Source: Pseudomonadota bacterium (lineage in GTDB: Bacteria > Pseudomonadota > Gammaproteobacteria > Burkholderiales > Rhodocyclaceae). Taken from it: a DNA stretch of 64,000 nucleotides. The stretch is taken from NCBI GenBank assembly GCA_029776255.1, contig JAKOTN010000026.1, positions 62,001 to 126,000 on the forward strand, written 5' to 3'. Positions 1 through 64,000 of this stretch are shown here, piece by piece. Position 1 is the first letter of the stretch. Every line of letters starts with the position of its first letter. The notes under the pieces were generated by a model. That model ran no database searches, was not told the DNA's origin, and saw only the letters and a list, made by a program, of their open reading frames with translations. The translations under genes were made by a program, and so were the position numbers.

Positions 1-2
1 CC

Positions 3-587
3 GATGACTCCAGTCATGTTCGCAATGTCTTCGTGAGTGAGATTCGGCCAGACCGCCTGGGTGCCACAATGGCCAGTACCGGCCATCAGGAATTTGCCGA
101 GAACGGTGATCGTTTCATCGTTTTGCAGGAAGGTCGGCGATACGAATTCGCCCCTGGCTCCGCTGAATTCAAGATTCTCGAATACTCGCGTTATGCCGTT
201 CGTCTGGAAACCAAGGAAGCCCGTGGCGTTCAAGCCACCCCGAAAAGCATGAGTACCGCGGATCTGATCCAGGTGGAACTGCCAACACATCGCGCGGAAC
301 TGCTCTGGCGTATCGGCCTGCCGGTTTCGGCGATCATGTTGGCGCTGCTGTCCATTCCCCTGTCGTTCGTCAACCCGCGCGCCGGTCGTTCGGCAAACAT
401 GTTGCTGGCGATCGTGGTTTACCTCATCTACAACAATCTACTGACCATCAGTCAAGGATGGGTGGCGAGCAACAAGATTTCATTCGAAGTCGGTGTACTC
501 GCGGTTCACATCCTCATGCTCGGCACCCTGCCTCTACTTTTTTACCATCGTATCGCAGTCTCCTCGTTCCGCAGGCTCGCGCGATGA
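3..587 (+). CDS. lptF: LPS export permease LptF, C-terminal part (cut by window edge)
   Basis: C-terminal 194 residues of LptF, the inner-membrane permease that works with LptG and the ATPase LptB to extract lipopolysaccharide and pass it to the LptC-LptA-LptD bridge. The frame is open from base 3 through the left edge, so the N-terminal helices are outside the window; an internal GTG at 33 is not the true start. What remains is the end of the periplasmic jellyroll domain and the last three hydrophobic helices (from about base 300). The stop overlaps the lptG start codon in an ATGA, the usual lptFG coupling. Confidence 0.93.
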   Translation, partial: DDSSHVRNVFVSEIRPDRLGATMASTGHQEFAENGDRFIVLQEGRRYEFAPGSAEFKILEYSRYAVRLETKEARGVQATPKSMSTADLIQVELPTHRAELLWRIGLPVSAIMLALLSIPLSFVNPRAGRSANMLLAIVVYLIYNNLLTISQGWVASNKISFEVGVLAVHILMLGTLPLLFYHRIAVSSFRRLAR

Positions 588-1657
588 AAATATATCTCCG
601 CTACATCGGACGCGAGGCATCTAGCGCCATCTTGTTGGTACTGTTGGCTTTTCTAGCCCTTTTCGCCTTCTTCGACATGCTTGGCGAAATGAAAAATGTT
701 GGCCAAGGCGGTTACCAACTCCACCATGCCTTTGCTTTCGTGCTGCTACGCGTACCGGGACGCGCTTACGAACTGATGCCGATTGGCGTACTGATCGGCA
801 CACTCTACGCCTTGTCCACCTTGGCAAGGCACTCGGAGATCACTGTTCTGAGAGTCTCGGGCCTGTCCACCCGATCACTTCTGTTCGCTTTATTCCGTGT
901 TGCAGGCATATTCGCAATCGCCACTTTCTTGATCGGTGAATACGTCGCACCGCCGGCCGAACGCGCCGCGCAACAGATGCGGCTGAAAGAACGGGGGAAA
1001 ATGGTGGGGCAGGATCTACGCTCCGGCCTCTGGGTCAAAGACGAGCGGAATTTCATCAACGTCCGCGTCGTCATGCCTGACACACGTTTGCGTGGAATAC
1101 GGATCTTTGAGTTTGACGATCACGCGAAACTCCGCTCTGTCACGGAAGCAACGGAAGGTGTGCACGTTGTACCCGATAGCTGGCGCCTGAAGAACGTCGT
1201 GCAAACCATCCTAAGCGACAAACATGCGGAAATCACGAGAACTCCGGAAATGTTATGGAATTCGGCGCTTAATCCCGAGATCTTGGCTGTTTTGATGGTA
1301 TCGCCAGATGGCATGTCCTTGCGACACCTGTCTGCCTACACCAAACACTTGGCCGACAACCGTCAAATCACCAGCCGTTACGATATCGCGTTCTGGAAAA
1401 AAATGATTTACCCATTGGCGGCTTTCGTCATGGTCGCACTGGCCTTACCGTTTGGCTCTACACACTCAAGAGTCGTGGGAAGCGGATTGAAAATATTCGC
1501 CGGCGTGATGATCGGCATTTTCTTCTACATGCTCAACGGCTTATTTTCGAACTTGGGAGCGATCAATAGCTGGTCGCCGTTGCTTAGCGCGGCAACACCA
1601 TCCACGTTATTCCTGCTCGCCGCGATAATGATGATTCGATGGGTTGAAAGACGTTAA
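584..1657 (+). CDS. lptG: LPS export permease LptG
   Basis: LptG, 357 aa, partner of LptF in the LptB2FGC transporter that moves lipopolysaccharide out of the inner membrane. The ATG at 584 is chosen because it overlaps the lptF stop (ATGA) and gives the family N-terminus MKIYLRYIGREA followed at once by a hydrophobic helix. Three helices lie in the first 125 residues, then a periplasmic domain (about 145-265), then three C-terminal helices, as in the family. It ends 9 bp before a convergent RDD gene. Translational coupling to lptF is the only control visible. Confidence 0.95.
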   Translation: MKIYLRYIGREASSAILLVLLAFLALFAFFDMLGEMKNVGQGGYQLHHAFAFVLLRVPGRAYELMPIGVLIGTLYALSTLARHSEITVLRVSGLSTRSLLFALFRVAGIFAIATFLIGEYVAPPAERAAQQMRLKERGKMVGQDLRSGLWVKDERNFINVRVVMPDTRLRGIRIFEFDDHAKLRSVTEATEGVHVVPDSWRLKNVVQTILSDKHAEITRTPEMLWNSALNPEILAVLMVSPDGMSLRHLSAYTKHLADNRQITSRYDIAFWKKMIYPLAAFVMVALALPFGSTHSRVVGSGLKIFAGVMIGIFFYMLNGLFSNLGAINSWSPLLSAATPSTLFLLAAIMMIRWVERR

Positions 1658-1666
1658 AAGGATGTT

Positions 1667-2092
1667 TCAACGCATCAAAAGTTGTGTACCGGCGAGGCGG
1701 TCGTGCAAGAACAATCGCTCACGATCAAACACAGCCCACACAAGGCCGACGCCAAAAAGCATGATGCTTGGCCAACACAAAAGAAAGCGCAGAAAAGCTT
1801 GGCCTGGGCGAACAACAAAGCCATCACGAGTCACCAACCGTATTCGCCATGTCTTCATCGCCAGCGTTTGACCGCCGTTACTCCAGTACCACGTGAAATA
1901 AAATAACAACACAAAAAAAGCATGCACCTGCAGTACAAACAGCGTGGCGAGACGATGAAAAAACACGCCTAGCAGAACATGCGGCAGTACCAGCAAAGCC
2001 GCGAGCACCCCTAGCAACAGCAACGATTCGTAAAACATGCTGGCCAGGCGGCGAAGTATACTTGGTCGCACAAATGCATCCGCCATCGGCAT
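1667..2092 (-). CDS. RDD family membrane protein
   Basis: A 141-aa integral membrane protein of the RDD family (Arg-Asp-Asp motif proteins, mostly of unknown transport-like function). Three hydrophobic segments are visible: residues about 18-45, 52-70 and 100-122. The family signature region WSNGGQTLAMKTWRIRLV lies after the second helix, and the C-terminus carries the typical FLHDRLAGTQLL. Its start overlaps the stop of the DUF3106 gene by one base (TGATG), so the two are probably translated together. It is the last gene of the sigma factor-DUF3619-DUF3106-RDD unit. Function in the cell is unknown. Confidence 0.85.
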   Translation of the reverse strand: MPMADAFVRPSILRRLASMFYESLLLLGVLAALLVLPHVLLGVFFHRLATLFVLQVHAFFVLLFYFTWYWSNGGQTLAMKTWRIRLVTRDGFVVRPGQAFLRFLLCWPSIMLFGVGLVWAVFDRERLFLHDRLAGTQLLMR

Positions 2093-2736
2093 CAGTGCTT
2101 GGTCTCCGTTTCCGATGCACTTGCCCCCCCCGAAATTGGCGGTGTACGTGTTGCCTCGACAACCGGTGCGGAAATTGCGTTAGGCAGAGACACCGGCGGC
2201 GTAACAACGGAAGGAGGATTGCCCAACGGATCTGCTGGCGCTTTAGGCGGAACGGAGAGCACCGTGCTGCTGCCCCCAATCGCGCCAGTTCTTGGTGCTG
2301 ACTTGGCTACTGCCTGGGCGTTAAGGCGTTCCCTCTCCTCCTGAGGCAAACTGGAATACTCCTCCCACTTCTGCCGAAGCTCTTCTTTCTTTTCGGCTGG
2401 AAGTTTGCTGGCCGTTTTGAAATTTTCGCGAGCCACGTTTCGTTGCTCGGGTGTCAGTTTTCCCCAAGCCTGCATCTGCTCTTGAATTCGGCGCTGCTCC
2501 GCCGGCGTCAGACTGGCAAAACGACGGGTAATACCCAGCCACTTTTTCTGGCGGTAATACTCCATAGCGTCCCAGTCATCGCTTAACGGGGCGAGAATGA
2601 CTTTCTGCTCAACCGTCAACTCACTCCATTGCGGTTGCGGCGGTGTTGCAATGACGGAAGGGCCAGGAACTTCAGCCCGGCCCGCAAACGCGACGAAAAG
2701 ACCAGCGATTATTGCGAACCGGAGCTTTTTAGCCAT
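2092..2736 (-). CDS. DUF3106 exported protein
   Basis: A 214-aa protein with an N-terminal signal-like sequence (MAKKLRFAIIAGLFVAFAGRAE). The middle (about 35-145) has a DUF3106 pattern: helices rich in Trp, Gln, Glu and Arg with repeated L-x-P-E/A-E-Q/R-R units (LTVEQKVILAPL, LTPAEQRRIQEQM, LTPEQRNVARENF, LPQEERERLN). The C-terminal third is low-complexity, rich in Pro, Ala and Ser. It overlaps the upstream DUF3619 gene by 28 bp. Domains of this kind resemble periplasmic sensor or heavy-metal-response proteins, and the position behind an ECF-like sigma factor hints at an envelope-stress role; that is inference only. Confidence 0.85.
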   Translation of the reverse strand: MAKKLRFAIIAGLFVAFAGRAEVPGPSVIATPPQPQWSELTVEQKVILAPLSDDWDAMEYYRQKKWLGITRRFASLTPAEQRRIQEQMQAWGKLTPEQRNVARENFKTASKLPAEKKEELRQKWEEYSSLPQEERERLNAQAVAKSAPRTGAIGGSSTVLSVPPKAPADPLGNPPSVVTPPVSLPNAISAPVVEATRTPPISGGASASETETKH

Positions 2737-3086
2737 GCATTAAAGCCCTTGTCGGTAAAAGCCGCGATCGGTAGCTCGTCAGAAAGCAGCGCACTGTCAA
2801 TAGCTTCGATTTCGGCGATGCTCTGATCCGCTGACCAATAGGTATAACTCATGATTCCCAAAAGAACACACGCGGCCAGCAACACCTGCTTGATCTGGGC
2901 GCTTTCGAAGTGATCCTGTACAAAGCTTCCCACGCCAGCCAACATCGATTGCCTTGCAGAAACCTTTTGCCTAGCCAGCGCATTTTTTTTGATCGCGTCC
3001 AAACGCGAAAGCGTGTCGGGAGCCAGACCTTGCAACCCATAGTTCAGTTGCTGCTTGATTTTGTAATTAAAATGCATATTGTTCAC
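2709..3086 (-). CDS. DUF3619 single-pass membrane protein, possible anti-sigma partner
   Basis: A 125-aa protein of the DUF3619 type. Residues 1-60 form a soluble amphipathic region (QQLNYGLQGLAPDTLSRLDAIKKNAL), then one membrane helix at about 65-82 (QVLLAACVLLGIMSYTYW), then a short periplasmic tail. Its start overlaps the sigma factor stop (ATGA). A cytoplasmic N-terminus plus one helix directly behind a sigma factor is the layout of an anti-sigma factor, but no zinc-binding ZAS motif is present, so this role is only suggested by context. Confidence 0.8.
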   Translation of the reverse strand: MNNMHFNYKIKQQLNYGLQGLAPDTLSRLDAIKKNALARQKVSARQSMLAGVGSFVQDHFESAQIKQVLLAACVLLGIMSYTYWSADQSIAEIEAIDSALLSDELPIAAFTDKGFNAWLKSSGSQ

Positions 3087-3646
3087 AGGGTAATTCCTTT
3101 GCTTTTCAGTGCCGTCGCCAGCGTGTGATTCGCGCGCGAGCAGTGCGTTTTAACACTACCTTCCGAGCAACCCATGACCAACGCCGTTTCAGCCACGTCC
3201 ATATCTTCCCAGTAACGCAGAAGAAAGGCTTCGCGTTGACGAGCTGGCAGCATTTCTATTTCTCTTTCAATAATTCCAAGAACTTGTGCCTGCTGGAACT
3301 GCCCTTCGGGATTCTGCGGGCGGCTAGACGCGACTTCGCTATCTATTGTTTCCAGAGGGTCGTGATCGTCGTCGTCGCCAGTGTTCAACGCGGAGAGCAG
3401 CACAGTCCAGAGCGACCGAACCTTGCTACGGCGATAGAAATCCCGAATGGCGTTCTGAAGAATGCGCTGAAAAAGCATTGGCCACTCGGCCGCCGGTCGA
3501 TCACCGTACTTCTCTGCGAGCTTCATCATCGCATCCTGAACGATATCAAGCGCCGATTCTTCGTTGTGCACCGCGAACATCGCCTGCTTGAAAGCGCGTC
3601 GTTCAACCGAAGTGAGGAAATCCGACAGTTCGCGTTGGCTGGCCAG
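3083..3646 (-). CDS. RNA polymerase sigma factor, ECF/sigma-70 region 2 and 4, apparent CTG start
   Basis: Sigma-70 family factor of about 187 aa. Region 2 is seen in SALDIVQDAMMKLAEKY and the following MLFQRILQNAIRDFYRR; region 4 in LPARQREAFLLRYWEDMD with the helix-turn-helix VAETALVMGCSEGSVKTH. The first in-frame ATG is at 3580, but the reading frame continues upstream with sequence that fits the family N-terminus (ASQRELSDFLTSVERRAFKQ). The only plausible start there is CTG at 3646-3644, preceded by AAGGA (3659-3655) at 8-nt spacing; there is no in-frame ATG, GTG or TTG. First gene of the unit with DUF3619, DUF3106 and RDD. If CTG is not used, the protein begins at 3580 (165 aa). Confidence 0.82.
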   Translation of the reverse strand: MASQRELSDFLTSVERRAFKQAMFAVHNEESALDIVQDAMMKLAEKYGDRPAAEWPMLFQRILQNAIRDFYRRSKVRSLWTVLLSALNTGDDDDHDPLETIDSEVASSRPQNPEGQFQQAQVLGIIEREIEMLPARQREAFLLRYWEDMDVAETALVMGCSEGSVKTHCSRANHTLATALKSKGITL

Positions 3647-3780
3647 AACAGGTGTCCTTGAATGTGGTGTTGGAAATGCATGTCCCAGCAGGGTGTTTCT
3701 TTGAACACCTTGACCAATTGCAGTCTAGGCTTTAACGTTGCAGACTTTTTTCGAGCAATTTGCTTGCTGGGGCGACGGCG

Positions 3781-5493
3781 ATGACGATGATGACCGGTGC
3801 GGAGATTGTAATCAGGTGCCTGCAGGAAGAAAAGGTCGAATATGTGTTCGGCTATCCTGGAGGTTCAGTTCTTCACATTTATGACGCGCTGTTCAAGCAG
3901 GATCAGGTCAAGCACGTTCTTGTCCGGCACGAGCAAGCTGCGGTACACGCGGCGGACGGCTTGGCGCGCTCATCGCACAAGGTCGGCGTAGCCTTGGTAA
4001 CCTCTGGACCAGGCGCCACCAATGCGGTGACCGGCATTGCTACCGCTTATATGGACTCGATCCCGCTGGTGATCATCTCGGGCCAGGTGCCCACCGACTA
4101 CATTGGGCAGGATGCATTTCAGGAATGCGATACTGTTGGCATTACTCGTCCTTGCGTCAAACACAATTTCTTGGTCGACGACGTCCACAAACTCGCCGCG
4201 ACTATAAAAAAAGCGTTCTATATCGCCAATAGCGGCCGTCCAGGGCCGGTAGTGATCGACATCCCAAAAGATGTCACCGCCGCCAAGTGCAAATTTGACT
4301 ATCCAGAAACCATTCAACTCCGTTCGTACAACCCAGTCGTCAAGGGACACCTTGGACAGATAAAAAAAGCGGTGCATCTGCTGCTGGAAGCCAAGCGTCC
4401 GATGATTTATTCCGGCGGCGGCGTCATTCTTTCAAACGGGGCCGAGCAACTGACCAGACTCGCACGTCGCTTGGGCTTCCCGATTACCAACACCCTGATG
4501 GGCCTTGGCGCGTATCCGGGAACTGATCCGCAATTCCTGGGCATGCCCGGAATGCATGGCACTGTCGAAGCCAATCTAGCAATGCAACATTGCGACGTGC
4601 TGCTCGCCGTCGGCGCGCGTTTTGATGATCGAGTGATCGGCAATCCCAGCAATTTCACGTCGCTGCCACGAAAAATTATCCACGTCGATATTGACCCATC
4701 GTCTATTTCCAAACGTGTTCGCGTCGACATTCCGATTGTTGGCAATGTGCCCGATGTGCTCGATGAAATGTTCCGCTTGCTGGAAGCCGGTAATTCGGCT
4801 CCGGAAAAAACCGTGCTGGCCGACTGGTGGAAGCAGATCGAGGAATGGCGCGGCAAGCAGTGCATGAAATACAAGCTGAACAAAAGCATCATCATGCCGC
4901 AATACGTCATTGAAAAGCTGTACGAGGTCACCGGCGGCAAGGCGATCGTGACCTCGGACGTTGGGCAGCACCAGATGTGGGCAGCCCAATATTACAAATT
5001 TGAGCAACCCCGCCGCTGGCTTAACTCCGGAGGGCTCGGAACCATGGGCGTTGGTCTTCCTTACGCCATGGGCGCGGCGCTGCAAAATCCGGGAGAACAA
5101 GTGGCGTGCGTCACGGGCGAAGGTTCGATTCAGATGTGCATTCAGGAACTTTCCACCGCCAAGCAGTTCCGACTGCCGATAAAAATCATCAATCTCAATA
5201 ACCGCTACCTTGGCATGGTTCGGCAATGGCAGGAAATGTTCTACGGTAGCCGTTACTCCGAGTCCTACATGGATTCGCTGCCCGACTTCGTTAAGTTGGC
5301 TGAAGCCTACGGTCACGTCGGCATCCGCGTCGAGCGGCCGGAGGATGTCGAGCCGGCTCTGCGCAAGGCATTTGTCGACCACAAGGACGACCTCGTGTTT
5401 CTGGATGTCATTACCGATCAGAAGGCGAATGTCTTCCCGATGGTAGCCGCCGGCAAGGGCTTGGCGGACATGATCCTGACTGAAGATCTGTAG
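3781..5493 (+). CDS. ilvI: Acetolactate synthase large subunit
   Basis: Catalytic subunit of acetohydroxyacid synthase (about 570 aa), which condenses two pyruvates, or pyruvate with 2-oxobutyrate, in the first common step of Val/Leu/Ile synthesis. The N-terminal ThDP domain starts GAEIVIRCLQEEKVEYVFGYPGG with the catalytic Glu in VRHEQAAVHAADG; the FAD/middle domain follows; the C-terminal ThDP domain has the cofactor motif VTGEGSIQMCIQEL. ATG 3781 is preferred over the upstream TTG at 3760 because homologues begin close to this point. Followed 12 bp later by the regulatory subunit ilvH. Heads the ilvI-ilvH-ilvC-pssA-leuA cluster. I saw no leader peptide or attenuator upstream. Confidence 0.96.
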   Translation: MTMMTGAEIVIRCLQEEKVEYVFGYPGGSVLHIYDALFKQDQVKHVLVRHEQAAVHAADGLARSSHKVGVALVTSGPGATNAVTGIATAYMDSIPLVIISGQVPTDYIGQDAFQECDTVGITRPCVKHNFLVDDVHKLAATIKKAFYIANSGRPGPVVIDIPKDVTAAKCKFDYPETIQLRSYNPVVKGHLGQIKKAVHLLLEAKRPMIYSGGGVILSNGAEQLTRLARRLGFPITNTLMGLGAYPGTDPQFLGMPGMHGTVEANLAMQHCDVLLAVGARFDDRVIGNPSNFTSLPRKIIHVDIDPSSISKRVRVDIPIVGNVPDVLDEMFRLLEAGNSAPEKTVLADWWKQIEEWRGKQCMKYKLNKSIIMPQYVIEKLYEVTGGKAIVTSDVGQHQMWAAQYYKFEQPRRWLNSGGLGTMGVGLPYAMGAALQNPGEQVACVTGEGSIQMCIQELSTAKQFRLPIKIINLNNRYLGMVRQWQEMFYGSRYSESYMDSLPDFVKLAEAYGHVGIRVERPEDVEPALRKAFVDHKDDLVFLDVITDQKANVFPMVAAGKGLADMILTEDL

Positions 5494-5505
5494 AGGAAAG
5501 GCAAA

Positions 5506-5997
5506 ATGCGACACATTATTTCAATATTGCTGGAGAACGAATCCGGGGCGCTGTCGCGGGTGGCTGGCCTGTTCTCGGCGCGCGCCTACAACATCGAAAC
5601 GCTGACAGTGGCTCCCACCGAGGATTTGTCCCTTTCACGTTTGACTATCGTCACGTCGGGCACTGATGCCGTGATTGAGCAAATCACCAAACAATTGAAC
5701 AAATTGATCGATGTCATCAAGGTTGTCGACCTTTCCGAAGCACCGCACATCGAGCGCGAGTTAATGTTGATAAAGGTGCGCGCCACCGGCAAGGACCGGG
5801 AAGAACTGAAGCGTCTGGCGGACATTTTTCACGGCCATATTATCGATGTGACTGAATCGACCTATGTAATCGAACTCACCGCCAGTGCCGCGAAACTGGA
5901 TTCCTTTATTCAGGCCGTCGATTCGGGACTGATTCTCGAAACCGTGCGTACCGGCGTCAGCGGCATCGGCCGTGGCGAGCGCATTCTAAAAGTCTGA
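5506..5997 (+). CDS. ilvH: Acetolactate synthase small (regulatory) subunit
   Basis: 163-aa regulatory subunit of acetohydroxyacid synthase; it activates the large subunit and gives valine feedback inhibition. The N-terminal ACT domain is clear (MRHIISILLENESGALSRV), with the RAYNIETLTVAPTED segment, followed by the C-terminal ALS_ss domain (about 80-160, ending TGVSGIGRGERILKV). It begins 12 bp after ilvI with GAGGAAAGGC as ribosome-binding site, so it is certainly co-transcribed. Length matches the family. Confidence 0.96.
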   Translation: MRHIISILLENESGALSRVAGLFSARAYNIETLTVAPTEDLSLSRLTIVTSGTDAVIEQITKQLNKLIDVIKVVDLSEAPHIERELMLIKVRATGKDREELKRLADIFHGHIIDVTESTYVIELTASAAKLDSFIQAVDSGLILETVRTGVSGIGRGERILKV

Positions 5998-7041
<1,044 letters not shown>

Positions 7042-7275
7042 CAGCTTTCATGATTCGTCGAGCCCGATTTTGTCACGGACATTTTGGGTTCGACAAACTT
7101 GCCAGCGTTGGCCCTTACACGCGGCACAAAATGCCATACCGCATTGATTGCCGGCTATAAAGTTTTTTTCGTTACTTGTCTGACAAACAAAGTGACGCGA
7201 TCAGTTCCAGAAAAGCCGATTTTCACAATCTCCACTAGGTTTTCCCGATTTTCCCCGCTCACCTTCGATAGCGTG
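7042..7275 (+). other. 234-bp gap between ilvC and pssA
   Basis: No convincing gene. In several betaproteobacteria psd (phosphatidylserine decarboxylase) lies here; no fragment of it was recognised in any frame. The pssA frame extends upstream to 7084, but that extension (LALTRGTKCHTALIAGYKVF and following) does not look like family sequence. The stretch is AT-richer than its flanks and could carry a separate promoter for pssA-leuA. Confidence 0.5.
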
Positions 7276-8040
7276 ATGCCCGACCTCAAGCCTCGCAAAA
7301 CCTTGTTCAACCCCGAATTGCGACGCCGGGGAATCTATGTTCTGCCGAATTTGTTTACCACTGCGGCGTTGTTCTGCGGCTTTTTCGCAATTGTCCAGGC
7401 GATGAAAGGCAGCTTCGAACAAGCGGCAATTGCCATTTTCGTCGCCATGATTCTCGATGGCCTGGATGGTCGTGTGGCACGCATGACCCGAACGCAAAGT
7501 GCTTTCGGCGCCGAATACGACTCCCTATCCGACATGGTTTCTTTCGGTGTCGCTCCCGCATTGGTGACCTACGCTTGGGCGCTGAAAGACATGGGGCGAT
7601 TGGGCTGGATCGCGGCGTTTATCTACTGTGTCGGCGCCGCCTTGCGTTTGGCGCGTTTCAATACCACCTTGGAAGTGGTTGATCGGCGCTATTTCCAAGG
7701 TTTGCCGAGTCCGGCAGCGGCGGCGCTGGTCACCGGATTTTTATGGGTAATGATCGACAAGGACATTTCGCCAATCGACGTGCGCTGGTTGGCGTGCGGC
7801 CTGATAATTTTTGCTGGAATCTCGATGGTCAACACCATTCGTTTTTACAGTTTCAAGGACTTGAACCTGCGGCGTAGCGTACCTTTCATTTTCATCGTCG
7901 CGATTGCATTGGGTTTTGCTGTGATCTCCTACGACACGCCTGTCGCCCTATTCGGTCTTTTCGTCGCTTATAGCCTATCCGGCTATGCCATGGCCCTGCA
8001 GCCACTACTTCGGCGCAGACTTCCCGCTGACGAACCCTGA
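7276..8040 (+). CDS. pssA: CDP-diacylglycerol-serine O-phosphatidyltransferase, type II (CDP-alcohol transferase family)
   Basis: 254-aa integral membrane phosphatidylserine synthase: CDP-diacylglycerol plus serine gives phosphatidylserine and CMP. The CDP-alcohol phosphotransferase signature DGx2ARx8Gx3Dx3D is complete (DGRVAR, then G, then YDSLSD; about residues 60-85). Several hydrophobic helices follow. ATG 7276 (MPDLKPRKTLF) is taken because family similarity starts just after it. It lies between ilvC and leuA, a common betaproteobacterial location. A second, unrelated phosphatidylserine synthase is encoded at 25616-27070, so the two may be redundant or differently regulated. Confidence 0.92.
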   Translation: MPDLKPRKTLFNPELRRRGIYVLPNLFTTAALFCGFFAIVQAMKGSFEQAAIAIFVAMILDGLDGRVARMTRTQSAFGAEYDSLSDMVSFGVAPALVTYAWALKDMGRLGWIAAFIYCVGAALRLARFNTTLEVVDRRYFQGLPSPAAAALVTGFLWVMIDKDISPIDVRWLACGLIIFAGISMVNTIRFYSFKDLNLRRSVPFIFIVAIALGFAVISYDTPVALFGLFVAYSLSGYAMALQPLLRRRLPADEP

Positions 8041-8084
8041 CGTGTTTCGATAGCTGATCTACTTCTCTTACCTGGAGTCGTGAC

Positions 8085-9632
8085 ATGAATGACAAGAAGG
8101 ACCATCTGTTTATATTCGATACGACCTTGCGCGATGGAGAACAGAGTCCCGGCGCTTCGATGACAAAGGAAGAGAAGCTGCGTGTCGCACGTCAACTCGA
8201 ACGTATGCAGGTCGATGTAATCGAAGCAGGCTTTGCTGCCGCCTCCCCCGGCGATTTCGACGCCATCCAGGCCATTGCCAGAATCGTCAAAGGGGCCACC
8301 GTCTGCTCTCTTGCACGTTCCAGCGAAAACGACATTCGGCGCGCGGGCGAAGCCATCGCACCGGCAACCCGTGGGCGGATTCACACCTTTATCGCCACCA
8401 GCCCGATTCATATGGAGAAAAAGCTGCGTATGACGCCCGATCAGGTCGTCGAAGCCGCCGTCCGGGCCGTGCAGTGGGCGCGCGAATACACCGACGACGT
8501 CGAATTTTCCGCCGAGGACGCCGTGCGCTCGGAGGTGGATTTTCTCTGCCGCGTGTTCGCGGAAGTCATCAAAGCCGGCGCCACGACGATCAACGTTCCC
8601 GATACCGTTGGCTACAGCATCCCGTCGGTTTGGGGAGATCTGATGAGTACGCTTATCCAGCGCGTACCGGGCGCAGACAAGGTCGTCTGGTCGACGCACT
8701 GCCACAACGACTTGGGGATGGCCGTGGCGAATTCGCTGTCCGCGGTGTTGGCAGGGGCTCGTCAGGTTGAATGCACAATCAATGGACTGGGCGAACGGGC
8801 CGGCAATGCCTCGCTGGAAGAAGTGGTGATGGCGGTAAGAACCCGGGGGGATCTGTTCCCGGTCCAGACGCGCCTTGATGCCACACAAATCGTACCAGCT
8901 TCAAAACTGGTCTCGCAGATTACCGGCTATGCCGTGCAACCGAATAAGGCGGTCGTTGGCGCCAACGCTTTTGCGCACGAGTCAGGCATACATCAGGACG
9001 GCGTGCTCAAGCACCGGGAGACTTACGAAATCATGCGTGCTGAGGATGTTGGCTGGGCACAAAACAAACTGGTGCTCGGCAAGCACTCAGGACGCAATGC
9101 CTTCAAATCGCGCTTGTCGGCACTAGGCATCGTTCTCGAAAGCGAGGAGTACCTCAATTTGGCCTTTGCCCGCTTCAAGGAACTGGCTGATAAAAAACAT
9201 GAAATTTTTGATGAGGATTTGCAGGCGCTGGTATCCGACGAAGATCTGGCAACGGACGGCGAATATTACAAATTATCGTATTCCAGAGTTTGTTCGGAAA
9301 CCGGCGAAACACCCGAAGCGTTGGTAACGCTGACAGTCGGCGGAGAAGAAAAGAAAGGCGCTGGCATTGGCAGCGGCCCGGTCGACGCCACGTTTAAAGC
9401 TATTGAATCAATTGCCGCCAGCGGTGCGCAGTTACTGCTTTACTCGGTCAACGCAATCACTACCGGAACTGACGCACAAGGTGAAGTGACTGTCCGCTTG
9501 TCCAGAGGCGGGCGGATCGTCAATGGTAATGGCGCCGATACCGACATCGTTATCGCTTCGGCCAAAGCCTATCTGAACGCACTGAACAAACTTCAGTTCC
9601 CTGACCGCGTGGACCCGCAAGGCGATGTCTGA
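8085..9632 (+). CDS. leuA: 2-isopropylmalate synthase
   Basis: 515-aa enzyme of leucine synthesis, condensing acetyl-CoA with 2-oxoisovalerate. The TIM barrel begins with [16 protein letters not shown] (catalytic Arg and metal Asp), and has the metal-binding HxH in [15 protein letters not shown] and the second signature [14 protein letters not shown]. The C-terminal 130 residues form the LeuA regulatory (leucine feedback) domain, containing [15 protein letters not shown]. Preceded by CCTGGAGTCGTGAC before ATG 8085. Last gene of the branched-chain cluster; it is followed by convergent DUF2069. Confidence 0.97.
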
Positions 9633-9674
9633 TTGAAAGTATCGACAACAGAGGAAAGGCAAGGCGACCTTTTC

Positions 9675-10619
<945 letters not shown>

Positions 10620-10638
10620 CGGGCTATTATAAAGGGCT

Positions 10639-11496
10639 ATGCACCCCTTACGTTTTCCTTGGCGTCGTTTTGTCGCACACGTTTCGAGCCGCTTCGTCGA
10701 AGAAAATTTCGACCAAACCAGTGCCAGCCTCGCCTTTACGACACTGCTGTCTCTAGTACCACTCGTTGCCGTGGTCCTCAGCATCGTCACCCTTGTCCCA
10801 TTTTTCCCAACCATTGTCCAACAACTCGATCTATTTCTCGCACGCAACCTGCTACCCGAGAGAAGTGCGGAAATGATCGTCAATCATGTCCTGCAGTTTT
10901 CCAAGAAAGCCGGCGAAGTCACGGCCGTTGGTTCCTTGGTGCTAGTGGCAACGGTACTTTTGCTATTACTCAGTATCGAGCGTGCTTTTAACCATGTCTG
11001 GTCGGTCGCGGATAACCGTCCGTGGTGGCAACGCCTGCGATTATTTGCCGGACTAGTCGCGTTATGGCCACTGGTAATCGCCTGCGTCGTCGTGGCCACT
11101 TCACACGCCGTCACCACGTCATTGGGCCTACTTGACGAACCCCCTTGGGTCCGGCAACTGCTACTGAAGATCTTGGGACTATCGGTTGCTGGCTTGTTTC
11201 TCGGTGGCCTTTACTACGCCCTCCCCAATACTCGAGTGGCGCCGCGTGACGCGCTATGGGCAGGCCTTTTTGCCTCCGTCATTTTTCTGATGATGCAAAA
11301 AGCTTTCGAATTGTATCTATCGAATGTCCCTTCTTATACAGCCGTGTATGGCGCCTTTGCCACCGTCCCACTGTTTCTTCTTTGGCTTTATTTGTCATGG
11401 GCGGTTGTACTTCTCGGCGCGTTGGTAGCTGCGACGCTTCCAGAATACAGGCGATCAGCCGACCCGGACCGGACAAACCAACTCGATAACAACTGA
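10639..11496 (+). CDS. yihY: YihY/BrkB family inner-membrane protein
   Basis: 285-aa multi-pass membrane protein of the YihY (formerly called RNase BN/BrkB) family; its biochemical role is not established. The N-terminal signature SASLAFTTLLSLVPLVAVVLS is present, followed by about six helices and the conserved YTAVYGAFATVPLFLLWLYLSW near the C-terminus. Divergent from the wrbA remnant, with only 19 bp between the two start codons, so the promoters must overlap the coding sequences. Length is typical of the short betaproteobacterial form. Confidence 0.9.
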   Translation: MHPLRFPWRRFVAHVSSRFVEENFDQTSASLAFTTLLSLVPLVAVVLSIVTLVPFFPTIVQQLDLFLARNLLPERSAEMIVNHVLQFSKKAGEVTAVGSLVLVATVLLLLLSIERAFNHVWSVADNRPWWQRLRLFAGLVALWPLVIACVVVATSHAVTTSLGLLDEPPWVRQLLLKILGLSVAGLFLGGLYYALPNTRVAPRDALWAGLFASVIFLMMQKAFELYLSNVPSYTAVYGAFATVPLFLLWLYLSWAVVLLGALVAATLPEYRRSADPDRTNQLDNN

Positions 11497-11528
11497 AACC
11501 ACACCAAAAAGCACCCCACGCACCTGAA

Positions 11529-13052
11529 TTAACAGGATGATTCGTCTGGCGAAATCGATAATATCTCGACACTACCCGTTTGTTCGTCTACCGCTGTGAC
11601 GAAAACTTCATGTATGGCGATATTCTTCCCATCAACGACCAGCAACAATTTCTTTTTTTTCTTAGGAATAGCCCCGGCAGCAACCACCAATAATTTTTGA
11701 GACCGTATTTTCTGAAGCTCTGGCAAGACCAGAACACGCAAATATTCGGCCCCCTTGGCGCCTTTCGTCTGCGCGAGAATCGCCGGAATTGCTTTAGGTG
11801 CAAGGATTTGTAGTCCGAGTTCAAGGTGCTCCGGGTTTTCTGAAACCGCCCAACGGGCAAGACAAATCTGCCAATCCCCGGTGGTACCGGAGCGAACGGC
11901 GACAACATCGCCGACCGACAACTTCCCCGTCTTGCCAGTCACATGCATCACCGCGTAGCCGTCCGGACTCTCGTTGGTAATCATCCAACTCGATAGCTCG
12001 ACCTCCGCGCCCTCGCCCGCCTTATAGAGACTCCAAAGACCGTCAATACCCGTCGCCAGAACCGTACGTTGATTTTGGCGGCGCCTGTTGTAGCGCCGCT
12101 TCCCAGAGTCACCCCAGCGACCCGCCAAACGACGCAAAACACCTAGCCCTGCGGAAGTCGCCGCGAAATCCGGCAGATTAATGTGCAGTGGAGGAGTACC
12201 CGCCTCTAATTCGGTGAGTTGCGCCTTCAAGAGTTTACTGATACGTTCGCAAGAAAAAAAAATCGGGGCGATTTCCCCCGCGACTATAAGCGGCTTACGG
12301 AGACACGAAAACGCGGCGATATCGCGGTCCGGATCAACCCAGAAACTGTCCGCCGCCACGACTGGCTTCATCTCTCCTATCTGGATCTGATCGGCAAAGC
12401 GCTCAAAATATGCTGCCAAGAACAGTACCTCGCGTGGCGTCAACGATGCGGGCTGGGAACAGCCTAACAACACGGCTGCGTGGTAAATGTGTTGCAGACT
12501 ACTCGATGCTCCATGCGGAACACGCCCATGCAAATCCAAACGCTGTGCGTATTGATATGTCTGATGTAATTGCCGCCAGACCCCTGTAGGTGCGGGAGAG
12601 GCAATCACGTTGCTGATCATCAGTTGATAGGCTAGTGCATGCAGACTTCGCCAAAGTGCGAGTTCTGGAGCATGCCGGGTATCGTTAAGATTTTCAGAAT
12701 TGAAAAGCGAAACGAGGGCAGAAGTTTGGTCCGCAAGTCCTTGCAATAGATCTAATACACTGCGCACCACCCGGCGCGACTTGCGTTCCACTGGAAGCAT
12801 CGAGTTGGTCAACGACGGCAGTATTCCAGCGATGACCAAGAAACCACGCTTATACAGACCATCTAGAGCACTGGCGCGCTGCTGAGGGGTAAAGGTGAGT
12901 TCGCTCAGGGAGTCAAGATGCGCGCGCAACGCGGGTAATTCGTCGATCGGATTCTGCGCCTGAGGTGACTCCAGCCAATGCGCCATCAATCGCGCTCCTG
13001 ACAGAGGCAGCGCAGATTCATCTCCCCCTGTGTTGAAAACAGTGTCGGTCAT
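11529..13052 (-). CDS. FimW-like protein with PilZ-type c-di-GMP motif
   Basis: A 507-aa soluble protein of a conserved but little-described family. The first about 300 residues are helical with no catalytic motif I recognise. Residues 320-370 carry a PilZ-type signature: R325-QNQ-R329 (RxxxR), then N360-E-S362-P-D-G365 (NxSxxG), the pair that binds cyclic di-GMP; a beta-rich C-terminal part follows. The layout resembles the c-di-GMP receptor FimW of Pseudomonas, which affects type IV pili and surface attachment; pilBCD are in this window at 36372-40198. Start ATG 13052 (MTDTVFNTGG) is chosen over an upstream in-frame start at 13178 because the extension looks non-coding. The C-terminus has an odd PKKKKK run. 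Confidence 0.7.
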   Translation of the reverse strand: MTDTVFNTGGDESALPLSGARLMAHWLESPQAQNPIDELPALRAHLDSLSELTFTPQQRASALDGLYKRGFLVIAGILPSLTNSMLPVERKSRRVVRSVLDLLQGLADQTSALVSLFNSENLNDTRHAPELALWRSLHALAYQLMISNVIASPAPTGVWRQLHQTYQYAQRLDLHGRVPHGASSSLQHIYHAAVLLGCSQPASLTPREVLFLAAYFERFADQIQIGEMKPVVAADSFWVDPDRDIAAFSCLRKPLIVAGEIAPIFFSCERISKLLKAQLTELEAGTPPLHINLPDFAATSAGLGVLRRLAGRWGDSGKRRYNRRRQNQRTVLATGIDGLWSLYKAGEGAEVELSSWMITNESPDGYAVMHVTGKTGKLSVGDVVAVRSGTTGDWQICLARWAVSENPEHLELGLQILAPKAIPAILAQTKGAKGAEYLRVLVLPELQKIRSQKLLVVAAGAIPKKKKKLLLVVDGKNIAIHEVFVTAVDEQTGSVEILSISPDESSC

Positions 13053-13189
13053 CGTGCTACTTGCCCAAAGGTTTTTTTGTGTTTTCGCGTTGTCGGGAGA
13101 ATAATCCAGCAGACGGAGACGGTCTCCACCCACCTTCCAACACACGCGCGCCAATTCGACTATCAGCCCCTCAACCAATCGTCCTGACG

Positions 13190-13195
13190 ATTATA
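13190..13195 (-). promoter_or_regulatory. Candidate -10 element for the FimW-like gene
   Basis: TATAAT on the minus strand in the 326-bp gap 13053-13378, about 140 bp before the ATG at 13052. No good -35 was found at 16-18 bp. The rest of the gap shows no gene apart from a 16-codon ORF near 13222, which I do not credit. Confidence 0.35.
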
Positions 13196-13378
13196 CTCGT
13201 GAGGCACATATACAGGGAAATGACTTATTTATTGGATCTAATTGAACTTCATCGTCGTAAGAACGCTTGATTTTTGGAATGCAAGACGCTCTCGCCGACG
13301 AAGATGGATTGGCGATTCACATTACTCTTTGACTCTGCCGGAGATAGCCCCAGATCACCGTGGCATCGACCATCGCGG

Positions 13379-13735
13379 CTATTTAGTGATCGCGGCGTTG
13401 CGACCAGAAAGCTGGTCGCTTAAACGAAATGCCGCTTCGCTGATTTGGCTGAGCGGCTTCTCGGCACAATAACGATTGATATACTGCTCGACACTAGCGC
13501 TTGATATTGCCGCGACTTGCTGGCCTCGATTCACGTAATTGTGGCCAGTCAAAACCCCACGTATCCAGGCCACGAAAAGCTGCCGTTGCTCGGTGTCGCT
13601 TATTGATGCCGACCATGATCGGCATGACATGTCATTGAAACCAAGGATCTTCAAAGGCGCTGTCACCCCAGCGCTAGCCACCTCGACGACGGCACACACC
13701 AGCATCGCATATCGGAACAACGCCCATTTAGGCAT
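13379..13735 (-). CDS. Small exported protein of unknown function
   Basis: 118 aa with a cleavable-looking signal peptide (hydrophobic ALFRYAMLVCAVVEVASAG, cut near residue 22). The mature part has two cysteines (DMSCRSW and NRYCAEKPL) that could form one disulfide, and a conserved-looking core FVAWIRGVLTGHNYVNRG. The arrangement recalls small helical periplasmic proteins in which a Cys-x-x-W helix and a second Cys-containing helix pack together, but I cannot name the family. It stands alone between the FimW-like gene and gmk, with its own upstream AT-rich region (13736-13800). Confidence 0.65.
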   Translation of the reverse strand: MPKWALFRYAMLVCAVVEVASAGVTAPLKILGFNDMSCRSWSASISDTEQRQLFVAWIRGVLTGHNYVNRGQQVAAISSASVEQYINRYCAEKPLSQISEAAFRLSDQLSGRNAAITK

Positions 13736-13942
13736 CGAGAGACTCCTCGCCTACAAATATTCAAGATATGATCATTTTTCTGTGTTGATCGACGAACGTC
13801 GATGTCTAAATCAATAAATTGTAATCATCGTTGTAATGCCGCCATGTGTTTTGTCGGGTCTACAAAATGTTCTGCTCCGGCATAAACCAAGGTGACAAAA
13901 AAGCCGTATGTACAATTTCGCCACCATTTTGTTAAAAAACAT

Positions 13943-14551
13943 ATGCTTGGAAATTTATTTATTGTCACAGCCCCGTCTGGCGCAGGAAAGACCACTTTGG
14001 TTCGTTTGCTGCTGGAAAATGATCCGTCCATCCGAGTGTCGATTTCCCACACTACGCGCGCGCCTCGAAAGGGCGAGCATGACGGGCTCGATTACCACTT
14101 TATCAGCGAGCGAAGCTTTCTGGACAAAATCGGGAACGCGGATTTCATCGAATGGGCGCAGGTGCATGGAAACTATTACGGCACCTCGCGCAGCGGGATT
14201 GAATCGGTCTTGGATATCGGTCAGGACGTATTACTCGAAATCGACTGGCAGGGCGCCCGACAGATCAGGAAACTGTTCCCACAGGCTATCGGCATCTTCA
14301 TTTTGCCACCGTCACAGGAGGAACTGGAACGTCGCCTGCGCGCTCGCGCCACGGATGACGACACCACGATAACGCGTCGCATTACAACGGCGCGAGAGGA
14401 GATGCGGCATGTCGCCGAATTCGACTATGTTATCATCAACGACCAACTGCAGCGTGCGCTGCACGAGTTGCTGGCGGTGGTGCGCGCATCGCGTCTGCTT
14501 TTTCTTGCGCAAAAGCATCGCCACTCCAATCTTTTTGCATCAATCGTCTGA
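13943..14551 (+). CDS. gmk: Guanylate kinase
   Basis: 202-aa guanylate kinase phosphorylating GMP to GDP with ATP. The P-loop [10 protein letters not shown] is near the N-terminus; the GMP-binding segment [21 protein letters not shown] is conserved; [13 protein letters not shown] follows. ATG 13943 ([11 protein letters not shown]) gives the family length; a GTG at 13892 would add 17 unlikely residues. No strong ribosome-binding site precedes either. Directly followed by rpoZ and spoT, the conserved gmk-rpoZ-spoT order linking guanine nucleotide supply with (p)ppGpp metabolism. Confidence 0.95.
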
Positions 14552-14568
14552 TCAACAGGGAGGTTTGC

Positions 14569-14775
14569 ATGGCACGAGTGACCGTAGACGATTGTCTTCA
14601 TCGGATTCCAAATCGTTTTCAAATGACTTTGGCGGCAACGTATCGGGCTCGTCAGATTGCCGCCGGAGCATCGCCCCTGGTCGATGCGGGCCGCGACAAG
14701 CCGACAGTTATTGCCCTTCGCGAAATTGCGATCGGAAAAGTCGGCCTGGAAGTTCTCAACCGCGGCCAAGCCTGA
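14569..14775 (+). CDS. rpoZ: RNA polymerase omega subunit
   Basis: 68-aa omega subunit, which helps assemble and stabilise beta-prime and forms part of a ppGpp-binding site on RNA polymerase. [20 protein letters not shown] and the [11 protein letters not shown] segment are the family hallmarks. It starts 17 bp after gmk, with AGGGAGGTTTGC as a strong ribosome-binding site. The C-terminus is short, as in other betaproteobacteria. Confidence 0.95.
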
Positions 14776-14833
14776 TACGACGGCTTCGCGGATTGCCCCC
14801 CGAGCAACCGCGGATACAGTCGTCGCGACGACA

Positions 14834-17014
14834 ATGTCGGCGAACGTTCTGATGTCGGATCTCACACAGGACCGGCCCAATCCCGAAGAGGACCCCGCTT
14901 ATCGGGCTTTCGTCGGCGCCTTGGGTTACTTGCTGCCGGAAGAGATTCGGGTCGTTCGAAACGCTTACCTATTCAGCGAAGAGGCGCACCGAGGACAAAG
15001 ACGACTATCCGGGGAGGCATACATCACGCACCCTCTAGCCGTCGCTAGCGCGCTGGCCGAATGGCAAATGGATGTCGAGGGGGTCGTCGCCGCTCTGCTG
15101 CACGATGTCATGGAAGATACGGCCGTCGGAAAAGCGGAAATCGCCACACGTTTCGGCAAGCCGGTCGCCGATCTGGTGGACGGGCTGTCGAAGCTCGATA
15201 AAATCGAGTTTCAGTCGTACGAAGAGGCTCAAGCAGAGAATTTCAGAAAGATGCTGATGGCAATGGCGCGCGATTTGCGCGTGGTGCTAATCAAACTGGC
15301 CGACCGTCAGCACAACTTGCAAACCATGTCCGCTGTGCGACCGGACAAGCGGCGACGTATCGCACGCGAAACCTTGGAAATTTATGCCCCGATAGCCAAC
15401 CGGCTTGGGTTGAACAAGTTATTTCGTGAGTTGCAGGATCTTTCGTTCCAACTGATTTACCCAATGCGAGCTCGCGTGCTCGGACGTGCATTAAAAGCGG
15501 CGCGCGGCAACCGACGGGAGCTGCTATCGCGAATTCTCGAAGGTCTTGAAAACAAACTGCGTCACGATGGGATCGCCGCGCGAGTCGTTGGCAGGGAGAA
15601 GAGTCTCTATTCGATCTATCGCAAGATGCTCGACAAGCGCTTGTCTTTTTCGCAGGTGCTTGATGTTTATGGATTTCGCGTCCTGGTGAGCGACATACCG
15701 ACAGCCTATCTTTCCCTAGGCGCGCTGCATGCCTTATACAAACCGGTTCCGGGAAAATTCAAAGACTACATCGCCATCCCAAAACCGAACGGCTATCAGT
15801 CCTTGCACACCACATTAATTGGTCCGCATGGCACGCCTTTCGAATTGCAAATCCGCACCGAGAGTATGGACAATGTAGCCCAAGAGGGTGTTGCTTCGCA
15901 CTGGCTGTACAAAGACAGCGAGGATTTTGGTGCCGACTTGCAACAAAAAACCACCACATGGTTCCACTCGCTGCTCGACCTGCAAAGCACGGCTGGCGAC
16001 TCTTCCGAGTTTTTCGAACACGTCAAGGTCGACCTGTTCCCGCACGAAATTTATGTATTTACACCCAAAGGGCGAATCATTGCTCTGCCGCGTGGCGCAA
16101 CACCGATTGATCTGGCCTACGCGGTCCATACCGACATTGGCAATCACTGCGTCGCTGCGCAGATCAATTTTCATCTGATGCCGCTGAATACCGAGTTGAC
16201 GAACGGTGATCGCGTGGAGATTGTCACCGCTGCCGATGCACACCCGAACGCCGTCTGGCTGGGTTTCGTCAAAACTGGCAGAGCGCGCAGCAAAATTCGC
16301 CATTATCTAAAAACATCTCACCAGGATGAATCGACCGCACTAGGCGAAAAAATGTTGGACCAGGAACTACGCGCGCTTGGCGTGGCGGCCTCGGAAGTTC
16401 CAGTCTCGAGTTGGAAGAACGTGCTCCGCGACTCCGGCAACAAATTAATCAAGGAAGTGTATGCCGATATCGGCTTAGGCTTCCGGCTTGCCGGTGTCGT
16501 TGCGAGACGTCTACTAGCAAGAGACGACCCAACTCAACCGGCTGGTAAGACATCGGCCTCGCTGATCATACGCGGTAGCGAGGGCATGGCTGTCCAGTTT
16601 GCTCCCTGCTGCCAACCCATCCCGGGCGATCCGATCATCGGTTCAATTTGGAAAGGTAAGGGACTCGTCGTTCACACGCACGATTGCCCAGCTATCCGTA
16701 AAGCGCGCAGTAGTAAGCCGACAAACTGGATCAATGTCGAATGGGAACCTGAGCCGGGCAAACTGTTCAGCGTTCGCCTGCGAATCATGGTCCACAATAC
16801 CGTGGGCGCCCTGGGGCGGATTGCCACTGAGATATCGCGCACGGGGACGAATATCGAGCACATCAAGATGGATGAAAAACATCCGGGACTGTATACCACA
16901 CTGCATTTCACCGTCCAGGTAGCTGGCCGTACCTCGCTGGCACGCTTGATGCGTAGTTTGCGGCGCATTCCGGAAGTGGTCCGCATTACTCGCGACCAAG
17001 GATTGCCTGCTTGA
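14834..17014 (+). CDS. spoT: Bifunctional (p)ppGpp synthetase/hydrolase SpoT
   Basis: 726-aa stringent-response enzyme. Domains in order: HD hydrolase (about 35-190) with H52, H66 and the catalytic H90-D91 in ALLHDVMEDT, so ppGpp hydrolysis should be intact; synthetase (about 230-365) with REKSLYSIYRKM, DVYGFRVLV, NGYQSLHTTL and FELQIRT; TGS (about 400-460, EIYVFTPKGRIIALP); a C-terminal zinc-finger/helical region containing FAPCCQPIPGD; and an ACT domain (about 650-720). ATG 14834 is the first good start after rpoZ; ATG 14852 is a close alternative. The stop overlaps the dadA TTG. Confidence 0.95.
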   Translation: MSANVLMSDLTQDRPNPEEDPAYRAFVGALGYLLPEEIRVVRNAYLFSEEAHRGQRRLSGEAYITHPLAVASALAEWQMDVEGVVAALLHDVMEDTAVGKAEIATRFGKPVADLVDGLSKLDKIEFQSYEEAQAENFRKMLMAMARDLRVVLIKLADRQHNLQTMSAVRPDKRRRIARETLEIYAPIANRLGLNKLFRELQDLSFQLIYPMRARVLGRALKAARGNRRELLSRILEGLENKLRHDGIAARVVGREKSLYSIYRKMLDKRLSFSQVLDVYGFRVLVSDIPTAYLSLGALHALYKPVPGKFKDYIAIPKPNGYQSLHTTLIGPHGTPFELQIRTESMDNVAQEGVASHWLYKDSEDFGADLQQKTTTWFHSLLDLQSTAGDSSEFFEHVKVDLFPHEIYVFTPKGRIIALPRGATPIDLAYAVHTDIGNHCVAAQINFHLMPLNTELTNGDRVEIVTAADAHPNAVWLGFVKTGRARSKIRHYLKTSHQDESTALGEKMLDQELRALGVAASEVPVSSWKNVLRDSGNKLIKEVYADIGLGFRLAGVVARRLLARDDPTQPAGKTSASLIIRGSEGMAVQFAPCCQPIPGDPIIGSIWKGKGLVVHTHDCPAIRKARSSKPTNWINVEWEPEPGKLFSVRLRIMVHNTVGALGRIATEISRTGTNIEHIKMDEKHPGLYTTLHFTVQVAGRTSLARLMRSLRRIPEVVRITRDQGLPA

Positions 17015-18246
17015 AGATTCTGGTTCTCGGCGCCGGCGTCGTTGGCGTAACCAGCGCGTGGTATCTGGTCAATGACGGGCACCAAGTGACCGTTATTGAT
17101 CGCCAACCTGAGGCCGCGCTGGAGACCAGCTTCGCCAACGGCGGGCAGATTTCCGTTTCGCATGCCGAGCCGTGGGCCAACCCCCATGCTCCGCTACGCG
17201 CGCTGACCTGGATGGGGCGCGAAGACGCGCCCTTGCTGTTCCGCCTACGCTGGGATGCCGCCCTTCTCGATTGGAGTCTTCGCTTCCTGCGCGAATGCAC
17301 ACCTCAGCGCACGCGTGCGAATATGCGCCAAATCGTCACCCTCGCGCTGTACAGCCGCCGCTGCCTGCAATCTTTACGCGACGACACCGGACTGGCATAC
17401 GATCACCTCCAACGCGGCATCCTGCACGTTTACACCGATCAACACGAATTCTCCAAGGCGGTGACGGTAGCGACGGTGATGCGGAAATTCGGCTGCGACC
17501 GGCAAACGGTTTCCGCCGACGAGTGCGTCGCCATCGAACCGGCACTTGCGCCAGCCCGATCGCGACTAGTGGGAGGAGATTACAACCGTGAAGACGAATC
17601 CGGCGACGCTCATCGCTTCACCCAAGAACTGGCGGCGCGGTGTGCGATCAAAGGCGTCAGCTTTCGCTACGGCGTCCACATCGAAGACTTACTCATGGAA
17701 AACGGCCGCATCCGTGGGGTGCTCGCATCTAAAGAGTTATTTAAAGCAGATGCTTACATCGCATCCCTTGGTAGCTACACGCCACTACTGTTGCGCCGAA
17801 TCGGCCTGCGGCTGCCTGTATATCCGGCAAAAGGATACTCGGCGACCGTGCCACTAGGCACCGACAGCGTGGCACCTAGCGTCAGCCTGACCGACGACGG
17901 CCATAAACTCGTATTTTCAAGGCTCGGACAACGTCTGCGCATCGCCGGCACGGCTGAATTCAATGGCTACGACACCGAACTCAACGCCACACGTTGCCAT
18001 GCCTTGATCAACCGGGCAACCGAATTGTTTCCAAAACTACGACCGGCTGGCGAGCCTGTCTTCTGGTGCGGCCTGCGGCCTGCGACGCCCTCCAATGTGC
18101 CGCTGATTGGACGGTCGCCAATTGACAACCTCTATCTCAACACCGGCCACGGAACTCTCGGTTGGACCATGGCTTGCGGCTCTGGGGCCGCGTTAGCCGA
18201 CATCATCGGTGGCCGGACACCAGAGCCGGCATTCAGATTTCTTTGA
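17011..18246 (+). CDS. dadA: D-amino acid dehydrogenase, small-subunit type
   Basis: 411-aa FAD-dependent dehydrogenase of the DadA family (oxidises D-amino acids such as D-Ala to the 2-oxo acid, passing electrons to the respiratory chain). The N-terminal dinucleotide fold reads KILVLGAGVVGVTSAWYL; the FANGGQISVSHAEPWANP segment is typical of DadA; the C-terminal FAD loop is LNTGHGTLGWTMACGSG. It starts with TTG at 17011, overlapping the spoT stop (TTGA), so it is translationally coupled. No dadX racemase is nearby. Confidence 0.88.
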   Translation: MKILVLGAGVVGVTSAWYLVNDGHQVTVIDRQPEAALETSFANGGQISVSHAEPWANPHAPLRALTWMGREDAPLLFRLRWDAALLDWSLRFLRECTPQRTRANMRQIVTLALYSRRCLQSLRDDTGLAYDHLQRGILHVYTDQHEFSKAVTVATVMRKFGCDRQTVSADECVAIEPALAPARSRLVGGDYNREDESGDAHRFTQELAARCAIKGVSFRYGVHIEDLLMENGRIRGVLASKELFKADAYIASLGSYTPLLLRRIGLRLPVYPAKGYSATVPLGTDSVAPSVSLTDDGHKLVFSRLGQRLRIAGTAEFNGYDTELNATRCHALINRATELFPKLRPAGEPVFWCGLRPATPSNVPLIGRSPIDNLYLNTGHGTLGWTMACGSGAALADIIGGRTPEPAFRFL

Positions 18247-18261
18247 AGTTGAGAACATAAT

Positions 18262-19056
18262 ATGACAACAGTCACTTATGACCTGGCCGGACACGTAGCC
18301 ACCGTGACCCTGAACCGGCCACAGGTACTGAATGCGCTCAATGTAACGATGATCGCCGATCTGAGCGCGGCGACCGCGCGCGCCGCTTCCGACCCGGGAG
18401 TGCGAGTCGTTGTCGTCAAGGGAGCGGGAGATCATTTCATGGCTGGCGGGGACTTGAGCTGGTTTCGAGAGCAACTGCGCCTGCCGGCTGAGGAGCGAAG
18501 AACAGTTTTCGAAGAGGTGATCGCCTCCGTTCACGCTTCGATACTCACTCTCAAGAACATGGACAAACCGGTTCTTGGTGTCGTGCATGGCGCCGTGGCC
18601 GGTTTCGGTATGTCGCTGATGATGGCTTGCGACTTGGTCGTGGCCGCGGACAATACGTATTTCACGCTAGCGTACAGCACCATCGCACTATCCCCGGACG
18701 GTGGAGCCACATGGTCCCTGCCACGTCAAGTCGGGCTCAAACAGGCGATGGAAATCGCTTTATTAGGCGACCGTTTTCCGGCAACGCGCGCCTTGTCTCT
18801 TGGCTTAATCAATCGGATTGTGCCATTGGCACAATTGACAGCCGAAACGAACGCACTGGCAACGCGCCTTGCCGCCGGCCCCACGAAAGCCATGGCGCGA
18901 ACAAAAATACTTATAAATCAATCTATTAATAATACACTGGAAAATCAACTGCAAGCCGAACAACATGCGTTTGCCAACTGTGGCGCTGAAGCCGATTTCA
19001 GTGAAGGATTGGCAGCCTTCTTCGAACGTCGAAAACCGGACTACCTGGGAAGTTAG
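18262..19056 (+). CDS. Enoyl-CoA hydratase/isomerase family (PaaG-like)
   Basis: 264-aa crotonase-fold protein acting on acyl-CoA. The oxyanion-hole motif is AGGDLSWF (about residues 65-72) and HGAVAGFGMSLMMACDLVVA (about 112-131). The position of hydratase Glu144 is not acidic, while IALSPDGGATW provides an Asp like that of PaaG-type isomerases, so isomerase or related activity is as likely as hydration. It starts 15 bp after dadA and is followed 9 bp later by tatD. Exact substrate unknown. Confidence 0.85.
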   Translation: MTTVTYDLAGHVATVTLNRPQVLNALNVTMIADLSAATARAASDPGVRVVVVKGAGDHFMAGGDLSWFREQLRLPAEERRTVFEEVIASVHASILTLKNMDKPVLGVVHGAVAGFGMSLMMACDLVVAADNTYFTLAYSTIALSPDGGATWSLPRQVGLKQAMEIALLGDRFPATRALSLGLINRIVPLAQLTAETNALATRLAAGPTKAMARTKILINQSINNTLENQLQAEQHAFANCGAEADFSEGLAAFFERRKPDYLGS

Positions 19057-19065
19057 GCGCACAAC

Positions 19066-19854
19066 ATGCTGGTTGACACCCACTGCCACCTTGCGGCGAG
19101 GGAATTCGATCCCGATCGAGAAGCGGTACTCACGGCAGCGCGTGCAGTTGGCGTGTCAAAAATCGTTATACCGGCGGTGGATACGACGGACTTCGTAAAC
19201 GTACGTGATTGTTGTAAAAAATATGCCGAATGCTTTCCTGCTTACGGGATTCACCCTCTCTATGTTGCCCAAGCAAATGATGGCGACCTGGCGACATTGC
19301 GGGAATGGCTATTGGCACGTACAACTCGCGCACCGGTTGCAGTCGCTGTAGGCGAGATTGGCCTTGATCTGCATATGGCCAATACCGATCTCAAACGTCA
19401 AGAATATTTTTTCACCGAACAACTTAAAATCGCCCGCAATGCGAACCTACCGGTATTGCTGCATATTCGTCGTGCGGGAGACTTGATACTCAAGCATTTA
19501 CGTCGAATTCATGTTCGCGGCGGTATCGCACATGCCTTCAATGGCAGCGACCAGCAAGCAAAAGAATTCGTCAACCTTGGCTTCAAACTCGGTTTCGGTG
19601 GCGCCATGACATACACGGGATCGACCCGCATTCGCCGGCTGGCCACCTCTTTGCCAATCGAAAACATTGTGCTGGAAACGGATGCTCCAGACATGCCTCC
19701 CGAATGGAGTACTGGTACACGCAACGAGCCCGCGACCTTGGCGACAATCAATCATATGCTTTCGGAATTGCGCGGAATCGATGCCGACGAACTGTCTGAA
19801 CGGACTTCCGCCAACGCGATGACGGCCCTACCCCAGTTGCGTTCGCCCGGATGA
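19066..19854 (+). CDS. tatD: TatD family metal-dependent hydrolase
   Basis: 262-aa TIM-barrel hydrolase (TatD family, 3'-5' exonuclease/DNase type). Metal ligands are visible: VDTHCHL (HxH, residues 6-8), GEIGLDLH (Glu), LLHIRRAG (His), HAFNGS (His) and the Asp in ETDAPDMPP. Length is normal. Probably co-transcribed with the upstream crotonase gene. The next gene, rquA, starts 191 bp further on. Confidence 0.9.
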   Translation: MLVDTHCHLAAREFDPDREAVLTAARAVGVSKIVIPAVDTTDFVNVRDCCKKYAECFPAYGIHPLYVAQANDGDLATLREWLLARTTRAPVAVAVGEIGLDLHMANTDLKRQEYFFTEQLKIARNANLPVLLHIRRAGDLILKHLRRIHVRGGIAHAFNGSDQQAKEFVNLGFKLGFGGAMTYTGSTRIRRLATSLPIENIVLETDAPDMPPEWSTGTRNEPATLATINHMLSELRGIDADELSERTSANAMTALPQLRSPG

Positions 19855-20045
19855 TCGGTTAGGGTACGCCCTGACGGCTTTGGTTTTCCCGCTTTCCGCA
19901 AGGTCAACCAGTTGCTCCCGAGATATGCGCTGAACCAATCGACGGTGGCCCTGTTCTGGCCAGCGCGAAATAAAAACACACGAATGTGTCGGCCGTACCG
20001 ATTTCGAAGGACACCTCGCCCGACGCAAACGTTGGCATCCTCCAC
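19855..20045 (+). other. 191-bp gap upstream of rquA
   Basis: No gene recognised. The rquA frame is open back to a GTG at 19986, which would add 20 residues. No FNR/Anr-type TTGAT-N4-ATCAA site was seen here or in the 20805-20899 gap, although oxygen control of rquA-frd would be expected. Confidence 0.4.
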
Positions 20046-20804
20046 ATGAAAAATACTTTCGACTCATCTGCCGCCACGTGCGTGGCGTTAAAAAAAAGCC
20101 TGCCTGACGTACCGCAATATTTGCAGGCGCACTACTGGTGGGCCTACGTACACCCGCGCGCCGTGCATGTCTTCGAAAGACAATGGCTGGTCAATCTGAT
20201 TCTGTGGGGCAACTATGAACGGTTGTGCAACGCGCTGCTTCTCGACTTCGAGAACCACCTGCCGGGTCGTACTCTTCAAATTGCTTGTGCATACGGCGAT
20301 CTTACCGGGCGGCTGGTAGATTGCGTCGCCCCGGGTGGCACACTGGAAATTGTAGACATCCTGCCGATCCAACTCGAGAATCTTTCAGGGAAACTGCCGC
20401 CTCAAGCGCCCGTCAAATTACACTGCATGGATTCGGCGGCGCTGGCATTTGCCGATGCGAGCTTTGATCGGGCACTGCTTTTTTTCTTATTGCATGAACA
20501 GCCGCAAGGCGTTCGTGAGAAGACATTGTCGGAAGCACTGCGAATCCTGAGGCCAGGCGGCACATTGACTATCGTAGACTATGCGCCGCCCAGTCGCCTC
20601 AATCCGTTGCGCTATTTCTGGAAACCGGTTTTAGATCGCCTAGAACCATTTGCCCGAGACCTGTTCAGCGAAGAAATCGCAACCTGGCTACCGAAGAGGG
20701 GGGGGTTTGAAACCGTCGGCAAACAGCGTTTTTTTGGCGGCATGTACCAGATGTTGACACTCAAGGTTGTTGACAACAATAACGATCGGCAACCAGTCGA
20801 GTAG
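20046..20804 (+). CDS. rquA: Rhodoquinone biosynthesis protein RquA
   Basis: 252-aa member of the RquA family, which converts ubiquinone to rhodoquinone; the family is related to class I SAM methyltransferases but places an amino group on the ring, with SAM reported as the amino donor. The family N-terminal block is unmistakable: YLQAHYWWAYVHPRAV (residues 25-40) then FERQWLVNLILWGN. The usual methyltransferase glycine loop is replaced by QIACAYGDLTGRL, as in RquA; later blocks are ALLFFLLHEQPQGVREKT and the C-terminal FFGGMYQ. Start: ATG 20046, alternative GTG 19986 (272 aa). It lies 95 bp upstream of frdABCD on the same strand, which strongly supports a role in fumarate respiration. Confidence 0.9.
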   Translation: MKNTFDSSAATCVALKKSLPDVPQYLQAHYWWAYVHPRAVHVFERQWLVNLILWGNYERLCNALLLDFENHLPGRTLQIACAYGDLTGRLVDCVAPGGTLEIVDILPIQLENLSGKLPPQAPVKLHCMDSAALAFADASFDRALLFFLLHEQPQGVREKTLSEALRILRPGGTLTIVDYAPPSRLNPLRYFWKPVLDRLEPFARDLFSEEIATWLPKRGGFETVGKQRFFGGMYQMLTLKVVDNNNDRQPVE

Positions 20805-20899
20805 TTTCGTAATTAGCAAGCCCCACTAAAGTTAGTTCTTTCGAGGCATCTCGGAGGGAGATCGTTGTCGGCAGCGTCCGACGCGTGAAAGGAGAAGGC

Positions 20900-22687
20900 G
20901 TGGAGACCTATAAAGCGGATGTAGTGATTATTGGTGGTGGTGGCGCTGGGCTGCGAGCCGCCATCGCCGTGGCCGAGTTGGACCCAAGCTTACGGATAGC
21001 CCTCGTTTCGAAGGTTTACCCGATGCGCAGCCACACCGTGGCCGCCGAAGGTGGCTCGGCCGGAGTGAAATTGCCAACTGATAAGTTGGATTACCACTTT
21101 AACGACACCGTGGCGGGTGGCGACTGGTTATGCGAGCAAGATGTGGTCGAATATTTTGTCGCCCAATGCCCGGTGGAACTGACCCAGATGGAACACTGGG
21201 GTTGTCCATGGAGCCGCACGCCGGACGGACACGTCAACGTCCGCGCGTTCGGCGGCATGAAAATCGAGCGCACGTGGTTCGCTGCCGACAAAACCGGCTT
21301 CCACATGCTGCACACGCTATTCCAAACTTCAATCAAATATCCATCGATCAAGCGTTTCGACGAACATTTCTGTGTCGACCTGGTCGTCGCCGACGGCCGC
21401 GTCCAAGGTGCGGTCACCATTGAAATCGCTTCCGGCGAGCTAACGCTGATCGAAGCCCGTGCGGCGGTCATTGCCACAGGTGGCGCAGGCCGCGTGTTCC
21501 GCGAGAACACCAACGGCGGCGTGGTGACGGGCGACGGCATGGCGTTGGCTTATCGGCATGGCGTTCCCCTACGCGACATGGAATTCGTTCAGTACCATCC
21601 GACCTGCATGCCGGGAACTGGCCTGTTGTTTACCGAAGCCTGTCGCGGCGAGGGCGGTTTCCTGGTAAATAAGGACGGCTACCGTTATCTGCAGGATTAC
21701 GGTCTCGGACCAGCCGAGCCCACGCCACGAAACAAAGCCATGGAACTGGGTCCGCGTGACCGGCTTAGCCAAGCCTTCTGGTACGAACAACAAAAGGGCC
21801 GGACCATTGACGGGCCGCACGGTTCGGTAGTGCATTTGGATCTCCGCCATCTCGGCGAGGCTAAACTGCGCGAGCGTCTGCCGCAGATTTACGAATTGGC
21901 CGAACAGTTTCTCGGCGTCGATCCGGCGTTGGCACCGATCCCGGTGCGACCTGCCGTCCATTACACCATGGGCGGCATCATGGTTGACGGACTTTGCGCC
22001 TCGCCGTTGCCGGGACTTTATGCCGCGGGCGAATGTTCGAGCGTTGGCATCCATGGCGCCAACCGGCTGGGTTCAAACTCACTTTCGGAGTTGTGTGTAT
22101 TCGGCAAACGCGCCGGAGAGGAAGCGGCCAACTTCGCCAAGTCGGTACCGCCGGGCCATTCGGCGGAACTGCTCAAACAGGCGCAAGCCGTGGAACAGCG
22201 CGTACTTGGCATGGTGAAGAAGACCGGCGGCAACGAACGCATTGCCACCTTGCGCAAGGAAATGGCACAGACCATGGAAGACGGTTGCGGTATTTATCGC
22301 CTGGCCGACACCATGCAGAAAACTTGCGACAAACTCGATGAGCTCAAACAACGCTTTAAAAATGTTCATATCGAAGACAAATCCAGCGTCTGGAACACCG
22401 AATGGCTGCTGGCAATCGAATTGGAATATCAACTCGACGTGGCACAAGCGATGGCGTATTCCGCACTCAATCGACGCGAGTCACGCGGCGCCCATCAGCG
22501 CCTGGACGGCTTCGAAGCGCGCGACGACGTCAACTTCCTGAAGCACTCGCAAGCCCACTATGTCGCCGACGGTGCGCCACGTATCGACTACGGCCCGGTC
22601 AAGATCACCAAATCGCAGCCGGGTACCCGCGCCTACGGTGCCGCCGGCGAAAAGGCGGAGCAGGAAAGGAATGCCTCACATGTCTGA
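20900..22687 (+). CDS. frdA: Fumarate reductase flavoprotein subunit
   Basis: 595-aa catalytic subunit of quinol:fumarate reductase, closely resembling E. coli FrdA along its whole length. FAD fold [18 protein letters not shown]; the histidine that binds FAD covalently is in [13 protein letters not shown] (about residue 45); the active-site region is [14 protein letters not shown] with the catalytic Arg, and [11 protein letters not shown] holds the substrate His. Start: GTG 20900, because AGGAG lies 6 bp upstream; an earlier GTG at 20885 would have no ribosome-binding site. It overlaps frdB by 8 bp. FrdA-type rather than SdhA-type features, together with two small membrane anchors downstream, separate it from succinate dehydrogenase. 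Confidence 0.96.
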
Positions 22688-23435
22688 CATCCAAAAAGTC
22701 ATCGAAATAGAAGTCCTGCGCTACAACCCGGAAACGGACAAAGCTCCTTCCAGTCAAGTCTTCGAAGTCCCGTTCACCGACGACATGTCGGTTCTGCAGG
22801 GCGTCCAGTACATCAAGGACTATCTTGACGGTTCCCTGAGTTTCCGCTGGTCGTGCCGCATGGCCATTTGCGGTAGTTGCGGCATGATGATCAACGGCGT
22901 GCCGCACTTGTCCTGCGAAACCTTCCTGCGCGACTATTATCCGGCACGCGTGCGCGTCGAAGCTCTCAACCATTTCCCGATTGAGCGCGATCTGGTGATC
23001 AATATGGAGGGTTTTATCAACAAACTGGAAAGCATCCAACCCTACATCATTCCGAAGGAACCGCGCACACTAGCCCAGGGCGAGTACCTTCAGACACCTG
23101 AGCAGCTCAATCTGTACGAGCAATTCAGTTCGTGCATCAACTGTATGCTTTGCTATGCCGCTTGCCCCCAGTTTGGCCTCAATCCCGACTTCATCGGCCC
23201 GGCGGCAACGGCCTTGCTGCACCGCTACAACGTCGATTCGCGCGATGGCGGCAAGGAAGAGCGGATGGATTTAGTCCGCTCCGAGGAGGGTGTTTTCCAT
23301 TGCACGGCCGTTGGCTACTGCTCGGAAGTTTGTCCAAAACACGTCGATCCAGCCAACGCCGTCAATCAAAACAAAACCAATGCGGCGGTGGATTATTTCC
23401 TGCGTTTCGTTTCCCCGAAGGGAGGTGCAAAGTGA
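22680..23435 (+). CDS. frdB: Fumarate reductase iron-sulfur subunit
   Basis: 251-aa electron-transfer subunit linking the quinol site to FrdA. Cysteine motifs for all three clusters are present: [2Fe-2S] in [21 protein letters not shown] (about 60-80), [4Fe-4S] in [12 protein letters not shown] (about 151-162), and [3Fe-4S] with the closing cysteine in [16 protein letters not shown] 22680 is chosen because AAGGA lies at correct spacing from it; ATG 22671 directly abuts the same AAGGA. It overlaps frdA by 8 bp and the frdC GTG by 4 bp. Confidence 0.96.
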
Positions 23436-23830
23436 GCAAGCGTCGTCCCTATGTTCGTCCAATGGACGGTTGGTGGCGGAAAAACCCCTATTTCGTCGAG
23501 TACATGATTCACGAAGGCACGGCATTCTTTGTCGCCGCATACGCAGCCGTCCTGCTTGTCGGACTTGTTCGTCTGTCACAAGGTGAGGCCGCCTGGAACG
23601 GCTGGCTGCACTCACTCACCAGCCCGTGGTATGTTCTTTTCCACCTAGCGGCACTGTTAGCCATCACCTACCACACCTATACGTGGTTCAAGATCATGCC
23701 GCGCACCATGCCACCGGTCGTCGTCGGTGGCGAAAGATTGCCGGCATGGGCGATTACTGGCACCGGACTGGCAGTAGCTGCCGCCGCCGGTATCGGTTTA
23801 CTGGCTTTTGTATGGGGGATGGCACGATGA
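23432..23830 (+). CDS. frdC: Fumarate reductase membrane anchor subunit C
   Basis: 132-aa anchor protein with three membrane helices (about 30-50, 63-83, 105-128), the E. coli FrdC layout; the N-terminus [28 protein letters not shown] is family-typical. It starts with GTG (overlapping the frdB stop) after GGGAGG. It and FrdD hold the quinol site and carry no haem in this class; the quinol is probably rhodoquinol, given rquA upstream. Confidence 0.93.
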
Positions 23831-24195
23831 AACCCACTTTGAAACGTTCCAACGCACCCATTTTCTGGGCTCTTTTTGGCGCTGGTGGCATGCTGTCGGC
23901 CTTATTCGGACCAATGCTGGTGTTTATCACCGGATTGGCTATTCCTCTTGGCCTTTTATTGCCGGCGGATGCCCTAAGTTACCCGAAAATGCTGGCTTTC
24001 ACGCAAAATTTCATCGGTAAAGGCTTCGTCTTCGCCGTCATCGCGCTCTTTTTGTGGCATGCCGCGCACCGTATTTTCCATAGCCTGCACGATATTGGAA
24101 TCCACGCTGGCACCGGAGCGAAATTGGCATGCTATGGGTCGGCAATGGTTGGCACAGTAATTGCCGCGTACGCACTACTGTCGATCGGCTTCTAA
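23827..24195 (+). CDS. frdD: Fumarate reductase membrane anchor subunit D
   Basis: 122-aa anchor with three membrane helices (about 15-45, 62-82, 98-119). The N-terminal KRSNAPIFWALFGAGGM and the HAAHRIFHSLHDIGIH segment near the quinol pocket match FrdD. The start overlaps the frdC stop (ATGA). Last gene of the frd operon; 141 bp with no clear terminator separate it from convergent ycgR. Confidence 0.93.
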   Translation: MKPTLKRSNAPIFWALFGAGGMLSALFGPMLVFITGLAIPLGLLLPADALSYPKMLAFTQNFIGKGFVFAVIALFLWHAAHRIFHSLHDIGIHAGTGAKLACYGSAMVGTVIAAYALLSIGF

Positions 24196-24336
24196 CAGAC
24201 GAATTGAAAACGTCGAACTCGACGGACGGGGTAGCCTACGTAAGGAGGCAATGCCCCGGCCCTACCGAGCGTGCAATTCTCAATTCTGGGCAGTGCTGTG
24301 GGGACCAAAACCCAAACCCGCGCCCTGCTCTTCGCC

Positions 24337-25152
24337 TTAACCCATGCCGCTGAGACGGGCCTTGCGTTCGCGCTCGACGCGCGTGATGTAGCGCTGCACC
24401 ATGCTGGTTCTCGCACCCGGCAAAGCCATGAACTCGCACCCGACGCGCACGTAATGCGAACCGGCACGGGTCGTGACATCGAATTTGTTGCGAACGCAAA
24501 GGTTGGCTACCAGTAAGCCCTCGTCGGGCAAGGTCATACGGCAGTCCTTCAGGATGGCACCACGCGGCAAAAGTTCCGCTAAACTGAGCGAGGCCATCAG
24601 ACCAATCCCGCCACCACTGATATCAAGCAGTGACGCCTCGACCAGCATGGCGCTTCCATCCGGGCGATGAATCGTGCTGCTGAATTTGACCGGCTTGGCA
24701 ATGGGCGTCGCCAACCGAAAAAATTCGCGACGCTGCAGTCGCAAGACCTTGTCCGGCAAAGCGGCACGAAAGGCCAGTCGTCCGGCCACACGCGATTCAG
24801 ATAGTTTCTGTAAGGTGAACTGCACCTTTACGCTATCCACCGACGCCGACAAGATAAAATTTTCCGCCTGTAATACTTTACGATTCACATCGTCGTCATT
24901 ACCGCTGTCAAAAACGATCTCGCCAGTCTCGGTGGCGACGTGCAGCACGGAAGTCAACAACAACGTATTACCGTCATTGAAGTAAGCGCTGATCAACGAT
25001 TTCTTTTGCATCAGCGAACGCAATATCGCTACCACCTCGGCTTTCGCGTGCAGCAAGTACTGACCGTAGTCCTCGGGTTGCTCGATTTCGAATTTCCGCT
25101 GCTCTTCGCGCTGTTCTTCGTCTTGTTGCGTGTAAACGCCCGTCTCTTCCAT
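24337..25152 (-). CDS. ycgR: YcgR-type flagellar brake, PilZ domain protein
   Basis: 271-aa cyclic di-GMP effector. The N-terminal half (about 30-135) is the YcgR N-domain; the PilZ domain follows, with RxxxR at R142-R146 (RREFFR) and DxSxxG at D177-G182 (LLDISGGGIGL), so nucleotide binding should be intact. YcgR slows flagellar rotation by binding the motor when c-di-GMP is high. Start ATG 25152 has AGGAAAG 5 bp upstream, which decides it over an earlier in-frame start at 25170. Next to an FlhB C-terminal homologue, but no other flagellar gene is in the window. Confidence 0.9.
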   Translation of the reverse strand: MEETGVYTQQDEEQREEQRKFEIEQPEDYGQYLLHAKAEVVAILRSLMQKKSLISAYFNDGNTLLLTSVLHVATETGEIVFDSGNDDDVNRKVLQAENFILSASVDSVKVQFTLQKLSESRVAGRLAFRAALPDKVLRLQRREFFRLATPIAKPVKFSSTIHRPDGSAMLVEASLLDISGGGIGLMASLSLAELLPRGAILKDCRMTLPDEGLLVANLCVRNKFDVTTRAGSHYVRVGCEFMALPGARTSMVQRYITRVERERKARLSGMG

Positions 25153-25243
25153 TGACTTTCCTGGAACCAACTACAGCTATCAGTTTAAAGCAAAAAAGAG
25201 CCACGGGAACGATGGCGGACTTGGAACACCCGCCTTGTCGGCT

Positions 25244-25534
25244 TTAGGTTTCTATTGACGGAAGCGTTAAGACTGGCGCGGGTATGGTTTGACCGTTTTC
25301 CAGCCGATAGAGCCACGCCAGCAACTCGGCGACAGCTAGATACAGCTGTGGTGGAATATGCTGATCCAAATCGACCTGCATCAGCAAAGCCACCAATTCC
25401 ACCGACTCATGGACATAAACACCATTTTCATTGGCTCGCGCGATGATTTGCTCTGCCAGCGTCCCACGCCCCTTGGCAACCACGCGTGGGGCGGCGTCGG
25501 TCTGGCTATAAGCCAAGGCCACCGCGTTTTTCAT
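25244..25534 (-). CDS. FlhB C-terminal domain homologue
   Basis: About 96 aa matching only the cytoplasmic C-terminal domain of FlhB/EscU export-switch proteins (AVALAYSQTDAAPRVVAKGRG, then IIARANENGVYVHES, then LLMQVDLDQHIPPQLYLAVAELLAWLYRL). The membrane part is missing, and so is the autocleavage motif NPTH; the position is taken by an uncleavable start. Such stand-alone proteins often accompany fliK in flagellar clusters; here the neighbour is ycgR. An upstream GTG at 25558 would add 8 residues. Role: possible accessory of flagellar export, otherwise unknown. Confidence 0.78.
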   Translation of the reverse strand: MKNAVALAYSQTDAAPRVVAKGRGTLAEQIIARANENGVYVHESVELVALLMQVDLDQHIPPQLYLAVAELLAWLYRLENGQTIPAPVLTLPSIET

Positions 25535-25615
25535 CGGATTACTGGATGCGTTGACCACGGAGCAAGGTCACTTGTACAACCGTTTCAACTGTCATGGTGG
25601 ATAAACGACCCATGC

Positions 25616-27070
25616 TTAGAGGACTTGATTGACCAAGCGATCGGCGCGCGTGCGCGCAAGGCGTTTGAGAAGGCGTTGCACAGGCAACGGATAACTGTCG
25701 ATAGCATCCAGCGAGCGATGATGGTCAAGGCGACGGGCGTGCGTCAAAATTCCCTGTAATTCACGATGATGACTTTCAAGGAGACACGCTTGCGGATCGT
25801 GAATCAATAAGCCATTCTCCAGATCCAGTCGCCAAGCGCGGGGATTGATATTACTGCCTGTCAACAAGGCATAATCGTCGTCCACCAGCAGGCCCTTGAG
25901 GTGAAAGCTGTGGCTTTCGTGACGCCATAGATACAAATCCAGCAAACCTTCATCGACGGCGTTTTGGTGCGTCTTGCAGAAGCGGCGCAAGTTGGCCTCG
26001 TACAGATAAGGTAAGGCGCCAATAGTCGTAAACGGCTCGCTCGGCGGAATAAAGAAATCATTCGCCGTCTTGTCGCCGACGATAAGGGCTACTTGGCAAC
26101 GCTGGCGGATTTTCTCGTCGATGGCCCGGCGCACGGCACCCGGCAGATTGAAATAAGGAGTAAAAACGACCAAGCGCCGCCGTGCGCGCTGGATCAACTG
26201 GAGCACAACGCTGTTGAGCTGATTGTCCCCTGGGCCAAAGCCCAACAGAGGCGAGATCCCGACCTCGCCTTCCCGGAGCGAACCCGACGCTGTCGTATAG
26301 ACGCTTTTTGCCAATTCCCGGCGAAACCTGCCAATAGCACCCCGTAGCGAACTGGTTTTAGGCCGGACCTCGGTATCCAATGGGCAAACCGCCGGACTGA
26401 CGTGCAAGACCTTCATCATGAAAGCCGCCATGCTGTCGGCCAGTTGTCGGTTTTCGATCAGATGATAGCGATCCAGACGATAGCGCCCGTGCCGATGAAG
26501 ATAAACGTCGTTCAGACTGGCGCCGCTGTAGAGCAACGCGTCGTCGATGACGAAACCTTTAAGATGCATCACCCCCATTAGCTCCCGCGTCTGGACGGCG
26601 ACACCGTAGATCGGCACCCCCGGTCCAAAGCGGCGCGCCATTTCAGCATACATGGCCGCATTACCCTTGCCGGTACCCTTGCCGATCAGTCCCCGTTGCG
26701 CGCGATGCCAATCGACAAACACCGCAACCTGCAGGCCGGGCCGGCGCGCCTTGACCGCATACAGTGCGGCAAGCACTTCTTTACCAGCGTCGTCGTCTTG
26801 CAGATAAAGAGTGCTGATCAGAATTCGCTGGCTCGCACATCCGATGAGCCGCAACAGGGTTTCGCGAAACGCATCCGGACCCGGCAAGTTCTGAATGCAA
26901 TGGGCGGCAACCGGTAGACAGGGCAAGCCCTCCAGACCTGTGATGCGCCGGCTTCCACCGCGCAAACGCCGCATTGCCATCACGAACGCCGACGACCGTC
27001 CAACTGGTGAGACCGATTGATTTTGGGCCGCTGGAGAAGAAGTCGCCACCAAGGAAGCGTCAGAGTGCAT
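25616..27070 (-). CDS. Phosphatidylserine synthase, type I (phospholipase D family, E. coli PssA-like)
   Basis: 484-aa protein of the PLD superfamily that matches E. coli PssA throughout. Two HKD half-sites are seen: [19 protein letters not shown] (about residues 170-190) and [20 protein letters not shown] (about 390-410), with diagnostic blocks [42 protein letters not shown] and [17 protein letters not shown]. It makes phosphatidylserine from CDP-diacylglycerol as a peripheral, soluble-type enzyme. The start overlaps the prpD stop by 11 bp, an unusual operon partner. The window already has a type II PssA (7276-8040), so two non-homologous enzymes for one reaction are present. Compared with E. 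coli it has an N-terminal extension of about 40 Ser/Ala-rich residues. Confidence 0.9.
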
Positions 27071-28502
27071 ATAGATCGAGGTAGTCGTTGACCGGCATGT
27101 CGCTCAATTCCCGCATGTTCAATGAAGAATCGAGAATAACCGTTTGTTGGTTCGCGGGAAACCGCCGGGCAAGATTGACGCGAAACTTATCAACCAATAC
27201 CGGAATCCCTTCGGCACGTCGTCGCAAGTGACCAAGCGGATACTCTGAAACCACTTCCGCCGTTCGGCTACCATCGGAGAAAAGTATTTGCACCGCATTG
27301 GCAATCGACCGCTTGTCGGGGTCAAGATAGTCGGCAGAAAAGCGCTGATCCTCGAGAACCGTGATTTTCGCGCGCAGGACATCGATGCGAGGATCCGCGG
27401 CCGCCTCATCCTCATAGTCCTCGCAACTCAGCTTCCCCTTGATCAGCGCCACGGCAAACATGTATTGCAGGCAATGATCACGGTCCGCGGGATTGTGCAA
27501 GACACCCTTCTTATCGATGATTCGCAGCGCCGATTCGTGGCTACGGATCACTATCCGGCTGATCTCGTCCAGGCGTCCTGCGACTTGCGGATGCAATACC
27601 ACCGCACATTCAACCGCCGTCTGCGCGTGGAACTCTGCGGGATAGCTGATTTTAAACAACACGTTCTCCATGACGTAACTGCCATACGATCGTGGCAAAC
27701 GAAACGCCTGCCCTTTGAAGAGCGCATCGTAAAACCCCCAAGTCGGCGCGGTGAGTACCGACGGATACCCCATCTCGCCCTTGAGTGAAAACAATGCCAG
27801 CATTACCCCACGTGCGGTAGCGTCGCCAGCCGCCCACGATTTTCGAGAGCCGGTATTAGGCGCGTGACGATAAGTACGCAAGGGTGGCCCGTCGACGAAA
27901 GCCTGTGACACCGCGTTGATGACCTGCTGACGATCGCCGCCGAGCAACCAAGTACAAACGGCGGCTGTCGCCACCTTGACCAGCAAGACATGATCCAGTC
28001 CGACACGATTGAAACTGTTTTCCAGCGCCAGCACACCCTGTATCTCGTAGGCCTTGACCGTCGCCTCAAGCACTCGCTGCATGCGGAGAGGCTCTTGTCC
28101 ATGGGCAATACGGGTCCGCGATAGCCAATCGGCCGTGGCAAGAATGCCGCCCAGATTATCAGACGGATGCCCCCATTCCGCCGCCAGCCAAGTGTCGTTG
28201 AAATCGAGCCAGCGAATCAGTGTGCCGATGTTGAACGCCGCCAATACCGGATCGAGGCGGTATCCGGTACCGGGGACTCTGGCACCGTCGGGAACCACGG
28301 TGCCAGGCACGACAGGGCCAAGCAATTTAGTACATGCAGGATAGCCGAGCGCTTCGAGACCACAGCCAAGCGCATCGATCAAACAGTAACGCGCAGTCTC
28401 GAAAGCGCCTATCGAAACCACCCGATAATCGATCACGTAATCGGCAATACCCGCCAGGATGTGATCGGGTTCGGGACGTTGATCTGAAATTCGTGTACTC
28501 AT
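27060..28502 (-). CDS. prpD: 2-methylcitrate dehydratase (MmgE/PrpD family)
   Basis: 480-aa PrpD-type enzyme dehydrating 2-methylcitrate in the methylcitrate cycle for propionyl-CoA oxidation. Conserved blocks: [92 protein letters not shown], and [18 protein letters not shown] 28502 has GGGAG 8 bp upstream, which decides the start over a longer open frame. It lies 93 bp behind prpC. No prpB (methylisocitrate lyase) or acnD/prpF is in the window. Confidence 0.92.
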
Positions 28503-28595
28503 AAAGGCTCCCTGTACCACGGCACGGCGGCGAATGGCAGCAGAAACGGGAAGACGCCATCTCTTGGCGCCGAAACCGGGCGCCCCACGGGGCAC

Positions 28596-29753
28596 TTATC
28601 TTCGTTCCGCCAAAGGCACGAATTCTTGCACCTCTGGCCCAACATAATTCGCTGAAGGGCGGATGATCTTTCCATCGGCACGCTGTTCGATCACATGCGC
28701 CGTCCAGCCGCTAGTCCGCGCAATGACGAACAAGGGCGTAAACATCGCGGTCGGAACCGCGAGCATGTGATAGGCCACCGCGGAAAACCAATCGACATTT
28801 GGAAAGATTCGTTTCCGCTCCCACATCACCTCCTCAATCCGACTAGCGATATCGAAAAGTACTTTATTGTCGCCGTCGGCACACAATTGCTCCGCAACCG
28901 CTCGAATCGCGCAATTGCGCGGATCAGCGGTCCGGTACAACGGATGCCCGAATCCGATGATGATTTCCCGGCTATTAAGGCGACGGCAAATGTCCTGCTC
29001 GGCATGCTCTGGATGGTCGTAGCGGCTCTGAATCTCGAACGCCACCTCGTTGGCGCCTCCGTGTCGAGGTCCACTTAACGCCCCGATGGCGCCGCTGAGA
29101 GCGGCGTAGAGATCCGCGCCGGTACCGGCAATCGTCCTGGCGGTAAAAGTCGAGGCATTAAATTCGTGTTCGGCGTACAGGACAAGCGATTTGTCCAGAC
29201 TGGCCGCCTGCAATGCCGTTGGCGCTTTCCCGTGGAGCAGGTGTAAAAAGTGTGCCGCTATCGACTCATCGTCGGTTTCGGTTTCGATTCGTCGCCCGTT
29301 GTGCGACCAGTGATACCAGTAAAGCAACATGGAGGGGAAACTGGCGGTCAATCGGTCGGCGAGTTCCCGTGCGCCACCCGGATTGTGATCTTGCGACTCC
29401 GGAAGAATTGTCCCGAGAGCCGAACAACCGCTACGCAGGACATCCATCGGATGCGCCGATGCGGGAAGATTTTCCAACACCGGCCTCAGCATGACCGGCA
29501 AGCCGCGAAGCGTTTTCAGTTTTTTCTTGTATTGGTTTAGCCGTGTCAGACTGGGCAAATTACCATACAGCAGGAGATAAGCCACTTCTTCAAACGTCGC
29601 GTGTTCGGCCAACGCAACGACGTCGTAGCCGCGATAATAGAGATCGTTACCCGACCGGCCAGCCGAACAAATCGCCGTATCGCCGGCAAGCACTCCAGAC
29701 AAGGCGACCGATTTTTTTGTTTTCGGCATCTCGTTTTCCGGTTTGTCGTCCAT
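28596..29753 (-). CDS. prpC: 2-methylcitrate synthase
   Basis: 385-aa citrate synthase-family enzyme condensing propionyl-CoA with oxaloacetate. Typical PrpC features: N-terminal [25 protein letters not shown]; catalytic histidines in [18 protein letters not shown] and [22 protein letters not shown]; and the catalytic Asp in the [13 protein letters not shown] region. ATG 29753 is preceded by AGGAGGGGG, a strong ribosome-binding site. The 211 bp upstream (29754-29964) hold the likely prp promoter; no PrpR gene is near. Confidence 0.93.
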
Positions 29754-29964
29754 CACCCCCTCCTGAAGCCACACCCGCGAACATGGCAGCCCGGTTATTT
29801 CAGATCGTCGCCCGATGCGCGGCCAAAACCCTACGATACAAAAAAACGATGGGGCAATCGCGCGATAGATCGATGCGGTCAGCAACCGATTGTCGCCGTG
29901 CGCACTTCCGATATCCACTCTGCCGGAAAAGAGAGATCCGTCGATCGCCTACCGGCACACCAAA

Positions 29965-30453
29965 CTATTTTTCTTCGCCTTCCGCGCTCGCACCAGCACC
30001 CACGCGGAGGTGCACGGGTGGCATGAAAGCAAGAATACACGCCTGTTCGTGACCGATTAGAATTTCCGGCACACGCACGACCTGCACATCGGTTACGCCC
30101 ACATCGATCATTCCCAAGCGCGCGGCCGCCTCTCGGGACAAATCGATCAAACGACTCCGATGTCCCATCCGATCATTGATCTTGACCACCACGCAACGCG
30201 CTGACAAAGGACGACGAACAGCGACTACCGTCCCCAAGGGAAAGCGATTGCTCGCCGCTGAAATCGTTTGGTGATGAAAACGCTCCCCGGATGCCGTTTT
30301 CCGACCGGTGAAACCTTCGCCGTAGAAACTGGCCCGTCCCGACACGATTGTCGGTGAATCGGGCCAGTTAGCAACCATACCAATCTGCGGCCCTGGACTG
30401 GCGACGGCAATTCCAGAAAAAGCGACAGCCAGAACGATAGCAATCGGCCTCAT
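29965..30453 (-). CDS. rlpA: RlpA-like lipoprotein-domain protein (double-psi beta barrel)
   Basis: 162-aa exported protein with a signal peptide (first about 18 residues, no lipobox cysteine) and a single RlpA domain: GRASFYGEGFTGRKTASGE, FPLGTVVAVRRPLSARCVVVKINDR and the catalytic Asp in IDLSREAAARLGM. RlpA cleaves glycan strands lacking peptides at the septum. The SPOR domain of full-length RlpA is missing, so this is the short form; a bait-and-switch hydrolase or scaffold role is equally possible. Confidence 0.85.
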   Translation of the reverse strand: MRPIAIVLAVAFSGIAVASPGPQIGMVANWPDSPTIVSGRASFYGEGFTGRKTASGERFHHQTISAASNRFPLGTVVAVRRPLSARCVVVKINDRMGHRSRLIDLSREAAARLGMIDVGVTDVQVVRVPEILIGHEQACILAFMPPVHLRVGAGASAEGEEK

Positions 30454-30588
30454 GATTTCTCAATTTTCATTGTGGACGACGTCCCGGGCAACGCCAAAAA
30501 CAGGGGGGTCGCCGGCATCCCCGACTCACGGGGACTCAGCATGGACGAGTAGGTTGTCACGCTGGTGCAACAAGGGCACACACGGAGT

Positions 30589-31284
30589 TTAGTCGTGCCC
30601 GAGCGAGCCAAAAACGGTCTGCAACAACTTTGAACCTGAACCCACCGGGTCCCTGCGAATCGATTTCTCCTGCTCCGCAATTAACAAAAACAGACCGTCC
30701 ATCGCCTTGCGAGTAACGTAACCATCAATATTCGCGTCTTTTTCCTTGACCAAACCAAACTTCGACGCTTGCCCAGCATAGCGGTTGTACTGCTCTGCCA
30801 ATTGGACCTTGGCGGTGGCTTGTTTGACGACCGGAAGAAATTTGTCGCCGATCGCCCCCGAGGTCGTGCGCCTGAAATACTGTGTCGCCGCGTCGTCGCC
30901 GCCGGTAAGAATGCCTTTGGCGTCATCGAAGCTCATTTTGTGAACGGCGTCGAGGAGAATGGGTTTGGCCTCGACCACCGCCGATTCAGCGGCACGGTTC
31001 ATCGCTTCGATCAAGTGATCGGCTTCTTTTTTCATTCCGAGGGTGCGCATCATCTTTTCGGCTGCGCGCAGCGATTCCGGCAAAGGAATGCGAACTCGCG
31101 CGTCGCCCATGAACCCGTCGGTTTTACCGAGTTGAACGACCGCCACTTCCGCGCCACGGGTCAACGCCTCCTTGAGGCCCGCCGCCGCGTCCTTGCCGGA
31201 CAAATCACCAAGGCCAAGCGCCATTGCCTGCGCGCTGACGACGAGAGCGCTTAAAATGCCGATGAATCGCGTGATGGAACGCAT
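30589..31284 (-). CDS. DUF4197 exported protein
   Basis: 231-aa protein with a signal peptide (ILSALVVSAQAMA, cleaved near residue 22) and a DUF4197 domain covering the rest. Diagnostic blocks: GLKEALTRGAEVAVVQLG, MNRAAESAVVEAKPIL, DDAATQYFRRTTS, and the C-terminal DGYVTRKAMDGLFLLIAEQEKSIRRDP. Predicted periplasmic and helical; function unknown. Divergent from the VTT membrane protein gene across 159 bp. Confidence 0.88.
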   Translation of the reverse strand: MRSITRFIGILSALVVSAQAMALGLGDLSGKDAAAGLKEALTRGAEVAVVQLGKTDGFMGDARVRIPLPESLRAAEKMMRTLGMKKEADHLIEAMNRAAESAVVEAKPILLDAVHKMSFDDAKGILTGGDDAATQYFRRTTSGAIGDKFLPVVKQATAKVQLAEQYNRYAGQASKFGLVKEKDANIDGYVTRKAMDGLFLLIAEQEKSIRRDPVGSGSKLLQTVFGSLGHD

Positions 31285-31443
31285 GGTCAGGATCTCTCCA
31301 GTGGATATTCAGCAAAATGGACGACAAATCGACGCTAGCATATCCTGCCGGCTGGCAGGCGTGCAAGCGACCGCACATATTACGCAGGCCCGCGCTGGCG
31401 TCCCGACGCCAGAACGGAACTGCCCGGCGGCAATGAAAGCGGC

Positions 31444-31962
31444 ATGAAAACACATGTCATTCCGGACTGGCTGCGACATCTATTGCTCCGCAGTGTCGCG
31501 CATCGTTATTACACACCGTTGGTCAGCGCCATCGCCTTTGTGGCGACACTGACCTTCAGCTTTCCTTTTGTCGCGGTCTTGATCCCCGCCGTGCTGTTGG
31601 CGCCCCGGCGCTGGAAATCGCTGGGCTTATCGACCGGCGTGGCTAGCGGTTGCGGAGCCTCCGCGCTGGTCGCGATCATCCAGCAACTCGGTTCCGGATT
31701 CGTATTCACGCGTTACCCGGAACTCGCGCGCGCACCGGCCTGGCAGACCGCCAGCGACTGGCTACAGGACTGGGGCCTATTGGCGCTCATGGTCATCGCC
31801 GGTTCGCCGATGCCTCAAACACCGGCGCTGTTTGTCTGCGCCTTGGCCAATGTCGCACCGCTGGGCATCATGGTCGCCGTTGGAATCGGCAAGACGCTCA
31901 AATATCTTGCGCTGTCCTGGGCCACCGCACGCTATCCGGCACGCTTTATACGCTACGACTAA
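31444..31962 (+). CDS. VTT-domain (DedA/SNARE-associated-like) membrane protein
   Basis: 172-aa membrane protein with about four hydrophobic segments (31-52, 60-83, 103-118, 125-150). The GSPMPQTPALFVCALANV loop and the downstream GIGKTLKYL Gly/Lys segment recall the VTT/YqaA group of small DedA relatives implicated in lipid scrambling or envelope homeostasis. Function is not established. Followed 25 bp later by the CWC-type gene. Confidence 0.72.
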   Translation: MKTHVIPDWLRHLLLRSVAHRYYTPLVSAIAFVATLTFSFPFVAVLIPAVLLAPRRWKSLGLSTGVASGCGASALVAIIQQLGSGFVFTRYPELARAPAWQTASDWLQDWGLLALMVIAGSPMPQTPALFVCALANVAPLGIMVAVGIGKTLKYLALSWATARYPARFIRYD

Positions 31963-31987
31963 AATTTGCCAGCAAGGGAACGCGAAA

Positions 31988-32200
31988 ATGGACGTATCGA
32001 ACGGCAGCGACGGAGCACCCCTCGCGTATTGCGGAGACTGTGGCGCCGGATTTGTCTGTGGCGCGCTTTCCGGTACTACAACCTGCTGGTGCATATCCCT
32101 CCCGGCGGCACGCTTCGATCCGATCAAGGCAAAAGGTTGCTATTGTCCGACCTGCCTACAAAAACGCCTGACAACTACGACAGGCGATCCGGCAGCATAA
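31988..32200 (+). CDS. Cysteine-rich CWC family protein
   Basis: 70-aa protein with seven cysteines: CGDCGAGFVCG, TTCWC (the name-giving Cys-Trp-Cys) and CYCPTCL, spaced as in the Cys_rich_CWC family, probably binding one zinc or forming a small metal knuckle. ATG 31988 with AAGGGAACG upstream. Its last 26 bp overlap the 3' end of nudB on the other strand. Function unknown. Confidence 0.78.
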   Translation: MDVSNGSDGAPLAYCGDCGAGFVCGALSGTTTCWCISLPAARFDPIKAKGCYCPTCLQKRLTTTTGDPAA

Positions 32201-32618
32201 GTATCGCGTCACGGTTGCTCCATGAAAAACACATGTCGGTGGCTTCGTGCCATGGCAACCAACAATACGCCCGATGTTCTCCAGGAGCGACGGTCACCGA
32301 CAAGGGCGTGGGAACCTGCAGGGAAAAGACATGCTCGGTGTTGTACAGCACACCGGGTTCGTAGCGATGGCGCCATTCGGCGAATATTTCATAGCGATTT
32401 GTAAGCTGCCAGTCGCGCAGATTGGAATGCGAAACCCGAATCCCGGTTTCTTCGGCGACTTCGCGAACGGCCGTTGCCGTTAACACCTCGTCAGCTTCCT
32501 GACTACCGGTAACCGACTGCCAATAACCCGCGTGCGCCGCGCGCTCCAGAAGCAAAACACGCAAATCGGCGGTATGAATCACGACCAGTACCGATACGGG
32601 TCGTTTGTAGCCCGTCAT
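32175..32618 (-). CDS. nudB: Dihydroneopterin triphosphate diphosphatase (Nudix)
   Basis: 147-aa Nudix hydrolase, NudB type, removing pyrophosphate from dihydroneopterin triphosphate in folate synthesis. The Nudix box Gx5Ex7REUxEExGU is intact (GSQEADE, then REVAEETGI; about residues 38-60). RPVSVLVVIHT and AGYWQSVTGS are NudB-like. The start overlaps the barstar stop (ATGA). It is often located downstream of aspS in betaproteobacteria, which supports the assignment. Confidence 0.9.
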   Translation of the reverse strand: MTGYKRPVSVLVVIHTADLRVLLLERAAHAGYWQSVTGSQEADEVLTATAVREVAEETGIRVSHSNLRDWQLTNRYEIFAEWRHRYEPGVLYNTEHVFSLQVPTPLSVTVAPGEHRAYCWLPWHEATDMCFSWSNRDAILMLPDRLS

Positions 32619-33058
32619 ACCAAGGTCGGGAGAAGCGCCAGTCCGTCAGGGCGCAAATCGTAAAAGACCCACATGGGACAATCCTGCGTGCGCCAATCTT
32701 CGATTGCCGCGAGAAAAACCTGATTTAGCGCGCGAAACGCTGCCAAGGCTTCGGAATGCAAAGGTTCGGCGCGGGATACGATCAGCACATAGCCCGATGC
32801 CTCGGACCAAGAAAGGTCCGTCAGACAATCCTTCAGCGCATCCAGATTGCGGCCGTACCATTCCGGAAAACCGAGGTCGCGCGCGATGTTGTCGAGGACG
32901 ACTTCCAGTCGGTCCGAATCGGCGAAATCGAGTGCGAAACAGGCAAAACCGGCTGCACTGGCTGCCTCTTTTATGGCCCCCTGGCCGCTGTCCGGAAGAT
33001 GATAAATCCCGGCCTGGCGTGGATTTTCAAGAAGCGTCTGTAATTTTGTCTGGTGCAT
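32615..33058 (-). CDS. Barstar family RNase inhibitor
   Basis: 147-aa barstar-like protein. The barstar core is visible: CFALDFADSDRLEVVLDNIARDL, then FPEWYGRNLDALKDCLTDL with the acidic residues that plug the RNase active site. Lies 2 bp behind the barnase-like gene at 33061, so it is expected to be made together with it and protect the cytoplasm. The C-terminal part (about 110-147) is longer than in classical 90-residue barstar. Overlaps nudB by 4 bp. Confidence 0.87.
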   Translation of the reverse strand: MHQTKLQTLLENPRQAGIYHLPDSGQGAIKEAASAAGFACFALDFADSDRLEVVLDNIARDLGFPEWYGRNLDALKDCLTDLSWSEASGYVLIVSRAEPLHSEALAAFRALNQVFLAAIEDWRTQDCPMWVFYDLRPDGLALLPTLV

Positions 33059-33060
33059 GG

Positions 33061-33459
33061 TTAGTCGCGTATCCGCCGAAAGTTGCGGTAGTGATCGTCC
33101 GTGTAGTAATACTCGCCGGACGTGGCGACATCGCCATTGCGACCTTGGCCGGCGATAATCCGCCGGGCGCCTCGGGTGCGGCTACCTGGTGTCGGCACCG
33201 TGTACTCGCGGTAGTAGCCACGGGGTTGTGGCGGCAAACGCCGTTCAAAGTTCCCGAAAATCCCGTCATCGTTGCGCGGATAAGGAAACGGCCCATGCCG
33301 CCTGATCAGGCGCAAGGTTTGCGACACCTCGGAAGGCAACTCGGCCAGGGCAACGCTCGTCAAGTCACGCGACTGGCGCGCCTGCGCCAAACCGGTGATG
33401 CTCAGACCGAGCACCACGACCAGCAGAAACAGCCGGAAACTGTTTGCCAACCTCAGCAT
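33061..33459 (-). CDS. Barnase-like secreted ribonuclease
   Basis: 132-aa guanyl-type RNase of the barnase/N1/T1 superfamily with an N-terminal signal peptide (about residues 8-27, ending AQA). Catalytic residues can be placed by analogy with barnase: E85 (YYREYTVPTP), R99/R100 (GARRII) and H123 in DDHYRNF, the same DHYxxF motif as barnase. The substrate is single-stranded RNA, probably in the periplasm or outside the cell. Encoded 6 bp after aspS and directly followed by its likely inhibitor, barstar. Confidence 0.87.
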   Translation of the reverse strand: MLRLANSFRLFLLVVVLGLSITGLAQARQSRDLTSVALAELPSEVSQTLRLIRRHGPFPYPRNDDGIFGNFERRLPPQPRGYYREYTVPTPGSRTRGARRIIAGQGRNGDVATSGEYYYTDDHYRNFRRIRD

Positions 33460-33465
33460 GAGTGG

Positions 33466-35268
33466 TTATCCCTTGACCGCATCGACCTGTGTGTCGACTT
33501 TCTGACGCAAGCGGATATGCAGTTCACGCAACTGTTTCTCGTCAACCCCGCTCGGTGCGTCGGTCAGCAAACATTGCGCACGCTGCGTTTTCGGAAAAGC
33601 AATCACGTCGCGAATCGACTCGGCACCGGCCATCATCGTCACGATTCGATCCAGACCAAAAGCTAACCCGCCGTGGGGTGGCGCGCCATACTTGAGAGCG
33701 TCGAGAAGAAAACCGAATTTGATTTGCGCCTCCTCGGCACCGATACCCAGTGCCTTGAATACTTTTTCCTGTACATCCGCCCGATGAATACGCACCGAGC
33801 CCCCCCCGAGTTCGGAACCGTTCAACGCCAGATCATACGCTTTGGCCAGACAACGACCCGGATCGCTTTCGAGCAGATCCAGATGCTCGTCCTTCGGGCT
33901 GGTGAACGGATGGTGACAGGCAACCCAGCGCTTGTTTTCCTCATCGAAATCGAACATCGGGAAATCGACGATCCACACCGGCTCCCAGGCCCGGTCATTG
34001 ACGAAGCCTTTCTCATGCCCGATCTTGACGCGCAGTGCCCCGAGCGCATCGTTGACCACTTTTGTCTTGTCGGCGCCGAAGAAAATCAGGTCGCCGGACT
34101 GAGCGCCGGTACGCTCGATGATCGCCTGCAATGCCTGGGCGTGCAGATTTTTGACGATTGGCGATTGCAAGCCGTTCTCGTTCAGCTGCGACACATCGTT
34201 GACTTTGATATAGGCCAAACCCCGCGCGCCATAGATGGCGACAAACTGGGTGTACGCATCGATTTCGCCTCGCGTCAGGGTGGCGCCGCCCGGAATGCGC
34301 ATTGCCGCGACGCGACCATCCACGCGGTTGGCAACACCGGAAAAAACCTTGAAGGAAACGTCTCGCATCGCATCGGCAAGGTCCACGAGTTCCAGGGTCA
34401 CGCGCAAATCAGGCTTGTCGGAGCCATAGCGCCGCATCGCGTCGGCGTAGCTCAACCGCGGGAAGGAATTCGGCAGATCGACACCGATGGTTTCCTTGAA
34501 CACCACACGGATCAATGCCTCCATCAAGGCGATGATCTCGCCCTCACCCATGAAAGACGTTTCGATATCGACCTGTGTGAACTCCGGCTGTCGGTCGGCT
34601 CGCAAATCCTCGTCGCGAAAACATTTCACGATCTGGTAGTAGCGATCAAAACCGGCGACCATCAACAATTGCTTGAAAAGTTGTGGCGACTGCGGGAGAG
34701 CAAAAAACTGGCCTGGATGCACCCGCGACGGCACCAGATAATCGCGCGCGCCCTCGGGCGTGCTCTTGGTCAACATTGGTGTTTCGATGTCGACAAAACC
34801 AGCATCGTCCAGAAAACGGCGGAATGCTCGCGCCACCTGATAACGGAGCCGCATGTTGTGCTGCATCTGCGGACGACGCAGATCGATCACCCGGTGCAAA
34901 AGGCGAATGTTCTCGGACAGATTCTCATCATCAAGTTGAAACGGCGGCGTCACCGCTGGGTTGAGAACTTCCATCTCATGGCAAAGAATTTCGACTTCAC
35001 CGCTGGCAATATTCGGATTCACCGTGCCTGCCGGCCGCGAACGCACCTTGCCAGTGACCTTCAGACAAAATTCGCTACGCACCGATTCGGCGGTTTTGAA
35101 CATCGCCGGACGATCTGGATCGCAAACGACTTGTGCCAGTCCATCGCGATCGCGCAAATCCACGAAAATGACGCCACCATGGTCGCGCCGACGATGCGCC
35201 CAGCCGCAGAGGGTGACTTCCTGACCAATGAGTTGTGAATCGACTTGGCCACAATAATGAGTACGCAT
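33466..35268 (-). CDS. aspS: Aspartyl-tRNA synthetase
   Basis: 600-aa class II synthetase. N-terminal OB-fold anticodon domain with [19 protein letters not shown]; motif 2 [21 protein letters not shown] insert domain in the middle (about 290-420); motif 3 [15 protein letters not shown] near the C-terminus. Bacterial length. Whether it is discriminating or charges both tRNA-Asp and tRNA-Asn cannot be told without a gatCAB search. First ATG at 35268 fits the family start (MRTHYCGQV). In a minus-strand run fmdB-DUF502-aspS-RNase-barstar-nudB. Confidence 0.97.
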
Positions 35269-35290
35269 AGTGTTTCCCGGGGTTTTCTTA

Positions 35291-35938
35291 TCAGGTGCTG
35301 GCGATTTTTACCGCGCGATCCGCCGCCTGCGATCTGAGTGGTGGCGCCACCACTCCCATTGAGATTACATATTTCAGCGCCGTGTCCACGCTCATTTCCA
35401 GTTCAATCACGTCCGTTTTGGGCAACATCAAAAAAAAACCGGACGTCGGATTTGGCGTCGTCGGAACATAAACGCTGACATGCTCGCCGTCCAGATGCCG
35501 CGGCACCTCCCCTCCCGGCGTACCAGTCAGAAAAGCGATGGTCCACGTCCCGCGCCGTGGATATTCGATCAGCAAGGCTTTCCTGAAAGCGTTGCCTGAG
35601 GAGGAAAAGAGCGTGTCGGAAACTTGTTTGACACTGTTATAGATCGAATTGACAACCGGAATGCGAGCCAGCAATCGCTCCCACCACGACACCAACCTCT
35701 GCCCTATGAAATTGGCCGCCAACAAGCCGGTGAGAAGGATGACCATCAATGTCATGATGGCACCGACACCAGGAATGTCGAAGCCAAGGAGATTGCGCGG
35801 ATGGATCGCCTCGGGAAGTAACAGCAGGGATTGATCCATGGTACCGACGATCAGTACCAACACCCAGGCCGTGATCGCCAAAGGAACCCAGATCAATAAC
35901 CCGGTGAGGAAGTAACGTTTGATCAACTGTCGGCGCAC
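35291..35938 (-). CDS. DUF502 membrane protein
   Basis: 215-aa DUF502 family membrane protein. Two helices at about 10-32 and 53-75, then a cytoplasmic domain with [44 protein letters not shown], and [18 protein letters not shown], all family hallmarks. The family is conserved next to aspS in betaproteobacteria; function unknown. Overlaps fmdB by 16 bp. Confidence 0.9.
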
Positions 35939-36270
35939 GCCGCCGCTCCAGTAGGCGCAGCCGTACTCGGTGCCGCGGTCTCCGCACTTGCCGTCGGTTT
36001 GCCGACTTCGGTCGGTGAGGCGCTTTCTTTAGCCGCACCCTCCACCTTGGTGTTTACCGCCTTGCCAGCGTTGACCGCTCCCTTGCCGCCATCCTTGAAA
36101 TCGGTGACATACCAGCCATTGCCTTTCAATTGAAAGCCGGCAGCCGTCACTTGTTTGGAATAAGTGGCTTGGGCGCACTGCGGACAGATGCGCAATACGG
36201 GGTCGCCAAGTTTTTGCAAATGATCCTTTTCGAAACCGCAAGAATCGCAACGGTACGCATAAATCGGCAT
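35923..36270 (-). CDS. FmdB family zinc-ribbon protein
   Basis: 115-aa protein with an N-terminal zinc ribbon, MPIYAYRCDSCGFEKDHLQ and RICPQCAQATYSKQ (two CxxC pairs, residues 8-11 and 30-33), followed by a GWYVTDFK segment and a low-complexity Ala/Thr/Pro-rich tail. Putative regulatory protein of the FmdB family; no proven function. Starts the run leading into DUF502 and aspS. Confidence 0.88.
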   Translation of the reverse strand: MPIYAYRCDSCGFEKDHLQKLGDPVLRICPQCAQATYSKQVTAAGFQLKGNGWYVTDFKDGGKGAVNAGKAVNTKVEGAAKESASPTEVGKPTASAETAAPSTAAPTGAAACADS

Positions 36271-36371
36271 TGCCAGTCTTCCGAAAAAGCGAAAAATGAC
36301 GATTATACCTGAAGCGTCCGACAGTCAAGCGCGGGTCCCCGCCAAGGGAATCCGCCCCCGCTCGCCGCGAA

Positions 36372-37232
36372 TCACAACAACCCGAGATAGAGACGCGTCA
36401 ACGGCTTACCCCAGAACAGCGCCAACAAACCCGCCGCTGCAAGGTAGGGACCGAAAGGAATCGGCACGCCACGCCCGCGTTCGGCGAACACTATCAAGGC
36501 AATGCCAATAACGGCGCCGAGGAGGGAGGACAAGAGAATGATTAGCGGCAGCATCTGCCAACCCAGCCAGGCACCAAGCGCGGCAAGCAACTTGAAGTCG
36601 CCATAACCCATTCCCTCCTTGCCGGTCGTCAGTTTGAATGCCCAGTAAACCAGCCACAAGGAAAGGTAGCCACCGGCAGCGCCAATCACCGCCGACGGTA
36701 AATCGGTATACGTGCCGAACAGGTTGAAGAGTAATCCCGCCCATAGCAAGGGCAGCGTGATTGAGTCCGGTAGCAGGTGGGTGTCGAAGTCGATTCCGGT
36801 CAATGCGATCAAAGCCCAGATCAACAACATGGCGCCTAGCGCCGCTCCGCCAGAACCGAAATGGAGCGCGGAGAATACACAAAGCAACGCGCTACCGGCT
36901 TCCACGATCGGATAACGTGGGGAGATCGGTGCATGACATGCCGCGCAACGACCGCGCAACACCAGCCAGCTCAGCACCGGTATGTTCTCGACCGCCTTGA
37001 TCGCATGACCGCAGACCGGGCATCGCGACCCCGGTCTGGCCAAGGACAGCCCTTCATGCGCTGGCGGCTCTTCACCGCGCAATTCGGCGCAATGGAGCCG
37101 CCAATCACGTTCCATCATCTTCGGCAAACGATGAATCACCACATTCAAAAAGCTGCCGACGAGCAGACCGACAAGACCAGCGAGCAACGGAAAAAACGCC
37201 GGATCCACGCGTGTAATGATAGGGTCGGGCAT
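36372..37232 (-). CDS. pilD: Prepilin peptidase / N-methyltransferase
   Basis: 286-aa bifunctional inner-membrane aspartic protease that cleaves and N-methylates type IV prepilins. The N-terminal methyltransferase domain carries the cytoplasmic zinc tetracysteine (CPVCGHAI and CAACHAPI, about 70-100). Catalytic aspartates: D in LTGIDFDTHLLPD (about 149) and the GxGD motif GYGDFK (about 213). Eight hydrophobic helices. The start overlaps the pilC stop (TAATG). Last gene of pilB-pilC-pilD. Confidence 0.95.
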   Translation of the reverse strand: MPDPIITRVDPAFFPLLAGLVGLLVGSFLNVVIHRLPKMMERDWRLHCAELRGEEPPAHEGLSLARPGSRCPVCGHAIKAVENIPVLSWLVLRGRCAACHAPISPRYPIVEAGSALLCVFSALHFGSGGAALGAMLLIWALIALTGIDFDTHLLPDSITLPLLWAGLLFNLFGTYTDLPSAVIGAAGGYLSLWLVYWAFKLTTGKEGMGYGDFKLLAALGAWLGWQMLPLIILLSSLLGAVIGIALIVFAERGRGVPIPFGPYLAAAGLLALFWGKPLTRLYLGLL

Positions 37233-38470
37233 TATCCGACCACGGCGCCAAGTTTGAATATCGGCAGATACATGGCGATCACCATCCCTCCGATCAACAC
37301 GCCGAGCACGACCATGATCATCGGCTCCATCAAGCTCGACAGCGCCTCGACGGCGTCGTCCACTTCGGCCTCGAAAAAGTCGGCGACCTTGCCAAGCATC
37401 GAATCGAGAGCACCGGACTCCTCGCCGATGGCCACCATCTGATTGACCATGTTCGGAAAAAGCTCGCTGGTCTGCATCGCCGATGTCAGGCTGGTACCAG
37501 AGCTGACCTCGCTCTGAATCTGGCGTGTCCCCACCTTATACACATAATTGCCGGCCGCGCCGCCCACGGATTCCAGCGACTCGACCAGTGGGACCCCGGC
37601 GGCGAACATGGTCGCCAGAGTGCGCGTCCAGCGAGCGATCACCGACTTGCGGATAATGTCGCCAAAAACAGGCATCCGCAGAAACAGACGATCAAAAGCG
37701 ATCTGCATGGCTTCCGACCGCTTCCAGGTATAGAAGAAGGCGTAGATTCCGCAACCGATACCGCCGAAAATCGCCCACCAGTAGGCGATGACAAAATCAG
37801 ACATGGCAATCACGACCAGCGTCGGCGTCGGTAGATCGGCGCCGAAACTCTTGAAGACTTCCTTGAACGCCGGTATCACGAAAATCATGATCACCGCCGT
37901 GATCACAAAAGCGACGACGATGATCGCCACCGGATAAAACAAGGCCGACTTGATCTTGGACTTGATGGCGATCATCTTTTCCTTGTAGGTCGCCAGACGA
38001 TCGAGAAGCGTTTCTAAAATACCGGCCTGCTCTCCGGCGGCGACCAGATTGCAGTACAAGGGATCGAAATACACAGGATACTTCCGGAAAGCTTGCGACA
38101 AGGAACTCCCGGTTTCCACGTCGGCCTTGATATCCAACAACAACTTGCCCACCGCCGGATTATCGTGACCGCGCCCGACGATTTCGAAGGTTTGCAACAA
38201 GGGCACCCCGGCCTTCATCATCGTCGCCAACTGCCGCGTAAACAGTGCGATGTCTTTTTCGGTGACTTGTCCGCCACTCCGAAAGCGCTGTTTGCTGATC
38301 TTGGTGACTACAACACCCTGACGACGCAAGGTCGCCTGTACAACGGTTTGGCTACTCGCACGAATTTCACCGCGAATGATCTTTCCAGCCCTATTCTTGC
38401 CTTCCCACAGAAAGACATATTCCTTGACTTCCGGCGCGGCCTTTTTGACGGTTTTTGTCGCAGTCGCCAT
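37232..38470 (-). CDS. pilC: Type IV pilus inner-membrane platform protein
   Basis: 412-aa polytopic protein of the PilC/GspF family, the platform on which PilB drives pilus assembly. Two repeated T2SSF domains, starting FTRQLATMMKAGVPLLQTFEIV (about 80) and RWTRTLATMFAAGVPLVESLESV (about 280), each followed by a membrane helix; a third helix is at the C-terminus (MVVLGVLIGGMVIAMYLPIF). It starts 12 bp after pilB. Length is standard. Confidence 0.95.
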   Translation of the reverse strand: MATATKTVKKAAPEVKEYVFLWEGKNRAGKIIRGEIRASSQTVVQATLRRQGVVVTKISKQRFRSGGQVTEKDIALFTRQLATMMKAGVPLLQTFEIVGRGHDNPAVGKLLLDIKADVETGSSLSQAFRKYPVYFDPLYCNLVAAGEQAGILETLLDRLATYKEKMIAIKSKIKSALFYPVAIIVVAFVITAVIMIFVIPAFKEVFKSFGADLPTPTLVVIAMSDFVIAYWWAIFGGIGCGIYAFFYTWKRSEAMQIAFDRLFLRMPVFGDIIRKSVIARWTRTLATMFAAGVPLVESLESVGGAAGNYVYKVGTRQIQSEVSSGTSLTSAMQTSELFPNMVNQMVAIGEESGALDSMLGKVADFFEAEVDDAVEALSSLMEPMIMVVLGVLIGGMVIAMYLPIFKLGAVVG

Positions 38471-38482
38471 GTTCCCTCTTTC

Positions 38483-40198
38483 TCAAGCGTTGGTGCTGCC
38501 AAGCACCTCTTCCAAGGAGGTCAATCCTTGCTTGACCTTCAGCAGACCCGAACGCCGCAAATCGTTGACGCCGTCTTTCCGGGCTTGTATCGCAATATCC
38601 AGTTCGCTTCCATTAGCCATGATGATGCGCTGGATCGGCTCGGACATCGGCATGACTTCATATAAACCGACCCGCCCCTTGTAACCGCTCCCCTTGCAGT
38701 GATCGCATCCTCCGGGTCCATACAAAATCCAGGTACCATCGAGATCATCTTCACCAAATCCGGCGTTAAGCAGCGTTTCGACTGGCGCCTCCAGCGGTTT
38801 CTTGCACGTACACAACCGGCGAACCAGACGCTGCGCCGTGATCAACAGAATGCTGGACGCCAAGTTAAAAGTGGGGATGCCCATATTCATCAGACGGGTC
38901 AATGTTGCCGGCGCGTCGTTGGTATGCAAGGTGGACAGCACCAGGTGACCCGTTTGAGCAGCCTTGATGGCGATTTCGGCGGTCTCGATATCGCGGATCT
39001 CGCCCACCATGATGACATCCGGATCCTGACGCAGGAAAGCTTTCAAAGCGACCGGAAAAGTCAGTCCCGACCGTTCATCGACATTGACCTGATTAATTCC
39101 CGGCAAGGGAATTTCCGCCGGGTCCTCCGCGGTGGAAATATTCACGTCCGGCCCGTTCAGGATATTCAGGCAGGTATATAGCGAAACGGTCTTTCCGGAA
39201 CCCGTCGGGCCGGTAACCAAAATCATGCCGTAAGGCCGGTTGATGCAATCCAGCAATATCTTCTTCTGTTCAGGCTCGTATCCGAGGGCATCGATCCCCA
39301 GCGTCGCACTGCCCGGGTCAAGAATCCGCAAGACGATTTTTTCGCCATACATCGTCGGCAACGTACTGACGCGAAAATCAATCGAACGATTTTTCGACAA
39401 GACCAAGCGCATGCGTCCGTCTTGCGGAACACGCTTCTCGGCAATATTTAGTCGAGAAATCACCTTGATGCGGGAAGCGATCTTGTCCTTGATCACCAGC
39501 GGTGGCGCCGCCGCCTCCCGCAGAATGCCGTCGGTGCGAAATCGAATACGATAGTTTTTTTCGTAAGGCTCGAAATGGATGTCAGAAGCCCCTTCGCCAA
39601 TAGCATCCAGTAACATCTTTTGAATAAACTTGACGACGGGAGCGTCATCAACCTCAAGCGCCGTCGCCTCATCAAGCTTATCGGCCGACGATTCGTCGTT
39701 GAAGTCAAGATTGATATCGTCGTTGTCGAAATTTTTTAACGCGTCTTCGACGGTTTCCGATAATTTTGAAACCAACGGCCCCAGTTTGTTTTCTTCGACG
39801 ACGACAGGATCGACCGCTAGTCCGGTTTGGAACCGGATTTCGTCAAGTGCACGCAGATTGGTCGGATCGGCAATAGCGATGGCCAGACGATTGCCTCGCT
39901 TGTGCAGGGGAATGACGCGGTGAGCGACGATCAATTTTCGATCGACCGCGTTTTTTTGAATCAGCGCGTCGTCAAACGCCGCGAGGTCGAGCAAGGGATA
40001 ACCGAATTTTTCCGATGCAAATTGCGCCAATTCCAAAAAGGTTGCCACATTGGCGCTGACCAGTTGTTCGATCAGCGAAACCTTTTTCCCGGCCGCCTGA
40101 ACAAGCAACGACTCCGCCTCGCTTTCCTTGAGTCGGCCTGCTTGCACCAGCGCGCGTGCAAAGCCACTGAGCGGCGATTGTTGCGGATTGGCTGCCAT
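38483..40198 (-). CDS. pilB: Type IV pilus assembly ATPase
   Basis: 571-aa secretion ATPase powering pilus extension. N-terminal MshEN-like domain (about 10-160), then the ATPase core with Walker A GPTGSGKTV, Asp box and Walker B DPDVIMVGEIRD, and His box TGHLVLSTLHTND; the zinc tetracysteine is CTC with CDHCKG. ATG 40198 (MAANPQQSPLSG) is chosen because homologues start here; the frame is open to 40333. MshEN domains bind cyclic di-GMP in some relatives, which would tie it to the FimW-like and YcgR proteins here; inference only. Confidence 0.94.
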   Translation of the reverse strand: MAANPQQSPLSGFARALVQAGRLKESEAESLLVQAAGKKVSLIEQLVSANVATFLELAQFASEKFGYPLLDLAAFDDALIQKNAVDRKLIVAHRVIPLHKRGNRLAIAIADPTNLRALDEIRFQTGLAVDPVVVEENKLGPLVSKLSETVEDALKNFDNDDINLDFNDESSADKLDEATALEVDDAPVVKFIQKMLLDAIGEGASDIHFEPYEKNYRIRFRTDGILREAAAPPLVIKDKIASRIKVISRLNIAEKRVPQDGRMRLVLSKNRSIDFRVSTLPTMYGEKIVLRILDPGSATLGIDALGYEPEQKKILLDCINRPYGMILVTGPTGSGKTVSLYTCLNILNGPDVNISTAEDPAEIPLPGINQVNVDERSGLTFPVALKAFLRQDPDVIMVGEIRDIETAEIAIKAAQTGHLVLSTLHTNDAPATLTRLMNMGIPTFNLASSILLITAQRLVRRLCTCKKPLEAPVETLLNAGFGEDDLDGTWILYGPGGCDHCKGSGYKGRVGLYEVMPMSEPIQRIIMANGSELDIAIQARKDGVNDLRRSGLLKVKQGLTSLEEVLGSTNA

Positions 40199-40544
40199 TT
40201 TTGCGATAGAGTCCTGAAACGCTTGAAATACGTACCACCAGGCCACGATCTTTCCGGTTTGGCGCCTGATGCTGTATGGACACGATGGATTCGTGAAAAC
40301 AGGTAGCTGCGACGAGGCTTGCAACCCCGTCAACAGAACCTTATATCACTGATGTAACTATTTTAGCGGCAAATGGCCGATGCCCACCAGATTCTGGCGG
40401 CGGCACTTCAAGATAGCATCCCGACGTGCCGTCTGCCGGCACCACTGTTTACATGCTCCCGACCATTGCGTAGCGGTCCCGCGATCAAACAGGTGGCGGC
40501 AAAAAAAAGCTCACCGCCGATTTGCCTTATCGTGCGATTGGCCG
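40199..40544. other. 346-bp gap between maeB end and pilB start
   Basis: No gene supported. It must hold the pilB promoter (minus strand; AT-rich stretch 40340-40365) and the end of the maeB transcript. One small hairpin, GTGCCG-TCTGC-CGGCAC at 40426-40442, is seen without a T-run; a run of eight A at 40501-40508 would be a T-run on the minus strand, but the hairpin before it is weak. Confidence 0.4.
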
Positions 40545-42833
40545 CTACTTGGTCGCCGCGTCCACCACCACCAGAGCGGTCATATCCACCACCCTGCGCA
40601 CCGAGGATGTTGGCGGCAGGACGTGTACCGGACGCGCGGCGCCGAGAAGAATCGGCCCTACCGACATCCCTTCGCCGCCCGTCATCTTAAGCAGGTTATA
40701 AGAGATGTTGGCCGCGTCCAGATTGGGCATCACCAGCACGTTGGCTTCACCCGCAAGCAGCGAATTGGGATCGGACTGATCGCGGACGGACTCCGACAAC
40801 GCGCTCTCGCCGCTCATTTCCCCATCGATTTCGAGACCCGGCGCCTGCTCGCGGACGATTGCCACCGCGGCGGCCACCTTACGGGCGGCGGCGGACTGCG
40901 AGGAACCGAAATTGGAGTGCGAGAGCAGCGCCACTTTCGGCCGAATCTTGAAACGCCGCACCGCTTCAACCGCCATCAGCGTGATTTCAGCCAGTTGCTC
41001 GGCATCGGGATCGTTGTTGACGTGCGTATCGCAGAGAAACAAGGACCGCCCTGGCAACAGCAAGTGCGTCATCGCCGCCATCGTCTTATGACCAGGCGCC
41101 TTGCCGATGATCTCGTCGACCTGCCGCAAGTGGTGGGCAAAACGGCCTGACAGCCCACAGATCATACCGTCCGCATAGCCCAGTTTGAGCAGGATGGCGC
41201 CGATGATGGTGTTATCGCTGCGTAAACGCGTTTTGGCGATGCTCACCGTCACTCCCTGGCGCTTCCTAAGTTCGTGATAGGTTGTCCAACACTCCTTGTA
41301 ACGCGCGTCGCTGTTGGGATCGACCACCTCCAACTGGGTGCCGATGCGCAGCTTCGAACCGATCCGCAACAGACGCGCGGCGATCACGTCCGGCCGGCCA
41401 ATCAGTATCGGCCGGGTCAAACCTTCGTCGAGAATGGTTTGTGCGGCGCGCAACATCCGTTCGTCCTCGCCGTCGGGATAAACGATGCGCGTCTTGCGGC
41501 CACGCTTGGCCGCCGAAAAAACGGCCCGCATGCCGACCCCTGTTTGATAGACGAACTCCCTGAGCTTTTCCTTGTAGGCAGCCATGTCGGCAATCGGCCG
41601 CGTCGCCACGCCGGAACTCATCGCCGCCTCGGCAACGGCCGGCGCGACGGTGGTGATCAGCCGTGGATCAAACGGTTTGGGGATCAGATATTCCGGGCCG
41701 AAAGAAAGCTCCTGGCCCGGATAAGCCATCGCCACCTCGTCACTGACCTCCTGTTGCGCCATCGCCGCCAAGGCCGTGACGCAAGCCATTTTCATCTGCT
41801 CGTTGATGCCGGTGGCGCCGACATCAAGCGCTCCACGGAAAATGAACGGAAAGCAGAGCACATTGTTCACCTGATTAGGATAGTCCGAACGACCAGTGGC
41901 CATGATCACGTCCGGACGCACCTGCCGTGCCAGTTCCGGCATGATTTCCGGAGTAGGGTTGGCCAGCGCGAAAACGATCGGCTGCTCGGCCATGCCGGCG
42001 AGCATCTCCGGTTGCAAGGCACCGGCCGCCGACAGACCAAGGAAAACGTCGGCGCCGGTCAAGGCATCGGCCAGCGTTCTGGCTTCCGTTACCTGGGCAT
42101 ACCGGGCCTTGGTCGGCTCCATCTTCTCGTCCCGGCCTACGTAAACCACCCCTTTCGAATCGCAGACGGTGATGTTCTCGCGCTTGACTCCCAAGTCGCA
42201 CCACAGATTCAGGCAGGAAATCGCCGCCGCGCCGGCACCGGAACATACCACCCTGACTTGATCGATGCGCTTGCCGGTCACCTTGAGGGCGTTGAGGATC
42301 GCCGCCGACGAGATGATCGCCGTCCCGTGCTGATCATCGTGAAAAACCGGAATCGACATCCGCTCCTTGAGCTTGCTCTCAATATAAAAACACTCCGGCG
42401 CCTTGATGTCTTCCAGGTTGATGCCGCCAAGAGTTGGCTCCATCGCGGCGATCATGTCGATCAACCTGTCGGGATCATTTTCGGCCAACTCGATATCGAA
42501 CACGTCGATACCGGCGAATTTCTTGAACAAACACCCCTTGCCTTCCATTACCGGCTTGGCGGCAAGCGGACCAATATTACCCAGGCCGAGCACCGCGGTG
42601 CCGTTGGTAATGACGCCAACCAGATTGGCACGCGAACTGTAGAGGCTGGCCGTGCCCGGATCATCGACAATGGCATTACACGCATACGCGACACCGGGAG
42701 AATAAGCCAACGCCAAATCGATCTGATTGCTCAGCCCCTTGGTTGGCTGCACAGCGATTTTTCCCGGGGTCGGGTAGCGGTGATAGTCAAGCGCAGCCTC
42801 CCGTAGATCGGCTTGTTGCGAATCGATTTCCAT
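40545..42833 (-). CDS. maeB: NADP-dependent malic enzyme with phosphotransacetylase-like domain
   Basis: 762-aa malic enzyme of the long MaeB type: oxidative decarboxylation of malate to pyruvate with NADP. The N-terminal catalytic part (1-430) shows [46 protein letters not shown] and the NADP fold [15 protein letters not shown]; the C-terminal 330 residues are a phosphate acetyltransferase-like domain, regulatory rather than catalytic in studied enzymes. Start ATG 42833 has AGGAGG 5 bp upstream, which excludes the longer frame to 42857. Divergent from the EF-G paralogue. Confidence 0.94.
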
Positions 42834-43128
42834 GTTGCCTCCTGGCGCGGTGTTCATCGGCTAAAAGGGCGTAACTTTAGCCGACTCGCGCGATTTGCAC
42901 AAAAAATCGACCTACGACAAACAGTTCCGTCCGGCGCCAGATACCGGCAACAGTCGTCGTAGTGGCCACCGGCAAGGGATTGGCAATACACGGACGGCAT
43001 CAAGAACAGATGGACGCGCGTAGCGCTGTCGGCGGAGGTAGAATGACCGCTGCACGCGCGGCGGACCATGCCATGGGGCTATTCGCGCACGGCGACGTGC
43101 CTACGACCTGAATGGGAGAGATAAAGGA
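42834..43128. other. 295-bp divergent region between maeB and the EF-G paralogue
   Basis: No gene seen. It holds both start regions; a TAGAAT -10-like hexamer lies on the plus strand near 43040 but has no good -35. Confidence 0.35.
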
Positions 43129-45177
43129 ATGGGCCAAACAGCCACCAGCAACCTTCGCACTGTCGCGCTTGTCGGCCACGGCGCCGCCGGCAAGACCACG
43201 CTTGCCGAAAGCCTACTTGCCGCCGCCGGCGCCATCACCAGCCGGGGAACCGTTGAAAAAGGCAATACCGTTTGCGACTTCGATCCGCAGGAAAAGGAAT
43301 TCGGCCATTCGCTGAACACGGCGCTGGCAAGCTTTTCCTGGCAAGGAGCGCAGGTCCACCTGATTGACACGCCTGGCTTCCCCGATTTCGCCGGGCAAGC
43401 GATCAGCGCCCTGGCTGCGGTGGATACCGCCCTGGTGGTGATCAACGCGCAAAACGGCATCGAGCTGTCAACCGAGAGAATGATGCGTCTGGCAGCCGCC
43501 CGCAACGTCTGCCGGATGATCGTGGTCAATAAAATAGACGCCGAGAACATCAATCTGCCGGCGCTGGTCGGCGACATCCGCGAACGCTTCGGTCGGGAAT
43601 GCATGCTGCTCGACTTGCCCGCCAAGCACGCCAGCGAAGTGGTCGAATTGCTCGGGCACGAGGAGGGCGAAAGCGATTTCGAATCGGTGGCGGCGGCACA
43701 TCGGGCACTGATCGACCAACTGGTCGAAGAAGATGAAGAGTTATTGGCGCGCTATCTTGACGAAGGGCTCGACCCAAGCCTAGAGGAACTGCACAAGCCC
43801 TTCGAGCAGGCGCTACGCACGGGTCACCTGGTTCCTATTCTGTTCGTCTCGGCAAAGACCGGCGCCGGCATTCCGCAATTGCTCGACGTGCTGGCCCATC
43901 TGGCGCCCAATCCAACAGAAGGCAATCCGCCGCCGTTCTATCGTGGCGAACCCGACGAAAATCCTGTCGCCTTCAGCGCCGACCCCGACCCGAAAAAACA
44001 CGTACTGGCGCACGTTTTCAAGATCGTCAGCGACCCTTTCATCGGCAAGGTCGGTGTCTTCAGGGTACATCAGGGCACGATCAAGAAAGACTCGCAACTC
44101 TTTGTCGGCGACGGCAAGCGTCCCTTCAAGGTCGGTCATATCTATCGCTTGCAGGGCAAGGACTACGTCGAAGTCGACGCTCTTGTGCCGGGCGATCTGG
44201 GCGCGGTCGCCAAGGTGGAGGAAATCGAATTCGACTGTGTATTACACGATTCGCACGATGAAGATCACATTCATCTCAAGCCTCTTGAATTCCCGCAGCC
44301 GATGCAGGGGCTGGCAGTCCATGCCCGACGCAAGGCGGACGAACAGCGTCTTTTCGAGATCTTGCACAAACTGGAAGTTGAAGACCCCTGCTTCAAGATT
44401 GAAAGACACCCGACGACCAACGAAACAGTGATTCGCGGCATCGGTGAAATGCACTTGCGCGCCAAATTGAGCCGCCTTTCGCAGCAATACAAGCTAGAAC
44501 TCGACACCAAACCGCCACAAATCGCCTACCGAGAGGCGATCACCGGCACGGCCGAGGGACATTGCCGGCACAAGAAACAAAGCGGTGGCGCCGGACAGTT
44601 TGGCGAAGTGGCGCTGCGCGTCGAACCGCTCGAGCGCGGCGCCGGGTTCGAGTTCGTCGACATCGTAAAAGGCGGCGTGATCCCCGGCGTGTTCATGGCC
44701 GCCGTCGAGAAAGGCGTTCGCCAGGCACTCGCCGACGGCGTGGTCGCCGGCTTTCCGGTCGAGGATCTGCGCGTGACGGTGCATGACGGGAAATCGCACC
44801 CCGTTGACGGCAAGGACATCGCTTTTTTCACGGCGGCGCGCAAGGCTACCGTTGAAGCGATTCGTGGCGCCAAGCCGATTATTCTCGAGCCGGTGGTCGA
44901 CATCGAAATCCTGACGCCGGAGGCAATGACTGGCGACGTCACCGGCGATCTATCCAGCAAGCGCGGCCACTTGACCGGCACCCAACCGCGTGGCCCTGGC
45001 GTGATGGCGATTTCCGGCGAGGTACCACTGGCCGAACTCGACGGATACCAATCGCGACTGAAATCACTGACCGGCGGACAAGGGTCGTACAGCATCGCCT
45101 TTTCTCATTACGCGCAAGTACCGCCGATGACACAGCAGCAACTGGCGGCGCAACACAAGGTCGTCGAGGAAGATTAA
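43129..45177 (+). CDS. EF-G-like GTPase paralogue (FusA2-type)
   Basis: 682-aa translational GTPase of the EF-G-like group, distinct from canonical EF-G. G1 VGHGAAGKTTL, G3 IDTPGFPDFAG, G4 VNKID; domains II-V follow (GIGEMHLRAKLSRL, and domain IV-V VDIEILTPEAMTGDVTGDL). Switch I differs strongly from canonical EF-G and the domain IV tip (KHKKQSGGAGQFGEV-like) is kept. Ribosome-binding site GGGAGAGATAAAGGA before ATG. Such paralogues may act in ribosome recycling or stress; no str-operon partners are adjacent, so the main fusA must be elsewhere. Followed 26 bp later by plsB. Confidence 0.88.
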   Translation: MGQTATSNLRTVALVGHGAAGKTTLAESLLAAAGAITSRGTVEKGNTVCDFDPQEKEFGHSLNTALASFSWQGAQVHLIDTPGFPDFAGQAISALAAVDTALVVINAQNGIELSTERMMRLAAARNVCRMIVVNKIDAENINLPALVGDIRERFGRECMLLDLPAKHASEVVELLGHEEGESDFESVAAAHRALIDQLVEEDEELLARYLDEGLDPSLEELHKPFEQALRTGHLVPILFVSAKTGAGIPQLLDVLAHLAPNPTEGNPPPFYRGEPDENPVAFSADPDPKKHVLAHVFKIVSDPFIGKVGVFRVHQGTIKKDSQLFVGDGKRPFKVGHIYRLQGKDYVEVDALVPGDLGAVAKVEEIEFDCVLHDSHDEDHIHLKPLEFPQPMQGLAVHARRKADEQRLFEILHKLEVEDPCFKIERHPTTNETVIRGIGEMHLRAKLSRLSQQYKLELDTKPPQIAYREAITGTAEGHCRHKKQSGGAGQFGEVALRVEPLERGAGFEFVDIVKGGVIPGVFMAAVEKGVRQALADGVVAGFPVEDLRVTVHDGKSHPVDGKDIAFFTAARKATVEAIRGAKPIILEPVVDIEILTPEAMTGDVTGDLSSKRGHLTGTQPRGPGVMAISGEVPLAELDGYQSRLKSLTGGQGSYSIAFSHYAQVPPMTQQQLAAQHKVVEED

Positions 45178-45203
45178 GCGAGGGAACACGGGCAACATCG
45201 ACA

Positions 45204-47675
45204 ATGGCGGGCGATTTCAAGGTGTCGGGCTGGTTGGCGCGGCTCGCTCGCCGTCTGTTGTATCTGTGGGTACGCACCACGGTCTTCCCGGCGAGTCCGG
45301 GGGAACTCGGACTCGACCCAGAGAAGCCGGTCTGTTACGTTTTGCAGGACCGGCACTTCTCGAACATGCTGGTCCTTACCGAAGAATCGCGACGCGTCGG
45401 TTTGCCGCTTGCCGAAGCGCCTCTGACACTCGGCGGACGGCAGCAAGCTCGCTCGTTTTTCTTTCTCAACGACGGCTCCCGCCTGACTGGGCGGCGAGAT
45501 ACCCGCCGTCGACACGCTCCTCTACTGGCCACGCTGATTGAAGAAAGCGTCGCCGACCCGCAACTCGACGTACAACTAGTACCGGTGGTCATTCTCTGGG
45601 GACGCGCACCCGGACAGCAGGATTCGATCATCAAAGCACTGTTCTCGGAAGCCTGGCGACCGCCAACCGCCTGGCGGCAGATGCTGGCCATCCTGCTGCA
45701 TGGGCGCAACGTGCTGGTACGCTACAACGCACCGCTTTCACTACGCGAATTCCTGCAAGGCGACGTCGCCCAAAAACAGGCCCTGCATAAACTGTCGCGG
45801 GTATTGCGAGTTCATTTCCATCGCCAGCGGCAAATGGCCATCGGTCCCGACCTCTCTCACCGTAACGTGCAAGTCAGCACCGTTCTCGCCGGAGAACGTG
45901 TGCGTCAAGCGATCGCCGACGAAGCCGAAAAGCACGGTATCCCGCTAAGCGAAGCGCAAGCGCGCGCCTGCGATTTTGCCCTCGAAATTGCCTCCGACTA
46001 TGCCTACGGTGTCGTCCGCGCCATGGAATTGCTGCTGACATGGTTGTGGACACGTTTATATGACGGCATCGAATTTCACAACTTCGACGCCGTCACGCGC
46101 ATCGCTTCCGGGCACGAGATCGTTTACGTTCCCTGCCACCGCAGCCACATCGATTACTTGCTGCTGTCGTACCTGATACATCGCCAGGGGCTGACTCCAC
46201 CGCATGTCGCAGCGGGAGCCAACCTCAACCTGCCGCTGGTCGGCTCGCTGTTACGGCACGGCGGCGCCTTTTTTCTCCGTCGCAGTTTCAAGGGCGAACC
46301 GCTTTACGCCGCCGTCTTTCAGGAATACCTGCACCTGATGTTGGCACGCGGCTTTCCGATCGAGTACTTCATCGAAGGCGGACGCAGTCGTAGCGGCCGG
46401 ATGCTGACACCGAAAGCAGGGATACTCGGCATGACCGTGCAAAGCTTCATCCGAGAACACCAACGAGCGCTGATTTTCGTGCCGGTCTATATCGGCTACG
46501 AAAAACTGCTCGAAGGCCCCTCTTACCTCAGCGAACTCGCCGGCAAGCCAAAACAGCGGGAATCGTTGCTGGCGCTCATCAAGAGTTTCCGCAGCATCAA
46601 ACGGGTTTTCGGCAAGGTTCATGTCAATTTTGGCCAACCGCTGCCGCTGGCGGAATTTCTCGGCGCGCAGCACCCCGAATGGGAAGCGGAGTCCGCCGGC
46701 GAAAAATCCGAATGGGCGCGACTGGCGACCAGGCGGGCAGCCGCCGAACTCGCCAAAAGAATCAACGAAGCCGCAGTGCTCAATCCGGTCAACCTGATGG
46801 CGCTGGCCTTGCTGGCAACGCCCAAGCACACCGCCGACGAACAGGCCCTGCACCGAATGCTTGATCATTATCGGGCACTTGCCGAAGACGCCCCCTACGC
46901 GCAGAACAGCATCACCTGCCGCCTCGACGCCAAGGCAATTGTCGCTTACGCCGAAAGATTGACCATCGTCGAGCGTTTTCACGATCCGCTGGGCGATTTG
47001 ATCCGTATTCCGAACGAACAAGCGCCTTTTCTCGCTTATTTCCGCAACAATGTCCTGCATCTGTTTGCATTACCGGCGGTGATCGCCTGCCTGCTCAGCC
47101 ACAACAACCGTCTGGAGCCGGCGCGGATGACGCAAGCGGTCGTCGGCATTTACACCCTGATGCGTGCCGAACTCTTTCTGCGTCTGCCGCTCGACGACTT
47201 GCCAAGCGCCATCGACACGGTAATCGGCGTTCTGCTGGCACGCGGTCTGCTGCAACGTTCCGCTGCCTCCGGCCAATTGGTGGCTCCCAGGCCGATCACC
47301 AGGGAATTTGCCGAATTGCACTTGCTTGGCGAAACAATACGCCCATTGCTGGAGCGCCACTTCCTGGCGTTATCGCTGTTACAGCGACAAGGCAGCGGGC
47401 AGTTGACCCGCCAGGCGCTGGAAGACAGTTGTCATCTGCTGGCGCAACGGCTATCGCTGCTTTACGAATTCAACACACCCGAATTTCCCGAGAAAACAAC
47501 GTTTTCCGCATATATTGGCAATCTCGTCGAGGCCGACTTTTTGGTCGAGGACGACCAGGGCCTGCTGTCTTTCGACGACCGCCTGATGACGCCACTGGCC
47601 TATTCGGAATTGGTCCTTTCCACCGAGGCCAGGCAGGCAATCCGGCGCATGGCGGGAAGCGACGCGGCTCCGTAG
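45204..47675 (+). CDS. plsB: Glycerol-3-phosphate 1-O-acyltransferase
   Basis: 823-aa membrane-associated acyltransferase making 1-acyl-glycerol-3-phosphate, the first step of phospholipid synthesis. Acyltransferase motif I HRSHIDYLLLSY (HX4D, about 313-318), motif II GAFFLRRSF, motif III YFIEGGRSRSGRML and motif IV VPVYIGYEKLLEG are all intact. Same size as E. coli PlsB. It ends 37 bp from a convergent lytic transglycosylase gene. Together with pssA and the PLD-type synthase, it makes phospholipid synthesis well represented in this window. Confidence 0.95.
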   Translation: MAGDFKVSGWLARLARRLLYLWVRTTVFPASPGELGLDPEKPVCYVLQDRHFSNMLVLTEESRRVGLPLAEAPLTLGGRQQARSFFFLNDGSRLTGRRDTRRRHAPLLATLIEESVADPQLDVQLVPVVILWGRAPGQQDSIIKALFSEAWRPPTAWRQMLAILLHGRNVLVRYNAPLSLREFLQGDVAQKQALHKLSRVLRVHFHRQRQMAIGPDLSHRNVQVSTVLAGERVRQAIADEAEKHGIPLSEAQARACDFALEIASDYAYGVVRAMELLLTWLWTRLYDGIEFHNFDAVTRIASGHEIVYVPCHRSHIDYLLLSYLIHRQGLTPPHVAAGANLNLPLVGSLLRHGGAFFLRRSFKGEPLYAAVFQEYLHLMLARGFPIEYFIEGGRSRSGRMLTPKAGILGMTVQSFIREHQRALIFVPVYIGYEKLLEGPSYLSELAGKPKQRESLLALIKSFRSIKRVFGKVHVNFGQPLPLAEFLGAQHPEWEAESAGEKSEWARLATRRAAAELAKRINEAAVLNPVNLMALALLATPKHTADEQALHRMLDHYRALAEDAPYAQNSITCRLDAKAIVAYAERLTIVERFHDPLGDLIRIPNEQAPFLAYFRNNVLHLFALPAVIACLLSHNNRLEPARMTQAVVGIYTLMRAELFLRLPLDDLPSAIDTVIGVLLARGLLQRSAASGQLVAPRPITREFAELHLLGETIRPLLERHFLALSLLQRQGSGQLTRQALEDSCHLLAQRLSLLYEFNTPEFPEKTTFSAYIGNLVEADFLVEDDQGLLSFDDRLMTPLAYSELVLSTEARQAIRRMAGSDAAP

Positions 47676-47712
47676 ACCGACAAGCCGCGAACGACGCTGT
47701 CGACACCCAGGA

Positions 47713-48408
47713 TCATGCGCGGCCGTCGGGACCGCGGCGCACCGCCTGTTCGAGACGCTGTTTTTCGGCATACACCTTGTTGGCGTACTCCATTCCCGGA
47801 TCGTCCGCGGCGCCACCGTAGTGCTGTAGACCGGCTGTCAGGCTACCACGCCAACGGATCGCCTCTTCGAGGACCTGCACGCCCACCTGAATATTGGTCA
47901 CAGGATCAAGAAATGGTTGCTCTCCGGCGCCCTGCGGGACCTTGTCGAGATGGAAACCCGGGATCACCTGCATCAGCCCCTTCGCACCGCTGACACTCTC
48001 CGCAAAGGGATTGAAGCGCGACTCGATACCGATCATGGCAATAATCAACAAGGGATCGAGACGACGCTCCCGGCCCACGGTCTGCGCCGCCCGGAAGATC
48101 GGCACCAGCGCCTCCGGAGCCACCTTGTATTTTCGCGACACGTAAGTCAAAGCGCGCTCTAGACGGGGCGTCAATGCCTCAGGGACGACTTCGGCGACCA
48201 CCGGTTCGGAAAACTGCTCTCCCGCCGCCGGCGATTCAGCGACCGCGACGGTCGGTGCCCGATCGGCAAATGCACGATTGTCGGCTGACGGCTTGACCGC
48301 GCCCACCAAAAGCATCAGCCCGACGACGATCAAGGCGTGTTGAACAAAATTGGAAGAAACGTCGACACGACGTCCAGGAATACTTTTCAGCGAAACAGTT
48401 GCGGACAT
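47713..48408 (-). CDS. Lytic transglycosylase (SLT domain)
   Basis: 231-aa envelope protein with an N-terminal membrane anchor or signal (about 24-42), a variable linker, and an SLT domain from about residue 110: catalytic Glu in AMIGIESRFNPFAES, then GAKGLMQVIPGFH and GVQVLEEAIRWRGSLTAGLQHYGG. It cleaves murein glycan strands. ATG 48408 has AAGGAGAG 3-4 bp upstream, which fixes the start. A good promoter lies about 200 bp upstream (48608-48636), leaving a long leader. Confidence 0.88.
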   Translation of the reverse strand: MSATVSLKSIPGRRVDVSSNFVQHALIVVGLMLLVGAVKPSADNRAFADRAPTVAVAESPAAGEQFSEPVVAEVVPEALTPRLERALTYVSRKYKVAPEALVPIFRAAQTVGRERRLDPLLIIAMIGIESRFNPFAESVSGAKGLMQVIPGFHLDKVPQGAGEQPFLDPVTNIQVGVQVLEEAIRWRGSLTAGLQHYGGAADDPGMEYANKVYAEKQRLEQAVRRGPDGRA

Positions 48409-48607
48409 GCTCTCTCCTTCACTTTGGTCATCAGGCCCAAAAAGCGCGGCGCGACGATGGACGGTAACAGGCGGGTGCAAAGCCTCGGATACGCGGGAAA
48501 AACCAACCCTGAGGCCGGAACTCCGGGCGACTCGAAAGCGCTTGACCGGAGCGGCGAGTATGCAGATGACAAACTGCGATACGTGTGGTTACTGCTGGAG
48601 TGATTGC
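48409..48607 (-). other. Long, structured 5' leader of the lytic transglycosylase gene
   Basis: About 190 nt between the predicted transcription start and the ATG at 48408, with no gene. The sequence can fold: GCCTC (48481-48485) pairs with GAGGC (48510-48514), and CCGGA with TCCGG just beyond. I could not match it to a known riboswitch. A Cys-rich plus-strand mini-ORF near 48560-48658 is not credited. Confidence 0.35.
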
Positions 48608-48636
48608 ACTCTATTGATTAATTTAAACTTTGTCAA
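48608..48636 (-). promoter_or_regulatory. Sigma-70 promoter for the lytic transglycosylase gene
   Basis: Minus-strand TTGACA (48636-48631), 17-bp AT-rich spacer, TAGAGT (48613-48608). The -35 is a perfect consensus match and the -10 matches at 4 of 6. Transcription would start near 48601 and read toward the gene at 48408. Confidence 0.6.
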
Positions 48637-48828
48637 CACGAGGGCGCGAAAGAGCTAGCAATCGGCCTGACAAGGAAAATAGAAAATCGCCTAAATCAAA
48701 TGCTTGCGAATCGCTTTGCAGAATGCCCGTGAAGCACATTTTGCGGCTTTCACTCCCCGAAATTGCCGCCGTCCAGCGCGTCGGCCACCTCCTGACAAGC
48801 GCCTCAAAACGCACGGGTAAACGTTTTC

Positions 48829-51105
48829 TCACCGGGTCAACGCCATGAACAAAGCGGGCAACCGCTCCGGCAGACGTTCGATATTGTCGATTACCGTGTA
48901 GCGCGTGCCGAAAATGTCGCCGACGTAGGCATCGGCATCGCGATCGAGACTGATGCAATATGTGAATAGGCCCTGCCGCTCGTTTTCTTCCACCGCTTTG
49001 TGGGCATCCTCGATCAAAAGGCGTTCGTCGGTCACATCGACATCCGACGGCTGACCATCGGTGAGAATCAGCAACAATTTCTTCTCGGCCTTCCGCGCCC
49101 TGAGAGAAAGCGCCGCGTGGCGGATTGCCGCCCCCATGCGTGTCGAGTAAGCGGCTTGCATCGCCGCCAAGCGCCCCTTCACCGCCTCGCCCCAACTTTC
49201 GCCAAACCCCTTGAGATGCAGATAACGCACCTCATGGCGGCTGTCGGAATGGAAACCGGCAATGGCGAAGGGATCGCCGAGCTGGTCGACCGACCAGGCG
49301 AGCAGAGACACCGCCTCCTGACTGAGTTCCAGAATGCTTTGTTCGCCACCGCCAACCGCCACCTTCTCGGCCAACGACTGCGACAGGTCGAGCAGCAGAG
49401 TGACGGCGAGGTTGCGTCCATTGTGGCGATGGCTCATATTGATCCGCTGATCGGGAGTGGCGCCACTCTTGAAGTCGATCAGCGAGCGAACAGCAATATC
49501 CAAATCAAGCTCGCTGCCGTCCTCCCGATAACGGATGCGCTCCCGTTCCTGCGGACGCAACAGGTCGAGCATACGTTTCAGTCGTCGGGCGAGCAGCGCA
49601 TGTTTCGCCAGCAAGCGGTCGATGTCCGCACCGTCGCCACTTGGGTGCAGCGATTCGTACAGACTGACCCAGTCCGGGCGATAACTTTGTGTTTGGTAGT
49701 CCCACTCCGGATAATGACGCGGCGGCAAGCGGTCAAGCTCGGTGGCTACCGTCGGACGGGGCTGGCTGAACATCTCCTCCTCGTCGCTGAGTTCATGAAA
49801 CAACCAGAGGTGCCGATTGTCGTCACGATAATCAATCTCGGTGTCGGTGAAAAATACCGTTGCCAACTGGTCGCTCTGCCGACGACCGCGGGCGACATAG
49901 CGAAGCGCCAGGGCGGCGATCTCGTCGCTACTGGAGTCCCCGGCAGCCATGATTTCCCTAAAAAAACGCACAAATTCAATGAGTAATTCGTCACGATACG
50001 GGTGATGATCATCGAGTAGCGCCCGCGATAGCATGGCCAACCGGTGGCGGAAGCCGGATACCTGTTGTTGATCGCAGGCGTCTTCGCGCGGTACCGGATG
50101 CAAGGCCAGAAAATACCGTCGCAAACCGGGGTAGATGCGGAGAATCAACGTGTCGACCCGGCTGTCCTCGAAGGTTTCGATCGCCAGGCGCTGCATCGGG
50201 CTGAAGTTGTCGGCGATCATTGGCCTGCTCCAGCGCCGATGAGCGGCGATGTGCGCCAGCATCACGCGATAGCGGTCGATTCCGGCAACGCCGGCAGCAT
50301 CGTCGAACACATCCGGCAGATGGATACCCTGTGCGTCGTAATGCGGCTGGCGTTTTTCCGTTGGCGCGAAACCGGCCGCGTAAGGAAGGAGAAGCGCGTC
50401 GTCTTGCCACAAGCCACGGAGATAAAGTTGGAGACGCCGCTCGTTGTCGACCAACAAGGTCCCGTGCCGCTCGCGCTGCATGACGGCGCGGCTGTCGGCC
50501 GACTGCAAACTGAAGTAGGCGCGTTGCCGCTCAGGATGACTCGGGTAGTTGCGAAGACCGTAGTCGACCCATCCGCGCAAACCGTCAATGCTCAGATTTT
50601 TGAGTAGTGTCGGTCCTTGCGCGAAAAACTCGGGGAGCGCCACGCTGGCGAAAGTTTTGTGAATGCCATGGATCGAATTGCTGCTGCGCTCCATCAGTTC
50701 CCGTGTCAGATCCAGATAATGCTGTAGGGCCTCACGCGCCGGCAGGCGTCGGGCCACCGCCGCCAGATTTTGCAAAAAGGGCGTGATCGCCTTGGCATTC
50801 GGGGATTTCCAAAGTGCGCGCAAGGTCGCCGCGATATCCGGCAGGGCGCTTTCACCGACAATGCCGGCAATCGACGGCCACTCCTCCAGGAAAGCCAACA
50901 CCGGCTCGGCGCCACGCCCCATTTTGCCGAGCCATCGGGCCTGTTCGAGATAAGCGCTCACGCCTTCGGCCGACAAGTGTGCCGAGGCGTCGAGCAGGCA
51001 GGCCTCGAAAACCTTATCGACTTGTGGAAAACGACTGTCGAGTTGCGTGCGCCAAACACGCACCTGCTCAGACCATGGCGCGCCCTGCGCCGTTTCCGCG
51101 CCCAA
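48829..51105 (-). CDS. cbbO: CbbO, von Willebrand A-domain RuBisCO activase subunit
   Basis: About 758-aa partner of CbbQ; the CbbQO complex is a RuBisCO activase that removes inhibitory sugar phosphates, CbbO acting as the adaptor that binds RuBisCO. The C-terminal VWA domain has the MIDAS motif DLSQS (in LAVTLLLDLSQSLAEK) and LILTDGQPSDVDVTD. The long N-terminal part is helical, as in the family. The start is uncertain: the frame is open to 51228 and overlaps cbbQ; TTG 51105 follows a GGGAAAGGGCGGG stretch just past the cbbQ stop and is preferred; TTG 51144 is an alternative. Confidence 0.88.
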   Translation of the reverse strand: MGAETAQGAPWSEQVRVWRTQLDSRFPQVDKVFEACLLDASAHLSAEGVSAYLEQARWLGKMGRGAEPVLAFLEEWPSIAGIVGESALPDIAATLRALWKSPNAKAITPFLQNLAAVARRLPAREALQHYLDLTRELMERSSNSIHGIHKTFASVALPEFFAQGPTLLKNLSIDGLRGWVDYGLRNYPSHPERQRAYFSLQSADSRAVMQRERHGTLLVDNERRLQLYLRGLWQDDALLLPYAAGFAPTEKRQPHYDAQGIHLPDVFDDAAGVAGIDRYRVMLAHIAAHRRWSRPMIADNFSPMQRLAIETFEDSRVDTLILRIYPGLRRYFLALHPVPREDACDQQQVSGFRHRLAMLSRALLDDHHPYRDELLIEFVRFFREIMAAGDSSSDEIAALALRYVARGRRQSDQLATVFFTDTEIDYRDDNRHLWLFHELSDEEEMFSQPRPTVATELDRLPPRHYPEWDYQTQSYRPDWVSLYESLHPSGDGADIDRLLAKHALLARRLKRMLDLLRPQERERIRYREDGSELDLDIAVRSLIDFKSGATPDQRINMSHRHNGRNLAVTLLLDLSQSLAEKVAVGGGEQSILELSQEAVSLLAWSVDQLGDPFAIAGFHSDSRHEVRYLHLKGFGESWGEAVKGRLAAMQAAYSTRMGAAIRHAALSLRARKAEKKLLLILTDGQPSDVDVTDERLLIEDAHKAVEENERQGLFTYCISLDRDADAYVGDIFGTRYTVIDNIERLPERLPALFMALTR

Positions 51106-51124
51106 GTTCCCGCCCTTTCCCCGG

Positions 51125-51949
51125 CTAGGCAAAGATCGCGTCAATGGCGTGGTCGAGGGTATCGCGAATGTCGCGGTCGTCGGTGATCGGACGCACCAGG
51201 GCCATTCGGCAGGCATCGCGCGGGGCAACCCCCCCTTTGATCAAGGTGGCGGCATAGACCAGCAACCGTGTCGACACCCCTTCGTCAAGCCCATGTCCCT
51301 TCAAGCGTCGGACTGCGACGCCAAGACTCACCAACTGCTCGGCAAGCGTTTCGTCAACGCCGCTTTCTCCTTGCAAAACAGCGCGTTCCAAAGCCATGTC
51401 GGGATAATCGAAATCGAAAGCGATGAAACGCTGCTTGGTCGATTGTTTAAGGTCTTTCATCAAACTCTGATAACCGGGGTTGTAGGAAATCACCAACTGA
51501 AAATCCGGATGGACGCGAAGCAGTTCTCCCTTTTTGTCGATCGGCAGCGTGCGTCGATGATCGGTCAGCGAATGGATGACCACCACGGTGTCCTGACGCG
51601 CCTCGACGACTTCGTCGAGATAGCAAATCGCCCCGATGCGCGCAGCGGTCGTCAGCGGGCCATCCAGCCACCGAGTGCCATTGGCTTCAAGAAGATAACG
51701 GCCGACCAGATCGGAGGCCGTCATGTCTTCATTGCACGCCACGGTGATCAGCGGCCGGCCCAATCGCCAGGCCATGAACTCGACAAAACGGGATTTACCG
51801 CAACCCGTCGGCCCCTTGACCATCACCGGCAAGCGTGCCGCGTAGGCGGCTTCGTACAACGTCACCTCGTTGCTTTGCTGCTGGTAAAAAGGCTCTTCCA
51901 GAACCCGAAACTGCTCGCGGTCGCACAACACTATCGATTCCTTTTCCAT
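51125..51949 (-). CDS. cbbQ: CbbQ, MoxR-type AAA+ RuBisCO activase ATPase
   Basis: 274-aa AAA+ ATPase of the MoxR/CbbQ family. Walker A is KGPTGCGKSRFVEF (about 45-58), Walker B ICYLDEVVEARQD, sensor 1 FQLVISYNPGYQ with the conserved Asn, and a C-terminal lid domain (about 185-274). With CbbO it remodels form II RuBisCO to release tight-binding inhibitors. ATG 51949 is used; GTG 51967, 6 codons upstream with GGGAG nearby, is a reasonable alternative. Located 64 bp behind cbbM. Confidence 0.92.
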   Translation of the reverse strand: MEKESIVLCDREQFRVLEEPFYQQQSNEVTLYEAAYAARLPVMVKGPTGCGKSRFVEFMAWRLGRPLITVACNEDMTASDLVGRYLLEANGTRWLDGPLTTAARIGAICYLDEVVEARQDTVVVIHSLTDHRRTLPIDKKGELLRVHPDFQLVISYNPGYQSLMKDLKQSTKQRFIAFDFDYPDMALERAVLQGESGVDETLAEQLVSLGVAVRRLKGHGLDEGVSTRLLVYAATLIKGGVAPRDACRMALVRPITDDRDIRDTLDHAIDAIFA

Positions 51950-52013
51950 CGCGGGAAGGTCAAGCACGCCACTCCCGACAAGTCGTCCGGTCCATTCGGT
52001 TTTTCTTGACGTC

Positions 52014-53393
52014 TCAACGGTGAATCGCGAGTTTTTCCCTCCAGCCGGGGTAAAGTTTGTCGGCATCGCCCGGGAAGGACTCGAAGGCACGCGCGAATTC
52101 CTTGTGCTGCCTTGCCCATTCGATCGGATCGGCGCCCGCCTTCCAGCATTCGTATGCCTGACGTAATGAAATGGCGCCCGCTGCGGGACTATCGACATGA
52201 CCGTAAGAACCACCGCCGGAGGTGTTGATAACGTTACCGTGCCCGAGATTGGCGAAAAACCCAGGCAGGCGAAGCGCGTTCATGCCGCCGGAGATGATTG
52301 GCGTGGTCGGCTTCATGCCATACCACTGCTGACGATACGCCGGCCCCTGATAATCGTCGCGCTCGATCACATAGGCAATCGCCCGGTCATCGGCGCTGCC
52401 TTCCATCTTGCCGTAACCCATGGTGCCGACATGAATGCCGGAAGCGCCCTGTAGACGAGCCATCTTGGCCAAAACGTAGGCGTCGTAGCCACGCTTGGAA
52501 CTCGGTGAAGTCACCGCACCATGGCCGGCGCGGTGATAGTGCAGATACTGATTGGGGTATTGCCGGCGAGCGGTGGTAACCATGCCGGGACCGCCGACAT
52601 AGCCATCGACCAAAAAAGCAACCTTGTCGGCATCCGGCCCGAAGGTTTCCAGAATGTAGTCGGCACGCGCGCACATCTCGTAGTGATCGTCGGCGGTGAT
52701 GTTCGCCGAAAAAAGCTTGGCTTGTCCGGTTTCGTCCTGTGCGCGCTTCATCGCATCGTAGACCAGAGGCATCACCTTTTTGATCGGTGCGAAAACCTGA
52801 TTGCCTTGCGGCTCATCGTTCTTGATGAAATCCCCACCCAGCCAGAACTGGTACGCGGCCTTGGCGAAAGGTTCAGGACGCAAACCAAGCTTCGGCTTGA
52901 TGATCGTTCCGGCGATATAGCCGCCATCCCTGATCGGCCGGCCGAGTATGCGCCACAGATCGGAGATATCCTTCGAAGGCCCGTCGAATAACTGTATCGC
53001 GCGCTGCGGCATGAAAAAGTCGTACATCTTGGCATGTTCGATATCCCCCATGCCCTGATTGTTGCCGATCACCAGCGTCAGGAAAGACACAATCATCATC
53101 CGGCCGTCGGTCAGGTTGCGATCGAACAATTCGAGCGGATAGGCAATGCGCATCTCCTCGTCGATTTCGTCGATCAGATAAACCAGCGCATCGACGCCAC
53201 GAGTGAAATCATCGGTGGTCGAGACTTCCACATTGGTACCGGTCGAGGACTCGGCGGCGAAGTGGGCGGCCGCCTGTAAATAATCGTACCCCGCTTTCGG
53301 TTTCATCTTGTACGCCACCAAGATGTGTTTGCCGCCGGCGATCAGATCTTCTTCCCGGAGGCTAAGGTCGGCGTAGCGATTCGATTGGTCCAT
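52014..53393 (-). CDS. cbbM: Form II RuBisCO (ribulose-1,5-bisphosphate carboxylase)
   Basis: 459-aa form II RuBisCO, a homodimer-type enzyme fixing CO2 onto ribulose bisphosphate without a small subunit. Key residues fall at the numbering of the Rhodospirillum enzyme: K166 (IIKPKLGL), carbamylated K191 with the metal ligands D193/E194 ([11 protein letters not shown]), and loop-6 K329 ([10 protein letters not shown]). ATG 53393 has GGAG 6 bp upstream, excluding a longer frame to 53474. Form II enzymes have low CO2/O2 specificity and suit CO2-rich, low-oxygen conditions. Followed by cbbQ and cbbO; no cbbL/S or carboxysome genes in the window. Confidence 0.98.
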
Positions 53394-53510
53394 GCGGTTC
53401 TCCATGTCAGTGGTAGGTGATAGAGGGCGTTGCGTATAAGCGCTGACAGCATCCCGCTTTGCCAACGGCACCACGCATTCGGCTAAAAGAAGTGTAAAAC
53501 GACCAATTGA

Positions 53511-53562
53511 TTATTAAAAGTTAAACTTTATTCAAAATAAAGTAAGTGTTTATTTATATTAA
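53511..53562. promoter_or_regulatory. Three LysR/CbbR-type boxes upstream of cbbM
   Basis: TTA-N7-TTA at 53511-53523, TTA-N7-TAA at 53528-53540 and TTA-N7-TAA at 53550-53562, fitting the TNA-N7-TNA core used by the LysR-type regulator CbbR. The middle one sits inside a perfect 8-bp inverted repeat, ACTTTATT-CAA-AATAAAGT (53525-53543), and AAAGTT-A-AACTTT overlaps at 53517-53529. The region is AT-rich, so chance matches are possible; no cbbR gene is in the window. Confidence 0.5.
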
Positions 53563-53625
53563 AATACTGACAAACCGTGCTTCACGATCCGCCGAGAGAC
53601 AGGTAGTATGGCTGCAATGCGCCGC

Positions 53626-53652
53626 TTGTCACTCTTTAGCCAAGAGTGACAA
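53626..53652. promoter_or_regulatory. 11-bp perfect inverted repeat, probable operator of tkt
   Basis: TTGTCACTCTT, 5-bp spacer TAGCC, AAGAGTGACAA. The right arm covers the predicted tkt -35 (GTGACA, 53646-53651), as an operator would. There is no following T-run, so a terminator is unlikely. Confidence 0.55.
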
Positions 53653-53675
53653 ACAGTTCTCTTTTGGCGGATAAT
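53646..53675 (+). promoter_or_regulatory. Sigma-70 promoter for tkt-gap
   Basis: GTGACA (53646-53651), 18-bp spacer, GATAAT (53670-53675); each hexamer matches consensus at 5 of 6 positions. Expected start near 53682, about 38 bp before the tkt GTG. Confidence 0.6.
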
Positions 53676-53719
53676 TTGCCCACGCAATCCAACCCTTACT
53701 TTTCGATTGGCGAATCATT

Positions 53720-56724
<3,005 letters not shown>

Positions 56725-56735
56725 GCGACCATCAA

Positions 56736-56765
56736 GATCAGGGGTGCTTTCTGGCACCCCTGATC
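56736..56765 (+). terminator. 12-bp perfect hairpin after gap
   Basis: GATCAGGGGTGC, loop TTTCTG, GCACCCCTGATC, 11 bp past the gap stop codon. It is not followed by a T-run, so it may work as an attenuator, an mRNA 3' end stabiliser or a bidirectional terminator. Confidence 0.6.
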
Positions 56766-57124
56766 GCTGCATTGAAGGAAATCGATTTCGCTTCTATTGC
56801 CTTCGCGGCAACGGCGGTTCGCAACACCACCAGCCATCGCGGCAGACGAGCAGCGAGCGTCATGCCAGCCTCACGGCATGCGGCGCGTCGACGTTTCTTT
56901 CGAGCGCATGCTAGAAAAATTTTTTAATCGCCATACATCCGCTCGACGGGCTGACCGCCTCGACAGTGTCGAGCGCGGAGTCGTTTTACCACTCGCGCCA
57001 CGAATCGCCGTTTTTCAAATCGAAAATGTCGTGCGGCCACCTCTCCGCAAACAACCCGCCGCATTGCCAAGCAACCACCCGCTGTCGGCAGTGTTCCGGT
57101 CAGGAAAACATCGCTAGGAAATAC
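56766..57124 (+). other. 359-bp gap between gap and pyk with no gene (pgk missing)
   Basis: No coding frame resembling phosphoglycerate kinase, or any fragment of it, could be recognised. The stretch has an AT-rich patch CTAGAAAAATTTTTTAATC (near 56910-56930) that could belong to a pyk promoter. The pyk frame is open back to 56966 but the extension has no family sequence. Confidence 0.5.
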
Positions 57125-58564
57125 ATGTCACGAGACACAAAGATCGTCGCTACTCTCGGTCCGGCGTCATCCGATGCCGAGGTGCTGGAACGCATGATCT
57201 GCGCCGGCGTCGATGTCGTTCGCCTGAATTTCTCCCACGGCAAGCGCGAGGATCATGTCGCCCGGGCACAGCTGGTCCGCGAAGTTGCCGCCCGTGTCGG
57301 GCGTCCTGTGGGAATTCTCGCTGATCTGCAAGGCCCGAAGATTCGTATCGGCAAATTCGTCGACGGCAAGATTTGGCTGGAAAAAGGTGCCCGCTTCATT
57401 CTTGACGCCAAATGCGAACTCGGTAACGAGGAGCGTGTCGGCCTCGATTACAAGGATTTGACTCACGATGTCGCTACCGGCAGCGTGCTATTGCTTGACG
57501 ATGGGCGCATTGTTTTAATCGTCGACAGAGTCTTGGGGGCCGAGATTTTCACCACCGTTCGTCACGGCGGCGAACTGTCGGACAACAAGGGCATCAATCG
57601 CCAAGGCGGTGGCCTCTCGGCGCCTGCCTTGACCGCCAAGGACATGGAAGATATCCGCACGGCGTCGAGCATCGGCGTCGATTATGTGGCGGTGTCTTTC
57701 CCCAAGAGCGCGGCCGACATGTATATGGCCAAACAATTGATCCATGCCGCCGGTGGTCATGCGCGCACCATCGCCAAAATCGAACGGGTGGAAGCCGTGG
57801 CGGCACTCGAGGAAATCATCGCCGCATCCGACGGCGTCATGGTCGCCCGCGGGGATTTGGCCGTTGAAGTCGGTGATGCCGCGGTGCCGGCGCTACAGAA
57901 AAGGATGATTCGTCTGGCGCGTGAAAAAAACAAACTGGCGATCACCGCGACCCAAATGATGGAGTCGATGATCCTCTCGCCCGCGCCAACGCGCGCCGAA
58001 GTGTCAGACGTCGCCAACGCCGTGCTTGATGGCACCGATGCGGTGATGTTGTCGGCCGAAACCGCCTCCGGCAAATACCCGGTCGAAACCGTCGAAGCCA
58101 TGTCGCGGATTTGCCTGGAAGCCGAGAAATCGTCGGAAGTCACCCTCGACCGCGAATTCCTCAATCAGATATTCACGCGCATCGACCAGACCATCTCGCT
58201 GGCGGCAATTTGGACTGCCCACCATCTCAAGGTCAAAGCCATCGCCGCCCTGACCGAATCCGGCGCCACCGCGCTATGGATGAGCCGCTTGAATTGTGGG
58301 GTGCCGGTGTACGCGTTAACCCCACGTCCGGAGGCGCTGGGCAAGATGAGTTTGTACCGCGCGGTGTTTCCCCTGTTCATGACCCAGCGACCGGCAACCC
58401 GCGATGAATTGTTATACGACGCCGAGCAAGTGCTGATCAATGCCGGCATCGTCGAGAAGGGCGATTTCATCGTTCTCACCGGTGGCGACCCAATGGGAAT
58501 GAGCGGCGGCACCAATACTTTGAAAATCGTACGCGTCGGGGATCAGCAAGCGCACGTAAACTGA
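57125..58564 (+). CDS. pyk: Pyruvate kinase
   Basis: 479-aa glycolytic enzyme converting phosphoenolpyruvate and ADP to pyruvate and ATP. N-terminal [34 protein letters not shown]; catalytic Lys/metal region [17 protein letters not shown] and [35 protein letters not shown]; the C-terminal regulatory domain ends [22 protein letters not shown] 57125 ([12 protein letters not shown]) fits the family start. fba follows at 121 bp with a hairpin in between. Confidence 0.96.
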
Positions 58565-58623
58565 ACCGCGAACTGGAACGTCGTTTGCGGAAAAAACACT
58601 CACACCCTCACCCGTTAAATTTT

Positions 58624-58647
58624 GGGAAACGATCACCGTCGTTTCCC
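58624..58647 (+). promoter_or_regulatory. 9-bp perfect hairpin between pyk and fba
   Basis: GGGAAACGA, loop TCACCG, TCGTTTCCC, 59 bp past the pyk stop and 38 bp before fba. No T-run; could be an mRNA processing or stabilising element or an operator. Confidence 0.45.
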
Positions 58648-58685
58648 ACGTTCAGGCAACCGAGCAATTTCAGGAGAAAACGATC

Positions 58686-59750
58686 ATGCCAATCGTATCG
58701 ATGCGTCAACTATTGGACCACGCGGCGGAAAATGGTTACGGCCTCCCCGCTTTCAACGTCAATAACATGGAACAAGTGTGGGCAATCATGGAAGCCGCCG
58801 CGGAACTCGACGCGCCGGTAATCATGCAGGCCTCCGCCGGAGCCCGTAAATACGCCGGAGAACCTTTTTTGCGGCACCAGATTCTGGCCGCCCTGGAAGC
58901 GTACCCGCACATTCCGATTGTCATGCATCAAGACCACGGTCAATCGCCAGCGGTGTGCATGGCGGCGATCCGTTCGGGTTTCTCCTCGGTAATGATGGAT
59001 GGTTCGCTGATGGCCGACGGTAAAAGTGTCGCTTCCTATGAATACAACGTCGAAGTAACCAGCAAGGTCGTCGAATTCGCACACGCCATCGGCGTTTCGG
59101 TAGAAGGCGAACTCGGCGTTCTTGGCTCGCTGGAAACAATGCGTGGCGACAAGGAAGACGGCCACGGCGCCGACGGTCAAATGACCCGAGAACAACTGTT
59201 GACCGACGTCGAGCAGGCGGCCGATTTCGTCAAGCAAACACAATGCGACGCTTTGGCGATCGCCATCGGCACCTCGCACGGTGCTTACAAATTCACCAAG
59301 AAGCCCACCGGCGACATTCTCGCCATCCAGCGAATCAAGGAAATCAACGCTCGTATCCCGAATTGCCACTTGGTGATGCACGGCTCCTCTTCCGTGCCGC
59401 AGGAGTTGCTGGCCGAAATCCGCGAATTTGGCGGCGACATGAAGGAAACCTACGGCGTACCCGTCGAGGAAATCGTCACCGGCATCAAGCACGGTGTGCG
59501 CAAGGTCAATATCGACACCGATATCCGTCTGGCGATGACTGGTGCCATCCGGCGCTATTTCGCCGAAAATCCGTCGAAGTTCGACCCGCGCGATTACCTC
59601 AAGCCAGCCCGCGAGGCGGCCAGGAAAATCTGTCTCGCTCGCTACGAAGCCTTTGGCACCGCTGGTCAAGCCAGCAAGATCAAGGTCGTTCCGCTCGACA
59701 AGATGGCCGACCGCTACAAGAGCGGCGAGTTAAAGCAAACCGTTCTTTAA
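58686..59750 (+). CDS. fba: Fructose-bisphosphate aldolase, class II
   Basis: 354-aa zinc-dependent aldolase (Calvin-cycle/glycolytic FbaA2/CbbA subtype), cleaving or forming fructose- and sedoheptulose-bisphosphate. Zinc His in [14 protein letters not shown]; Asp/Glu sites [13 protein letters not shown]; the Gly/His loop [23 protein letters not shown]; phosphate site [24 protein letters not shown] 58686 after CAGGAG. The last gene of the tkt-gap-pyk-fba run, followed by a strong hairpin. Confidence 0.96.
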
Positions 59751-59760
59751 GCGTTCCGCT

Positions 59761-59791
59761 CAAACCGCGACACGTCACGTGTCGCGGTTTG
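59761..59791 (+). terminator. Terminator-like hairpin after fba
   Basis: Perfect 14-bp stem: CAAACCGCGACACG, loop TCA, CGTGTCGCGGTTTG, 10 bp after the fba stop. The stem itself ends in TTTG. It probably closes the tkt-fba transcription unit and could also act on transcripts from the other strand. Confidence 0.75.
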
Positions 59792-59885
59792 TTGACGAAG
59801 TGGCAAAGCGTTGCACCCGCCGCGCTTGAAACCCGAGTGCGGAACCTTGGCGGTCAATTTGGCTTCCTGTAATGCCCCCAATTGA

Positions 59886-60074
59886 CTAGGCAAGGGCTTC
59901 CCTGATCCCGCCAGACGCCATACCGGACTTCCGCCGCCAACAAGCCGGCTTTTGCAGCAGGGAGGCGATATCCACGCGCGGTGAGAAATAAATCCGCTGC
60001 GCGATTTCCCAGCGCCGACGCTCTTCCCGAGAAATCCCCGCCAACTGCTCGAACCATTTCTGAAAACGATCCAT
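59886..60074 (-). CDS. Unrecognised 62-aa ORF behind a LexA-type box
   Basis: Small ORF starting MDRFQKWFEQLAGISREERR, rich in Arg and Glu, with an amphipathic N-terminal half and no membrane segment. AGGAG lies 10 bp upstream of the ATG (60085-60089). A CTGT-N8-ACAG site lies 71 bp upstream. I do not recognise the protein. Two other frames are open here; the one at 59854-60057 has a natural-looking C-terminal stretch, so a frameshift or a different gene is possible. Coding status is moderate at best. Confidence 0.4.
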   Translation of the reverse strand: MDRFQKWFEQLAGISREERRRWEIAQRIYFSPRVDIASLLQKPACWRRKSGMASGGIREALA

Positions 60075-60136
60075 GGTGTATAAGCTCCTGTAAAGACTGT
60101 CATTGACCGAAGTTTGTCGCGACAGGAGCGAGAATA

Positions 60137-60168
60137 CACAATAACTGTATAAATGTACAGTTATTGTG
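60137..60168 (-). promoter_or_regulatory. LexA-type (SOS) operator, 12-bp inverted repeat
   Basis: CACAATAACTGT-N8-ACAGTTATTGTG, a perfect 12-bp inverted repeat whose core CTGT-N8-ACAG (60145-60160) is the LexA box of beta- and gammaproteobacteria. It overlaps a possible minus-strand promoter (TGTACA, 17 bp, TATTCT) that would transcribe the small ORF at 60074. Confidence 0.65.
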
Positions 60169-60274
60169 CTGGGTACTGCTCAACGCATTGTTTTCTTCAC
60201 AAAACACGATACGAAATTACTGAGGGACGGCGTCTCAAGCCGCGGTACTCGCGTAATGAATCGCGCTATCGCCC

Positions 60275-61429
60275 CTAACCGGCGATAGCGGCCAATGCTT
60301 GCCGGAGATCGGCGATCAAATCATCCAGCGCCTCGATACCGACCGAAAATCGCAGCAAATCGGCGGGACATAAAGTGCCGGAGCCTTCGACGCTCGCGCG
60401 ATGCTCAACCAGGCTTTCGACCGATCCCAAGGACGTTGCCTGTTTGAACACCCGTAACCGGCCAGCCACGACTCTGGCGGCCTGCTCGCCGGCCACTAAA
60501 CGCACCGACAACATGCCGCCGAAACCACCCGCCATCTGGCGGACGGCGACATCGTGCCCCGGATGGCTTGGCAGCCCAGGGTAAAGCACCTCGGCAACGG
60601 CGGCATGATCGACCAGAAAATGGGCAATACCGAGTGCATTCGCCGATGCGGTGCGTACGCGCAGAAAAAGAGTCCGCATGCCGCGCAACAACAACCATGC
60701 CTCGAAGGGGCCGATAACGGCGCCGCCGGCGCTGCGCTGTCGCCGAATACATTCCCATAACGAATTGTTCTCACGGCAGACCAGGGCGCCCGCCACGACA
60801 TCGGAGTGGCCGTTGAGATACTTGGTGGCCGAATGAAGGACGATATCGGCGCCGAGCAGCAAGGGCTGACTGAGTACCGGCGTGGCCACTGTCGAATCGA
60901 CCACCACCAGCGCCCCGGCGGCGTGCGCCCGCGCAACCGCCAAGGCAATATCGGTCACCTCCCAGGTCGGATTCGCCGGCGTCTCGATCCACAGCAGGCG
61001 GGTTGGCGCCTCGGCCAGTTTGCCGGCAAGGTCGTCGGCATCGCCGTTGTCGTAGAGAGCGACGTCGAGTTGCCACCGCGTGGCGAATTCGCGCAACCAA
61101 TTGCGCCACGCCCAATAAGCAAAACGAGGCGCGACGATGCGATCGCCCGGCCGTAACGCTTGCAGCACCGCACTCGCGGCGGCCATGCCGGAAGCGAAGA
61201 GCAGCGCGTCGCTGCCGCTTTCAAGACGGCACAGCAGCGCCTCCACTGGATCGTAAGACGGATTCTGATCGCGTGAGTAGAGGCGTCCGCCGGGATAGCT
61301 GCCATCGCGGGCACGCTCATAGGTGCTGGCCAGATGAATGGGCGGCACGAGATCGCGATACGGATCGACCGCATCGCCGCTGCCGTGCGCAACCCGTGTT
61401 TCGTGAGCGATGTTTTCCGGCAGCGGCAT
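60275..61429 (-). CDS. Cys/Met-metabolism PLP enzyme (cystathionine gamma-synthase type)
   Basis: 384-aa fold-type I PLP enzyme of the MetB/MetC/MetZ family. PLP lysine in HSATKYLNGHSDVVAG (about residue 198), PLP phosphate site ALLFASGMAAASAVL, Tyr/Arg in STYERARDGSYPGGRLYSRDQNP. Substrate cannot be fixed from the sequence: cystathionine gamma-synthase, O-succinylhomoserine sulfhydrylase or cystathionine beta-lyase are all possible. ATG 61429 has GAGGAG 8 bp upstream, excluding a longer frame to 61483. Confidence 0.88.
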   Translation of the reverse strand: MPLPENIAHETRVAHGSGDAVDPYRDLVPPIHLASTYERARDGSYPGGRLYSRDQNPSYDPVEALLCRLESGSDALLFASGMAAASAVLQALRPGDRIVAPRFAYWAWRNWLREFATRWQLDVALYDNGDADDLAGKLAEAPTRLLWIETPANPTWEVTDIALAVARAHAAGALVVVDSTVATPVLSQPLLLGADIVLHSATKYLNGHSDVVAGALVCRENNSLWECIRRQRSAGGAVIGPFEAWLLLRGMRTLFLRVRTASANALGIAHFLVDHAAVAEVLYPGLPSHPGHDVAVRQMAGGFGGMLSVRLVAGEQAARVVAGRLRVFKQATSLGSVESLVEHRASVEGSGTLCPADLLRFSVGIEALDDLIADLRQALAAIAG

Positions 61430-61493
61430 CGGTTTTCTCCTCGCGAAGCTGACATGCCATCCGCCACGCAAGACGGACGCCACGAGGATTGAA

Positions 61494-62948
61494 TTACATT
61501 AAAACAATGTCGAACTGCTCCTGGGAATAGCTTGGTTCGGCCTGTAGCGAAATGGGTTTGCCTATGAAATCGGACAACATCGCAAGACCCTGTGACTCTT
61601 CGTCGAGGAAGCGATCGATGACCGCCTGACTGCCAAGGACACGATATTCGCGCGCATTGAACTGGCGCGCCTCGCGGAGCAGTTCGCGGAGGATATCGTA
61701 GCAAACGGTCCGCGCGGTCTTGACCTCGCCGCGTCCGCCGCAAGTGGGGCATTCTTCGCACAACACATGCGCCAGCGACTCACGGGTTCTCTTGCGGGTC
61801 ATTTCAACCAGCCCCAGGGCGGTGAAGCCGTTGACCGTCAACCGGGTGTGATCGCGCGCCAGCGCCTTGTTGAACTCGCTAAGCACGGCGGCGCGGTGCT
61901 CCTCGTTCTCCATGTCGATGAAGTCGATGATGATGATGCCCCCGAGGTTGCGTAATCGCAACTGCCGGGCAATCGTCTGCGCCGCCTCGAGATTGGTCTT
62001 GAAAATGGTATCGTCGAAATTTCGCACTCCGACGAAACCGCCAGTATTGACGTCGATGGTGGTCATGGCTTCCGTCTGATCGATGATCAGGTAGCCGCCC
62101 GATTTAAGATCCACACGGCGGGCGAGCGCTTTCTGAAGTTCGTCTTCGACGCCGTGCAAGTCGAACAGCGGCCGTTCGCCGATGTAATGATCGAGCAACG
62201 GCGCGACCGTCGGCGTGTATTCGGCGGCAAAAGTCGTTAGTCGCTGAAAATTTTCCCGCGAGTCGATGACGATGCGCGCGGTTTCGGGATTGACGAAATC
62301 GCGCAACACCCGCTGCGCCAACGACAGCTCCTGGTACAGCAGGGTTGGCGGCGCGGCGAGGGTGGATTGGGTCTTGATGTCGCGCCAGATCTTGCGCAGA
62401 TACTCGATGTCCTTCGAGAGTTCGGCTTCCGAAGCGTTCTCGGCCATGGTCCGCACGATGAAACCGCCGGTTTCGTCCGCGGGCACTAGCCGCGCCAATT
62501 TCTCGCGCAAGGCCTCGCGCTCCGATTCCCGTTCGATACGCTGTGAGATGCCGATATGCTTGTCCTGCGGCAGATACACCAGCATCCGCCCGGCAATCGA
62601 CACCTGCGTGGACAGCCGAGCCCCCTTGCTGCCCATCGGATCCTTGATCACCTGTACCAGAATGCTTTGTCCTTCGAACAGCAAACGCTCGATTGGGCGG
62701 ACCGGTTCATCGTTGGAACGCGGCTCACGAATGTCGGCCACGTGCAGAAAGGCCGTGCGATCCAGGCCGATGTCGATAAAAGCCGATTGCATTCCCGGCA
62801 GGATGCGCACGATTCGTCCGACATAAACATTGCCGACAAAGCCGCGGCTGGCGTTGCGTTCGATGTGCAATTCCTGCACGGCCCCTTGGTGCATGACCGC
62901 GACGCGCGTTTCTTGCGGAGTAAAATTGATCAGAATCTCTTCGGACAT
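61494..62948 (-). CDS. rng: Ribonuclease G
   Basis: 484-aa RNase E/G family endonuclease that matures the 5' end of 16S rRNA and degrades mRNA. S1 domain insert at about 38-120 (GNVYVGRIVRILPGMQSAFIDIG); catalytic Mg-binding aspartates in TIDVNTGGFVG and IIIDFIDME; zinc-link cysteines CEECPTCGGRG. It ends near residue 484 with no long C-terminal scaffold, so RNase G rather than RNase E. ATG 62948 (MSEEILINFTPQETRVAV) matches the family start; the frame is open to 62996. Confidence 0.95.
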   Translation of the reverse strand: MSEEILINFTPQETRVAVMHQGAVQELHIERNASRGFVGNVYVGRIVRILPGMQSAFIDIGLDRTAFLHVADIREPRSNDEPVRPIERLLFEGQSILVQVIKDPMGSKGARLSTQVSIAGRMLVYLPQDKHIGISQRIERESEREALREKLARLVPADETGGFIVRTMAENASEAELSKDIEYLRKIWRDIKTQSTLAAPPTLLYQELSLAQRVLRDFVNPETARIVIDSRENFQRLTTFAAEYTPTVAPLLDHYIGERPLFDLHGVEDELQKALARRVDLKSGGYLIIDQTEAMTTIDVNTGGFVGVRNFDDTIFKTNLEAAQTIARQLRLRNLGGIIIIDFIDMENEEHRAAVLSEFNKALARDHTRLTVNGFTALGLVEMTRKRTRESLAHVLCEECPTCGGRGEVKTARTVCYDILRELLREARQFNAREYRVLGSQAVIDRFLDEESQGLAMLSDFIGKPISLQAEPSYSQEQFDIVLM

Positions 62949-63022
62949 GGGCGGGGCAATCTGGAGAATACGCGTAGAATTTCGCGCTGGCCGCATTCTA
63001 CCTTGTCAGCCCCTCCCGCCGA

Positions 63023-64000
63023 ATGTCTGTCGTCACTCCTTTGAACTCTCCCGAGCTGCTCGCCCCCGCCGGAACACTGCTGATGTCCCGCACGGCGCTG
63101 GCTTTTGGCGCCGATGCCGTTTACGCCGGGCAGCCACGGTACAGCCTGCGGGTGCGCAACAACGACTTCGGCGATCTGTCGATCCTCGGCGACGCGATCA
63201 CCGAGGCACGCGCGGCCGCGAAGAAATTTTATGTGGTCAGCAACGTTCTACCGCACAACACCAAGGTCCGCACCTATCTGGACGATATGGCGCCGGTGGT
63301 CGCTCTGGCTCCCGACGCCTTGATCATGGCCGACCTAGGCCTGATCGACCTCGTTCGCGAAACTTGGCCGGAACTTCCCGTCCATCTTTCGGTACAGGCC
63401 AATACGGTCAACTTCGCCGCCGTGCGTTTCTGGCGCAAATTGGGGATTCGGCGGATTATCTTGTCGCGCGAGCTATCGCTCGACGAGGTCGCCGAGATTC
63501 GCCAGGAATGCCCGGACATCGAACTCGAGGTTTTCGTGCATGGCGCCCTTTGCATCGCCTACTCCGGCCGCTGCCTGCTCTCGGGCTACTTCAATCGCCG
63601 CGACCCGAACCAGGGAACGTGCACCAACTCCTGCCGCTGGGACTACAAACTGCTGGCAGGCCAAACGGACGCGGCCGGCGATGTCCATGCCTGCACGCCG
63701 GTCGCACCCAAACTGGCCAACGACGCCTGGCTGCTCGAAGAGCACGAGCGGCCCGGCGTCTTGATGCCGATCGACGAGGACGAGCATGGCACTTACATCA
63801 TGAATTCGAAGGACTTGCGCGCCGTCGAGCACGTTCAACGGCTCTGCGAAATCGGTGTCGATTCGCTAAAAATCGAGGGGCGCACCAAATCCGCCTACTA
63901 CGTGGCGCGCGCCACGCAGGTTTACCGCCGCGCCATCGACGACGCCATCGCCGGCCGTCCTTTCGACCCAACCTTGCTCGGCGAACTCGACGGCCTGGCC
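63023..64000 (+). CDS. trhP: tRNA hydroxylation protein TrhP (YegQ, peptidase U32 family), cut by window edge
   Basis: First 326 residues of a U32-family protein closely like E. coli YegQ/TrhP, which is needed for prephenate-dependent 5-hydroxyuridine formation at tRNA wobble U34. Blocks: PELLAPAGTLLMSRTALAFGADAVYAGQPRYSL, SVQANTVNFAAV, ILSRELSLDEVAEI, the U32 signature EVFVHGALCIAYSGRCLLS, and the cysteine cluster DPNQGTCTNSCRWDY that probably binds an Fe-S cluster, then MNSKDLRAVEHV and SLKIEGRTKS. The reading frame is open through the last base; the stop lies beyond the window. Divergent from rng with 74 bp between starts. Confidence 0.94.
   Translation, partial: MSVVTPLNSPELLAPAGTLLMSRTALAFGADAVYAGQPRYSLRVRNNDFGDLSILGDAITEARAAAKKFYVVSNVLPHNTKVRTYLDDMAPVVALAPDALIMADLGLIDLVRETWPELPVHLSVQANTVNFAAVRFWRKLGIRRIILSRELSLDEVAEIRQECPDIELEVFVHGALCIAYSGRCLLSGYFNRRDPNQGTCTNSCRWDYKLLAGQTDAAGDVHACTPVAPKLANDAWLLEEHERPGVLMPIDEDEHGTYIMNSKDLRAVEHVQRLCEIGVDSLKIEGRTKSAYYVARATQVYRRAIDDAIAGRPFDPTLLGELDGLA

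Follow-up and report, generated by a model that had tools for sequence, protein, structure and literature searches.

Background

The gene rquA has been found close to genes for respiratory complexes before. In many genomes it lies at most 15 genes away from such genes, including those for complex II, possibly in an operon (Stairs et al., 2018, PMC5953543). The passages of that paper compared here do not mention Accumulibacter by name. For Ca. Thiosymbion oneisti, which like the genome studied here contains both rquA and frdABCD, rhodoquinone was proposed as a substitute for the missing menaquinone; the available text does not state whether the genes are adjacent (PMC8269255). In two other Thiosymbion loci (L125 and L131) we found no frd genes within the stretch examined around rquA. 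A survey of quinones in Pseudomonadota from 2024 asks whether a low-potential quinone was gained together with fumarate reductase (PMC11707229), a question on which the locus described here bears. Surplus reducing power from glycogen is believed to be channelled through the reductive TCA branch (PMC4930944), and of two experiments on Accumulibacter one shows increased frdAB transcription when phosphate is low (PMC12604563); the word "quinone" is absent from the main text of the latter paper. Our literature search found no paper placing rquA in Accumulibacter.

The kind of linkage reported here is already known (PMC5953543), which makes the pairing of rquA and frd less surprising than the sequence-only reading had held; the genus-wide unit in Accumulibacter is a new member. 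Compared with the published linkage it is immediate and genus-wide, a sister locus without rquA is available for comparison, and both the class of the Frd enzyme and the markers for menaquinone were examined. We consider it quite likely that the locus is a unit for rhodoquinol-fumarate respiration.

The rquA-frdABCD locus

The window, the whole stretch of 64,000 nucleotides analysed, belongs to a genome that falls in the genus of Ca. Accumulibacter. Its reading frames bear out all gene positions given in the sequence-only reading: rquA precedes an intact frdABCD operon with overlapping genes by 95 bp, and every gene is on the plus strand.

19066..19854, + strand: tatD-family gene (PF01026), the upstream flank marking the probable rquA insertion site
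20046..20804, + strand: rquA (ATG 20046, TAG 20804; 252 amino acids), by family the SAM-dependent enzyme converting ubiquinone to rhodoquinone
20805..20899, + strand: rquA-frdA gap (95 bp), including the frdA ribosome site AAAGGAG
20820..20847, + strand: hairpin 1 of the gap, a covarying stem (17 aligned gaps), weak in this species, where 4 of 5 conserved pairs form
20863..20885, + strand: hairpin 2, a covarying frdA leader stem directly before the ribosome site
20900..22687, + strand: frdA, flavoprotein subunit (GTG start; NF006686 and TIGR01176 over cut-off)
22671..23435, + strand: frdB, iron-sulphur subunit (ATG 22671, alternative start 22680; NF009051)
23432..23830, + strand: frdC, membrane anchor (GTG start; PF02300; aligned to 1kf6_C)
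23510..23515, + strand: FrdC codons matching E. coli Arg28 (here His) and Glu29 (here Glu)
23827..24195, + strand: frdD, membrane anchor (ATG start; NF003977, PF02313)

An alternative in-frame GTG start of frdA at 20885 would shorten the gap to 80 bp. The overlaps are 17 (or 8) bases for frdA/frdB and 4 bases each for frdB/frdC and frdC/frdD. Among the 28 genomes of the genus that were searched, 26 have rquA, and in all 26 it shares the strand of frdA and lies immediately before it, with 85-164 bases between the match ends. This order is not due to chance.

RquA and FrdABCD

The window RquA scores 277.1 bits with the NCBIfam equivalog model NF038261 (cut-off 175); models of the UbiE and MenG types reach at most 36.2 bits against cut-offs of at least 158, the best UbiE model giving 36.2 bits against a cut-off of 216. 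The protein is thus RquA and not an ordinary methyltransferase, as had been claimed. Its SAM motif I region, possibly altered, reads ACAYGDLTG and is without the GxGxG pattern of motif I; it was aligned beside RquA only, and the other 22 aligned RquA proteins are similar there (e.g., ACVYGDFS, AHVYGDLV). Asp104 and Asp129 are invariant in all 23 aligned RquA proteins (window and 22 of 30 family loci). Rhodospirillum rubrum RquA, from a different organism, belongs to the same equivalog family, and its double mutant in D118 and D143 makes no RQ8 (Neupane et al., 2022, PMC9814641). Both aspartate pairs are spaced by 25 residues, and they were matched by this equal spacing.

FrdA scores 1047.8 bits with NF006686 (cut-off 854) and 962.1 bits with TIGR01176 (cut-off 932.7), FrdB 417.1 bits with NF009051 (cut-off 333) and FrdD 151.4 bits with NF003977 (cut-off 60) and 147.2 bits with PF02313. 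FrdC is under its NCBIfam cut-off (94.2 vs 143) and far over that of Pfam PF02300 (146.6 vs 24.2). With subunits A, B, C and D, two of them hydrophobic anchors, this is a quinol:fumarate reductase of the E. coli class. Like the E. coli enzyme (1kf6 chains) it has FrdC Glu29 and FrdB Lys228, the latter presumably a residue of the proximal quinone site like the former; both are present in all 85 aligned rows. It differs from that enzyme in FrdC Arg28, which is His, and in FrdB Gln225, which is Asn (1kf6_B alignment).

Menaquinone markers and succinate dehydrogenase

The E. coli enzyme uses menaquinol, and FrdABCD might do the same here, with rquA being a coincidental neighbour. The invariant Glu29 and Lys228 would fit this explanation, as would the presence of MenD over cut-off in 12 of the 28 genus genomes, where menaquinol could consequently serve Frd. 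Two further genomes (G205 and G208) contain only fragments from the end of MenD, scoring 106 and 80 bits, which may be a broken menD. However, the window genome (completeness 100) has neither MenD over cut-off nor any match to MqnC, which is over cut-off in none of 199 family genomes, and genus genomes in which MenD does not reach the cut-off still retain frd. A search for men and mqn genes had been proposed with the sequence-only reading, and by these two markers it revealed no menaquinone route; menaquinone as partner quinone in the window genome is not supported, and we regard this explanation as very improbable. By these markers, rhodoquinone is predicted to be the sole low-potential quinone of this genome.

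The window genome also encodes a separate succinate dehydrogenase, with SdhC-/SdhD-type and SdhA-type genes side by side on contig C89. These genes exclude that the window belongs to the reduced symbiont Ca. Accumulibacter symbioticus, which is reported to have lost SDH and retained FRD (PMC13310139).

Linkage and co-occurrence beyond the genus

Of 59 other named loci, 12 show linkage of rquA and frd; they fall into three arrangements and are scattered on the RquA tree. In six of the 12 the genes are convergent, making a single transcript impossible there. Locus L105 was rejected as a linked locus: an FrdA-like gene (50% identical) is located just before rquA, but FrdC and FrdD matches are missing.

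Among the 199 family genomes, frdC is present in 24 of 61 with rquA vs 22 of 138 that lack it (p 5e-4 by Fisher's test, phylogeny ignored), leaving 37 rquA-bearing genomes without an frdC hit. Where both genes occur they are adjacent in only six of 24 genomes, all from the Accumulibacter genus. In the class (321 genomes), full-length frdC was found in 3 of 17 genomes with rquA vs 4 of 304 without (p 0.004, phylogeny ignored), and in all three the genes are neighbours; one of the three is the window genome, which is part of both samples. Weak FrdC matches were left out (in the family, G155 with 24.7 bits and three that miss the cut-off; in the class, all under 25 bits), and G431 was scored as rquA-free, having a 173.4-bit match just below cut-off on another contig.

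The 37 genomes without frdC might indicate that rhodoquinone serves other enzymes and that Frd runs with ubiquinone, e.g., as a succinate dehydrogenase. Fifteen family genomes have a Frd-type enzyme and no MenD, MqnC or RquA over cut-off, so that such enzymes may function without a known low-potential quinone, and the reported loss of SDH with FRD kept in Ca. Accumulibacter symbioticus (PMC13310139) points the same way. We judge this unlikely for the window genome, which retains its separate SDH; moreover, rquA is fixed at frd throughout the genus and linked to it repeatedly elsewhere. The same rquA-frd linkage is seen in a cultured bacterium, Ramlibacter lithotrophicus (L141).

Probable insertion of rquA and transcription of the locus

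In the sister genus g52, tatD is followed by frdABCD without rquA in four of five loci, and loci with and without rquA share the tatD flank. This suggests that rquA probably entered between tatD and frdA in the Accumulibacter lineage; we infer an insertion rather than a loss. The inserted gene would be from a subgroup different from that of most sampled Rhodocyclaceae, and the insertion would have spared the frdA leader: a leader end similar to the hairpin 2 region is found in g52 at the locus where rquA is absent. At this locus frd seems to have been first; g52 carries an rquA of its own at another genomic site, so this order applies to the locus and not necessarily to the gain of the functions. 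Matches to prpCD as a conserved partner were not found in the stretches around frd at 23 loci.

A simple scan of the rquA-frdA gap in the window showed no terminator-like and no sigma-70-like promoter site. The gap is 82-151 bp long in 19 relatives and 15 bp in a twentieth (L085). A -10-like word is present in only two of 21 gaps, both times beside the rquA stop codon, and the word CATAAT/CATACT common to four sister-genus gaps is found in none of the 21. Since rquA occupies the place of this promoter-like word, frd probably depends on transcription through rquA. A conserved hairpin in the gap could lower read-through from rquA into frd. FNR control of rquA was considered and rejected: the nearest site (at most two mismatches) is located at 19738-19751 inside tatD, approximately 300 bp before rquA, and nothing conserved resembling an FNR-type site was detected upstream of rquA or in the gap.

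Alternatively, rquA and frd could be separate transcription units, their adjacency an insertion accident that was later inherited. A single ancestral event would account for the genus-wide adjacency, and the length of the gap in the 19 relatives together with its two covarying hairpins would be in line with separate units. The recurrence of the linkage in other lineages (though half of those loci are convergent) and the lack of promoter-like words in nearly all gaps speak against it, and we think that it has little chance of being right.

Proposed function

The reading as a rhodoquinol-fumarate respiration unit had been based on the pairing of the quinone maker with its user; fixation in the genus, recurrent linkage and the lack of a menaquinone route by MenD and MqnC strengthen it. 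RquA would swap a methoxy group of ubiquinone for an amino group from SAM, yielding rhodoquinone, a quinone of low potential. When oxygen is absent, dehydrogenases (complex I is the probable one) would reduce rhodoquinone, and FrdABCD would oxidise the rhodoquinol and reduce fumarate to succinate, which might continue to propionyl-CoA and storage polymer. The locus thereby suggests a possible route for electron disposal in these phosphorus-storing bacteria, relatives of the sludge bacterium Accumulibacter, when oxygen runs out, and the genus-wide unit points to a measurable carrier, RQ-8.

FrdC position 28

Arg28 of FrdC presumably lines the proximal quinone site of the E. coli enzyme. This position is His in 44 of 58 rquA-bearing rows vs 2 of 27 others; the remaining rquA-bearing rows have Arg (11) or Met (3). 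The best trees place genus g59, which has Arg28 and MenD and lacks rquA, inside the His28 clade, and the AU test does not reject that His28 arose once (p 0.217). We therefore discarded several independent adaptations as an explanation of His28; the rquA-bearing rows, moreover, are not all His. For the earlier proposal that the quinone pocket has adapted to rhodoquinol, the change from Arg28 to His in most rquA rows is favourable, but these form nearly one clade and the pattern is suggestive only.

A more speculative combination, which we hold to be possible but doubtful, is that position 28 is a specificity switch, with His suiting the amino-quinol and g59 having reverted to Arg, that the rquA insertion brought frd under common control with rhodoquinone synthesis, and that the unit is the electron sink by which these bacteria can live off glycogen when they are short of polyphosphate. 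We found no paper in which Arg28 of the E. coli enzyme is named as contacting the quinone. Glu29 is a suggested proton shuttle, and predicted drug contacts include Arg25 of the M. tuberculosis homologue, which adjoins its Glu26 (PMC5907181).

The rquA-frdABCD locus

The sequence-only reading had placed a gene for RquA, the predicted enzyme converting ubiquinone to rhodoquinone, upstream of the quinol:fumarate reductase genes frdABCD, and its coordinates and gene order hold on re-inspection:

20046-20804, + strand: rquA (NCBIfam RquA, 277.1 bits, cut-off 175)
95 bp gap between rquA and frdA, carrying the AAAGGAG ribosome site of frdA
from 20900 (GTG start), + strand: frdA (NCBIfam score over cut-off)
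after frdA, to 24195, + strand: frdB, frdC and frdD with overlapping ends; 24195 is the 3′ end of frdABCD

The RquA model is an equivalog model, and the match confirms the identity of rquA. In the profile search of the window proteins FrdB and FrdD also scored over the NCBIfam cut-offs; FrdC scored 94.2 bits, under the cut-off of 143, and reached 146.6 bits with Pfam (cut-off 24.2). Asp104 and Asp129 of RquA are invariant in all 23 aligned proteins (the window protein and 22 of 30 loci from the family Rhodocyclaceae). Their spacing equals that of D118 and D143 in Rhodospirillum rubrum RquA, where the double mutant of these two residues is reported to yield no RQ8 (PMC9814641). The observation stands, and the sequence data support its core reading, a predicted rhodoquinone maker paired with a fumarate reductase.

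Linkage of rquA to complex II is of a kind already known: an earlier paper describes rquA near complex II genes and suggests an operon (PMC5953543), and another asks whether low-potential quinone and fumarate reductase were gained together (PMC11707229). Added here are the fixation in Accumulibacter, a sister locus without rquA, the lack of menaquinone markers and, as a candidate, one residue of the quinone pocket. A literature search outside subscription papers and preprints, where a prior mention is possible, gave only two papers that name Accumulibacter together with such quinone terms: PMC13310139, in which rhodoquinol concerns the ciliate host, and PMC3914697, on a menaquinone pathway. 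For Accumulibacter another quinol outlet has been put forward, a novel quinol reductase (PMC4930944).

Conservation in the genus

The window genome (3.79 Mb draft, 171 contigs, completeness 100, contamination 0.22) belongs to the genus that holds Accumulibacter. rquA was detected in 26 of 28 genus genomes (in G204 split into two pieces) and was not found in G201 (93% complete) or G210 (72% complete). In all 26 it lies immediately 5′ of frdA on the same strand, with 85-164 bases between the match ends; in G200 a contig end cuts the frdA match.

The window genome also encodes succinate dehydrogenase (SDH). Two genus genomes with intact rquA and frdA, G215 and G220, have no SdhC/SdhD over cut-off and no SdhA-type match; they are 90% and 93% complete, so this reflects either SDH loss or assembly gaps. 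SDH loss is reported for Ca. Accumulibacter symbioticus (PMC13310139).

The rquA-frdA gap

Simple scans of the window's gap revealed no promoter-like or terminator-like site. No FNR-type box is close to rquA-frd; the FNR-like site nearest to rquA is at 19738-19751, within tatD, and the pattern (at most two mismatches) occurs 50 times in the window versus 23 expected from shuffles.

Two stems are common to 17 aligned gaps (from 21), with 92.2% of cells paired, falling to 31-49% when the alignment was slid as a control; seven of 12 stem pairs show changes on both sides. A short T-rich stretch often follows hairpin 1, and hairpin 2 is directly 5′ of the frdA ribosome site. By folding energy alone, L070 is the only one of six gaps with a clear gain in stability over shuffles (z -2.88); the window gap shows none (z 0.83). 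Our guess is that the stems set the ratio of rquA and frd products.

Linkage outside the genus

Among the best 80 rquA loci of named genomes, which are not an even sample, 21 are Accumulibacter-type (19 carry the title Accumulibacter, one Pseudomonadota and one Dechloromonas; L077, cut within frdA, is included). frdABCD adjoins rquA in 12 of the other 59, and in 7/32 of those flanked by 4.5 kb or more on each side; rquA precedes frd in three of the 12, follows it in three and is convergent in six. At L105 a FrdA-like gene (8277-9971, 50% identical) lies just 5′ of rquA with no FrdC or FrdD match beside it, and may belong to another type of complex II with linkage to rquA.

Across an evenly drawn set of 321 genomes of the class, rquA passes its cut-off in 17 and a full-length frdC is present in seven; both occur in three, the window genome among them, and are adjacent in all three. 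Across 199 family genomes, frdC is present in 24/61 with rquA versus 22/138 without (p 5e-4, phylogeny ignored). Only six of these 24 have the genes adjacent, all from the window's genus; in the other 18 they are 0.3 to 4 Mb apart on one contig (6) or on different contigs (12).

Origin of the arrangement

Flanking genes were compared in 20 relatives (L067-L084, L088, L090). Upstream of rquA are tatD (20/20), dadA (19/20) and spoT (19/20); ycgR follows frd in 17, L076 and L077 ending too early and L068 giving no match. An enoyl-CoA hydratase gene is present in nine, and at L090 both rquA and frdA matches look broken. About 3 kb past frdD the window carries prpD and prpC (2-methylcitrate dehydratase and synthase; 27060-29918, - strand), which had no match around frd at 23 loci.

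In trees, Frd of the sister genus g52 is sister to Accumulibacter Frd, the latter including L085 (titled Dechloromonas; 15 bp rquA-frdA gap, no tatD match). Four of five g52 loci have tatD followed by frdABCD without rquA (spacing 143 to about 292 bp), with dadA 5′ of tatD in three and spoT in three; rquA sits on a different contig in all five g52 genomes. Three g52 loci have the frdA leader end GCGAGAAAGGA in common with the majority of Accumulibacter gaps; L250 and the window carry it with one or two changes. The word CATAAT or CATACT is in all four g52 tatD-frdA gaps and in none of 21 rquA-frdA gaps. A tree of 130 RquA sequences represents the family by its best 30 loci out of 61 genomes, the window's genus not among them; 29 of these 30 form one clade with support 100, apart from Accumulibacter RquA, which groups with L086 and L087. 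From these sequence comparisons we infer that rquA probably entered by insertion downstream of tatD and ahead of the frdA leader; the alternative is its loss from the tatD-frdA site in g52.

The quinone site

FrdC Glu29 and FrdB Lys228 (E. coli numbering) are unchanged throughout the 85 Frd rows compared, which stand for 84 loci and E. coli, some genomes being counted twice. FrdC position 28, Arg in E. coli, carries His in 46 rows, of which 44 have rquA and two come from genera having rquA-bearing members; it is Arg in 36 (11 with rquA) and Met in three (all with rquA). The His28 rows form nearly one clade. The best trees place g59, a genus with MenD, no rquA and Arg28, inside it with modest support; placing g59 outside is 12.6 log units worse and not rejected (AU p 0.217). 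The change at position 28 thus agrees with the proposed adaptation of the pocket to rhodoquinol and is no proof of it.

Menaquinone markers

The window genome has no MenD over cut-off and no MqnC match, the two serving as markers of the menaquinone routes. MenD is over cut-off in 12/28 genus genomes, 11 of which also have rquA; G205 and G208 hold MenD end fragments and may have a broken menD. MqnC is over cut-off in none of 199 family genomes. The rquA-frd unit is thus stable across a genus in which MenD is patchy. A menaquinone pathway is listed for Accumulibacter phosphatis (PMC3914697), and RquA together with menaquinone is seldom called (5 cases in 84 RquA genomes; PMC11707229).

A Frd-type enzyme occurs with no RquA, MenD or MqnC over cut-off in 15 family genomes, some of them no more than about 80% complete (L058, L060-L062, L148-L151, L153-L157, L159, L160; genera g2, g7, g18, g46, g68). 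They may hold a fumarate reductase without a known low-potential quinone. Their Frd falls outside the window's Frd clade, and FrdC His82 is replaced by Asn in nine of the 15.
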